A stretch of DNA of 38,018 bases, taken from positions 1 to 38,018 of the forward strand of contig JAUYKZ010000004.1 of the NCBI GenBank assembly GCA_030704845.1. The letters run 5' to 3'. Below the pieces are notes generated by a model that made no database searches, was not told where the DNA came from, and was given only the letters and a program-made list of their open reading frames with translations. How positions within the stretch are numbered: the stretch's first letter is position 1; each line of letters begins with the position of its first letter. Shown piece by piece: positions 1-38,018 of the stretch. Origin of the DNA: an archaeon. GTDB lineage: Archaea > Nanobdellota > Nanobdellia > Woesearchaeales > GW2011-AR9. The translations under genes were made by a program, and so were the position numbers.

Positions 1-28
1 TTTCGCTCCACTTCGTTCCGCTCACCTC

Positions 29-143
29 GCTTAACACGGCATATACGGTTCGCTCGTTGCACTTCGCTCACCCATATTTTGCAGTGGTGCGCTAACGCGC
101 TATTATACCACTGCAAAACATCGTATATGCCGGAACGTTAAGC
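29..143 (+). repeat. attC-like recombination site 1 (large imperfect palindrome)
   Basis: The ends are GCTTAAC (29-35) and GTTAAGC (137-143). They match the integron attC core consensus RYYYAAC ... GTTRRRY and are perfectly complementary to each other. After an unequal spacer (1 base on the left, 4 on the right) follows an 11-bp inner stem, CGGCATATACG (37-47) with CGTATATGCCG (122-132). The apical part holds a further 12-bp hairpin, TTTTGCAGTGGT (77-88) with ACCACTGCAAAA (107-118). Order, unequal spacer and long variable loop fit an attC site. No integrase is visible, so this is a structural inference. Confidence 0.6.
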
Positions 144-155
144 GACATATTACTC

Positions 156-165
156 GGGTGCCACT
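156..165. repeat. 10-bp inverted repeat, left arm, flanking the radical SAM gene
   Basis: GGGTGCCACT here is the exact reverse complement of AGTGGCACCC at 1562-1571, which overlaps the stop codon of the radical SAM gene. The pair brackets the gene just inside the two attC-like sites. It could be part of the cassette ends or chance. Confidence 0.45.
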
Positions 166-171
166 TCAATA

Positions 172-181
172 ATATTTAAAT
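172..181 (+). promoter_or_regulatory. TATA box of the radical SAM gene
   Basis: ATATTTAAAT lies about 25-30 bases upstream of the ATG at 205, the usual archaeal spacing for a leaderless or short-leader transcript. It lies inside the putative cassette, so the gene would carry its own promoter. Confidence 0.5.
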
Positions 182-204
182 ACTACTCTTAAGTTACTAT
201 CATT

Positions 205-1563
205 ATGGAACTATCAGATAGGATATTAAAATTTGAATTAGATGGGTTTAGCTCTCTCCTTATCAATCCAATAACTGGTGCTATTGATGTTGCTCCAAAA
301 CAAATTCTTGATGATATGCCAGATTCAGCAAAAGAACATTTAGATTCTAGGGGATATTTTTTCTCTGAAGATGAAAGAACTGAAATATTAAGAGGTTTAC
401 AATCAACATATGAACAACACAGCCAGAATGTTCCTTATTGGTTTTATGTTTTAACAACCCTTAATTGTAATTTTGGATGTCCAATTTGTTATGAAAAACA
501 AACATTAGAAAATTCTGAAACAACACCTCAAAAACTTGAAAAAATAATAAAAACTGTTAGTGAATTTCAAGAAGAACATAAAATTCCTTCAGAAAGAATG
601 AATTTAGTTATTTTTGGCGGAGAACCTTTATGTGCTTCTGATCCTAATGTTGTTCGTCAAATTTTTGATACATCTGTCCAACATAACTGGAAAGATGTTA
701 TTGTTACAAATGGTTCTAGGGCAAAAAGATTTATTGATATGTTTGTTGAATATTCTAATACAATTTCTGATTTTCGTGTAACTTTAGATGGCCCACAATC
801 AATCCATGATGCAAGAAGACCTTATAGAGGAGGAAGAGGTTCATTTAATGATGTTGTAGATGCTATTGAATTGCTTCTTGAAAATAATCTTCGAGTGAAA
901 ATGCAAACGATATTAGGTTCAGGAAATATTCAACATTATGATGAATTAATGTCTTTCGTTGATAAAAGAGGCTGGTTACAATATCCTAATTTTGAATGGA
1001 GAATTGAGGGTTCACATGATTATGCAAATTTAGACCCTGAAAAAGACGAAATTTCTGAGGGAAAAATAGTCCAGAAATTAATTCAATCATGGGAAGAGCA
1101 CCCAGAACTTCATGGAAAACTAAAATTTGAAAGTTTCAAATATCTTGGCCACATAACGAGGAGTTTTGGGTGGTTGGGAGAATACAAAACTTATTGGGGT
1201 CCAAAATTTGGATTTTGTGAACCTCAAAAAGATTTCCATTATGTTTTTTCAACTGATGGAAACATATACCATTGCCCCAGAACAATTAACAATCCAGATT
1301 TTTATGTTGGAAATACAAAAGAGGGTGTTGTTTCAGATGAAGAATTAAAACATAAAACTATTTTAGACAGAGAAGATTGTTTACCTTGTTCAATAAATAC
1401 TTTGTGTGGCGGTGGCTGTGTTGTTCAGAAAAAATATCATCCTCAATTAAATTGTAAAGAATATGCATCCTCAGTTATCTCAGAATTTGTCGATTTGATG
1501 AAAAGTAAAATACTGGAGAGAGCTAATCCAACTAAGATAGTTCCAATAAACGATTTGTGGTAG
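205..1563 (+). CDS. Radical SAM/SPASM-domain protein (peptide-maturase type)
   Basis: A 452-residue radical SAM enzyme with a C-terminal SPASM-type auxiliary cluster region. The SAM-binding 4Fe-4S motif is CX3CX2C at C88, C92 and C95, followed by FGGEP (137-141) and TLDGP (193-197). The C-terminal part has the cysteines expected of SPASM: C338, C357, C392, C395, C401, C405 and C417, with the typical CGGGC segment. About 80 residues precede the radical SAM core, as in peptide-modifying (RiPP) and sulfatase-type maturases. The substrate cannot be named: no precursor peptide gene is visible beside it. The gene is alone between two attC-like sites and has its own TATA box, so it looks like a single-gene integron cassette. 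The start at ATG 205 fits the TATA spacing. Confidence 0.9.
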   Translation: MELSDRILKFELDGFSSLLINPITGAIDVAPKQILDDMPDSAKEHLDSRGYFFSEDERTEILRGLQSTYEQHSQNVPYWFYVLTTLNCNFGCPICYEKQTLENSETTPQKLEKIIKTVSEFQEEHKIPSERMNLVIFGGEPLCASDPNVVRQIFDTSVQHNWKDVIVTNGSRAKRFIDMFVEYSNTISDFRVTLDGPQSIHDARRPYRGGRGSFNDVVDAIELLLENNLRVKMQTILGSGNIQHYDELMSFVDKRGWLQYPNFEWRIEGSHDYANLDPEKDEISEGKIVQKLIQSWEEHPELHGKLKFESFKYLGHITRSFGWLGEYKTYWGPKFGFCEPQKDFHYVFSTDGNIYHCPRTINNPDFYVGNTKEGVVSDEELKHKTILDREDCLPCSINTLCGGGCVVQKKYHPQLNCKEYASSVISEFVDLMKSKILERANPTKIVPINDLW

Positions 1564-1571
1564 TGGCACCC
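1562..1571. repeat. 10-bp inverted repeat, right arm
   Basis: AGTGGCACCC is the reverse complement of the sequence at 156-165. It begins on the last two bases of the radical SAM stop codon. Confidence 0.45.
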
Positions 1572-1643
1572 TGCGTCATACGCTGCGGATTTCTTTCAGA
1601 AATCCTTGGGGACGCTGCGCTTTCGAGCTTTGCCCTTACCCTC

Positions 1644-1748
1644 GCTTAACAGGAATTTCCTATGTTAGCCAAAATTTTCTTACTGCCTAGTAGGTTCATA
1701 CGCTTCGCTATTCCCGAAAATCTAAAAAGATAGGTGCCTTCGTTAAAT
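1644..1748 (+). repeat. attC-like recombination site 2
   Basis: GCTTAAC (1644-1650) and GTTAAAT (1742-1748) both fit the attC core consensus and lie in the right order. The arms pair imperfectly in steps: AAC/GTT, AGG/CCT, CCTAT (1659-1663) with ATAGG (1730-1734), TTAG (1665-1668) with CTAA (1722-1725), and ATTTTC (1674-1679) with GAAAAT (1716-1721), with unpaired bases between. The left core shares the string CTCGCTTAACA with site 1, which supports a common origin. It is weaker than site 1 because the outermost bases of the two cores do not pair. Confidence 0.45.
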
Positions 1749-1879
1749 CGAGAAACGGAAACAACTAAGAAATGCTATGCACTTTCTTCTAACATTGATT
1801 TAACGATTACGTTTCACTCCATCCAAATTTTTGCCGACTAAAAAAAACGAAACGAGGGGGGAGTTCCTAAAAATAAAGG

Positions 1880-1891
1880 GGGGACAATTTC
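1880..1891. repeat. 12-bp inverted repeat, left arm, around the HEPN/nucleotidyltransferase module
   Basis: GGGGACAATTTC is the exact reverse complement of GAAATTGTCCCC at 3341-3352. The 1473-bp segment between contains a regulator remnant and the nucleotidyltransferase/HEPN pair. No transposase and no clear target duplication are seen. Confidence 0.45.
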
Positions 1892-1934
1892 TATCAAACC
1901 TACACTTTGTTTTTTTCAGTTACAAGCAAACCTC

Positions 1935-2234
1935 TTGCACGGTGGGTGGAATGACGGCTTTCTCCTCCAATTTCCCAAAATTCACCAGGGTCAAAGCCTT
2001 TGCCATTATTTAAACCAAGAAGTAATCCTCTACAAGCTTTGCGAAGCAAGAAGAATGCCACTAAAGATGGAATCTCCTTCTTGGGTAATGATCTACAAAG
2101 ATGTAGTATTAATCGCTATTCCACAGGGAGATATGCCCTTTGCTTTTGAAATAACAAGTCAACAAGTTGCTGATTCTTTCAAAAATTATTTTGAATGGTT
2201 TTGGAAACAAAGCAAACCATTCGGAAAATCATAA
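1935..2234 (+). pseudogene. Remnant of a transcriptional regulator (TrmB-like C-terminal part)
   Basis: The last 60 or so residues look like the C-terminal part of an archaeal TrmB/HTH-type regulator: a short strand containing MIYKDVVLIAI, then PFAFEIT, then a helix ending SFKNYFEWFWKQSK. I place it there by resemblance only. The upstream 40 residues do not look like a winged-helix domain, and no DNA-binding region is present. This is therefore best read as a broken 3' fragment. It converges on the HEPN gene and overlaps its end by a few bases (2229-2234). It lies inside the 12-bp inverted repeat pair. Confidence 0.4.
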
Positions 2235-2705
2235 TTCACTCAACGCAATTTCAATCTTCTCAACTACTCTCTTTGCATTTTCAAGCAACTCTTTCAATAA
2301 TTTCTCATTTACAGTGGTTTCTGTTCCATACTGAAATTCTTCTCTGAGAGATTTCGCATCTTTAGAAGTCATTTGCTCAGTTGTTCTGATAAAAGCAATA
2401 TCTTTCAAATCAAGATCAATCTTTTCTTGTTCAATCAAATATTCAACGGCATTAATCGTACATTCGTGGTTTTTAGATTCATAACCAATCTTGAAGAGAA
2501 CAGCAAGTAGAGAATGATACATAGCATAGTAAGATTGCGAAACGCCCCAATCACTAAAGCCACCTTTAATGTTGTAATCAGCAGCACGAAGATTATGTTT
2601 TGCTTTGTTGATATGCTCTTCTGATAATCTGTCGTTTGGCTTAATCTTTTTCATTCTTGTTTCTCTCGCCAAACACCAATCCAGTTTTTGTTTATGAATT
2701 GACAT
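2229..2705 (-). CDS. HEPN-domain protein (partner of the nucleotidyltransferase)
   Basis: A 158-residue protein with a HEPN-type helical domain. The hallmark is the segment SQSYYAMYHSLLAVLFKIGY in the middle, followed by a conserved NH and a long helical C-terminus. HEPN proteins beside minimal nucleotidyltransferases (MNT) form HEPN/MNT modules, where HEPN is the likely RNase toxin and MNT the antidote that modifies it. The start overlaps the end of the nucleotidyltransferase gene by 14 bases (2692-2705), so the two are co-transcribed and probably translationally coupled. The exact toxin status is inferred from family and arrangement. Confidence 0.8.
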   Translation of the reverse strand: MSIHKQKLDWCLARETRMKKIKPNDRLSEEHINKAKHNLRAADYNIKGGFSDWGVSQSYYAMYHSLLAVLFKIGYESKNHECTINAVEYLIEQEKIDLDLKDIAFIRTTEQMTSKDAKSLREEFQYGTETTVNEKLLKELLENAKRVVEKIEIALSEL

Positions 2706-3276
2706 TTTTGATAACCTCCATGAATATTGATTCCCCTCTTAGCACAATGCCTTCTTTTATCATACTTAAGATGGCTTCTTTCTTATTTTTTATTGCTTTT
2801 ATTAAATCTTCCTGCTTCATAATCAACGGTACAACTGGTTTGGTTCTGATTTTAGATATTTCTAAACAAAAATTATTGACTTTTTTAGTTTGATTAGTGA
2901 GAAATAAAACATCAACATCATTAAAATCCTTACCTCTTAACACAGAACCAAAAATAATGATCATTTCAGCATCTTTGAATTTAACAACTTCATCTGCATA
3001 CAACTTTGCATGACCTTTAAGACTGCGTTTCTCAGCCAAAAGCAGAAGCTCACATAATTTTATTGTTTCAGGGTTATCAAAGTTTAACTTATAGTGAGAG
3101 GCATTGCTGATCTCTTTCTTTATGAGTATCTTATCTTTCTCCAAATCCTTGAGAATCTTAAATGCACTACCTACGCTAATCTTATTCAGTTTAGCAATCT
3201 GATTAATATTATAGCCAAATTCTTCTGTGTTTCTTAATAAGTACATAATCACGCTTGCTGTGTTTGTTGGTATCAT
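2692..3276 (-). CDS. Winged-helix/minimal nucleotidyltransferase fusion (MNT of a HEPN/MNT pair)
   Basis: The protein has an N-terminal winged helix (segment NINQIAKLNKISVGSAFKIL) and a C-terminal minimal nucleotidyltransferase domain with the signature IIFGSVLRGKDFNDVDVLF, that is GS followed by the DxD metal site. The reading frame is open to an upstream start at 3387. I prefer ATG 3276 because a TATA-like ACATTTATAAAT lies at about 3315-3326, inside the longer version. The winged helix suggests that the protein also autoregulates the pair. It overlaps the HEPN gene downstream. The module sits between attC-like DNA and core genes, as defence and toxin-antitoxin modules often do. Confidence 0.8.
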   Translation of the reverse strand: MIPTNTASVIMYLLRNTEEFGYNINQIAKLNKISVGSAFKILKDLEKDKILIKKEISNASHYKLNFDNPETIKLCELLLLAEKRSLKGHAKLYADEVVKFKDAEMIIIFGSVLRGKDFNDVDVLFLTNQTKKVNNFCLEISKIRTKPVVPLIMKQEDLIKAIKNKKEAILSMIKEGIVLRGESIFMEVIKNVNS

Positions 3277-3340
3277 TTTCAATATAAGTGAATAATTATT
3301 CAATAATAATGAATGATTTATAAATGTTACGTTTTTGAAC

Positions 3341-3352
3341 GAAATTGTCCCC
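3341..3352. repeat. 12-bp inverted repeat, right arm
   Basis: GAAATTGTCCCC pairs with GGGGACAATTTC at 1880-1891. It lies just upstream of the promoter of the nucleotidyltransferase gene. Confidence 0.45.
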
Positions 3353-3436
3353 TCAATACTTGTTCTCAAAGTAACGCTGAAGCTCAAATAATAGAACGGA
3401 ACTCTCCTTGATGTACTAACTAAAAGATCCTTCGGC

Positions 3437-3487
3437 TTGAATCTATCTGAGGTAGCAACAGTAGATTCAATTTACAAAACTACCTCA
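3437..3487 (-). other. Possible H-type pseudoknot directly after purD
   Basis: Two perfect stems are interleaved: TTGAATCTA (3437-3445) with TAGATTCAA (3462-3470), and TGAGGTAG (3448-3455) with CTACCTCA (3480-3487). The 5' arm of one lies in the loop of the other, so both can form only as a pseudoknot or as alternatives. On the minus strand this begins 6 bases after the purD stop codon. It may be a 3'-end structure of the purD transcript. Confidence 0.45.
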
Positions 3488-3492
3488 TTAAT

Positions 3493-4818
3493 CTAAAATT
3501 TAGGCGTTCTTAAATACAATAACTGATCCTTCTGACCAATATCCATTCGATATTGAAGATTTCCTTTCTCAACATCAATTTTTGTGATTGCTTCATATGC
3601 TCTTTTTCTGGCATGGACAATATCTTCTCCTTCTCCAACCACACTAAACAATCTTCCACCGTTTACAGTAAGTGAATCAAATGAACCGTCCATTCCCGCT
3701 CCAAAGATTTGCGCGCCCTTAACCCGCCTAGCATTATTTATTCCAAAAATCTTTTTACCAATATTATCTGAATAATCATCAGGATAACCTTTCACTGCTC
3801 CAACGACACAAACCCGAACTTTATCATTAAAAGATAAATCGATTTCATCCAATCTTCCTTCAAGACTAGCTAAAACCACTTCACCATAATCAGTTTTTAA
3901 TCCAGGTAGAACAGCTTGACATTCTGGATCTCCCCAACGAGCATTATATTCGATTACTTTTATTTTTTGATCTCTAGTAATAATTCCGCCGAGGTATAAT
4001 ATACCACCAAAAGGCGTTCCTTCTTGACGTAAACCATCTACAGTTTTCTGAAGAAGTTCTTGTTCGATATATTCTTCTAATCCTTTAGTTATCAAAGTTG
4101 GAGAAATCGCTCCCATTCCCCCAGTTTGAGGCCCGCTGTCATTGATAAACAAACGTTTATAATCTCTTGATGATGGAAAAAAACGACAAGTTGTTCCATC
4201 GGTAACTGCAAAATAAGAAAATTCTTCTCCGATTAATCCTTCCTCAATCAAGAAAGTTTCACCAGCTTTCCCAAAATCTGACATCTCTCTAATTGCACGA
4301 AGAGCTGATTTAAATGAAGTTGCAAGAAGAGCTCCTTTACCACCACATAATCCAGAAGCTTTTATGTAAAGTGGTTTAGATTTATCGGTCCGATATAATT
4401 CTTCTACATAATCGGAAGCCTGCCAACGATTATTAAAAATTTCATACGCTGGAGAAGGAATTCCGTGTCTTCTCATGAATTCTCTTGACCAAGCCTTATC
4501 CCATTCAATTCGCGATGCTGCTTGAGTTGGACCAAATACATCAAATCCGTTCTGTTGAAGAAGATTAACGGCCCCATTAGCTATTGCATCATCTTGAGCT
4601 ACATCAATCAAATCTGGAGAATATTTTATTGCTAAATATAACAACGAATCTGGGTCATTCAACGAACAATTTTTATCGATAGCTACCGGTTTATCGCGGT
4701 TGTAAATCATAAAATCGTTCCCAGGCGTTACCAATATTTCTTCTACTAACGGACTTTTCTCATATGCCTTAGAGATAACATGTTCCCTAGCACCAGATCC
4801 AATAATCATTACCCTCAT
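3493..4818 (-). CDS. purD: Phosphoribosylamine-glycine ligase (GAR synthetase)
   Basis: This enzyme joins phosphoribosylamine and glycine with ATP in step two of purine synthesis. The 441 residues are close to the usual family length. Visible motifs are the N-terminal GSGAREH, the ATP-grasp segment with SGLCGGKGALLA, GPQTGGMGAISPT, and the signature EYNARWGDPECQAVLP. A C-terminal beta-barrel part follows. It is the last gene of a minus-strand run. Its ATG shares one base with the stop codon of the VKOR gene upstream, so the two are translationally coupled, an unexpected partner for a purine gene. No other purine genes are in the window. Confidence 0.93.
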   Translation of the reverse strand: MRVMIIGSGAREHVISKAYEKSPLVEEILVTPGNDFMIYNRDKPVAIDKNCSLNDPDSLLYLAIKYSPDLIDVAQDDAIANGAVNLLQQNGFDVFGPTQAASRIEWDKAWSREFMRRHGIPSPAYEIFNNRWQASDYVEELYRTDKSKPLYIKASGLCGGKGALLATSFKSALRAIREMSDFGKAGETFLIEEGLIGEEFSYFAVTDGTTCRFFPSSRDYKRLFINDSGPQTGGMGAISPTLITKGLEEYIEQELLQKTVDGLRQEGTPFGGILYLGGIITRDQKIKVIEYNARWGDPECQAVLPGLKTDYGEVVLASLEGRLDEIDLSFNDKVRVCVVGAVKGYPDDYSDNIGKKIFGINNARRVKGAQIFGAGMDGSFDSLTVNGGRLFSVVGEGEDIVHARKRAYEAITKIDVEKGNLQYRMDIGQKDQLLYLRTPKF

Positions 4819-5276
4819 TATTTTAGAACTAATAGATAGCTGTTAATAAAGATTATGACTGTTAAAATTGCAGAAATGATACAGTAAAAACAATAATCCT
4901 TAATGACAAATGCCTGAATTAAAATTAGAATTATAGAAAATAAAATAGAACCGCCGGCAGCTAGAAGCACAGGCAGGGCTAATAAGTTAAGTAAAGAAGG
5001 AACAATTATCATTGAAAGTACGGCCAGAAACATTGAAAGAAAAAATAAAACGCCAAGGGTTTCATTTCTGATCCAAAATATGTGAGACCATCTGCTTTCC
5101 GTAACCACACTACAATCATGATTTAGCGGACAAACCAGTGGTTGTTTTGGATTTTGTTTCTGTTTCTGATGCTTCCAAAGCAGATAACCAGCATTGATAG
5201 TTCCTAAAGAGATTACCACCAGAAGAACCGTTAATAGATTTAAATTTGCGATGTTATTTACCCCAATGAAGAACAA
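4818..5276 (-). CDS. Vitamin K epoxide reductase (VKOR)-family membrane protein
   Basis: An integral membrane protein of about 152 residues with four or five hydrophobic segments. It has both VKOR cysteine pairs: the loop pair C49 and C55 (CPLNHDC) and the active-site pair C129 and C132 (CFYC) at the start of the last membrane helix. Prokaryotic VKOR reoxidises a thioredoxin-like partner and passes electrons to quinone, supporting disulfide formation in secreted proteins. No thioredoxin domain is fused here. The start given is a TTG, which overlaps the upstream gene by 23 bases. No ATG is available before the first membrane segment, so the exact start is uncertain. Confidence 0.85.
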   Translation of the reverse strand: MFFIGVNNIANLNLLTVLLVVISLGTINAGYLLWKHQKQKQNPKQPLVCPLNHDCSVVTESRWSHIFWIRNETLGVLFFLSMFLAVLSMIIVPSLLNLLALPVLLAAGGSILFSIILILIQAFVIKDYCFYCIISAILTVIIFINSYLLVLK

Positions 5277-5634
5277 TTAATGCTATAGTTGAAAATAATA
5301 TTGCAATATCTCTGAATAGAACGTCTAAGAAACCATAATTAGCTACAATGATTGATAATAAAGTTAACCCAGACAATTCTGCGGCAAAAACTATTTTTTT
5401 GCCGCTTAACAACCATCCTGCCAAAACTAACTGATAAATTGAGAATGAAACCAGAAGAAAATTTTCAGAAATTGAATTTCTTAACCAGAACGGAAAAAAA
5501 CCAACCCATGCATCTGGTTGAAGGAATGAAGCAATAGCTGCATAAAGGAAAACCGTAGCAACCCCAGATCTAAGAAAAAAAGAAGAAGTTTTTATTCGAT
5601 CATTCAATTGATTCTTATTATTAATGAAAACCAT
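5254..5634 (-). CDS. DoxX-like membrane protein
   Basis: A protein of 126 residues with four predicted membrane segments. The N-terminus has a short polar part followed by FFLRSGVATVFLYAAIASFL and a proline-containing loop, the style of DoxX/DoxD-like small membrane proteins. The specific function is unknown; relatives are often tied to redox or disulfide chemistry. It overlaps the VKOR gene by 23 bases and lies 22 bases after the cupredoxin gene, so the three probably form one envelope-redox operon. Confidence 0.6.
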   Translation of the reverse strand: MVFINNKNQLNDRIKTSSFFLRSGVATVFLYAAIASFLQPDAWVGFFPFWLRNSISENFLLVSFSIYQLVLAGWLLSGKKIVFAAELSGLTLLSIIVANYGFLDVLFRDIAILFSTIALIVLHWGK

Positions 5635-5656
5635 TTAATTTCTCCAGATTCAACAA

Positions 5657-6214
5657 TTATTCAACAATAATGGTTCCGAAAGCACTTGGGTTTCTATGAT
5701 CGTGGTATTTCCATGAACCAATTTCGTTAAATTTAAAGGAATATGTCTCTCCAGGACCATATGCTCGACAAGCATCAAAAATATTGTCTGCTTCTGCAGT
5801 ATTACATTTTGAAATTGAAGACCCGGGATAAACGGTATGACTTGGATGCATAGCTGATGCTGGCCAGTACTGCTGGGTTCCAACATTAGTAAATTTGACT
5901 GTATCACCAGATTTAATGGTAATCTCTTTTGGCGAAAAACCACTTGATGACATTTCTACGATAGATATCTGAGCAGAATTTACGGTTTCAGTAATAGATT
6001 CAACAGCATTACTTGGTTCATCAGTATTTTGAACTTCTGCTGTTACGGTACTTGGGTCATCTAATACCATTGACGGTTTTTCAGAATCAGAAGTTGGTAT
6101 ATCAGCTGATACGCCATCATCAACTGTAGGGATTATCTGCCCCTGACAACCAGCAATAACCAGTGCAAGAATAATTAGGGATAATAATGATAATAATTGA
6201 ATAGATTTTTTCAT
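5657..6214 (-). CDS. Cupredoxin-like lipoprotein
   Basis: A signal peptide with lipobox-like LVIAGC (Cys at position 23 from the chosen start) is followed by a polar Ser/Thr/Asp-rich linker of about 60 residues and a plastocyanin/azurin-like domain. Histidines of the copper region are present (HPSH, and YHDH near the C-terminus). The classical type 1 pattern YHCxxH is replaced by YHDH, so the usual copper-ligand cysteine is absent at that place. Cysteines at 137 and 149 could form a disulfide instead. The frame opens with GTG at 6223 and ATG at 6220. I prefer ATG 6214 because AGGTGA lies 5 bases before it. It is probably surface-anchored and acts in electron transfer or copper binding. Confidence 0.75.
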   Translation of the reverse strand: MKKSIQLLSLLSLIILALVIAGCQGQIIPTVDDGVSADIPTSDSEKPSMVLDDPSTVTAEVQNTDEPSNAVESITETVNSAQISIVEMSSSGFSPKEITIKSGDTVKFTNVGTQQYWPASAMHPSHTVYPGSSISKCNTAEADNIFDACRAYGPGETYSFKFNEIGSWKYHDHRNPSAFGTIIVE

Positions 6215-6244
6215 CTGCATCACCTGAATATAGGATTTAATTGG

Positions 6245-6290
6245 TATTTATATAATTTGCTGATTACCATCCCTAACCACAAACTATTTT
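6245..6290. promoter_or_regulatory. Divergent promoters between the cupredoxin and adk genes
   Basis: TATTTATATAAT at 6245-6256 serves as a TATA box on the minus strand for the cupredoxin gene. ACTATTTTAA at about 6283-6292 is a weaker plus-strand TATA box 25-30 bases upstream of the adk ATG at 6315. Confidence 0.45.
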
Positions 6291-6314
6291 AACCCTGCAA
6301 ATATTACTTCTCGT

Positions 6315-6920
6315 ATGAAACTTGTTATTCTCGGCCCTCCAGGTAGCGGGAAAGGAACCGTTGCCAGCAGATTGGCAAAAGATTTTCATCTTAAACATCT
6401 TTCTATAGGACAACTTCTTAGAGAAGAAGCATGTAGAAAAACTAAAAGTGCGAAAGAAATCAGCAAATTCATCAATAAAGGAGATCTTGTTCCTAACCAG
6501 ATGTCAATTGATTTAGTTAAGAAACAGGTTAAAAAAAATAAAAATTATATCCTGGATGGATTCCCGAGAGCTATCGGACAAGCTGAAGGAACCAAGGATT
6601 TAGATATAGATTTAGTAATATATCTTGAGGTGTCAGAGAAAGATACGTTAGAACGACTAGGAAAAAGAAGAACCGATCCATTAACCGGAAAAACATATCA
6701 TTTAATCTTCTTACCACCACCAAAAAATATTATTAAACGGCTAATAAAACGAAAAGATGATACTCCTAAAGCTATAAAAGAGAGATTAAATGTTTTTAAT
6801 AAAGAAACTAAGCCAGTATTAAAATACTTCAAAATAAGGGGAATGCTTAAAAAGGTCAATGGCGCTCAAACACCAGATAAAGTATATGCTGCGGTTAAAA
6901 AAGCGGTTGAAGAACTATAA
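6315..6920 (+). CDS. adk: Adenylate kinase
   Basis: Interconverts ATP plus AMP and two ADP. The 201 residues carry the P-loop GPPGSGKGT at positions 7-15, the AMP-site segment LDGFPRAIGQAE, and a LID region beginning RRTDPLTGKTYH. The LID has no zinc cysteines. It is of the bacterial-style short family rather than the distinct AdkA family of many archaea, and related nucleoside monophosphate kinases cannot be fully excluded. It is followed after 5 bases by the helicase gene, so the two form an operon. Confidence 0.88.
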   Translation: MKLVILGPPGSGKGTVASRLAKDFHLKHLSIGQLLREEACRKTKSAKEISKFINKGDLVPNQMSIDLVKKQVKKNKNYILDGFPRAIGQAEGTKDLDIDLVIYLEVSEKDTLERLGKRRTDPLTGKTYHLIFLPPPKNIIKRLIKRKDDTPKAIKERLNVFNKETKPVLKYFKIRGMLKKVNGAQTPDKVYAAVKKAVEEL

Positions 6921-6925
6921 TACAA

Positions 6926-8857
6926 ATGAAATTTAAAGAATTTACCTTAGATCCTTTCCAGGAAGACGCAATTAAAGCTATTGAAGAAAATAGTTCTGTC
7001 GTAGTATCTGCTCCAACGGGTTCAGGAAAAACTTTAGTTGCCGATTATATAATTTATAAAAATAGAGATAACAATAAAAGAATTATTTATACAGCTCCAA
7101 TAAAAGCTCTTTCTAACCAGAAATATAAAGATTTTTCTCGGGAATATGGTGAAAATAAAATCGGGTTAATGACTGGAGATATTGTCATAAATCCGCACGC
7201 GAAAGTTCTCATCATGACAACTGAGATTTATCGAAACATGGCTATCAGTAAGGATGACAGTCTAAAAGATATCGCTTACGTAATTTTTGATGAAGTTCAT
7301 TACATTAATGACATTGAAAGAGGATATGTCTGGGAAGAATCTATCATTTACAGTTCCTCAACTGTAAGATTTCTTTGCCTTTCCGCAACTATCCCTAACG
7401 CAGAAGAATTCAGCAATTGGATTAAAGCTATCAAACAACATTCCGTAAAAACAATTTTTGCTACCCATAGAAATGTCCCGTTAGAACATCAGTTTTATGA
7501 TTATGAATTAGGAATAACTACACTTGAGAAGATTAAACAAGCCTCAGAAATCCCCGGTTATGATTCAGTATTTAGACGAAGAGGGAAAGGAGGAAAAAGA
7601 GAACGTCCTCCTGAACCGGATCATGTTAATTTAATTAAGGAATTAGGTCCAGGTAAATTACCTTGTTTATTTTTTACATTTTCTAGGAAAGACACTCAAG
7701 AGAAAGCTCGAGAATTAGCAAAAAAAGGATTATTTAAACGAGATAGCAAAATTATCGAATTTGTTAGAAAGAAGTTGGAAGATGCTCCAAGTGATATTAA
7801 TAAATTGCGTTCAGTGATAATGCTTAAAGAAACAATATCTCAAGGTATTGCATTTCATCATGCTGGTTTGCTTCCGGTAATTAAAGAAACCGTTGAAGAA
7901 TTGTTTGCTCAAGGATTGATTAATGTTCTTTATGCTACCGAAACATTTGCGGTAGGTATCAACATGCCAGCAAAGACAGTATGTTTCAATAGTTTAAGAA
8001 AATATGACGGCCATGAATTTAGGAATTTAAACACAAAAGAATATTTTCAAATTGCCGGAAGAGCTGGAAGAAGAGGAATTGATAAAGTTGGTTACGCCAT
8101 AAGTATGATTTACCGGCCAACATTTAATTATCGGGAAGTAAAAAGAATTACATCAAAAGATATAGAACCTATTCTATCTCAATTTCGATTGTCAATAAAT
8201 ACCGTTCTTAACCTGGTTGATCAACATAACGAAGCAGAGATTGAACACATTCTTCGTTTAAGTTTTTTCTCTTACCAAAAATTTGGAGAAAGATATGATC
8301 AAGTTCCTACAAAAACATTACTTGCAAGGTATTATAGTATACGAAGAAAATTAGAGAAATTTGGGTATGTTAAAAATGATAAATTAACCGAGAAAGGGTT
8401 CTTCTCTTCCAAAATTTTTGCCGATGAAATTACTATGGGGGAGATTTTTGCAACTAATTTTGCGAAACAACTTGACGAGTATCAAATTCTCCTCGTCCTT
8501 GCCGCTTTAGTTTATGAAAGAAGAGAAACTCATAAATTTAAACAACCATTCCTTTCGAAAGGATATAAAGATCTTCTTAACAAGTTAAGTAAAAATGAAT
8601 TCTTAAGTCACGAGAAAAAATTCCTTAACTTGAAAACTATAACCACTTTAATTCATCCGATATATGAGGGCAAAACCCTTTTTGATATTATCGCGTTAAC
8701 TAATTTACAAGAAGGGGATATCATTCGAGTCTATGCACAAATCTTAGACAGAATTGGACAAATTAGGAAAGCTAGTAAGGATTTCAGGTTGAAAGAAAAA
8801 ATTGAGAATTGTCAAGGAATAATTGAGAGATCTCTGGAAGGGATTTATTTAGTTTAA
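6926..8857 (+). CDS. Ski2/Mtr4-like DEVH-box helicase
   Basis: A superfamily 2 helicase of 643 residues. Motifs in order: Walker A APTGSGKT (29-36), Ia TAPIKALSNQKY (56-67), DEVH (122-125), LSAT (152-155), the family segment FHHAGLLP (310-317), TETFAVGINMPAK (338-350) and motif VI QIAGRAGRRG (375-384). These are typical of Ski2, Mtr4 and archaeal Hel308-type enzymes. The close spacing of motif III to VI, without a long insertion, means there is no Mtr4-type arch. The C-terminal 250 residues are helical. It probably acts in RNA turnover or DNA repair; the sequence does not decide between them. It is co-transcribed with adk. Confidence 0.85.
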   Translation: MKFKEFTLDPFQEDAIKAIEENSSVVVSAPTGSGKTLVADYIIYKNRDNNKRIIYTAPIKALSNQKYKDFSREYGENKIGLMTGDIVINPHAKVLIMTTEIYRNMAISKDDSLKDIAYVIFDEVHYINDIERGYVWEESIIYSSSTVRFLCLSATIPNAEEFSNWIKAIKQHSVKTIFATHRNVPLEHQFYDYELGITTLEKIKQASEIPGYDSVFRRRGKGGKRERPPEPDHVNLIKELGPGKLPCLFFTFSRKDTQEKARELAKKGLFKRDSKIIEFVRKKLEDAPSDINKLRSVIMLKETISQGIAFHHAGLLPVIKETVEELFAQGLINVLYATETFAVGINMPAKTVCFNSLRKYDGHEFRNLNTKEYFQIAGRAGRRGIDKVGYAISMIYRPTFNYREVKRITSKDIEPILSQFRLSINTVLNLVDQHNEAEIEHILRLSFFSYQKFGERYDQVPTKTLLARYYSIRRKLEKFGYVKNDKLTEKGFFSSKIFADEITMGEIFATNFAKQLDEYQILLVLAALVYERRETHKFKQPFLSKGYKDLLNKLSKNEFLSHEKKFLNLKTITTLIHPIYEGKTLFDIIALTNLQEGDIIRVYAQILDRIGQIRKASKDFRLKEKIENCQGIIERSLEGIYLV

Positions 8858-8910
8858 ATCACTGTCAACAGATAGTTACATTAATAAACTTATTTTCATT
8901 CTATTAAATA

Positions 8911-9675
8911 ATGAAGGCTCCGAAAGTAGAATTTAGTATTGCATCAATAAACAGAATCTTTCCAATGATTCATTTCTTCTTGAATCCTACAAAAAAACAG
9001 TGGGATTGGAGCAACGCAATTTACAAGAATTATCCGGAATTAAAAAGTAAATTGCTAACGGTTAAAGATAAGAACAAACGAAAAGAGATAGAATACCATT
9101 TTTTCTTAGATGTTTTCAAAAAAGAAAAAAACGAATTAGAAAAAAGTGCAAAACGTTTCCAAAAGGACTGGGATAAAATTAATGATAAAGTTATGCTTGT
9201 TCTTTCAGAGGTTATTGAACAAGAATGGCCAGAAAAAGATAGAACGATTCATGGAAGAACTTCTTTGAACCCAATTTGTCCAAGATATATCAAACAAAGA
9301 ACTTTTGATGTTTTTTATAAATGCTCTCATGCTAGGATGAAAGCAATAACCATGCATGAAATACTTCATTTCATTTATTTTGAGAAATGGAAAAAGGTTT
9401 TCCCAAAGACTAAACAAAGAGAATTTGATTCGCCATACTTAGTATGGAAATTAAGCGAGATGGTTCCAGGGATTATTCTTAATGATGATAAATTTCAGAA
9501 AATATTCAAACATAAACATAGACCATACAAAGAATATGAAAAGTTAAAAATTGAAGGAAAACCGTTATTGTCTTATTTACAAAACTTCTATGATAACAGA
9601 AAAGATTTTGCAGATTTCTTGAAACAATCATGGAAATTTGTTAAAAAACATGAGAAAGAGATTAATTCTATCTGA
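8911..9675 (+). CDS. Putative zinc-dependent peptidase-like protein with HEILH motif
   Basis: A soluble, Lys-rich protein of 254 residues with an HExxH zinc motif at H149, E150 and H153 (context MHEILHFIYFEKW). A possible third ligand is E183 in KLSEMVPG. I do not recognise a named family. There is no signal peptide, so it would act in the cytoplasm. It follows the helicase gene by 53 bases and may be in the same transcript, although a weak AT-rich region around 8885-8900 could be a promoter. It ends about 60 bases before the first copy of the structured repeat element. Confidence 0.55.
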   Translation: MKAPKVEFSIASINRIFPMIHFFLNPTKKQWDWSNAIYKNYPELKSKLLTVKDKNKRKEIEYHFFLDVFKKEKNELEKSAKRFQKDWDKINDKVMLVLSEVIEQEWPEKDRTIHGRTSLNPICPRYIKQRTFDVFYKCSHARMKAITMHEILHFIYFEKWKKVFPKTKQREFDSPYLVWKLSEMVPGIILNDDKFQKIFKHKHRPYKEYEKLKIEGKPLLSYLQNFYDNRKDFADFLKQSWKFVKKHEKEINSI

Positions 9676-9734
9676 TTTATTACACTCTTTGAAATATTTA
9701 ATCATCTAAAAATGATCTGAAAAATTAATCTAGA

Positions 9735-9827
9735 TATACTAAAATGCGTTAGATTTCGAATATATTAACGCATTTTATATATATAAAGTGCCAAAAATAA
9801 GTTCGAAAGCTTTGGCACTTTAGTATA
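9735..9827 (-). repeat. Structured repeat element, copy 1 (inverted relative to the others)
   Basis: The 93 bp read on the minus strand are identical at every base to copy 2 at 12773-12865. The terminal inverted repeats are TATACTAAA and TTTAGTATA. There are two hairpins inside: stem AAAATGCGTTA/TAACGCATTTT and stem AAAGTGCCAAA/TTTGGCACTTT. It lies between convergent genes, the HEILH protein (plus) and the SemiSWEET-like gene (minus). Confidence 0.9.
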
Positions 9828-9890
9828 CTTTTAGTGTTATATGTTCTAATAGTAATTGTTCTTAAATAGAAACCTAGAAAATAATATTCT

Positions 9891-10157
9891 TTAATAATAC
9901 TTTTTTGCATAAAGTAAATAAATCACAAGTAACGTATTAAAAAAATAATTCACATATAATGGAAAATGGGTGATGTTTAGGATTACATCATCTACAATAA
10001 TATATGTAAATGTAAATAATTCTCCAAATAACCAGAAAAGTAAGAATAAACCGGATAAATCATCGGCTTTTTTTGTTTTCCAGGTTTTTATGACTTGGGG
10101 GACTGCGCAAATTGCAAATAAAATAGCTCCAATCCATCCAATGTAAATGTGAATCAT
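9891..10157 (-). CDS. PQ-loop (SemiSWEET-like) membrane protein
   Basis: A protein of 88 residues with three membrane segments. The PQ-loop signature CAVPQVIKTWKTKKADDLSG is in the first third. The size and a single triple-helix unit match SemiSWEET transporters, which work as dimers and usually carry sugars or other small solutes. The substrate here is unknown. A TATA-like GTTTTTAAATT lies at about 10173-10184, a suitable distance upstream of ATG 10157. Confidence 0.8.
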   Translation of the reverse strand: MIHIYIGWIGAILFAICAVPQVIKTWKTKKADDLSGLFLLFWLFGELFTFTYIIVDDVILNITHFPLYVNYFFNTLLVIYLLYAKKYY

Positions 10158-10231
10158 CCAATATTCAATGTAATTCTAATTTAAAAACTTATTGTAATTT
10201 ATCAAATTAAAATAAATCTTCTTTCGAAAGG

Positions 10232-10240
10232 AATTTAAAT
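10232..10240 (+). promoter_or_regulatory. TATA box of the FGase-like gene
   Basis: AATTTAAAT lies about 25 bases upstream of the ATG at 10261. Confidence 0.4.
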
Positions 10241-10260
10241 TCGATTACTTTATTTTAATT

Positions 10261-11019
10261 ATGAAAAAAGAGGTACTAGTTATAATCCCACATTCGAGTA
10301 GAAAAAGGCCTATAGAAATAAAAAAAGCGTGGTTATCAAGGAATCAAAGATCTTTGTTATATTCCGGGCCTTCTGAGACCGATAGGTGTTCTCAAAAATT
10401 ATATGACCTCCGAGAATTTTTAAATAACAAACAGGTTTTATTTCCAATTAGTCAGGTATATGTTAATGTATGTAGACATCCAGATAAATTAGATGATGTT
10501 TGTCCTTTAGAAATACGTGGGAAGCAGGTTTATAATCGAGATATTTCAGAAGAATTTAGAAAAAAATTAGTGAAGAGATATGCTTTCCCTTTCTATAAAA
10601 AAATTGAACATTTTAAAGGAAATTTGATTTTGAATGGGCACACTACGATTACGAATCATTCAAGTCTGAATCAACAATTAAAACATCAAATTGTAATTTC
10701 TAACATCCAAATAAAAGGAAACAAAGTTAGAAAGTTTGCTCCAGATAAATTAATTAAAATTTATGTGGAAGAATTAAGAAATCGGTTGTCTGGAATAAAG
10801 ATTGGTGTTAATTCTGTTTACGTGAATGTTTATGATCATTTTTGTGATAAATTTGGTTGGAAAAAGAATAAAGGTGGAATACCAATAATCCATCAAGAAA
10901 CGGACGAGAGTTTGTATATTAAAGGTAATAAGTTAGATGTAAGAAAGTTGAATAAAATTAGGAAAGCAATTGCAGAATCGTTAGCTGAAACTTCCAGAAG
11001 ATGTGGGGTAGAAAAATGA
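10261..11019 (+). CDS. N-formylglutamate amidohydrolase-family protein
   Basis: A cytoplasmic protein of 252 residues resembling N-formylglutamate amidohydrolase. The supporting segments are the N-terminal VIIPHSSRKRP, SETDRCSQKLYD, YVNVCRHPD and ILNGHTT, which match in order the conserved His, Glu/Asp and Arg positions of that family. True histidine-degradation genes are not near it, so the substrate is open; it may cleave another small N-acyl or amide compound. It overlaps the next gene as ATGA (11016-11019), so the two are translated together. Confidence 0.6.
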   Translation: MKKEVLVIIPHSSRKRPIEIKKAWLSRNQRSLLYSGPSETDRCSQKLYDLREFLNNKQVLFPISQVYVNVCRHPDKLDDVCPLEIRGKQVYNRDISEEFRKKLVKRYAFPFYKKIEHFKGNLILNGHTTITNHSSLNQQLKHQIVISNIQIKGNKVRKFAPDKLIKIYVEELRNRLSGIKIGVNSVYVNVYDHFCDKFGWKKNKGGIPIIHQETDESLYIKGNKLDVRKLNKIRKAIAESLAETSRRCGVEK

Positions 11020-11567
11020 AGAAAATAATTTTTTTATTAATATTATTAATCTCTTTTATTCTGGGAGTTTTTATTTTAAGTGGAAATGATTCTTCTAACA
11101 TAAACACGGAAGATGAACAGATGGCAAAAGAAACATTAGTTACTTTTTTTGATAATTTAGCTAACGGGCAATATGAAGAAGCGCTGAACTATTTTTATCC
11201 AGAAAGTAATAGCATATATTATGGCCGTTCAGCAGATCGGGAATATTACGACTGGGATTTAATTTCTAAATATAGCAATAGAATCAATGCTTCCAAGGCT
11301 GAACAACTGGCAGATTATTGTGAAATAACCAGAAGTTGTCTTCCTGTAGAGATTCTTGAAACTAGAACTGGAGATGAGTTCGAATACACGTTTGATGTTC
11401 AATTCCGTAAGGAAGATGGTTCATTATTATCTTATTCGTCGGAAAATATTACCGATTCTCGTAGGAAGAATGATGAAACGTTTGTTTTTAGGGTAGTTAA
11501 AAAAGGTATAACTGGTATTGAAACGGTGTTTGTAGTTACGACGCCGCCAGTCGATACGTTGGAATAA
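11016..11567 (+). CDS. Secreted or membrane-anchored protein of unknown function
   Basis: About 183 residues. From ATG 11016 the protein opens with MKK and a hydrophobic stretch IIFLLILLISFILGVFIL, which is a signal anchor or signal peptide. The outer part has the style of small cystatin/NTF2-like accessory domains (segment ETLVTFFDNLANGQYEEALNYF), but I cannot assign it firmly. Two cysteines (C109 and C115 of the trimmed protein) could form a disulfide. An alternative start at 11001 would add five residues; the ATGA overlap with the upstream stop makes 11016 more likely. Confidence 0.6.
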   Translation: MKKIIFLLILLISFILGVFILSGNDSSNINTEDEQMAKETLVTFFDNLANGQYEEALNYFYPESNSIYYGRSADREYYDWDLISKYSNRINASKAEQLADYCEITRSCLPVEILETRTGDEFEYTFDVQFRKEDGSLLSYSSENITDSRRKNDETFVFRVVKKGITGIETVFVVTTPPVDTLE

Positions 11568-11607
11568 TTCTGATTGTTATAACTTTATTTTATCTAAGAT
11601 GGTATAT

Positions 11608-12726
11608 TCAATTTAAAAGCTTCCTGCAAATTTCTCCTGATTTTTGATGATCAATTCCAACTGCTTCAGAAATATTAGTGAAACCATCTTTTTGAAGTAA
11701 TTTAACCAGTTCTTTATTTATGTTTTTGATAAGCGTCGGGCCTTCATAAATCATTCCGGTAATTAATTGTACTAAAGAAGCTCCAGATTTAATTTTATAA
11801 TAAACATCTTTCGCATTAAAAATTCCACCACAGCCAATGATAGTAAATTTACCTTTAGTCTTTCTGTAAACATATGAAATAATTTCGTTAGAATACTTTT
11901 CAAGAGGTTTACCACTTAATCCGCCTGCTCCAACTTTAGATAATTCTTCCGGTGTGATACCAGACTTTTCTCGGTTCTTTAGAAGGTTACTTATAATAAA
12001 TCCTTGGATGTTATGCTTTTCGGAAACTGAAATCAATGCATCAACTTGTTGTTTAGATAAATCAGGTGACATTTTGATATATCTTGGTTTATTACTCTTG
12101 ATCGAATCTAATTTTGTCAATAATTGATCCAATAATTTTGAAGAAGTAAATGGTTGCCCGCCAAAAGCATTAGGACAGCTGATATTAATCGTGATATAAT
12201 CTGCAAATGGTTCAAGTGTGATAAATGATTTATAATAATCAAGAATGGCGATCTTTACATCTACTGTTTCTTTACAATTAGTTTTAGCGATACTTATCCC
12301 TAACGGGAAAGAAAAGATCTTACCTTGAAGTTTTTTGGCTATGGCTTCAGATCCAATATTTTTTAATCCGTAATGGACAACTAACGATTTATGTTTTGGT
12401 AATCGCCATAATCTCGGTTTTGGGTTGCCTTTGCATGGAAGAGCTGTAACGGAACCAATTTCTTCAAAACCAAACCCTACGGATGGAAGAATCTGAGTTA
12501 AATCGGCATTTTTATCGAAACCTGCAGCCAAACCAATAGGGTTTCGATATCGGATTCCATCAACGGTTTGAGTTAGAAAAGAATGTTTATAATTTAAAAT
12601 GGCGGAAAGACCGATTTTAGTTAGTTTACATTTACCCATTAACGATCCTATTTTTATTACCATATCATGTACTTTCTCTGGGTCTTTTTTGAATAAAATC
12701 GGTTTTATTACTTTTTTATAAATCAT
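11608..12726 (-). CDS. pyrD: Dihydroorotate dehydrogenase
   Basis: The enzyme oxidises dihydroorotate to orotate with FMN in pyrimidine synthesis. The 372 residues resemble the class 2 (quinone-type) branch, with NPIGLAAGFDKNADL (62-76), GSVTALPCKGNPKPRLWRLP (91-110) and an N-terminal helical extension. The active-site strand reads NISCPN (181-186), which places Cys184 at the catalytic base position. Cys is typical of class 1; classical class 2 enzymes have Ser. The flavin-site segments GAGGLSG and IIGCGGIF are present. Its promoter region lies next to element copy 2, so that element is directly upstream of this gene. Confidence 0.9.
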   Translation of the reverse strand: MIYKKVIKPILFKKDPEKVHDMVIKIGSLMGKCKLTKIGLSAILNYKHSFLTQTVDGIRYRNPIGLAAGFDKNADLTQILPSVGFGFEEIGSVTALPCKGNPKPRLWRLPKHKSLVVHYGLKNIGSEAIAKKLQGKIFSFPLGISIAKTNCKETVDVKIAILDYYKSFITLEPFADYITINISCPNAFGGQPFTSSKLLDQLLTKLDSIKSNKPRYIKMSPDLSKQQVDALISVSEKHNIQGFIISNLLKNREKSGITPEELSKVGAGGLSGKPLEKYSNEIISYVYRKTKGKFTIIGCGGIFNAKDVYYKIKSGASLVQLITGMIYEGPTLIKNINKELVKLLQKDGFTNISEAVGIDHQKSGEICRKLLN

Positions 12727-12772
12727 ATTTTGAGGATTTGGTTAGTTTATTATTAATATTTTGTTTGTATAA

Positions 12773-12865
12773 TATACTAAAGTGCCAAAGCTTTCGAACT
12801 TATTTTTGGCACTTTATATATATAAAATGCGTTAATATATTCGAAATCTAACGCATTTTAGTATA
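12773..12865 (+). repeat. Structured repeat element, copy 2
   Basis: 93 bp, identical to copy 1 when that is reversed. It lies between pyrD and the truncated mscL gene, both on the minus strand. Its right end (TTTAGTATA read on plus) supplies the last codons and the TAA stop of mscL. Flanking TAA on both sides might be a short target duplication, but the other copies do not support a fixed one. Confidence 0.9.
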
Positions 12866-13112
12866 TAACTAACAAATTAAGAAACGTGCTTAGAAATAAC
12901 CCGATTCTAAGATTAACTGATCCTATTGAAAGAACCATATCTTCCCAAACAACACTGCTTTTTGAAATTAATGGCCGTAACACTGGTAAAAGAATATCGT
13001 TGATTAGAGATTGAATGAAATTTGATGCGGCTATAGCAACTACAAAACCGATAGATATACCAATTACACGATACTCTTTAAGAAATTTCTTAAATCCCTT
13101 TAAGACAGCCAT
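12858..13112 (-). pseudogene. mscL: MscL-family mechanosensitive channel, truncated by element copy 2
   Basis: The 84 residues begin like an archaeal MscL-type channel: a short amphipathic start, the first membrane helix VIGISIGFVVAIAASNFIQS, a loop with NDILLPVLRPL, then the sequence SIGSVNLRIGLFLSTFLNLL, which starts the second membrane helix. Family members continue through a full second helix and a charged tail. Here the frame enters the repeat element and stops at once, and the last residues and the TAA come from the element end. A TATA-like ATATTTATAAACC lies at 13131-13143. The channel is probably non-functional or altered. Whether expression continues is unknown. Confidence 0.65.
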
Positions 13113-13176
13113 ACCTTAAGTTAATTTTTAAGGTTTATAAATATTCTTTTATACTATAAAATGAATAAAAAAAGAA

Positions 13177-14313
13177 TCATTTAACACATCTCTTAACTGC
13201 ATCTGCAACTGCATCGGCTACACCTGCTTCAAAAGGACCGGGAATTATTCTTTCTTTCACTGGTTCTTTAACTAACCCAGCTAAAGCCTTAGCAGCTTCC
13301 ACTTTCATTTCTTCCGTAACTTGCTTTGAACGAGCATCTAATACTCCTCTGAAAATTCCAGGGAACGCTAACACATTATTAATTTGATTTGGGTAATCAC
13401 TTCTACCGGTAGCAACTACAGCTGCTCCTGCTTGATACGCCGTTTCAGGATCAATTTCCGGAATTGGGTTTGCCATTGCAAAAATTATTGAATCCTGATT
13501 CATAGATTTAACCATTTCTGCTGTAACAAGATTTGCCTTAGATACCCCTATAAAAACATCAGCACCAATTAATGCATCAGCCAAATTTCCTTGCCCTTGA
13601 ATACTACTTCTCTCAACAACTTCTAATTTATATTTATTAATACCTTCCCTCCCAGCAAAAATGATCCCTTGAGAGTCTAATAATAACAAATTCTTAACGC
13701 CATAATTTATGATAATTTTAGCTATAGCAATTCCCGCAGCTCCCGCACCGTTAATTACAACTTTAATCTCTTCTACATTCTTATTAACTATTTTTAATGC
13801 GTTAATTAATCCAGCTAGAACAACGATGGCCGTTCCATGTTGATCATCATGAAATACAGGAATGTCTAGTTCTTCTTTCAATCTTTCTTCAATCTCAAAA
13901 CAACGTGGTGCCGAAATATCTTCCAGATTAATTCCACCAAATGTTGGAGCGATATATTTAACAAATTTGATTATTTCTTCGGTATCTTTAGTATCGATAC
14001 AAAGAGGTATCGCATCAACACCACCAAATTCTTTGAATAATATAGCTTTACCTTCCATAACTGGCATTGCTCCATATGGACCAATATCGCCTAAGCCTAG
14101 AACAGCAGTACCATCACTTACTACTGCCACCAGATTCCATTTAGAAGTTAATTTGTAAGCAAGACTTTTATCATTAGCAATTGCTAAAGAAACTTTAGCA
14201 ACACCGGGAGTGTATGCTAACGATAAATCTTCTTTTGTCTTAAGAGGGACTCTAGATTTTATTTCTAATTTTCCTTTAAATTGTTCATGAAATTCAATTG
14301 GGTCGGTTGTCAT
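13177..14313 (-). CDS. NAD(P)-dependent malic enzyme (short prokaryotic type)
   Basis: Converts malate to pyruvate and CO2 with reduction of NAD or NADP. The 378 residues match the short prokaryotic form without a phosphotransacetylase domain. Visible segments are YTPGVA, SDGTAVLGLGDIG, the metal/substrate region with EDISAPRCFEIE, FHDDQHGTA, and the nucleotide-binding fold with INGAGAAGIAIAK. MANPIPEI and ATGRSDYPNQINNVLAFPGIFRG are also present, all family hallmarks. A TATA-like CCTATTTAAATC lies upstream at 14333-14343. It links C4 acids to pyruvate in an otherwise sparse metabolism. Confidence 0.92.
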   Translation of the reverse strand: MTTDPIEFHEQFKGKLEIKSRVPLKTKEDLSLAYTPGVAKVSLAIANDKSLAYKLTSKWNLVAVVSDGTAVLGLGDIGPYGAMPVMEGKAILFKEFGGVDAIPLCIDTKDTEEIIKFVKYIAPTFGGINLEDISAPRCFEIEERLKEELDIPVFHDDQHGTAIVVLAGLINALKIVNKNVEEIKVVINGAGAAGIAIAKIIINYGVKNLLLLDSQGIIFAGREGINKYKLEVVERSSIQGQGNLADALIGADVFIGVSKANLVTAEMVKSMNQDSIIFAMANPIPEIDPETAYQAGAAVVATGRSDYPNQINNVLAFPGIFRGVLDARSKQVTEEMKVEAAKALAGLVKEPVKERIIPGPFEAGVADAVADAVKRCVK

Positions 14314-14412
14314 ATCCGTTGGCTATTTGTTCTGATTTAAATAGGTTGTGTTATTATTAATCATTTAATTTTAGATACAAATTTTTAAAAAGAATCTAGC
14401 AAATTTTGTCAT

Positions 14413-15255
14413 ATGACAGATAATCTAGCCATCATCACTTCTGGAGGAGGGCTTCGATGCAGTTTTGGAGTAGGAGTTATGCTAGCTCTCGCGGAACAAT
14501 TTGGAATCGATAAACCATCATACTTAATATCTTGTTCAGGAAGCGCCGGAACGGGCAGTTATTTTGTTTCCAAACAATATGAATCCATTCGTAACATCTG
14601 GAGTAACCTTCTTTCAACAAAACAATTTGTTCGAATTTCAAGATTTTGGAAAATGATTGATATAGATTATTTAATTGATACAGTTTTCAAAAAACAAGCC
14701 CAGTTAGATCTTGAAACATTTCATTCCTCACCTATTCACTATTTAATCCCAGCGTTGAATAGACAAACCGGTGAAGTAAATTATTTTTCAAACCGAGATG
14801 AACAAATAGATATCTATGAAGTCATGAGAGCAACTAAAGCCATGCCAATTGCATTTAAATTAAATCCAAAGGTTAATATCAATGATTCAACATATTGTGA
14901 TAGCTGTTTATCTTCGTCAGCAGAGAATCATCTAGAAAAAGCAATTGAATTAGGCGCAGAGAAGGTTTTGATGGTTAATAATTCAGTTAAAAGTAGTTCA
15001 GATGATTTTGAGGACAAATTTTTTAGGTTATGGGTTTCTGCCCAAACAAAATATTTCAGAAGAAATTATGCTCAAGCTGAATTAAAAGCTAGAGATTATC
15101 TGTCGCCAAGAGAGATAGAACTATTCAATATAAGACCAAAAGAACCGCTTGCCGTAAGCACGTTAAATAACAATCAGGAATCTCTAATTGCAACAATTCG
15201 GCAGGGATATCAAGAAACATCCTCTAATAGAGAACTTGCTGATTTTCTTAGATGA
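14413..15255 (+). CDS. Patatin-like phospholipase-family protein
   Basis: A protein of 280 residues with the patatin oxyanion segment SGGGLRCSFGVGV near the start, the nucleophile motif SGSAG at 42-46 (Ser44 as nucleophile; the first Gly of GxSxG is Ser) and a DSC in place of DGG at D163. All catalytic elements are present but two are off consensus, so lipid hydrolase activity is likely but not certain. There is no signal peptide. TATA-like ATTTTTAAAA lies at 14381-14390. Confidence 0.75.
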   Translation: MTDNLAIITSGGGLRCSFGVGVMLALAEQFGIDKPSYLISCSGSAGTGSYFVSKQYESIRNIWSNLLSTKQFVRISRFWKMIDIDYLIDTVFKKQAQLDLETFHSSPIHYLIPALNRQTGEVNYFSNRDEQIDIYEVMRATKAMPIAFKLNPKVNINDSTYCDSCLSSSAENHLEKAIELGAEKVLMVNNSVKSSSDDFEDKFFRLWVSAQTKYFRRNYAQAELKARDYLSPREIELFNIRPKEPLAVSTLNNNQESLIATIRQGYQETSSNRELADFLR

Positions 15256-15269
15256 TTTAATAGATACAC

Positions 15270-15839
15270 TCAATCCTGTTCACAATCCTCTAACAATAAG
15301 GAGTTGAACCTATCAATCCTATCAGTGATAGAATCCTTCTTGACGTTAGAAAAATTATCCTTTTCCACATTTACCACAAAAGGCAAACCTCTTTCGTACG
15401 AGTGTCTAATTAACAACCGATAAACCCGGTCTTTAACTTCTAATTCTAAATTACCTAAGGCCTCAAAATAAGATTTATCTGCTGGAAATAAATCTCCTTT
15501 TTCAGTCCAACTCATAACCTCAGATCCACTACCATCATGAACATTAACATAATTCCTAATCAGTTCATCATTTCTAATTAATTCGTTTTCATCAGAATTA
15601 TTCTCACAACTATCCTCAAAAATACCTTCTATCCCCACATTATAAAAAACAACAAAGGCATAATGGCTAGCTGATAGCAAAAAATTAGTTTTAAACCAAG
15701 GTGAAACAATTGCTGATTTATTTTTTTTATAATCAGCAATATCTAAAGCTACATAAAGCTCTGGATTAATCAATTCACTTAATTTATCTCTCAACGAAAT
15801 TCTTTCTGATTTTCGCACCAATTGACTGAGATTTAACAT
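15270..15839 (-). CDS. Hypothetical protein
   Basis: I do not recognise this protein of 189 residues. It has no membrane segment and no signal peptide, is acidic and Asn/Ser-rich, and is predicted mixed alpha/beta. A central segment repeats RNDELIRN-like sequence (ELIRNDELIRNYV), which may be a small internal duplication. It converges with the patatin-like gene with a 14-base gap and lies about 70 bases downstream of the KaiC-like gene on the same strand. Confidence 0.6.
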   Translation of the reverse strand: MLNLSQLVRKSERISLRDKLSELINPELYVALDIADYKKNKSAIVSPWFKTNFLLSASHYAFVVFYNVGIEGIFEDSCENNSDENELIRNDELIRNYVNVHDGSGSEVMSWTEKGDLFPADKSYFEALGNLELEVKDRVYRLLIRHSYERGLPFVVNVEKDNFSNVKKDSITDRIDRFNSLLLEDCEQD

Positions 15840-15909
15840 AAATATATCAAATTAATACCTGTTTAAAAGGTTTATCTAAGAACTAAATTAACATCAATAA
15901 GAATTAAAA

Positions 15910-16473
15910 CTAAACTGTTATTAATCCATCACAAAATTGAGATAATATAGGAATTAATTTCCTTGTTTTTCCTTCATTTACAGCCATCAAAACCACTAAG
16001 ATACCTTGATCCTTAGATTTATTAACAAAATAATGTATAAACCGTTCAATCTCTTCAAGTTTGTGATAAACCAATAAAGTGGTAACCGAATCAAAGAAAA
16101 TAAATTTCATAGATTTCTGTTTTGCTGCCGGGGATAAAGCCAGCGATAAAGCCGTTAGCGATTTGTTTTTTCCAATAAAAATAGCATTATCTGCTCCACA
16201 ACCGTTTCCTTCTTCACTGTTATCAATGAATAAAATTCTGGAGGTATCTATTTTTTCAGATTTAAGTCTTTCAACAACACTGCAATGTTGTTTACTTAAA
16301 GTCACATAAATCCCAGGAAATTTCTTATTTAGAAGACGGATCATTTCTTGGCTAACTGCTAGATAGTTTTCTGACTTTGTTACTACGGTATAGACCCCTT
16401 TCTTATCTAATATTTTAGATAATTTTCCTGCTACCACCCTTTTATTTGTTGATAAATCACTTCCTGTTTTCAT
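15910..16473 (-). CDS. RecA/KaiC-like protein without Walker A
   Basis: About 187 residues with the strand order of a RecA/KaiC-like core. KFIFFDSVTTLLVYHK sits in the Walker B position, an acidic ILFIDNSEEG segment comes earlier, and the end reads LSQFCDGLITV, as in archaeal KaiC-related single-domain proteins. The P-loop place (YTVVTKSENY) lacks the GxxxxGKT pattern, so ATP binding is doubtful. A longer TTG start at 16488 is possible. ATG 16473 is preferred because a GGGGGT stretch lies 7 bases before it. It overlaps the end of the nitroreductase gene (16457-16473), so the two are coupled. Confidence 0.55.
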   Translation of the reverse strand: MKTGSDLSTNKRVVAGKLSKILDKKGVYTVVTKSENYLAVSQEMIRLLNKKFPGIYVTLSKQHCSVVERLKSEKIDTSRILFIDNSEEGNGCGADNAIFIGKNKSLTALSLALSPAAKQKSMKFIFFDSVTTLLVYHKLEEIERFIHYFVNKSKDQGILVVLMAVNEGKTRKLIPILSQFCDGLITV

Positions 16474-17032
16474 CAAATTTACCCCCAAAAAACTCAGAAG
16501 AAATCAATTCAGATAATTTTACTCTTTCTCTTTTCTTTTGGAAAGCTTTTTTATCCTGATATCCTATCCCTAATAATAATGGAACATTATCAATTTTATT
16601 AACTTTTAATATCTTCCTTACTTGTTCTTGTTTAGGAGTAATTATACCTGAGTCTAGACCTATATCTCTTGCTTCAAGTGCCATGTTTAGACAAGCCATT
16701 CCGATACTCATAAAAGAATCATAAACCTGCGAATCCTTTCCTCTAAAACAGGAAAAACCTTCCCCAGGGCATTTGTCTTTCAATAACATTAAAGCAACAA
16801 TTACCTTTGGATCGGTATGAAAATCTCCGTAACTAGCTGTCATCATTAGCTTGGTTATAATATCTCGATTTTTAACAACAATAAAATGCCACGGTTGGGA
16901 ATTAGTACAACTTGGCGACCATCTTCCAGCTTCCAAAATACTTTTTAGATCTTTATCACTTACTTTTTTATCAGAAAATTCATAAGTAGTTTTCCTGCTT
17001 TTAGCCTATTTTAGAAAATAATTATTTGCCAT
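16457..17032 (-). pseudogene. Nitroreductase-family protein with an in-frame TAG near the start
   Basis: From TTG 16936 the frame encodes the FMN nitroreductase fold: EAGRWSPSCTNSQPWHFIVV, then GMACLNMALEARDIGLDSG and PLLLGIGY. Upstream the homologous N-terminus continues in the same frame as SRKTTYEFSDKKVSDKDLKS, containing the Arg region that contacts FMN phosphate, and reaches ATG 17032. One codon in between is TAG (17006-17008). A TATA-like CTTTATATACC (17066-17076, minus strand) fits the ATG at 17032. Either the gene is freshly broken, the TAG is read through, or a shortened protein starts at TTG 16936 without the FMN-binding arm. Other genes here end in TAG, so it is a normal stop codon. 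Confidence 0.6.
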
Positions 17033-17107
17033 CTTACAACACCTTTGAATAAACTAATATTTGTTGGTATATAAAGATTTCTTTTCAGAAGTATTTTCAA
17101 CTAGCAA

Positions 17108-17155
17108 GAGTGAAAGAGATTGAGTGAAAGAGATTCTGTGTAACTTCTTAAGAAG
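17108..17155 (+). promoter_or_regulatory. Tandem repeat and palindrome upstream of hemerythrin
   Basis: GAGTGAAAGAGATT occurs twice head to tail (17108-17121, 17122-17135). It is followed by the perfect 12-bp palindrome CTTCTTAAGAAG (17144-17155), about 90 bases upstream of the hemerythrin start. The pair could be operator sites for a dimeric regulator; no regulator gene is adjacent. Confidence 0.4.
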
Positions 17156-17241
17156 CCAAACACGTCTTAAATAAAGAGTTCTAAACCACAACCTTAATAA
17201 TAGCCAATAATAAAAATCCCTCAGAGAGGTGCAACTAAAAA

Positions 17242-17715
17242 ATGGAAAATAGCGTAATGGATTTTATGTCAAAGGACCATGACCGGCTAGACGGCTTGTT
17301 CAAACAATTTCAGGAATCAAGAAACAACCCAAAAAAAGCAAAAGAATTTTTTAAAGAATTTAAGATGGGCTTGCAGAGACATATTGTGTGGGAAGAACAG
17401 ATTTTATTCCCATTGTTTGAAGAGAAAACTGGAATGAAGGATACGGGTCCGACAGCAGTCATGCGCATGGAGCATGTGCAGATTGGCGAAGCTTTGGAAA
17501 AGATTCATGCGAAGATAAGAAATCTTGATACAAATACAGAATCCCCTGAACAGGAATTATTATCTGTTTTGAAACCGCATAATGACAAGGAAGAAGGAAT
17601 CCTATACCCTTGGTTGGATGAATCTATTGAAGAAAATAACAAGGCATCCGCATTCAAGAAAATGAAAGAACTTCCTGAAGAGGCTTACCACAAATGCTGT
17701 GGGCATTGCCATTAG
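17242..17715 (+). CDS. Hemerythrin HHE-domain protein
   Basis: An all-helical protein of 157 residues with the diiron histidine pattern: H near the start (KDHDRL), H and E in RHIVWEEQILFP, H in MRMEHVQI and H-D in KPHNDKEEGILYPWLDE. The family binds O2 or senses or scavenges oxygen and NO. The C-terminus ends HKCCGHCH, a Cys/His cluster that could bind another metal. The start is preceded by a strong Shine-Dalgarno (GAGAGGTG, 17225-17232), unlike most genes here. Codon use is slightly GC-richer than its neighbours. Both hint at gene transfer. It sits in a redox gene cluster. Confidence 0.88.
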   Translation: MENSVMDFMSKDHDRLDGLFKQFQESRNNPKKAKEFFKEFKMGLQRHIVWEEQILFPLFEEKTGMKDTGPTAVMRMEHVQIGEALEKIHAKIRNLDTNTESPEQELLSVLKPHNDKEEGILYPWLDESIEENNKASAFKKMKELPEEAYHKCCGHCH

Positions 17716-17791
17716 TAATAAAACACCAGCCGAAACAGAGTTCCGAGATATTAGACCAAATTAAGAAATGAATTGTTTCTTAGATTGAATC

Positions 17792-18193
17792 TTACTTCTT
17801 GTTATATTTAAACCAATCTTTTAACTTCCTTGGAAATCCTTGCAATGCCAACAATGCTAAAGGCGCAGCCCAATTTGCCCATCTTTCTACAAAATCCCAA
17901 ATCGGTTCCCCTGCTATCGGTCTTAATAATGCTGTCCAGAAACCCCATACTGCAGCCCAAGCGAGAACGATACGAATAGGCCAGAATAACGCTAATAAAG
18001 CTACCACCACATCCGTAATACCAATCAGAGGTAGTAAAAATTTACCAGCAGATTCCGACAAACCAACAGCAGTGAAATATGGTAACCAACTCTGTTTGAC
18101 TTGAAGAGCAAATATTCCGTGACCTAAAAAACTTCCAAAAATACCGATTCTTAATAATCCTTCAGCTTTTGTGAAATAATCTTTAATTTTCAT
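17792..18193 (-). CDS. DoxX-like membrane protein
   Basis: About 133 residues with four membrane segments: LRIGIFGSFLGHGIFAL, PLIGITDVVVALLALFWP, VLAWAAVWGFWTALLRP and APLALLALQGF. The arrangement and the charged C-terminus are of the DoxX-like type. The start at ATG 18193 is preceded by AGGTGA with 5-base spacing; a longer start at 18208 is less likely. It lies next to hemerythrin and the NDH-2-like gene, so a role in membrane redox stress is plausible. It is not closely similar to the other DoxX-like protein at 5254. Confidence 0.65.
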   Translation of the reverse strand: MKIKDYFTKAEGLLRIGIFGSFLGHGIFALQVKQSWLPYFTAVGLSESAGKFLLPLIGITDVVVALLALFWPIRIVLAWAAVWGFWTALLRPIAGEPIWDFVERWANWAAPLALLALQGFPRKLKDWFKYNKK

Positions 18194-18270
18194 CTTATCA
18201 CCTTGCAATTAAGAAACTAAAGCAATATAAATACTTTTTCTATTTTGTTAAACCTAATCGTTCTAAGAAT

Positions 18271-18280
18271 ATTTATAAAT
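18271..18280 (+). promoter_or_regulatory. TATA box of the NDH-2-like gene
   Basis: ATTTATAAAT lies about 25 bases upstream of ATG 18302. It supports that start over the longer frame opening at 18245. Confidence 0.5.
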
Positions 18281-18301
18281 CTAAAACAAATAAGCATATG
18301 T

Positions 18302-19450
18302 ATGAAAAAGATAGTTGTTCTAGGTGGTGGATTTGGAGGAATAGCAACAGCATTGAGAATAAAAAAGAAACTAAACAATTCTTCAGTCACGGTTATAGAT
18401 AAAAACAATTATCATACATTTACGCCGGCACTCTCTAAATTAGCTTCCGGAATGATTTCTCAAGAAGAATGTCTAATTAATCTTTCCGTTATTCTTTCCA
18501 AGAAAGGAATTGGATTCCTAAACTCTGAAATAACGGAGATAGACGTAAGAAATAAGATTGTAATCACGAGAAAGAAAAAAGTAAAATACGATTTTTTGAT
18601 AAAAAGTATCGGCAGTGAAACTAATTTTTTTGATATTGCCGGAGCAGAAAAAAACTCTTTTGTATTAAAGACCGCGATTGATGCGATTAATATCAGAAAT
18701 CATATTGAAGATACATTCAAGATTCTAGCTAAAAATACTCAAAAACAAGATAAATACAACCTTGTATTAATAGGCGCCGGACCGGTCGGGATAGAATTAG
18801 CTGGAGACATCGCCCATTACCTGGAAGATTTATGTAACATCTTCAACATTAATCATCACAAAACGGCTGTCCATTTGATAGAAAAATCTCATCAATTGCT
18901 GAACTTTAACAAAAAATTTTCATCAATTGCTAAACAATTTCTAAATGAAAAAGGAATATCAGTTCATACTGGGAAAAATGTAAAAGAAATTAAGAAAGGA
19001 AGAATTATTTTTGATAACGAAACCCATTTAGATGCGAGAACTATTATTTGGGTTGGTGGTATAAAACCAAATAAATTGATTGGTGAAGAAAAAGCAAGAT
19101 TGTGTTGTATAAAGGGACTAATCTCTAATGAATTTTTACAATCTGTTGCTAACGAAAATATTTTTGAAGCTGGAGATGCAGTAATCTGTTATGATGAAGA
19201 AATTCATAAACAAATTATTCATAATGCTCAAGCTGCCATTGATCAAGGCAAACTTGTTGCAGATAACATAATTCGAAGAATTGAGAATAAAAAATTGAAA
19301 GGCTATGTGCCAAAAAAATATCCGGTAATAATAACCCTTGGAGACAAGACCGCAATTTTTTATATTAACGGGTTTGTTTTTAGCGGAAGATTTGTGTCTT
19401 GGTTAAAGGCTGCCATTAGAAAACATTACATTTACTCTATCAAAAGATAA
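18302..19450 (+). CDS. NDH-2-like NAD(P)H:quinone oxidoreductase (FAD protein)
   Basis: A flavoprotein of 382 residues with two Rossmann motifs: GGGFGG at the N-terminus (FAD) and LIGAGPVGIELAGD in the middle (NADH). A family-typical NYHTFTPALSKLASG segment and the FAD-site EAGDAV are also present. The C-terminal tail FVSWLKAAIRKHYIYSIKR is amphipathic, as in type II NADH dehydrogenases that sit on the inner membrane face. No proton-pumping complex is in the window, so this may be the NADH-to-quinone route. Sulfide:quinone reductase is the main alternative, but its redox cysteines are not evident. Confidence 0.8.
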   Translation: MKKIVVLGGGFGGIATALRIKKKLNNSSVTVIDKNNYHTFTPALSKLASGMISQEECLINLSVILSKKGIGFLNSEITEIDVRNKIVITRKKKVKYDFLIKSIGSETNFFDIAGAEKNSFVLKTAIDAINIRNHIEDTFKILAKNTQKQDKYNLVLIGAGPVGIELAGDIAHYLEDLCNIFNINHHKTAVHLIEKSHQLLNFNKKFSSIAKQFLNEKGISVHTGKNVKEIKKGRIIFDNETHLDARTIIWVGGIKPNKLIGEEKARLCCIKGLISNEFLQSVANENIFEAGDAVICYDEEIHKQIIHNAQAAIDQGKLVADNIIRRIENKKLKGYVPKKYPVIITLGDKTAIFYINGFVFSGRFVSWLKAAIRKHYIYSIKR

Positions 19451-19453
19451 TAT

Positions 19454-21631
19454 TCACAATCGTCTTCCATTAATTTCTTCAAGGATTTCCGCAATAAACT
19501 TATCTATCGGAACATCGAACTTAGTTTCTCCATTTCTATACCTTACTGCTAAAGAATTCATTTCAACTTCTTTATCGCCGATAGTTAAGATATAATTCAC
19601 ATGCCCCATTTGAGCATCTCTTACTTTCTTCCCCATACTTTCTACGCGATCATCTAACTCAACCCGGATACCTTTCTTCCTCATGTTGGCGACAACTTCC
19701 TGAGCAAAATCAAGATGTTTATCTGAGATTGTAAGAACTTTAACTTGCACTGGACTTAACCATGCCGGGAATTTTCCAGCAAAATGTTCAATAAGAACAC
19801 TCATAAATCTTTCTAATGAGCCGGAAACTGCTCGATGAATCATTACCGGTTGTTCTTTCTTACCTTGTTCATTTATGTAACTTAATTCAAACCTTTGTGG
19901 AAGATTGAAATCTAATTGCACAGTTGCCAATTGCCATTCTCTTCCAAGTGCATCCTTGAACATGAAATCTAATTTTGGCCCATAGAATGCTGCTTCCCCT
20001 CTAATTTTCCGGAATGGAAGTTTATTTTCTTTAGCAACTTTTTCCAATGAACTTTCCGCAATTTTCCAAACATCTTCACTGCCAAGATAAAGTGAATGGT
20101 CATCTCCTCTTACTGAAAGTGAAACCCAATAATCTTTATCCATTCCAAGAGTTTTATAGAATGATAGAATTATTTCAGTAATCGATTTAACTTCTTCCGC
20201 AATCTGAGAAATTCTACAGAAAATATGTCCATCATCTTGAGTTATCGAACGAACTCTGCTTAAACCAGTTAGTTGTCCGGGTTTTTCATCTCGATAAACA
20301 GTGGTTGGTTCAAAGTATCTTATTGGAAGATCACGGTAACTATAATTAAAAGCAGTGAATATCTGGATATGGTGTGGGCAATTCATCGGTTTAAGGATAA
20401 AATTTTCATGATGTCCTTTCACATGGAACAATTCTTCGCCAAACTTCTCCCAATGACCGCTTTTTTTATACAATAAATCTTTTGCAATATGCGGGATGAC
20501 AACTTGTTGGTATCCTTTATCACTATGAAGCTGCCATAAAAATTTGATAATTTCATTCCTTATCAAAGCTCCTTTAGGAGCAAGTAATGGTAATCCAGAA
20601 CCGACAAGATCAGAGACTACAAATAATCCTTGTTCTTTCCCAATTTTAAGGTGAGACCTGTTATGCGCGTCTTCTTGTTTCTTCAGATACTCACCCATTT
20701 CTTTCTCAGAAGAGAACGCTACACAATAAATTCTGGTCAATTGTTTATTTGATTGATTGTTTTTCCAATATGCACTAGCCACATTAAGCAATTTTAATGC
20801 TTTAATTGAACTACCTGAAACGAATGGATCATCAAATAATGGAACTACTTGAAGTTTGCCGATTGAATAAGCCGAAACCTTTTTCCCTAAATCTTTAACG
20901 ATATCCTTCTGAAGTTCACTATCTACTTTTAAAGTTGGTACCTCTTTAACCGCTGAGGAAATCGTTTTCTGAATTTGTTTCTCGATTCTTTTTAAATCAT
21001 CTTGTTTAACTGTAACGCCACTAATATCCACATAAGCTTGATCTTGATAAAATCCGGCTGATCCAACTTCTGCTTTTGGAAATAATTCTTTAACTGCAGC
21101 CGCCACATAATATGCTGTAGTCAATCTAATTTTTTCTTCTTTACTTAATTTTTTATCTGAAAAAACGAATGGTTCATCTTTAAACTCTTTCTTAAGACCT
21201 AAAGATTTTTCTTCGGCCCCAAATTGTCTACTTAATTCTGATAATGGATGACCTTTACAAGAAATGTTAAAAGATTTATACCATCCGAAAGGAGCTCTAT
21301 CAACTATAAATTTTTTCTCCAGTTCTTTCTGAGCATCTTTAAGGAACTGTTCAGCAACTATAGGATTAGCTAAATCTGAACTTAAATGCGCGTAAGGATA
21401 AACTACTATATTCTCAGCGTTTACTTGACTAGCAATCTTTTCTACTTCCACGACGTACCTGTCAAGAACACTTTTTAAATTACTCTCGTCGCCTTTTTCT
21501 ACAGCTGTGAAAATAACTAAACATTCTTCTACCCTATGCTTAGTTTTATCAATGCCTTTTTCTGCTCCTTTAAAAGCTTCCTTCTTAGCTTCAAATTCGA
21601 TAAAATCCGCGTGAATGCTTAATATTTTCAT
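19454..21631 (-). CDS. thrS: Threonyl-tRNA synthetase with archaeal editing domain and bacterial-like middle domain
   Basis: A class II synthetase of 725 residues. Residues 1-140 are the archaeal D-aminoacyl-tRNA-deacylase-like editing domain (MKILSIHADFIEFEAKK; VVYPYAHLS). Residues 165-335 look like the bacterial N2 domain (KALKLLNVASAYWK, LTRIYCVAF, then EDAHNRSHLKIGKEQGLF). In place of the N2 HxxxH it reads YYVAA, so that site appears dead. The catalytic core follows, with motif 2 region, zinc ligands C418, H469 and H599, and an anticodon-binding domain at the C-terminus. Ordinary archaeal enzymes of about 620-630 residues lack the bacterial N2 part. TATA-like ATTTTTAAAAGG is at about 21657-21668. 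Confidence 0.9.
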   Translation of the reverse strand: MKILSIHADFIEFEAKKEAFKGAEKGIDKTKHRVEECLVIFTAVEKGDESNLKSVLDRYVVEVEKIASQVNAENIVVYPYAHLSSDLANPIVAEQFLKDAQKELEKKFIVDRAPFGWYKSFNISCKGHPLSELSRQFGAEEKSLGLKKEFKDEPFVFSDKKLSKEEKIRLTTAYYVAAAVKELFPKAEVGSAGFYQDQAYVDISGVTVKQDDLKRIEKQIQKTISSAVKEVPTLKVDSELQKDIVKDLGKKVSAYSIGKLQVVPLFDDPFVSGSSIKALKLLNVASAYWKNNQSNKQLTRIYCVAFSSEKEMGEYLKKQEDAHNRSHLKIGKEQGLFVVSDLVGSGLPLLAPKGALIRNEIIKFLWQLHSDKGYQQVVIPHIAKDLLYKKSGHWEKFGEELFHVKGHHENFILKPMNCPHHIQIFTAFNYSYRDLPIRYFEPTTVYRDEKPGQLTGLSRVRSITQDDGHIFCRISQIAEEVKSITEIILSFYKTLGMDKDYWVSLSVRGDDHSLYLGSEDVWKIAESSLEKVAKENKLPFRKIRGEAAFYGPKLDFMFKDALGREWQLATVQLDFNLPQRFELSYINEQGKKEQPVMIHRAVSGSLERFMSVLIEHFAGKFPAWLSPVQVKVLTISDKHLDFAQEVVANMRKKGIRVELDDRVESMGKKVRDAQMGHVNYILTIGDKEVEMNSLAVRYRNGETKFDVPIDKFIAEILEEINGRRL

Positions 21632-21700
21632 AAGTATCTGGAGAGAATATTACACCTTTTAAAAATTCATCGGGTTTTTATAATAAATTATAGGCACATT

Positions 21701-21710
21701 TATAAATGAT
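21701..21710 (+). promoter_or_regulatory. TATA box of the hypothetical gene at 21729
   Basis: The ACATTTATAAAT region (about 21697-21707) lies 22-30 bases upstream of ATG 21729. Confidence 0.4.
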
Positions 21711-21728
21711 TTATTGTCTAATCTGCAT

Positions 21729-22121
21729 ATGCACACTTTAACTAAAAACGACAGCTGGGAAATTGATTTCATGCGCGATGACAGCGATATTAAACCTGAC
21801 GGAGTCACACCTGAAGACCTTGCGGGATGTTGCGATGTCCATTATCGGCGTGAAGAACACGGCCATAGTGCAGAAATAGAAATTACAGAAACAGTTCATG
21901 ATCTGGAACTGATTGTTACCGCTTCCGTTTATAGAATCAGTTTAGATTGCCCAGAAGAATCAATGGAATTGGAATCAGAATTTAACGTTAGACGTGTATT
22001 TAGAGGGGCAGGATGTAAAGCTAGAGCTTCCCAATATGCTAGTTGTTTAAAGGAAAAAATAGATCTTCAATATTTTTCATATAACGAAGACCAACTAAAA
22101 CTGCCTTTAATTTTCTATTAG
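21729..22121 (+). CDS. Hypothetical protein
   Basis: 130 residues from ATG 21729 (a TTG at 21714 would add five). It is not recognised. It is acidic, with no signal peptide or membrane segment. Five cysteines (C34, C35, C74, C96, C106) and a His-rich patch (CCDVHYRREEHGH) could bind metal. The middle has alternating beta-strand character (AEIEITETVHDLELIVTASV). A stand-alone gene between thrS (divergent) and the PIG-L gene. Confidence 0.55.
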   Translation: MHTLTKNDSWEIDFMRDDSDIKPDGVTPEDLAGCCDVHYRREEHGHSAEIEITETVHDLELIVTASVYRISLDCPEESMELESEFNVRRVFRGAGCKARASQYASCLKEKIDLQYFSYNEDQLKLPLIFY

Positions 22122-22172
22122 ACTTAGAGAACTTAATTATCATACAAATTAAGTTATCTGGGATATATCCTG

Positions 22173-22202
22173 GTACGAAATATTGGTATAATTATTTCGT
22201 AC
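22173..22202 (+). other. Perfect 10-bp hairpin between the hypothetical and PIG-L genes
   Basis: GTACGAAATA (22173-22182) pairs with TATTTCGTAC (22193-22202) around a 10-base loop. It could be a 3' structure for the upstream gene or an operator for the downstream one. No T-run follows, so a simple terminator is not indicated. Confidence 0.45.
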
Positions 22203-22256
22203 TTTCAGTATAAATTACGTAGATTTTTTAAACTTCAAGGTATATCTTTCATTGTA

Positions 22257-22898
22257 ATGAAGAAAGAAACCATCCTTATATGTAGTGCTCATTCAGATGA
22301 TTTTGTCCTTGGAGCTGGGGGCACAATCACCAATTACGTACAGGAAGGTAAAAGAATTCTAGTTGCCGTGTTCTCTTATGGTGAAAAAGGACTTCCATGG
22401 TTACAAGAAAAATTTGCTCAAAAAGTTAGAGCCGATGAAACCTTTGAAGCCAGCGATCTTCTTAAGTGTAAAGTTAATTTCTTTTCTCTTAAAGAAGGAA
22501 AATTTTTAGAAGAATATAAAGAACAGAAAGTCGATCAAGATTTATTAAGACTTATCGAGAAAGAAAAACCATCCAAGATATTTACCCATAGCAGTGAAGA
22601 TCCACATCCCGACCACAGAGCCGTAAACAAGATTACTTTAGAAGTTTGTGATAAATCAAAACATAAACCGGAGATTTATATCTATTCCATTTGGAATCCA
22701 GTTTCTTTCAAAACAGGTTACCCATCATTATATGTCGATGTCTCCAAATCATTCTCAAAGAAAATGAGTGCACTTAAAACATTCAAAAGTCAGAAAATTC
22801 ATGTTGCTTATCCTTTAGTTATTTTAATTTGGAGAGCTCTAAAGGATGGTTTTCATATAAGAAAAATGTTTGGAGAACACTTTTTCAGAATACGATGA
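22257..22898 (+). CDS. PIG-L (LmbE-like) N-acetylglucosaminyl deacetylase-family protein
   Basis: A protein of 213 residues with the family's zinc motif AHSDDFVLGAGG (consensus AHPDDE; the Glu position is Phe) at 11-22 and the second motif HPDH. The family removes acetyl groups from N-acetyl sugars in glycolipid, bacillithiol/mycothiol or glycan synthesis. It overlaps the glycosyltransferase as ATGA at 22895-22898, a strong sign of a joint sugar pathway at the cell surface. The TATA-like AGATTTTTTAAACTTC region lies at 22221-22236. Confidence 0.82.
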   Translation: MKKETILICSAHSDDFVLGAGGTITNYVQEGKRILVAVFSYGEKGLPWLQEKFAQKVRADETFEASDLLKCKVNFFSLKEGKFLEEYKEQKVDQDLLRLIEKEKPSKIFTHSSEDPHPDHRAVNKITLEVCDKSKHKPEIYIYSIWNPVSFKTGYPSLYVDVSKSFSKKMSALKTFKSQKIHVAYPLVILIWRALKDGFHIRKMFGEHFFRIR

Positions 22899-24028
22899 CA
22901 ACGGAACAAAAAAAAATACTGGTAGTATCAGACACTTATCGTCCAAAAGTTGATGGTACGATACATTTCATTGACCAGTTCTGTAAACGAACACATAAAA
23001 ATGTCGAATTAACTCTTCTTGTTCCAAAATTTGGTAACGGCGAAAAATCTGCTCATGCAAATACTTTATTCTTAAAAACCTCCAAAATAATCGTCCCATT
23101 ACCCACATACCCGTCCATGGCTTTATCTCGAGAAAATTTTAAGATTATCAAGAAAAACGTTAAAATAAACGATATCATCTTTGTCCAAGGCCCAGCCATT
23201 GCTAGCATGCTAGCTACATATTATGGTTGGAGATATAAGAAAAGGGTTGTAACTTATCTACATGTTCTTCCGTGGGAATTGTTTCGCCAATCGCAAAAAA
23301 CATTATTTAGATTATTTACAACAGTTGTAGAAAAAGTATCTGTGTTTTTCTATAACCGATCCAATTTTGTTCTCGTGCCATACTATGAATTGGAAGAATC
23401 TATGACAAAACTTGGCGTAAAAAGAAAAATGTACGTTGCAAAGTTAGGCGTAGATATTGATAAATTTTCTCCATCTAAAGATAAACGAATGTCTAAAAAG
23501 AAAATGGGAATAGATTCTGAAGAATTTGTTGTTGGTTATGTTGGAAGAATTTCTCAAGAGAAAAATTTAGAAGTCCTAAAGGAAGCATTTGATAGATTAG
23601 ATTACGAAAATAAAAGATTATTGATTGTAGGAGATGGTGCAGAAGAACAGAAAACCATCCTTAAATCAGTTAAGAATTGTCAAATCACTGGGTTCGTAAA
23701 TAATGTTGAGGACTACCTTAAAGCAATGGATGTATTTGTACAACCTAGCCATACCGAAACAACTTCCTTAGCAACCTTGGAAGCCATGGCTTGTGGTTTA
23801 CCGGTAATTGTCTCAAAAGTTGGATTTATGAAACAATATATCTCTAAAGACCACAATGGATTATTTTTTCCAAAAAGTAGTCCGATGGTTCTTGCGTCTA
23901 AAATTACAAAAATTCATGACGATCTCGAATTAAGGAAGAAATTAAGCGATAATGCTCGAAAAACTGTTGCTTATTCCTTTTCTTGGGAAAGATCAATTAA
24001 CAGAATAAAAAAATTATTACTTGAATAA
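22895..24028 (+). CDS. Glycosyltransferase, GT4-type (GT-B fold)
   Basis: About 377 residues from ATG 22895, which overlaps the stop of the PIG-L gene; a longer frame from 22829 is unlikely. The N-terminal half opens KKILVVSDTYRPKVDGTIHF and the C-terminal half holds VGYVGRISQEKN and PSHTETTSLATLEAMACGLP, the EX7E motif of retaining GT4 enzymes. It probably transfers a nucleotide-activated sugar to a lipid or glycan on the cytoplasmic face of the membrane. The pairing with a deacetylase points to a GlcN-type product, by inference. Confidence 0.85.
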   Translation: MTTEQKKILVVSDTYRPKVDGTIHFIDQFCKRTHKNVELTLLVPKFGNGEKSAHANTLFLKTSKIIVPLPTYPSMALSRENFKIIKKNVKINDIIFVQGPAIASMLATYYGWRYKKRVVTYLHVLPWELFRQSQKTLFRLFTTVVEKVSVFFYNRSNFVLVPYYELEESMTKLGVKRKMYVAKLGVDIDKFSPSKDKRMSKKKMGIDSEEFVVGYVGRISQEKNLEVLKEAFDRLDYENKRLLIVGDGAEEQKTILKSVKNCQITGFVNNVEDYLKAMDVFVQPSHTETTSLATLEAMACGLPVIVSKVGFMKQYISKDHNGLFFPKSSPMVLASKITKIHDDLELRKKLSDNARKTVAYSFSWERSINRIKKLLLE

Positions 24029-24032
24029 AAAT

Positions 24033-24761
24033 ATGGCTAATTTATTCCATAAAATCACGTTGGTAGGAATTCTTGCTTCTGGTTCTGCCTGCCACGAATT
24101 TGAAGGATGGAATGAGGTGTATGCCTGTAATCCAGAGATCTCGGAGATGGTAACTAATTCATATCAATTAATTCGGATTTATGAATCGGATATTGAAAAC
24201 GAAATTGAAACTGAAGTGCCTTGGCCTCTTCAAAATCTTCCGCCTTCAGAAGTTCTAGATTTCATCGAATCCGGAAGAATTAGAGTTGAATGTGGCAGTC
24301 CTAATTCAGAAAATGAAGATGTAGCTGCTACCTGGAGTAATTGGAGAGAAAAGGTTACTCTTAATGCTAAACATTTTCAAAAGATTTACGAGCGAGATTA
24401 TGAGAATAACCACCAATACATCAATGATGATGATGTTACCTTTAATTTTGAAGAAGCTGAAAAGACCATGCTAAATCATATTGGGGGAGTTGTTGGAGGA
24501 TATCAAGAAGTTGACTTAGCAAGTAAAGAAGTTTATTTAGCTCTTAGTAAAATGGTAGAAGTTTTGACCCATGAAGCAACTCATGCAGCATTTTATTATA
24601 ATGGATGGGATAACGCACATAAAGCTCAAAATAGACAAAAAGACACATTTTATCAATACGGCTGGAGAGCTGGTGATGCTATTCTAAATAACCCGCGTCA
24701 AGAAGTTAAAGAAGAATTGAAATTAATGAGAAAGGAATTGATAGAAAATCCTCCTAAATAG
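24033..24761 (+). CDS. Secreted protein with HEATH zinc-peptidase-like motif
   Basis: About 242 residues from ATG 24033. A short hydrophobic N-terminus ends LASGSAC, which could be a lipoprotein cleavage site or plain signal peptide. The zinc motif HEATH (H180, E181, H184) sits in THEATHAAFYYNGWDNAH, with a third His 12 residues on. The mature part is acidic, with several cysteines. I do not recognise a named family. The gene follows the glycosyltransferase by four bases, so it is in the same operon. A peptidase or surface-modifying role is inferred from the motif only. Confidence 0.55.
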   Translation: MANLFHKITLVGILASGSACHEFEGWNEVYACNPEISEMVTNSYQLIRIYESDIENEIETEVPWPLQNLPPSEVLDFIESGRIRVECGSPNSENEDVAATWSNWREKVTLNAKHFQKIYERDYENNHQYINDDDVTFNFEEAEKTMLNHIGGVVGGYQEVDLASKEVYLALSKMVEVLTHEATHAAFYYNGWDNAHKAQNRQKDTFYQYGWRAGDAILNNPRQEVKEELKLMRKELIENPPK

Positions 24762-24824
24762 AGTTGTCAACATATAGGACATAAGCGAAAGATTTAAAAA
24801 TGAATAGCTTGAATTTCATTCTCC

Positions 24825-25055
24825 ATGGAAGACTTAAACCTAGATGAAGAATTGGAACAAAATCTCTCCTTAGAGGACGAGGAAGAAGATTCAGCTGGTT
24901 TTATGGAAGGTTACCTAGAGGATGAAGATGCCCCCGTATGCCCTGAATGTGGCACCGCTATTGCGGAAGAAAAACTTCGTAGAGAAGTTGATGGTGAAAA
25001 CCACACCTTCTGTTCAGAAGAGTGTGCAGACGAATTTGAAGAGAGTCTAGAATAG
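24825..25055 (+). CDS. Small TRASH-like zinc-finger protein
   Basis: A 76-residue acidic protein. The N-terminal 35 residues are almost all Glu, Asp, Leu and Ser. The C-terminal part has a zinc ribbon with C39, C42, C63 and C67 (CPECGTAI ... HTFCSEECADEF), close to TRASH/YHS-type fingers. Such small proteins bind zinc or sense metals. It has its own TATA-like GATTTAAAAA (24791-24800) and lies just upstream of rpl11. Confidence 0.7.
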   Translation: MEDLNLDEELEQNLSLEDEEEDSAGFMEGYLEDEDAPVCPECGTAIAEEKLRREVDGENHTFCSEECADEFEESLE

Positions 25056-25056
25056 C

Positions 25057-25080
25057 TTTTTTCTTATATTTTTCTTTTCT
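25057..25080 (+). terminator. T-rich stretch after the zinc-finger gene
   Basis: A pyrimidine-rich, T-run-containing sequence starts two bases after the stop codon and precedes the rpl11 promoter. Archaeal RNA polymerase can stop at such T-runs. Confidence 0.4.
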
Positions 25081-25090
25081 AAGCACAAAC

Positions 25091-25100
25091 TATTTAAAGA
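25091..25100 (+). promoter_or_regulatory. TATA box of rpl11
   Basis: TATTTAAAGA, preceded by AAAC, lies 23-32 bases upstream of ATG 25123. Confidence 0.5.
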
Positions 25101-25122
25101 GGTCACGTTTTGTGAAAGGAAT

Positions 25123-25827
25123 ATGGCAAAACAGACCGTAGAAACACTTATTCAAGCTGGAAAAGCTACTGCTGCTCCACCTTTAGGCCCAGCCTTAGGT
25201 CCTACTGGAGTAAATATTGGTCAAGTTGTTGCCGAAATTAACAAAAAAACAGCTGATATGATTGGTATGCAAGTTCCAGTTAAAGTTACAGTTGATTCTG
25301 AAACAAAAACATTTACTATCGAAATAGGTACTCCTCCTGCAGCTGCTTTAATTAAAAAAGAAGCCGGAATCCAGAAAGGAGCTAGTAATCCGCTTACCGA
25401 TAAAGTTGCCGATCTTAAAATAGAACAAGTTATCAAAGTTGCAAAAATGAAAGAAGATGCCCTTCTTGGAGCACAATTAAAAGGCAGAGTTAAAGAGATT
25501 GTAGGAACTTGTCAATCTATGGGTATCCTAGTTGAAGGAATGATTGCTCAAGACGCTTTAAAAGCCATTGACGCTGGCCAGTTTGATGAAAAAATTGCTT
25601 CCGGTAAAACTGAAATTACTGCTGAAGAGAAAGCTAGATTGGATACAGAAAGGAAAAAACTTCAAGCTGACATGGAAAAAAGAAGGGGAGAGTTTGAAAT
25701 TAAAGCAAAATCCCTTATTAAGAATCTTGAAGGAAAAGATGCTAAGAAAATTAGAAAAGATCTTGCTGAAGCTGGTATCCCACAAACAATCATTGATGAA
25801 TTGGCTCCAGCTGAACAGAAGAAATAG
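25123..25827 (+). CDS. rpl11: Ribosomal protein uL11 with C-terminal extension
   Basis: Large-subunit protein of the GTPase-associated centre. The N-terminal domain carries PPLGPALGPTGVNIGQVV and the C-terminal RNA-binding domain KGRVKEIVGTCQSMGILVEG. The core ends near residue 164, the normal archaeal length. About 70 charged residues follow (TAEEKARLDTERKKLQ; KGKDAKKIRKDL-like helices). These are predicted helical and coiled-coil, ending in a short Pro-containing tail. The extension is in frame with no break. No L1, L10 or L12 gene is adjacent, unlike many archaea. The element copy 3 starts 16 bases after the stop. Confidence 0.93.
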   Translation: MAKQTVETLIQAGKATAAPPLGPALGPTGVNIGQVVAEINKKTADMIGMQVPVKVTVDSETKTFTIEIGTPPAAALIKKEAGIQKGASNPLTDKVADLKIEQVIKVAKMKEDALLGAQLKGRVKEIVGTCQSMGILVEGMIAQDALKAIDAGQFDEKIASGKTEITAEEKARLDTERKKLQADMEKRRGEFEIKAKSLIKNLEGKDAKKIRKDLAEAGIPQTIIDELAPAEQKK

Positions 25828-25842
25828 ATTTTTAATTCTTTA

Positions 25843-25939
25843 TATACTAAAGTGCCAAAGCTTTCGAACTTATTTTTGGCACTTTATATATATATATAAA
25901 ATGCGTTAATATATTCGAAATCTAACGCATTTTAGTATA
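25843..25939 (+). repeat. Structured repeat element, copy 3
   Basis: 97 bp. Identical to copies 1 and 2 except for one extra TATA in the central AT run. Outer repeats TATACTAAA (25843-25851) and TTTAGTATA (25931-25939). Arm A pairs AAAGTGCCAAA (25849-25859) with TTTGGCACTTT (25875-25885). Arm B pairs AAAATGCGTTA (25898-25908) with TAACGCATTTT (25923-25933). The loops hold TTTCGAA (25862-25868) and TTCGAAA (25914-25920), fully complementary. It sits between convergent rpl11 and the small membrane gene. Confidence 0.92.
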
Positions 25940-26027
25940 TTTAGTTTAACTATTAGATGGGATAATTATAATTATTATAATATTAATTGCTTTAGATATA
26001 ATTAAAAAAGATAAAATTAGAAAATAA

Positions 26028-26240
26028 TTATTTTCGTTTAACTCTGTGCATCTCTGCTTCTTTAATTTGAAGGATTGTTCGAGAAATTCTTTCCACTAAG
26101 CCAACTAAACTTTTAGTTTTATTTATCTGGCCCATTAGTAAGACAATTACTACGATAGCTTCAACAAGTAGAATAAACATGATAATAGCAAAAACCAGAA
26201 TCATTTCAACCAACGGAATGTCTATACCAAATACAAGCAT
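26028..26240 (-). CDS. Small single-pass membrane protein
   Basis: 70 residues. A long hydrophobic stretch (MILVFAIIMFILLVEAIVVIVLL) at about residues 13-35 is followed by a basic/amphipathic helix. It is not recognised. A Shine-Dalgarno-like GAGGTTG precedes ATG 26240 by five bases. TATA-like AAATATTTAAAAAC lies at about 26275-26288, so it has its own promoter downstream of the twin hairpins. Confidence 0.6.
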   Translation of the reverse strand: MLVFGIDIPLVEMILVFAIIMFILLVEAIVVIVLLMGQINKTKSLVGLVERISRTILQIKEAEMHRVKRK

Positions 26241-26306
26241 ATTTTCAACCTCTTTTGTTAATAGAAAAGAAATGGAGTTTTTAAATATTTCTTTTTAATA
26301 AAAAAT

Positions 26307-26394
26307 CCCAATCGGAGCAGAGCTCCGGGGTATTTTTTAATCTTAATTGGGTTACTAATTAATCTTCGTTGCAGAGCAACGGGGTATGAACCCA
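26307..26394 (-). terminator. Twin AGA-loop hairpins with mutually exclusive outer stems
   Basis: Two near-copy hairpins: CGGAGC-AGA-GCTCCG (26313-26327) and CGTTGC-AGA-GCAACG (26367-26381), each followed by GGGTAT. Two outer stems share the TTGGG segment: CCCAAT (26307-26312) with ATTGGG (26346-26351), and TGGGTT (26348-26353) with AACCCA (26389-26394). On the minus strand the first outer stem is followed by a T-run (26301-26306). It lies just after the PGF-pre-PGF gene and most simply ends that transcript. Confidence 0.5.
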
Positions 26395-26410
26395 GTTAAG
26401 AAATCAAAAA

Positions 26411-29400
26411 CTAGTGAACTTTTCTTCTTGCAATAAACATAAAACTTAGAAGACTCAGTAATGGAAGTACAACGGCTATAACTGAAGCTACTTCATTAAA
26501 AGCTCCATCCGATAATCTTCTTGGTAAAGTTCCTTCTTCTCCAAGATTCTCTACAAATAAATGTTCAGCAACAACACGATTCTTGTTAAGAACTTTTGTC
26601 CGGATATTATATTCTCCAACGTATCTCTGAGAATCATAGGCTAATTGCTGAGCAAAAACAAACCCTTCATCTCTCCTGATCTTATATGGACCAAAATAAT
26701 CACTATAAATCACACTCTCACCTAAATTCACATCATCTTTATCTAAACTTATTTCAAGATAATAATTATCAAATTCTTCTTCACCATCTTTAATTTCATC
26801 AACCCGTTCGGGAATTAACATATAAAATTCTAACAACCCTTGTTTTTGATCAACATCAAGTGCAGTCCCAATAACCCCCTGTTTTGGACCCACATCTTTC
26901 TGGAAAACTTCTTTTCCCTGAGAAGTAAATGTAATTTTAAAAGAATCACTTTGCGAAGCAATACCTCTTTTTAATTTACAAGTAGATTCAAACGTTTCTC
27001 CCGGTTTTACTCTTATCTCCCCACAAGTTCCAAGACTAGATTGTAACAATTTTCCGCTAATTTTTTCTCCGGTATAAGTCAAACCACTCAAAACTAAAGT
27101 TTGTTTTTGAGCAATTTCTCCTTCGTTTAAAATTCTTCTTACAGCTTTATTCAATTTGTTTTCAATTAGTTGTGGTCCTTTCTCGCCAATTATAAAGTAA
27201 CTAAACCCAAGTGCTTGAGCTTCCAGATGAACAAAACCATCCGATACACCAACAATTTCGGCAGGCAACTCTTCCCATAAACCGGTTAGTTCATTATAAT
27301 GATACATCCCAATATCTTCATTACTTAATCCTACATCGTTAACCCATTCTTCTGGTACCATGAATTTGATTACCGCCGCTCTAGCAACATCTACATTGAT
27401 ATCAAGTTGTTTATATTGAACACCTTGGAATGATTTTGCGACAGGTAAGTTAGCTAAAGATTCAATGGCTACTATTCCAACCTGATCTACAGCGGGTATG
27501 TCAGCTAAGTTTGATGTAGCACTAATTTGTTCCGGAGAATTATCAAAAGATACTTCTTGAACCATAGCTGCTCTTTCTACATTCTGATTTGCAGAATAAA
27601 CTAAACCTTTCTCATCAACGCCAGGAACTACAAAACTAACTTCTTCTACAGCAAATTCTTCAGAATCTACCATTACATTTACTTCTTCTCCAACATTAGC
27701 TATTGGTACCGGAAGATTTGCACTTGCTACAACTTCAACTAAATCCTGATTACTCAATTGACCAATTAAAGTAGATATCTTTTTTGTGTATACCGGCTGA
27801 ACATTTACTTTTTCAATTAGTTCAAATAATCTTTTTTCTTGTTCAACTAAAACAGATAATTCGGCTTCAGAAAGACCTTTATTTTCTTCAGATATTTTTG
27901 CTTGTAAGAAAGCATCCACTTCATCTTCATTTATGATTGATGTTCCGGCCACGTCAGAAACAATAAATGGTTGTAATAAAATTACTTTATCCGCATTATT
28001 AGTTATCGAAATAACCACACTTTCTTCAGGATTAATAGACTCTGTTTGTACGGCTGCTGCTTCTGCTGTTGCAGTTTCTCCAGGAGTTAATCCTGCTGTT
28101 GATGTCGTCGCTGCTCCGACTACTGCTGCATCTTCGCTAACAATCGTTGTAACCGTTTTAGGAGATACGGTTGTAATATCTACCGTAACTAAATTGTTTT
28201 GAACATATTGTTGAGTTTCAGTAGTTGTTGCGGGTGCTGTCGTAGTGGTGGTCGATGTAGTTGTGCTTGTTGTAGTGGTTATAGCTGTAGTCGTACTTGT
28301 AGAAGAACTACTTCCTCCTCCACCTCCGCCTCCACCGCCGCTACTAGTAGTAGTGAAACTAATTTGTGTTGAAGAAGTTTGAGGATTTCCCGGTGTATCT
28401 TGACATCTGATGTAATACACGTAAGCTCTTCCTGAGGATAAACTTGCTAAAGCTACCGAATGTGACGTTCCCCCGCCACCACCCATCGTATCGGTCATGC
28501 TTGCATAAGCTTGGTCAGTCGTAGAATATTTGCATGTTGCTGCTTCATTAGTTGTTGCACTTAAAGTCGCCGAGGTTGTAGAAACCGAACTAGAACTGGA
28601 GGATGAAATGGTAGGAGGAGTAGAATCTACGATAAATGTTAAAGTCTCCGTATCATTTAAATTGCCCGCTGCATCGCTAGCAAATACAGTAAGAGTATGT
28701 GTGCCGTCAATAATTGAAGCCGAGGAAACAGTTAAACTAGCATTATATAAAGAAGTATTAGTTGAACTTCCAGTCAAATTACCCGGATTGGAACCGTTTG
28801 AAATCTGGAATAAAACGGAAGCAATTCCTGTATCATCGCTCACGGAAGCATTGAAGACAATCGTATTTCCCAAACTATATGTGGCCCCATTTGTTGGAGA
28901 ATTGATAGCACTTACGGAAGGGATTGTGGTGTCTGGAGCAGCTCCAGAAGATGCCGCTTCAAGAGATATTTGAGAAATTGTTGCGCCACCACAAGGACGT
29001 TCAATTTCACCGGGACAGATAAATCTAACAAAATAATATGGTCCGTATTCTTCACCAGAGATATTAGTTATTGTAGCGTTAGCCCAGTTTGAAGGTTCAG
29101 TCCAATTAACAATATGAACCCCCACAGAAACAAAAGCATTGGTTAGATTAATTACCGTAGTTAAATTTTCCCAATCAGTACCATTATAATAAAACCAATC
29201 CCAGAAGTCAGCTGCATGATTACCTATGCTAGAACCGGCAGTAACATTGAAGTATGCTGCAGTAAATGTAGTATCTGACCCCATATATACCGTATCAAGA
29301 TCTGAAGTAACACCGTCGGGGAAGAAAAAAACGTCAGTTCCGCCGTTTCCATAATCATCTGTTGCATCAACGTCATTAGCATCATCGGTATCATTCCATA

Positions 29401-29656
29401 ATCTATCATCTAAAGAAGTATCAGTATCATTAAACAAATAAACACTTACATTAAGATCTCCGGTTGTTAAATTACCAACGAACCGAGTTTGCAAAGAATA
29501 TCCTACTACAGCCCCAGTAATTAAAGAATCTGAAGAACCGCCATAATTAATTAAAATAAATGTTGAAGCTAGAGTTATCAGAACTAAAATAATTGCTTTA
29601 TATTCTAAGTTGTACTTCAATCTATACCATCTATTACTTTTCACCTTCTTTTTCAT
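26411..29656 (-). CDS. Large surface protein with PGF-pre-PGF domain
   Basis: About 1081 residues from ATG 29656; the frame runs on to 29758, but that would overlap the topA promoter. Order: basic N-terminus; membrane helix AIILVLITLASTFILI; a LITGAVVG motif; Asn/Thr-rich sequence with many N-glycosylation sites; Ig/FN3-like region (SPTNGATYSLGNTIVFNASV); a run of nine Gly; a Ser/Thr-rich mucin-like linker; a charged alpha part. A PGF-pre-PGF domain follows (FMVPEEWVND ... YHYNELTGLWEELP ... GFSYFIIGEKG), then beta domains and a C-terminal membrane helix with an ARRKVH tail. It is probably anchored at both ends of the outer cell surface and heavily glycosylated. Confidence 0.85.
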   Translation of the reverse strand: MKKKVKSNRWYRLKYNLEYKAIILVLITLASTFILINYGGSSDSLITGAVVGYSLQTRFVGNLTTGDLNVSVYLFNDTDTSLDDRLWNDTDDANDVDATDDYGNGGTDVFFFPDGVTSDLDTVYMGSDTTFTAAYFNVTAGSSIGNHAADFWDWFYYNGTDWENLTTVINLTNAFVSVGVHIVNWTEPSNWANATITNISGEEYGPYYFVRFICPGEIERPCGGATISQISLEAASSGAAPDTTIPSVSAINSPTNGATYSLGNTIVFNASVSDDTGIASVLFQISNGSNPGNLTGSSTNTSLYNASLTVSSASIIDGTHTLTVFASDAAGNLNDTETLTFIVDSTPPTISSSSSSSVSTTSATLSATTNEAATCKYSTTDQAYASMTDTMGGGGGTSHSVALASLSSGRAYVYYIRCQDTPGNPQTSSTQISFTTTSSGGGGGGGGGSSSSTSTTTAITTTTSTTTSTTTTTAPATTTETQQYVQNNLVTVDITTVSPKTVTTIVSEDAAVVGAATTSTAGLTPGETATAEAAAVQTESINPEESVVISITNNADKVILLQPFIVSDVAGTSIINEDEVDAFLQAKISEENKGLSEAELSVLVEQEKRLFELIEKVNVQPVYTKKISTLIGQLSNQDLVEVVASANLPVPIANVGEEVNVMVDSEEFAVEEVSFVVPGVDEKGLVYSANQNVERAAMVQEVSFDNSPEQISATSNLADIPAVDQVGIVAIESLANLPVAKSFQGVQYKQLDINVDVARAAVIKFMVPEEWVNDVGLSNEDIGMYHYNELTGLWEELPAEIVGVSDGFVHLEAQALGFSYFIIGEKGPQLIENKLNKAVRRILNEGEIAQKQTLVLSGLTYTGEKISGKLLQSSLGTCGEIRVKPGETFESTCKLKRGIASQSDSFKITFTSQGKEVFQKDVGPKQGVIGTALDVDQKQGLLEFYMLIPERVDEIKDGEEEFDNYYLEISLDKDDVNLGESVIYSDYFGPYKIRRDEGFVFAQQLAYDSQRYVGEYNIRTKVLNKNRVVAEHLFVENLGEEGTLPRRLSDGAFNEVASVIAVVLPLLSLLSFMFIARRKVH
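28311..28338 (-). repeat. Trinucleotide repeat coding nine glycines
   Basis: A run of CCN/CCG/CCA triplets on plus encodes nine consecutive Gly in the surface protein. Such runs can change length by slippage. Confidence 0.6.
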
Positions 29657-29730
29657 TGAAATTAAGTAATAAGTAAAGAGAACTCCCTTAAAAACCTTAC
29701 GGCTAGATAGCGACAAGAATAAACCAAACC

Positions 29731-29740
29731 TTTTTAAAGA
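29731..29740 (+). promoter_or_regulatory. TATA box of topA
   Basis: TTTTTAAAGA lies about 25-34 bases upstream of ATG 29765 and inside the unlikely longer version of the divergent surface-protein frame. Confidence 0.5.
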
Positions 29741-29764
29741 AAAGTCCAAATTCGTCATTTATCC

Positions 29765-32074
29765 ATGGTAGAATTGATAATTACAGAGAAACCGAGTTCT
29801 GCAAAAAAGATTGCAACCGCTTTAGCAGATGGTAAACCAACTTTAACTAAAAGTAAACAGTCATCATACTTCTCATTAACTCATAAAGGTAAAGAAATAA
29901 TTGTAACTTCTGCCGTTGGCCATTTATACGGTCTTGCTGAAAAAGAAAACAACCATTGGGCTTACCCCATTTTTGATATTGAATGGGTCCCATCATATAA
30001 AATGTCTGGTAATTTGAAATATACCAAAGATTACATTGACACCATTTCTGCCATGTCAAAGAAAGCAGATGAATTCACCATAGCTTGCGATTATGATGTT
30101 GAAGGAGAAGTTATCGGCCTTAATGTAATTCGTTTTGCATGCAAACAGAAAGATTCCAATAGAATGAAGTTTTCCACATTAACCACTGAAGATCTGGTTA
30201 AATCTTATGAGAATAAAATAAACCATCTTGATTGGGGCCAAGCATACGCCGGAGAAACTAGACATAAATTAGATTGGTTCTATGGGATAAACATTTCTCG
30301 AGCTTTAACTTCCTCGGTTAAAACTGCCGGCGCATTTAAAGTAATGTCAGCAGGAAGAGTGCAAGGACCGGCATTAAAACTGTTAGTTGATAGAGAAAAA
30401 GAAATTCAAAAATTTGTTCCTGAACCATTTTGGGTAATTCAACTTCTTGGCGATTATAAAAAAACGAATATTGAAGCTTGGCATGAAAAAGATAAAATCT
30501 TTGACAAGACAGTTGCTGATAAAATTCTTACAGCTATCAAAGGAAAGAAAGAAGCTGTTATTTCAAAAGTTACCAGAACAAAAAGAAACCAAACTCCACC
30601 ATATCCTTTCGATTTAACCTCACTTCAATCAGAATCATATAACCTTTTCAAAATAACTCCTAAAGATACGTTAGCTATCGCTCAAAAATTATATTTAGCA
30701 GGAGTAACTTCATATCCAAGAACATCATCACAACAGTTAGATCCAAAATTAGGATTCCAGAATATTCTTAAATTATTAAGTAAGCAAGGAGAATATAAAG
30801 ACCTCTGCCAAACTCTATTAAAATTACCTCAATTAGTTCCAAACAATGGGAAAAAAACAGATCCAGCCCATCCGGCAATTTATCCTACCGGGCAAGCTCC
30901 TAAATCCTTATTAGATAGGGAAATGAAAATTTATGATTTAATCGTAAAAAGATTCATGGCGACATTTGGTACGCCTGCCGTTAGAGAAACCATGGAAGTT
31001 ATTCTTGACGTAAATAACGAACATTTCATCACAAAAGGGACTAGAACAATTGAAGAAAACTGGCATGTATTCTATAAACCATATGTTAAAGTTGAAGAAA
31101 TAACTTTGCCAGATATGAAAGAAAAAGATACTGTAGAAATATCTAAAATTTCAAAGATTGATAAAGAGACTCAACCGCCAAACAGATTTAACCAATCTTC
31201 CATTATTAAAGAGTTAGAAAAAAGAAATCTTGGAACGAAAGCAACAAGAGCAGATATTCTCGACAGATTATTTCAAAGAGGATACGTTGAAGGAGTTCAA
31301 ATTAAAGTGACCCAGTTAGGAATTGAAACTACAGATATTCTTGAAAAATTTGTTGGACCTATCGTTGACGAGAAATTAACCGCAGATTTTGAAGAAGAAA
31401 TGGAAAAAATAAGGGAAGGAAAAAGTACCGAAGAAAAAGTTCTTGAAAAAGCAAAAAATTCTTTGATTGAACTTCTTACAGATTTCAAAAAGAAAGAAAA
31501 AATGATCGGGCAAGAAATTCTTAAATCAATTAGAGAAACTATCGAACAACATAATTTTATGGGTCAATGTCCAAAATGTAAAGATGGAAAATTAATGGTT
31601 CGCAGAGGTAAATTCGGCAGATTTGTTGGTTGCGATAAGTATCCTGATTGTAATACTATCCTTAACATCCCAAAAATCGGAGTAGTTAAATTTACTGGAA
31701 AACAATGTGAAAAATGTGAATATCCAATCGTTGAAGCCGGAAAAGGAAGAACTAAAAGAACTAATTGTCTTAATCAAGATTGTCCTACTTTGAAAAGTAA
31801 CCAAGAGGGAAAGGGGAAAGCCTACGAGGAAGAAGGGATGGAATGTCCAACCTGTAAAAAGGGGCAGATGGTTTTGAGGAAAAGTTTCTATGGTGCATTC
31901 CTTGGATGTAACAATTATCCAGCATGTAAAACGATGATGAAAATTAACAAGGAAGGTAAAGTAGAAGTAGATAAACCAATTGTTAAAACTGGCGATAGTA
32001 AGAAGGAAGTTGCAAAGAAAAAAACTGCCAAAAAGAAAGCAGTAAGTAAGAAAGTTCCCAAAAAATTACAATAA
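29765..32074 (+). CDS. topA: DNA topoisomerase I (type IA, archaeal)
   Basis: Relaxes negative supercoils by single-strand passage. The 769 residues start with the Toprim domain (E8 in ITEKPSSAKKIA; DYDVEGE at 109-115 with the D109, D111 and E113 metal ligands). The catalytic Tyr is Y317 in TSYPRTSSQQL. The central domain is complete. Three C-terminal zinc fingers follow: CPKC ... C ... C (about 600-630), CEKC ... CxNQDC, and CPTC ... CNNYPAC. The tail is highly Lys-rich, a likely DNA-binding end. A complete stand-alone housekeeping gene. Confidence 0.95.
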   Translation: MVELIITEKPSSAKKIATALADGKPTLTKSKQSSYFSLTHKGKEIIVTSAVGHLYGLAEKENNHWAYPIFDIEWVPSYKMSGNLKYTKDYIDTISAMSKKADEFTIACDYDVEGEVIGLNVIRFACKQKDSNRMKFSTLTTEDLVKSYENKINHLDWGQAYAGETRHKLDWFYGINISRALTSSVKTAGAFKVMSAGRVQGPALKLLVDREKEIQKFVPEPFWVIQLLGDYKKTNIEAWHEKDKIFDKTVADKILTAIKGKKEAVISKVTRTKRNQTPPYPFDLTSLQSESYNLFKITPKDTLAIAQKLYLAGVTSYPRTSSQQLDPKLGFQNILKLLSKQGEYKDLCQTLLKLPQLVPNNGKKTDPAHPAIYPTGQAPKSLLDREMKIYDLIVKRFMATFGTPAVRETMEVILDVNNEHFITKGTRTIEENWHVFYKPYVKVEEITLPDMKEKDTVEISKISKIDKETQPPNRFNQSSIIKELEKRNLGTKATRADILDRLFQRGYVEGVQIKVTQLGIETTDILEKFVGPIVDEKLTADFEEEMEKIREGKSTEEKVLEKAKNSLIELLTDFKKKEKMIGQEILKSIRETIEQHNFMGQCPKCKDGKLMVRRGKFGRFVGCDKYPDCNTILNIPKIGVVKFTGKQCEKCEYPIVEAGKGRTKRTNCLNQDCPTLKSNQEGKGKAYEEEGMECPTCKKGQMVLRKSFYGAFLGCNNYPACKTMMKINKEGKVEVDKPIVKTGDSKKEVAKKKTAKKKAVSKKVPKKLQ

Positions 32075-32119
32075 GTAAATTTTTAATTGTGTTCTGGTAA
32101 ATTAAGTATATAACTAGTT

Positions 32120-32129
32120 TATTTATATC
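32120..32129 (+). promoter_or_regulatory. TATA box of the ImmA-like gene
   Basis: TATTTATATC lies about 25 bases upstream of ATG 32150. Confidence 0.4.
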
Positions 32130-32149
32130 ATCGTTAACCCGCCCTGATT

Positions 32150-32512
32150 ATGCTTAGTATTGATGATATTGTCAGATTATATTATGAAGATGTTTCTATA
32201 GAATTCCTAAAACGCCGTTCAAATGGCATAATGGGGGAATGGGATTATCCGCGAGTATTGATTTATGAAAATAACTTAAGATCTGAAGAAGAACGAGATA
32301 TCACCTTACTCCATGAATTTATCCATGCCAGAGATGAAGTAATTAGAGGAATAGATCAAAAAATGGGCGAGATGGATGAATACGGATGTACCAATTATGA
32401 AGAAGTAGAAAAAGAAGCTTTTGAAACTTACCAAAATGCTCCAGAAGTTTTAGTATTACTTAAAGAATTATACAATATCAAATCACAAAGCAAACCTTTA
32501 AAAACGTTATAA
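32150..32512 (+). CDS. Small HExxH protein (ImmA/IrrE-like)
   Basis: 120 residues with an HEFIH motif (H55, E56, H59) in TLLHEFIHARDEV, and an acidic EKEAFETY segment downstream that could give the third ligand. Size and layout resemble ImmA/IrrE-type minimal metallopeptidases, but this is not firm. No HTH partner is adjacent. The SRP RNA promoter overlaps its 3' end. Confidence 0.55.
   Translation: MLSIDDIVRLYYEDVSIEFLKRRSNGIMGEWDYPRVLIYENNLRSEEERDITLLHEFIHARDEVIRGIDQKMGEMDEYGCTNYEEVEKEAFETYQNAPEVLVLLKELYNIKSQSKPLKTL
32492..32505 (+). promoter_or_regulatory. Promoter of SRP RNA
   Basis: AAACCTTTAAAAAC has the BRE/TATA shape. It lies about 25 bases before the 5' end of the SRP RNA and inside the last codons of the preceding gene. 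Confidence 0.5.
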
Positions 32513-32522
32513 ACAATCATTA

Positions 32523-32802
32523 TTTAGAGGGAGAGCTAGGCTGGCGCGCTAGTCCTGCGTTGTTACCGTGAGCGGACTTTACACGGAGCCGAAACCCAAA
32601 GAAGGGCCTATCTTGTTTTATTGGTCCCTGCTGTCTTTGTTGACGGCTTGTCCTCTGGGATGGTCATACTGGGAATCAGGTCAGACCCTGACGGGAGCAG
32701 CCTTAACCTGTATGTTCCTTGTTCAGAGGGTCGCAAGTTTGAGAAGCTGTAGGGAATCACCAGTGAGGCTTGGTTAGTTCGACCGCGGGTGTGCCCCTAA
32801 AC
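32523..32802 (+). ncRNA. ffs: Signal recognition particle RNA (archaeal 7S)
   Basis: The RNA is about 280 bases, far richer in GC than its surroundings. The 5' and 3' ends pair (TTTAG at 32523-32527 with CTAAA at 32797-32801, extended by AGGG with CCC). The Alu-type 5' part has GCTAGGCTGGCGCG and TGTTACC. The SRP54-binding helix 8 is at 32679-32702, with GGTCAG on one side and GGGAGCAGCC on the other, closed by the loop TGAC (URRC type) instead of GGAA. Exact ends are estimated from pairing. It targets nascent membrane and secreted proteins, which are abundant here. Confidence 0.92.
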
Positions 32803-32840
32803 TTTCTGAAAATCGTTTAATAGAAATTTGTTCATAAAGA

Positions 32841-32850
32841 TTTATAAAAA
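32841..32850 (+). promoter_or_regulatory. TATA box of the gene at 32871
   Basis: TTTATAAAAA lies about 25 bases upstream of ATG 32871. Confidence 0.45.
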
Positions 32851-32870
32851 AATCATCTTAAATTAATACT

Positions 32871-33371
32871 ATGAACGAATTAATTCATTATACTTCAAAC
32901 AAGAAATGGAACCAAATTAAACGCGTAGGATATTTACTCCCATTTTCCTCTCCTCAAAACGTCCGTGAAGATATTTCAGATAGAGTTAGAAGAATAGTTG
33001 GATATAAAAAATATGTTGTAGGGATTCAAGCCCCACCGTGTGATAATTGGATTGAATATGGTCTCATTAACTATTTATTAAATCATACCACTGGAGAAGT
33101 AAAATTAAGAGTCCCAATCCTTGAACCAAATAATTGTTTTGTAAGAGACCATGCTCATCTTTCACCGAAAGGAACTGAAGAAAGATATGGGATTAATTTG
33201 TTTAAATTAGCTTGGGAAAAAGAAATAAGTTCTAAGGATAAAAGACTTCTTGAATGCATTGAAGGATACTATGAATCTACAGTGAAACTTGAAGAGTATG
33301 ATGGGGGTTATAATGTACCGGAAATCTGGTTGGATCAGATAACGCCAATCAATCAATTAAATCAGCTATGA
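32871..33371 (+). CDS. Possible ADP-ribosyltransferase-fold protein
   Basis: 166 residues. The start LIHYTSNKKWNQIKRVGYLLP resembles the first motif of DarT-like or DUF4433-like ADP-ribosyltransferases and related NAD-binding toxins (H-Y/F-T-S ... I ... G-x-L-P). The end VPEIWLDQITPINQL resembles their last strand. This is a pattern-level match only; no catalytic Glu can be pinned. There is no signal peptide. It could instead be an unrelated hypothetical protein. It lies alone between SRP RNA and a convergent gene. Confidence 0.45.
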   Translation: MNELIHYTSNKKWNQIKRVGYLLPFSSPQNVREDISDRVRRIVGYKKYVVGIQAPPCDNWIEYGLINYLLNHTTGEVKLRVPILEPNNCFVRDHAHLSPKGTEERYGINLFKLAWEKEISSKDKRLLECIEGYYESTVKLEEYDGGYNVPEIWLDQITPINQLNQL

Positions 33372-33416
33372 TTATAATGTTACTTTAAAAAAATAGAATA
33401 TTAAAAAATTAAAAAT

Positions 33417-34091
33417 CTAAACGCCTTTCAATTGCTGTTCAATTGATTTGACTTTCTCGATTCTCTTATCTAAAATAGCAAGCTTGTCTTTCGCAGCAAC
33501 TTTTTTCTTTTCAAGAAAACTTTCTCGTTTCATTAATTCAGAAATTTTGTTTCTCAATTCGATTTCTTTAGATTGAGTAACACTGAACTCGCCACCTAAA
33601 GATTCCATTTTTCCCGAAAGTTTGTTTCTAGTTGTACGTAATAATCTTAATTCTCTGTTTAAATCAAACAAAGCATCTTTTAACATATCCTGTTCTTTGT
33701 CAACTTTTTTAACAGCATGTTTTTTTGGAGTTATTTTTTTTGTGATTATTTTAGGAGAACTCTTTACTGATGTTTTTGTAATAGATTTTTTTTTCAATTT
33801 TTTTCCCCCAACTGATTTTTTTCTTGTGATTTTTATGATATTTGGTTTTTTATGATTAACTTTTTTCTTCTTTTTTAACGATGAGCGTTTTACTGTTTTT
33901 TTAACAACTATTGATGATCGGATTATTTCATCTATTTTACCACTAGGCCATCTAGTTCTTTCAGAGAGAATTTCTCGAACATCCTTAAGAGACGTGCCTT
34001 CTTTTTGTTCTTTACGAACCCAATCCCTTAACTCCGCCTCGTCATAAGAAACTCTCTTTTTTTTCTTCCAGATAGCACTTAAGATTCTCAA
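33417..34091 (-). CDS. Lys-rich coiled-coil protein with N-terminal helical domain
   Basis: 224 residues. It begins with TTG (34089-34091), supported by GAGGTG five bases upstream; no ATG is available. Residues 15-60 form a small helical domain (ELRDWVRKEQKEGTSLKDV ... WPSGKIDEII). Then comes a very Lys/Ser-rich linker, followed by a coiled coil (about 140-220). It is not recognised; a nucleic-acid or scaffold role is conceivable. It is downstream of, and in the same direction as, the surface-protein run. Confidence 0.6.
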   Translation of the reverse strand: MRILSAIWKKKKRVSYDEAELRDWVRKEQKEGTSLKDVREILSERTRWPSGKIDEIIRSSIVVKKTVKRSSLKKKKKVNHKKPNIIKITRKKSVGGKKLKKKSITKTSVKSSPKIITKKITPKKHAVKKVDKEQDMLKDALFDLNRELRLLRTTRNKLSGKMESLGGEFSVTQSKEIELRNKISELMKRESFLEKKKVAAKDKLAILDKRIEKVKSIEQQLKGV

Positions 34092-34149
34092 TTGCGCACC
34101 TCGTTTTTAACAATAAGTAAATAATTAGGGTTTATAAAACTTCTCTTAT

Positions 34150-35658
34150 TTACCGCTCCATTGACTTTTCTAATTTAGCTTTCGTACTCTTATAAGTTTC
34201 TTCTTTGATATAACCCTTCTTGTATCCTTCCTTTAATAGAGACAATTTCTTCTTAGTTCCCGAATTATCCGTCTGGAAGATCTTTTGGATGATAGTTTTC
34301 CTTTTCACTATAGTCTTTGGTTTAACTACTGTTCTTAATCTAACAATAGTTTTACCTGGACGTAGATTCTTATTTCTCTTATGAACAAAGAATAGAAGAA
34401 CACCGATAATCGCTATTGCTACCAACATCAAAGGTATCGCTAAAACAAACGATGGTCTTTTGGAAATAGAAGTTGCCAAACCAGCTAAAGCCGAGCTATC
34501 CACCGGAAGTTCAACTGAAAATAGTTCTGTAGCCGTTGCAAAGGACCGACCTAAAGGAATTTTTATCGAGATCAAGTATTGACCTTCAGGTAAATTTTCT
34601 GGGAAAACAAATTCTTTAGTAAAAGATGCCTGGCCTTCAATATTTACAGTTTCCTCGCCCTGTAATATCACCCTATTTTCCATGTTTGAGATTGTGTAAA
34701 ATAAAGTAACCTCGCTTGGAGCCTGTCTTTTTAAATCAAAAACGCTAATGGTCGTTCTTAAAATTTCGCCCGGATTTATAGTTTTCTTAGCAACATCAAT
34801 ACTTGAATCGTATAATACTTCTTCTGATTCTACTTCTATAACCACAATAATCCTTCTTTGAATAACTTTCGCACCAGTGTCACCGATTATTTTTATTTCT
34901 CCAGAATAAACATTAGGTACTGCATTTCCAAGGATATTAAAAATAAACGAAATTTCTTTCTCTTCACCACCATTTAGATAAAATTCTAAAGGAGAGATGG
35001 TTAAAATATTTGATAATGGATTAATAATCTCAAACCTCATACCAGCTTTATCATCATTTCTAATCAATATTTTTTTTTCTAGTCGTTTAGATTGTTTCAA
35101 GACAACTTTTGTAATCTCTTCACTTACAAAGAAAGATGCAACTTTAGCAGTTCCGCCACCACCACCACCGCCTCCTCCACCGCCACCGGAAGCTGCGGGA
35201 GTTTCTACTGCAGGTGTTTCTACGACTGACCCATCAATGTTTAATGCGAATGTAATGTTAGTTTGATAATTAGCACATCCCGAATTATCGTTTGTAGTTA
35301 TCAGAATAGTATGTTCTCCTACATTCCCAGCAACAGGAGTAAAACTAATTAAACCACTAGAACTGATATCAAATATAGATGTATTATCCGTGTAAGTTAA
35401 AGTATCGCTGCTGTCGGCATCAGTAGCTATTATTTGTAATGAATAAGCCGTCCCAGAATTAGCTGTCTGATTAGATACAGCCGTAACTGTTGGGGGATGG
35501 TTAATGCAAATAGATGTTGTTCCGACAGAAGCCGCATCTCCCGTTAGAAAGTCTCCAAGAGTTTGACCATCTAACATGAAAATTACGCCTAGGTTTATTA
35601 CCTGTAAAACGATTAAAAGAATACTAAATACTAAAATCAACTCTTTTTTAATCTGCAT
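34150..35658 (-). CDS. Membrane-anchored surface protein with cadherin-like domain
   Basis: 502 residues. A signal-anchor helix (ELILVFSILLIVLQVINLGVIF) is followed by an FLTGDAAS motif (37-44) and a putative-Ig cadherin-like domain (HPPTVTAV ... ATDADSSDTLTYT). A run of 12 Gly, two beta-rich domains, a second membrane helix (FVLAIPLMLVAIAIIGVLLF) and a basic inner tail complete it. The last 35 residues (LSLLKEGYKKGYIKEETYKS) resemble a SHOCT-like module. SD-like AAGGAG directly abuts the ATG. TATA-like TATACTATAAAT is about 25 bases upstream. Confidence 0.75.
   Translation of the reverse strand: MQIKKELILVFSILLIVLQVINLGVIFMLDGQTLGDFLTGDAASVGTTSICINHPPTVTAVSNQTANSGTAYSLQIIATDADSSDTLTYTDNTSIFDISSSGLISFTPVAGNVGEHTILITTNDNSGCANYQTNITFALNIDGSVVETPAVETPAASGGGGGGGGGGGGTAKVASFFVSEEITKVVLKQSKRLEKKILIRNDDKAGMRFEIINPLSNILTISPLEFYLNGGEEKEISFIFNILGNAVPNVYSGEIKIIGDTGAKVIQRRIIVVIEVESEEVLYDSSIDVAKKTINPGEILRTTISVFDLKRQAPSEVTLFYTISNMENRVILQGEETVNIEGQASFTKEFVFPENLPEGQYLISIKIPLGRSFATATELFSVELPVDSSALAGLATSISKRPSFVLAIPLMLVAIAIIGVLLFFVHKRNKNLRPGKTIVRLRTVVKPKTIVKRKTIIQKIFQTDNSGTKKKLSLLKEGYKKGYIKEETYKSTKAKLEKSMER
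35155..35190 (-). repeat. Trinucleotide repeat coding twelve glycines
   Basis: Alternating CCA/CCG/CCT triplets on plus encode 12 Gly in the cadherin-like protein. Same type as the run at 28311. Confidence 0.6.
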
Positions 35659-35729
35659 CTCCTTGAAAGAAAGAATTTATAGTATAAAAAGTTATCATTT
35701 TTGTAAGATTAAAATTGATTCTTAATAGA

Positions 35730-36950
35730 CTATTTGAATATCCCGTCGCCGCGATATTTATCCTTATTTTTATAACGATAACCTACGTAACCAGCTATTA
35801 TTGAGAATAACATAACAATAATAACCCATAAACTGGTATTAGAACCTAACTCACCATTGCTAACTGCTCCGCCGGTAAGCGCATCACTCTTTTTATAACC
35901 ATCCTCGGTTAACATCTCAACATCGAAACTCTGTTTTTTCTGTTCCATTTTGATACTGTTCCAAAAGTTCACTTCCATATCGAAACGGTAAGAGCCTTCA
36001 TCCCTTTCACGAGCATCATAATAATCCTGAACTTTTTCTCTTAACAAACCTTCAATATCAATCGACCTCGTTCTAAATTCATCAATCTGCTGATTATCTT
36101 TCATAACTAAAACATCCACGAAAACATTTTCTAACCGTTTATTCCAATTATTTAGTAATTCCAAGGTATACTCGTTAACTTTATGGGCAATGAAATATTT
36201 ATCAAAATAGGTTATTTCCACTTCTGGTTTACCAACCATCAACATTTTTAAAACTTCAATCTGTTGATCATCATATTTAGTTACAGCTGAAACTTCAAAT
36301 TCTCCAAGTTCAAAAACATCTTTATCAATTTTAGCTCTAAGTAATTTATTTTCAGTTCGATCTAAACTTTCTTCTACGGTTTCTAAAGAATGTTTCTCTT
36401 GTTGTTTATCGTTAACATAAAACACCGTTTGAATTTTATCAATATCTTCCTTCCCAAGATTAGTTACTTCAGAAACAAATTCAATCTCATCATTCATCTC
36501 ATGAAAATTCAATTTAGCTTCAATATATTTATCTGGATAAGGCCCATTAATTCTGATTTTATGTTTTAATACTACCTTAGAAGAAATTACCTTTGGATCA
36601 TTTCCCCTCAATTTTTCTTCCACAACAATAACCGCTATACTCTCGCCGGGAGGAACTACCTCTGGCAGATGAACTTCGAATTCTATCGGCTTGGCTTCAT
36701 CATCTTCACGAAACGTTAAAGTTTTTGTTTTTAATGTGACATATTCGGCCATCTCTCCTTCAAGATAAATATCAGTTGTGAATTCTCTCCCTTCCCCATT
36801 AACAACCCAGAACTCGCTGTTAAGATCTTTAACGTCATCAGAATTAATAATCGTTTTAGCCGGCCTTATTCCTAAAGCACTGACTAGATTAACTGTCAAG
36901 AATATGACCATGATCCAAATCATTATTTTTTTAGTGATGGTTTTATTCAT
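35730..36950 (-). CDS. Secreted surface protein with C-terminal membrane anchor
   Basis: 406 residues: a signal peptide (MIWIMVIFLTVNLVSALG), beta-rich domains with the style of archaeal envelope proteins (FEVHLPEVVPPGESIAVIVV), an ALTGGAVS motif (357-364), then a C-terminal membrane helix (LWVIIVMLFSIIAGYVGY) and a basic tail. I do not know its function. It starts one base after the stop of the LamG-like gene, so the two are in one operon. Confidence 0.7.
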   Translation of the reverse strand: MNKTITKKIMIWIMVIFLTVNLVSALGIRPAKTIINSDDVKDLNSEFWVVNGEGREFTTDIYLEGEMAEYVTLKTKTLTFREDDEAKPIEFEVHLPEVVPPGESIAVIVVEEKLRGNDPKVISSKVVLKHKIRINGPYPDKYIEAKLNFHEMNDEIEFVSEVTNLGKEDIDKIQTVFYVNDKQQEKHSLETVEESLDRTENKLLRAKIDKDVFELGEFEVSAVTKYDDQQIEVLKMLMVGKPEVEITYFDKYFIAHKVNEYTLELLNNWNKRLENVFVDVLVMKDNQQIDEFRTRSIDIEGLLREKVQDYYDARERDEGSYRFDMEVNFWNSIKMEQKKQSFDVEMLTEDGYKKSDALTGGAVSNGELGSNTSLWVIIVMLFSIIAGYVGYRYKNKDKYRGDGIFK

Positions 36951-36951
36951 T

Positions 36952-38018
36952 TTATTCTATCGTGAAAGTTACTGTGGAGGATTTAGCTCCGGCAGGTTCA
37001 TCATCCGGAACAGTAATATTTATCGCTGTTAGGAAATCGTTTTTGATACTTTCCCAGTTTAAATTTATAACATGTGGTGTTGCACTAGAGTCAGACATAT
37101 TTACCCAAGTCATGTTTGAACGACTAATATCAAATCCATCGGTTTCATTGGCTTCAATTCTAAATTGATAATATTCAGATGGGAAAGCTGGAGTGCTGAA
37201 ATAACTTGTGGCAGTTATAGTTACATTTGAAATTATGTTTCCACTATTTTCGGCACTAAAAGGGAACGGATTATTATCAGTGGTATCATTTCGTTCATTT
37301 TGTCCAAGACTACCAAAGGCCACCGTATCAGTCGATATCGTAATTGAAAGCAATGATTGTAAAGTGAAATTCGATACATTAGAGAATTCTCCATAACCAG
37401 TACTATCGTTAGCTCGAATCTTCCAATAATACACGGTATCTACGTTTAATGTTGTTGCTGAATCATAAGTAGTATTGGTAGTTCCTTCTGCTATACTGCT
37501 AACATTAATTTCAACATTATTGAATGCCGAATTATCATCAACAAGAATCTGATACGTTAAAGTATCAATATCTGCATCAACCGAATTATTCCAGATAAAT
37601 GAAGGAGTTCTGTTAGTTATTGCAGAATTGTTTAATGGACTGACTAACTCTGGAACGGTTGGGAGAGTATTTGCAACTAATGCCTGAATCGTTAAATTAT
37701 CACTACACACTTCTATACTATCTTCTATTCCATCGTTTCCGGTAACACATGCTTGCCAGATATCATCAACTGAAGTTTCGTTAAAACTAATTAAATCTGT
37801 TCGGTTGTTGTAAAGATTAATAATTTGTTCATCAGTGAGAGAACGATTTAAAATCATCAGATCATCAATTGATCCGTTAAAAGCGTTACCTCCAACAATA
37901 CCAATTTTTAGGTCATTTGCATTGTTAGAGACTCTATTTCCGGCCAATGGTGCCCCTGCACCACTAGCAACGGAGTTGATGTAACATTCATATTTGCCAG
38001 AAGAATTGCTCCATGTAG
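36952..38018 (-). CDS. LamG/FN3-like surface protein (5' end outside window)
   Basis: The frame is open to the right edge, so the N-terminus is missing. From the edge it reads the last part of a LamG/concanavalin-like domain (SSGKYECYINS ... FNGSIDDLMILNRSLTDEQI), then a Cys-containing link. FN3-like strands (SFIWNNSVDADIDTLTYQILVDD) and a final beta region ending SSTVTFTIE follow. Many NxS/T sites suggest glycosylation. It begins an operon-like run with the gene at 35730. A TTG start at 37947 is not credible, because homologous LamG sequence continues upstream. Confidence 0.75.
   Translation of the reverse strand, partial: TWSNSSGKYECYINSVASGAGAPLAGNRVSNNANDLKIGIVGGNAFNGSIDDLMILNRSLTDEQIINLYNNRTDLISFNETSVDDIWQACVTGNDGIEDSIEVCSDNLTIQALVANTLPTVPELVSPLNNSAITNRTPSFIWNNSVDADIDTLTYQILVDDNSAFNNVEINVSSIAEGTTNTTYDSATTLNVDTVYYWKIRANDSTGYGEFSNVSNFTLQSLLSITISTDTVAFGSLGQNERNDTTDNNPFPFSAENSGNIISNVTITATSYFSTPAFPSEYYQFRIEANETDGFDISRSNMTWVNMSDSSATPHVINLNWESIKNDFLTAINITVPDDEPAGAKSSTVTFTIE

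Follow-up and report, generated by a model that had tools for sequence, protein, structure and literature searches.

The DNA analyzed here, hereafter the window, is a stretch of 38,018 bp that corresponds to contig C17 of G000, a Woesearchaeota-type archaeal MAG of 24 contigs and 1,015,533 bp. It encodes the archaeal SRP RNA and a protein of 1115 aa that has bacterial Ig-like domains (Big_7) and is probably a surface protein, and its first 141 bp are a GC-rich palindromic repeat. Weaker relatives of this repeat (75–82%) were found in contigs of genome G074, and it forms a repeat family of its own. The earlier note on this DNA had listed three near-identical copies of an intergenic element, named F1 here, and these were recovered: two are identical over 93 bp, and the third differs by TATA only (Table 1). 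A fourth, decayed copy was absent from that list. It gave the next-best matches in the window to a matrix of terminal inverted repeats (TIRs) built from other genomes (10.1 and 7.2 bits, in inverted orientation), has the ends TAGACTTAG.../...CTTTCAGTATA (also given as TAGACTTAGAG.../...TTTCAGTATA), and is predicted to fold into two hairpins (z = -4.7). An Rfam scan of the window at gathering score detected only Archaea_SRP and no family for the element.

Table 1 Features of the window; substructures of F1 are given for the forward exact copy, and the outer TA for the 97-bp copy.
Feature	Position	Strand	Basis or remark
GC-rich palindromic repeat ending the contig	1..141		98–100% match to L109:1-149
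F1, exact 93-bp copy	9735..9827	-	sequence
F1, exact 93-bp copy	12773..12865	+	sequence
Left TIR, 28 bp: TATACTAAAGTGCCAAAGCTTTCGAACT	12773..12800	+	24.2 bits, matrix without host genome
Palindromic arm A, stem GTGCCAAA/TTTGGCAC at 12782-12789/12805-12812, loop with TTCGAAC	12773..12820	+	sequence
Central junction TTTATATATATAAAAT, inner ends joined at a TA	12813..12828		F2 insertion site elsewhere in the genome (L038)
Palindromic arm B, stem AATGCGTTA/TAACGCATT at 12826-12834/12849-12857, loop with TTCGAA	12819..12865	-	sequence
Right TIR, 28 bp: TATACTAAAATGCGTTAGATTTCGAATA	12838..12865	-	27.6 bits, matrix without host genome
Decayed 94-bp two-hairpin relative	22119..22212		TIR-matrix matches and two predicted hairpins
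F1, 97-bp copy	25843..25939	+	96% match to the 93-mer; sole change is +TATA in the central (TA)n
Outer TA, one copy of the putative TA target duplication (partner 25938-25939)	25843..25844		nested insertions
Protein with Big_7 domains	26411..29758		1115 aa
Archaeal SRP RNA	32529..32797		Rfam RF01857, 100.6 bits

Sequence searches of the host MAG, together with inspected stretches, revealed 18 exact full-length F1 copies of 93 bp and about 10 near-exact ones, which differ by one or two changes or by an extended (TA)n run at the centre. The full-length total is 28 (~30), and partial and nested copies are also present, the partial ones often at contig ends. This copy number is far beyond chance. 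Many copies genome-wide had been predicted from the three in 38 kb, and the 18 exact copies also bear out the proposed recent spread. A local duplication, which had been named as the finding that would speak against this, is excluded, as the flanks of the copies are mutually unrelated; the nested filled and empty sites described below point to movement. With a simple ORF caller, all of the placed full copies (27/27) were intergenic, and the orientation of the genes around them was ++ in 8 cases, -- in 7, divergent in 6, convergent in 5, and unknown in 1. One copy (L026, G000:C8:56510-56601) is unlike every other in having the right end TTTTAGTAG and the direct repeat AGTAGAATTA on both sides.

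The ends of F1 are bipartite inverted repeats of 28 bp, TATACTAAAA-N5-TAATTTTCGAACA. The 9-bp inverted repeats described earlier do exist as the outer 9-mers TATACTAAA/TTTAGTATA, but the real TIR is imperfect and extends over ~28 bp; the 93-mer agrees with its reverse complement at 74% over positions 1-93. Similarly, the two hairpins do have different stems, as was claimed, but the arms have their end and loop motifs in common: read inward from the outside, both show TATACTAAAA and then a TAATTTTCGAACA-like motif at positions 17-28. Each half consists of a TIR and its own complement, which makes it palindromic and hairpin-capable. When the 93-mer was folded as DNA, the two-arm fold was the MFE structure (-19.6 kcal/mol); when it was folded as RNA, a single long hairpin (-28.8 kcal/mol) was slightly better than the arms folded apart (-26.1 kcal/mol), and members from other genomes adopt the two-arm fold as RNA too. 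The predicted folds of intact copies have z about -7 to -11. The outer end is TATACT in all 258 arms compared, whereas the inner end is TATACA in 147, TATATA in 60, TATACC in 33, and TATACT in only 7. This alteration suggests that the inner ends are disabled and that only the paired arms move.

A pattern search of the host MAG for TATACT...AGTATA identified a second 93-bp family, F2, with the same ends as F1 (TATACTGAACG...CGTTGAGTATA). It is found at ~18 places, up to eight of which lie at contig ends and may have been counted twice; further types occur as single copies each. F2 is repeatedly nested in F1 or adjoins it, and the nested loci allowed the comparison of filled and empty sites that the earlier note had recommended. 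Removal of the 89-bp core and one TA gave back the exact 93-mer at three different TAs (L039, L040, and L038) and with one mismatch in L041, and no alternative duplication length fits all nested loci. The target duplication is therefore TA. F2 is also located exactly at the centre of an element of a third type (L341). F1, whose TATACT ends are identical to those of F2, most likely duplicates a TA as well. Target sites read from flanks joined over the TA in three genomes (n = 42, 50, and 15) showed A-TA-T at 67–73% on both sides, symmetrically, with the consensus ATATAT. TA-restricted insertion with TA duplication is a hallmark of IS630 transposition, and ISY100 does so in vitro (PMC2170065). 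At more than one locus (L048:338-522, L053, and L045), F1 and F2 lie side by side and share a TA, and such a composite could possibly move as a 182-bp unit. Elsewhere in the MAG, a GC-rich sequence with the ends TATACTGG.../...CCAGTATA (G000:C21:65563-65639) is possibly a different TA-inserting MITE.

Taken by its features, F1 is short (93 bp), has no ORF of its own, carries TIRs of ~28 bp, is dispersed in many copies with unrelated flanks, and has a TA duplication as seen through its sister family F2 with the same TATACT ends. The element had not been recognized as a named REP, MITE, or riboswitch family. This holds for Rfam, where there is no match, but not for MITEs, as TIRs, a TA duplication, multiple non-coding copies, and IS630-like ends place it within their definition. 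F1 is best read from its sequence as an IS630/Tc1-mariner-type MITE that was recently active and has an unusual two-palindrome build. The literature that was searched contains no description of MITEs in Woesearchaeota, and the element appears to be previously undescribed as far as that literature shows.

Relatives occur in the family of the host and in one distant genus. They keep the frame TATACTAAAA - stem A - loop TTTTCGAACA - stem A' - TTTTGTATATACAAAA (or TTTGGTATATACCAAA/TTTATATATATAAA) - stem B - loop - stem B' - TTTTAGTATA while having other stems. Of the order's 353 genomes, 12 contain the pattern, including bursts of 27, 55, and 19; the other copy-rich genomes of the order are Candidatus Woesearchaeota. 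One degenerate member (L035:1501-1645, genome G027) has a third, unrelated hairpin at its centre. Pattern scans of GTDB and IMG/VR yielded mostly chance matches, which lay outside Woesearchaeota and did not show the two-hairpin frame, and no viral contig contained a real member or encoded a relative of the transposase described below. Contig C23, which is flanked by element halves, was considered as a composite transposon and rejected: its genes are ordinary ones (a tRNA, an ORF similar to a tRNA synthetase, and, judged by eye, phosphoribosyl-type enzymes), and its boundaries reflect an assembly break.

The stems were analyzed by direct comparison of the arms, since F2 was misaligned in the full-element alignment. 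Among 84 distinct stems, 82% of the 14 x 84 stem cells are standard pairs, compared with a mean of 60% and a maximum of 64% in 2000 shuffles and with at most 58% in slid registers; stem cells with a double change number 251, versus at most 113 in the controls, although kinship among the sequences inflates these pairing counts. All four Watson-Crick pairs are found at seven stem positions. Fully compensated changes were observed inside one genome, for example in G072 (AAAAGTGC/GCACTTTT versus AAAAGCAC/GTGCTTTT), and some stems keep uncorrected mismatches. The loop is inverted relative to otherwise matching arms in 6 of the 258 arms (two in L336 and one each in L069, L442, L141, and L454); between L336 and L068, both arms are flipped together. 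When a polymerase switches template between short inverted repeats, the signature reported is arm homogenisation along with an inverted spacer (PMC8604942), and template switching has been proposed to maintain hairpins (PMC8794818). On this analysis, it is the likeliest cause of both the paired stem changes and the loop flips.

It should be noted that IS630 mechanics offer no reason for the hairpin arms. One reading, to which we assign a low probability, is that the arms themselves take part in transposition, with a hairpin-bearing intermediate in which they are self-copied, so that compensated stems and loop flips arise with movement. If true, this mode would be one not known for IS630/Tc1-mariner elements. 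We consider it very improbable that the hairpins are the functional part, with selection acting on the fold of a structured RNA, a terminator, or a regulator and with the copies kept for that use. The strong stem covariation, the stability of the predicted folds, and the consistently intergenic position of the copies would fit such a role. However, the copies show no preference with respect to gene orientation, no Rfam family corresponds to them, they occur in patchy bursts in few genomes of the order, and insertion is recent, as the nesting indicates. Moreover, template switching can yield compensatory changes without selection (PMC8604942; PMC8794818). Selection on the fold may still act as a secondary effect.

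A copying of the element through its hairpins (rolling hairpin or flip-flop), which would produce loop inversions and paired stem changes during transposition, is likewise very improbable. The double flip between L336 and L068, the four single flips, and the fully compensated pairs inside one genome are what it would leave behind, but template switching at short inverted repeats during ordinary replication gives rise to identical traces, uncorrected mismatches persist in some stems, and no replicative enzyme is known for it. Template switching acting on a MITE is retained as the preferred reading of the arms.

No DDE_3 gene was detected in the host MAG or in the copy-rich genomes G072 and G073. 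A candidate was found on L109 (JAUYJY010000011.1, 7,644 bp), a contig binned with another archaeal MAG that carries one exact F1 copy. Its ends overlap the start of the window and the end of contig C10 by exactly 141 bp, as expected of neighbours in one k=141 assembly graph, and the contig is probably misbinned. The tetranucleotide composition of L109 is overall closer to the host genome than to its own bin, although ambiguous piece by piece. At positions 4533-5646, it carries an IS630-family IS with OrfA, which has HTH domains, and OrfB, which has DDE_3 (Pfam DDE_3/HTH_33), in two frames that overlap at A8, as in frameshifted OrfAB. With NCBIfam IS630, OrfB scored above the cut-off (E=1.7e-33) and OrfA below it (E=6e-24) because it is partial. 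A TIR matrix built from MITE ends of other genomes only, with the host genome excluded, was run over L109. It returned the F1 ends first (27.6 and 24.2 bits) and then exactly both ends of the IS in inverted orientation (4533-4560 on the + strand, 16.8 bits; 5619-5646 on the - strand, 11.8 bits), the next match having 4.9 bits. As the fifth outer base is G in the ISs (TATAG) but C in the MITEs (TATAC), and as L109 was assigned to a different bin, this IS is a candidate autonomous partner. Its relatives in G366, with transposases 66–71% identical, have the ends TATAGTTAGGGTAAGTAATAATCGAACA / TATAGTATAGGTATTTAATTTTCGAATA, in which the 28-bp spacing and the inner motif are the same; IS630s of the order that are more distant have TATAGTAA...AATTTTCGGAA ends. 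In G031 and G013, the IS630 elements have ends, TATAGATAATTCTG, that the matrix does not match, and they were rejected as partners. An IS whose outer ends read exactly TATACT was not found, the IS630 ends observed starting with TATAG or TATGG, and no autonomous element emerged when ORFs were scanned for single unpaired arms nearby. The mover of F1 is most likely an IS630-type transposase.

Strand exchange at a 2-bp TA overlap by a serine recombinase (IS607-like) or another site-specific recombinase would look the same in sequence data as a TA duplication; the TA at both ends and the net gain of the core plus 2 bp would also be expected from recombination of a circle. Nevertheless, this is hardly probable in view of the 28-bp TIR format and inner motif, which match IS630 elements, the ATATAT target preference, and a (non-exhaustive) search that linked no recombinase family to F1 ends. 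Least probable of all is a REP/REPIN-like or IS200/IS605-like element whose single-stranded hairpins are moved by a Y1 HUH transposase (RAYT): the two inverted hairpins do look like a REP doublet, but no Y1_Tnp (PF01797) was found in the 97% complete host MAG, the GT(A/G)G head is absent from the hairpin foot, the arms starting with TATACTAAA, and IS200/IS605 elements are without TIRs and make no such target duplications (PMC2817692), whereas F1 has true TIRs and a clean TA duplication. The same two features do not fit an IS200/IS605-derived (PATE) identity, and a HUH (Y1) recombinase using the same ends, which the earlier note had suggested looking for, is not indicated.

We consider it highly probable that F1 is a MITE moved in trans by an IS630-type DDE transposase, with arms that evolve by template switching. 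In the mechanism that we infer, the transposase would bind both 28-bp ends (inner motif ~TTCGAACA, outer TATACTAAAA), excise the element, and paste it at a TA, best within ATATAT, which is thereby duplicated. The two palindromes abut at a TA with inner ends (TATACA, TATATA, or TATACC instead of TATACT) that are presumably inactive, and a replicating polymerase would switch template between the short inverted repeats, so that stems stay paired and loops sometimes flip.

Hardly any mobile elements have been described from DPANN archaea. The family to which F1 belongs records recent transposition in ~1-Mb genomes, accounts for broken contigs and misbinned sequence in MAGs of this kind, and singles out one IS630 group. 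In several genomes, bursts rich in copies occur and the bin contains no gene for a transposase. With more than 100 distinct arms, whose stems are free-running yet always paired and whose loops are flipped, the family also provides a natural data set on selection versus template switching.

MITEs of the IS630/Tc1-mariner family are known in prokaryotes, for example the Correia elements and RUP. Like these, F1 is ~100 bp long and non-coding, has TIRs and a TA duplication, is present in tens of intergenic copies, and lacks a transposase of its own. Unlike them, its halves are each palindromic, with stems that differ between the halves and altered inner ends; the stems covary across genomes, the loops invert, and the host is a DPANN archaeon. 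The IS630s of L109 (4533-5646) and G366 resemble F1 in their bipartite ends of 28 bp, whose inner motif and spacing are the same, but they encode an HTH and DDE transposase, their ends start with TATAG/TATGG rather than TATAC, and they have no hairpin arms. REP/REPIN elements with RAYT (PMC2817692) resemble F1 in their paired inverted hairpins, intergenic location, and complementary stem changes; F1 differs from them by the missing GT(A/G)G head and Y1 transposase and by its TA duplication and TIRs. Finally, template switching at short inverted repeats (PMC8604942, PMC8794818) involves the same arm homogenisation and spacer inversion as in the F1 arms, but it is a mutational mechanism rather than an element, and here it would act on a mobile family.
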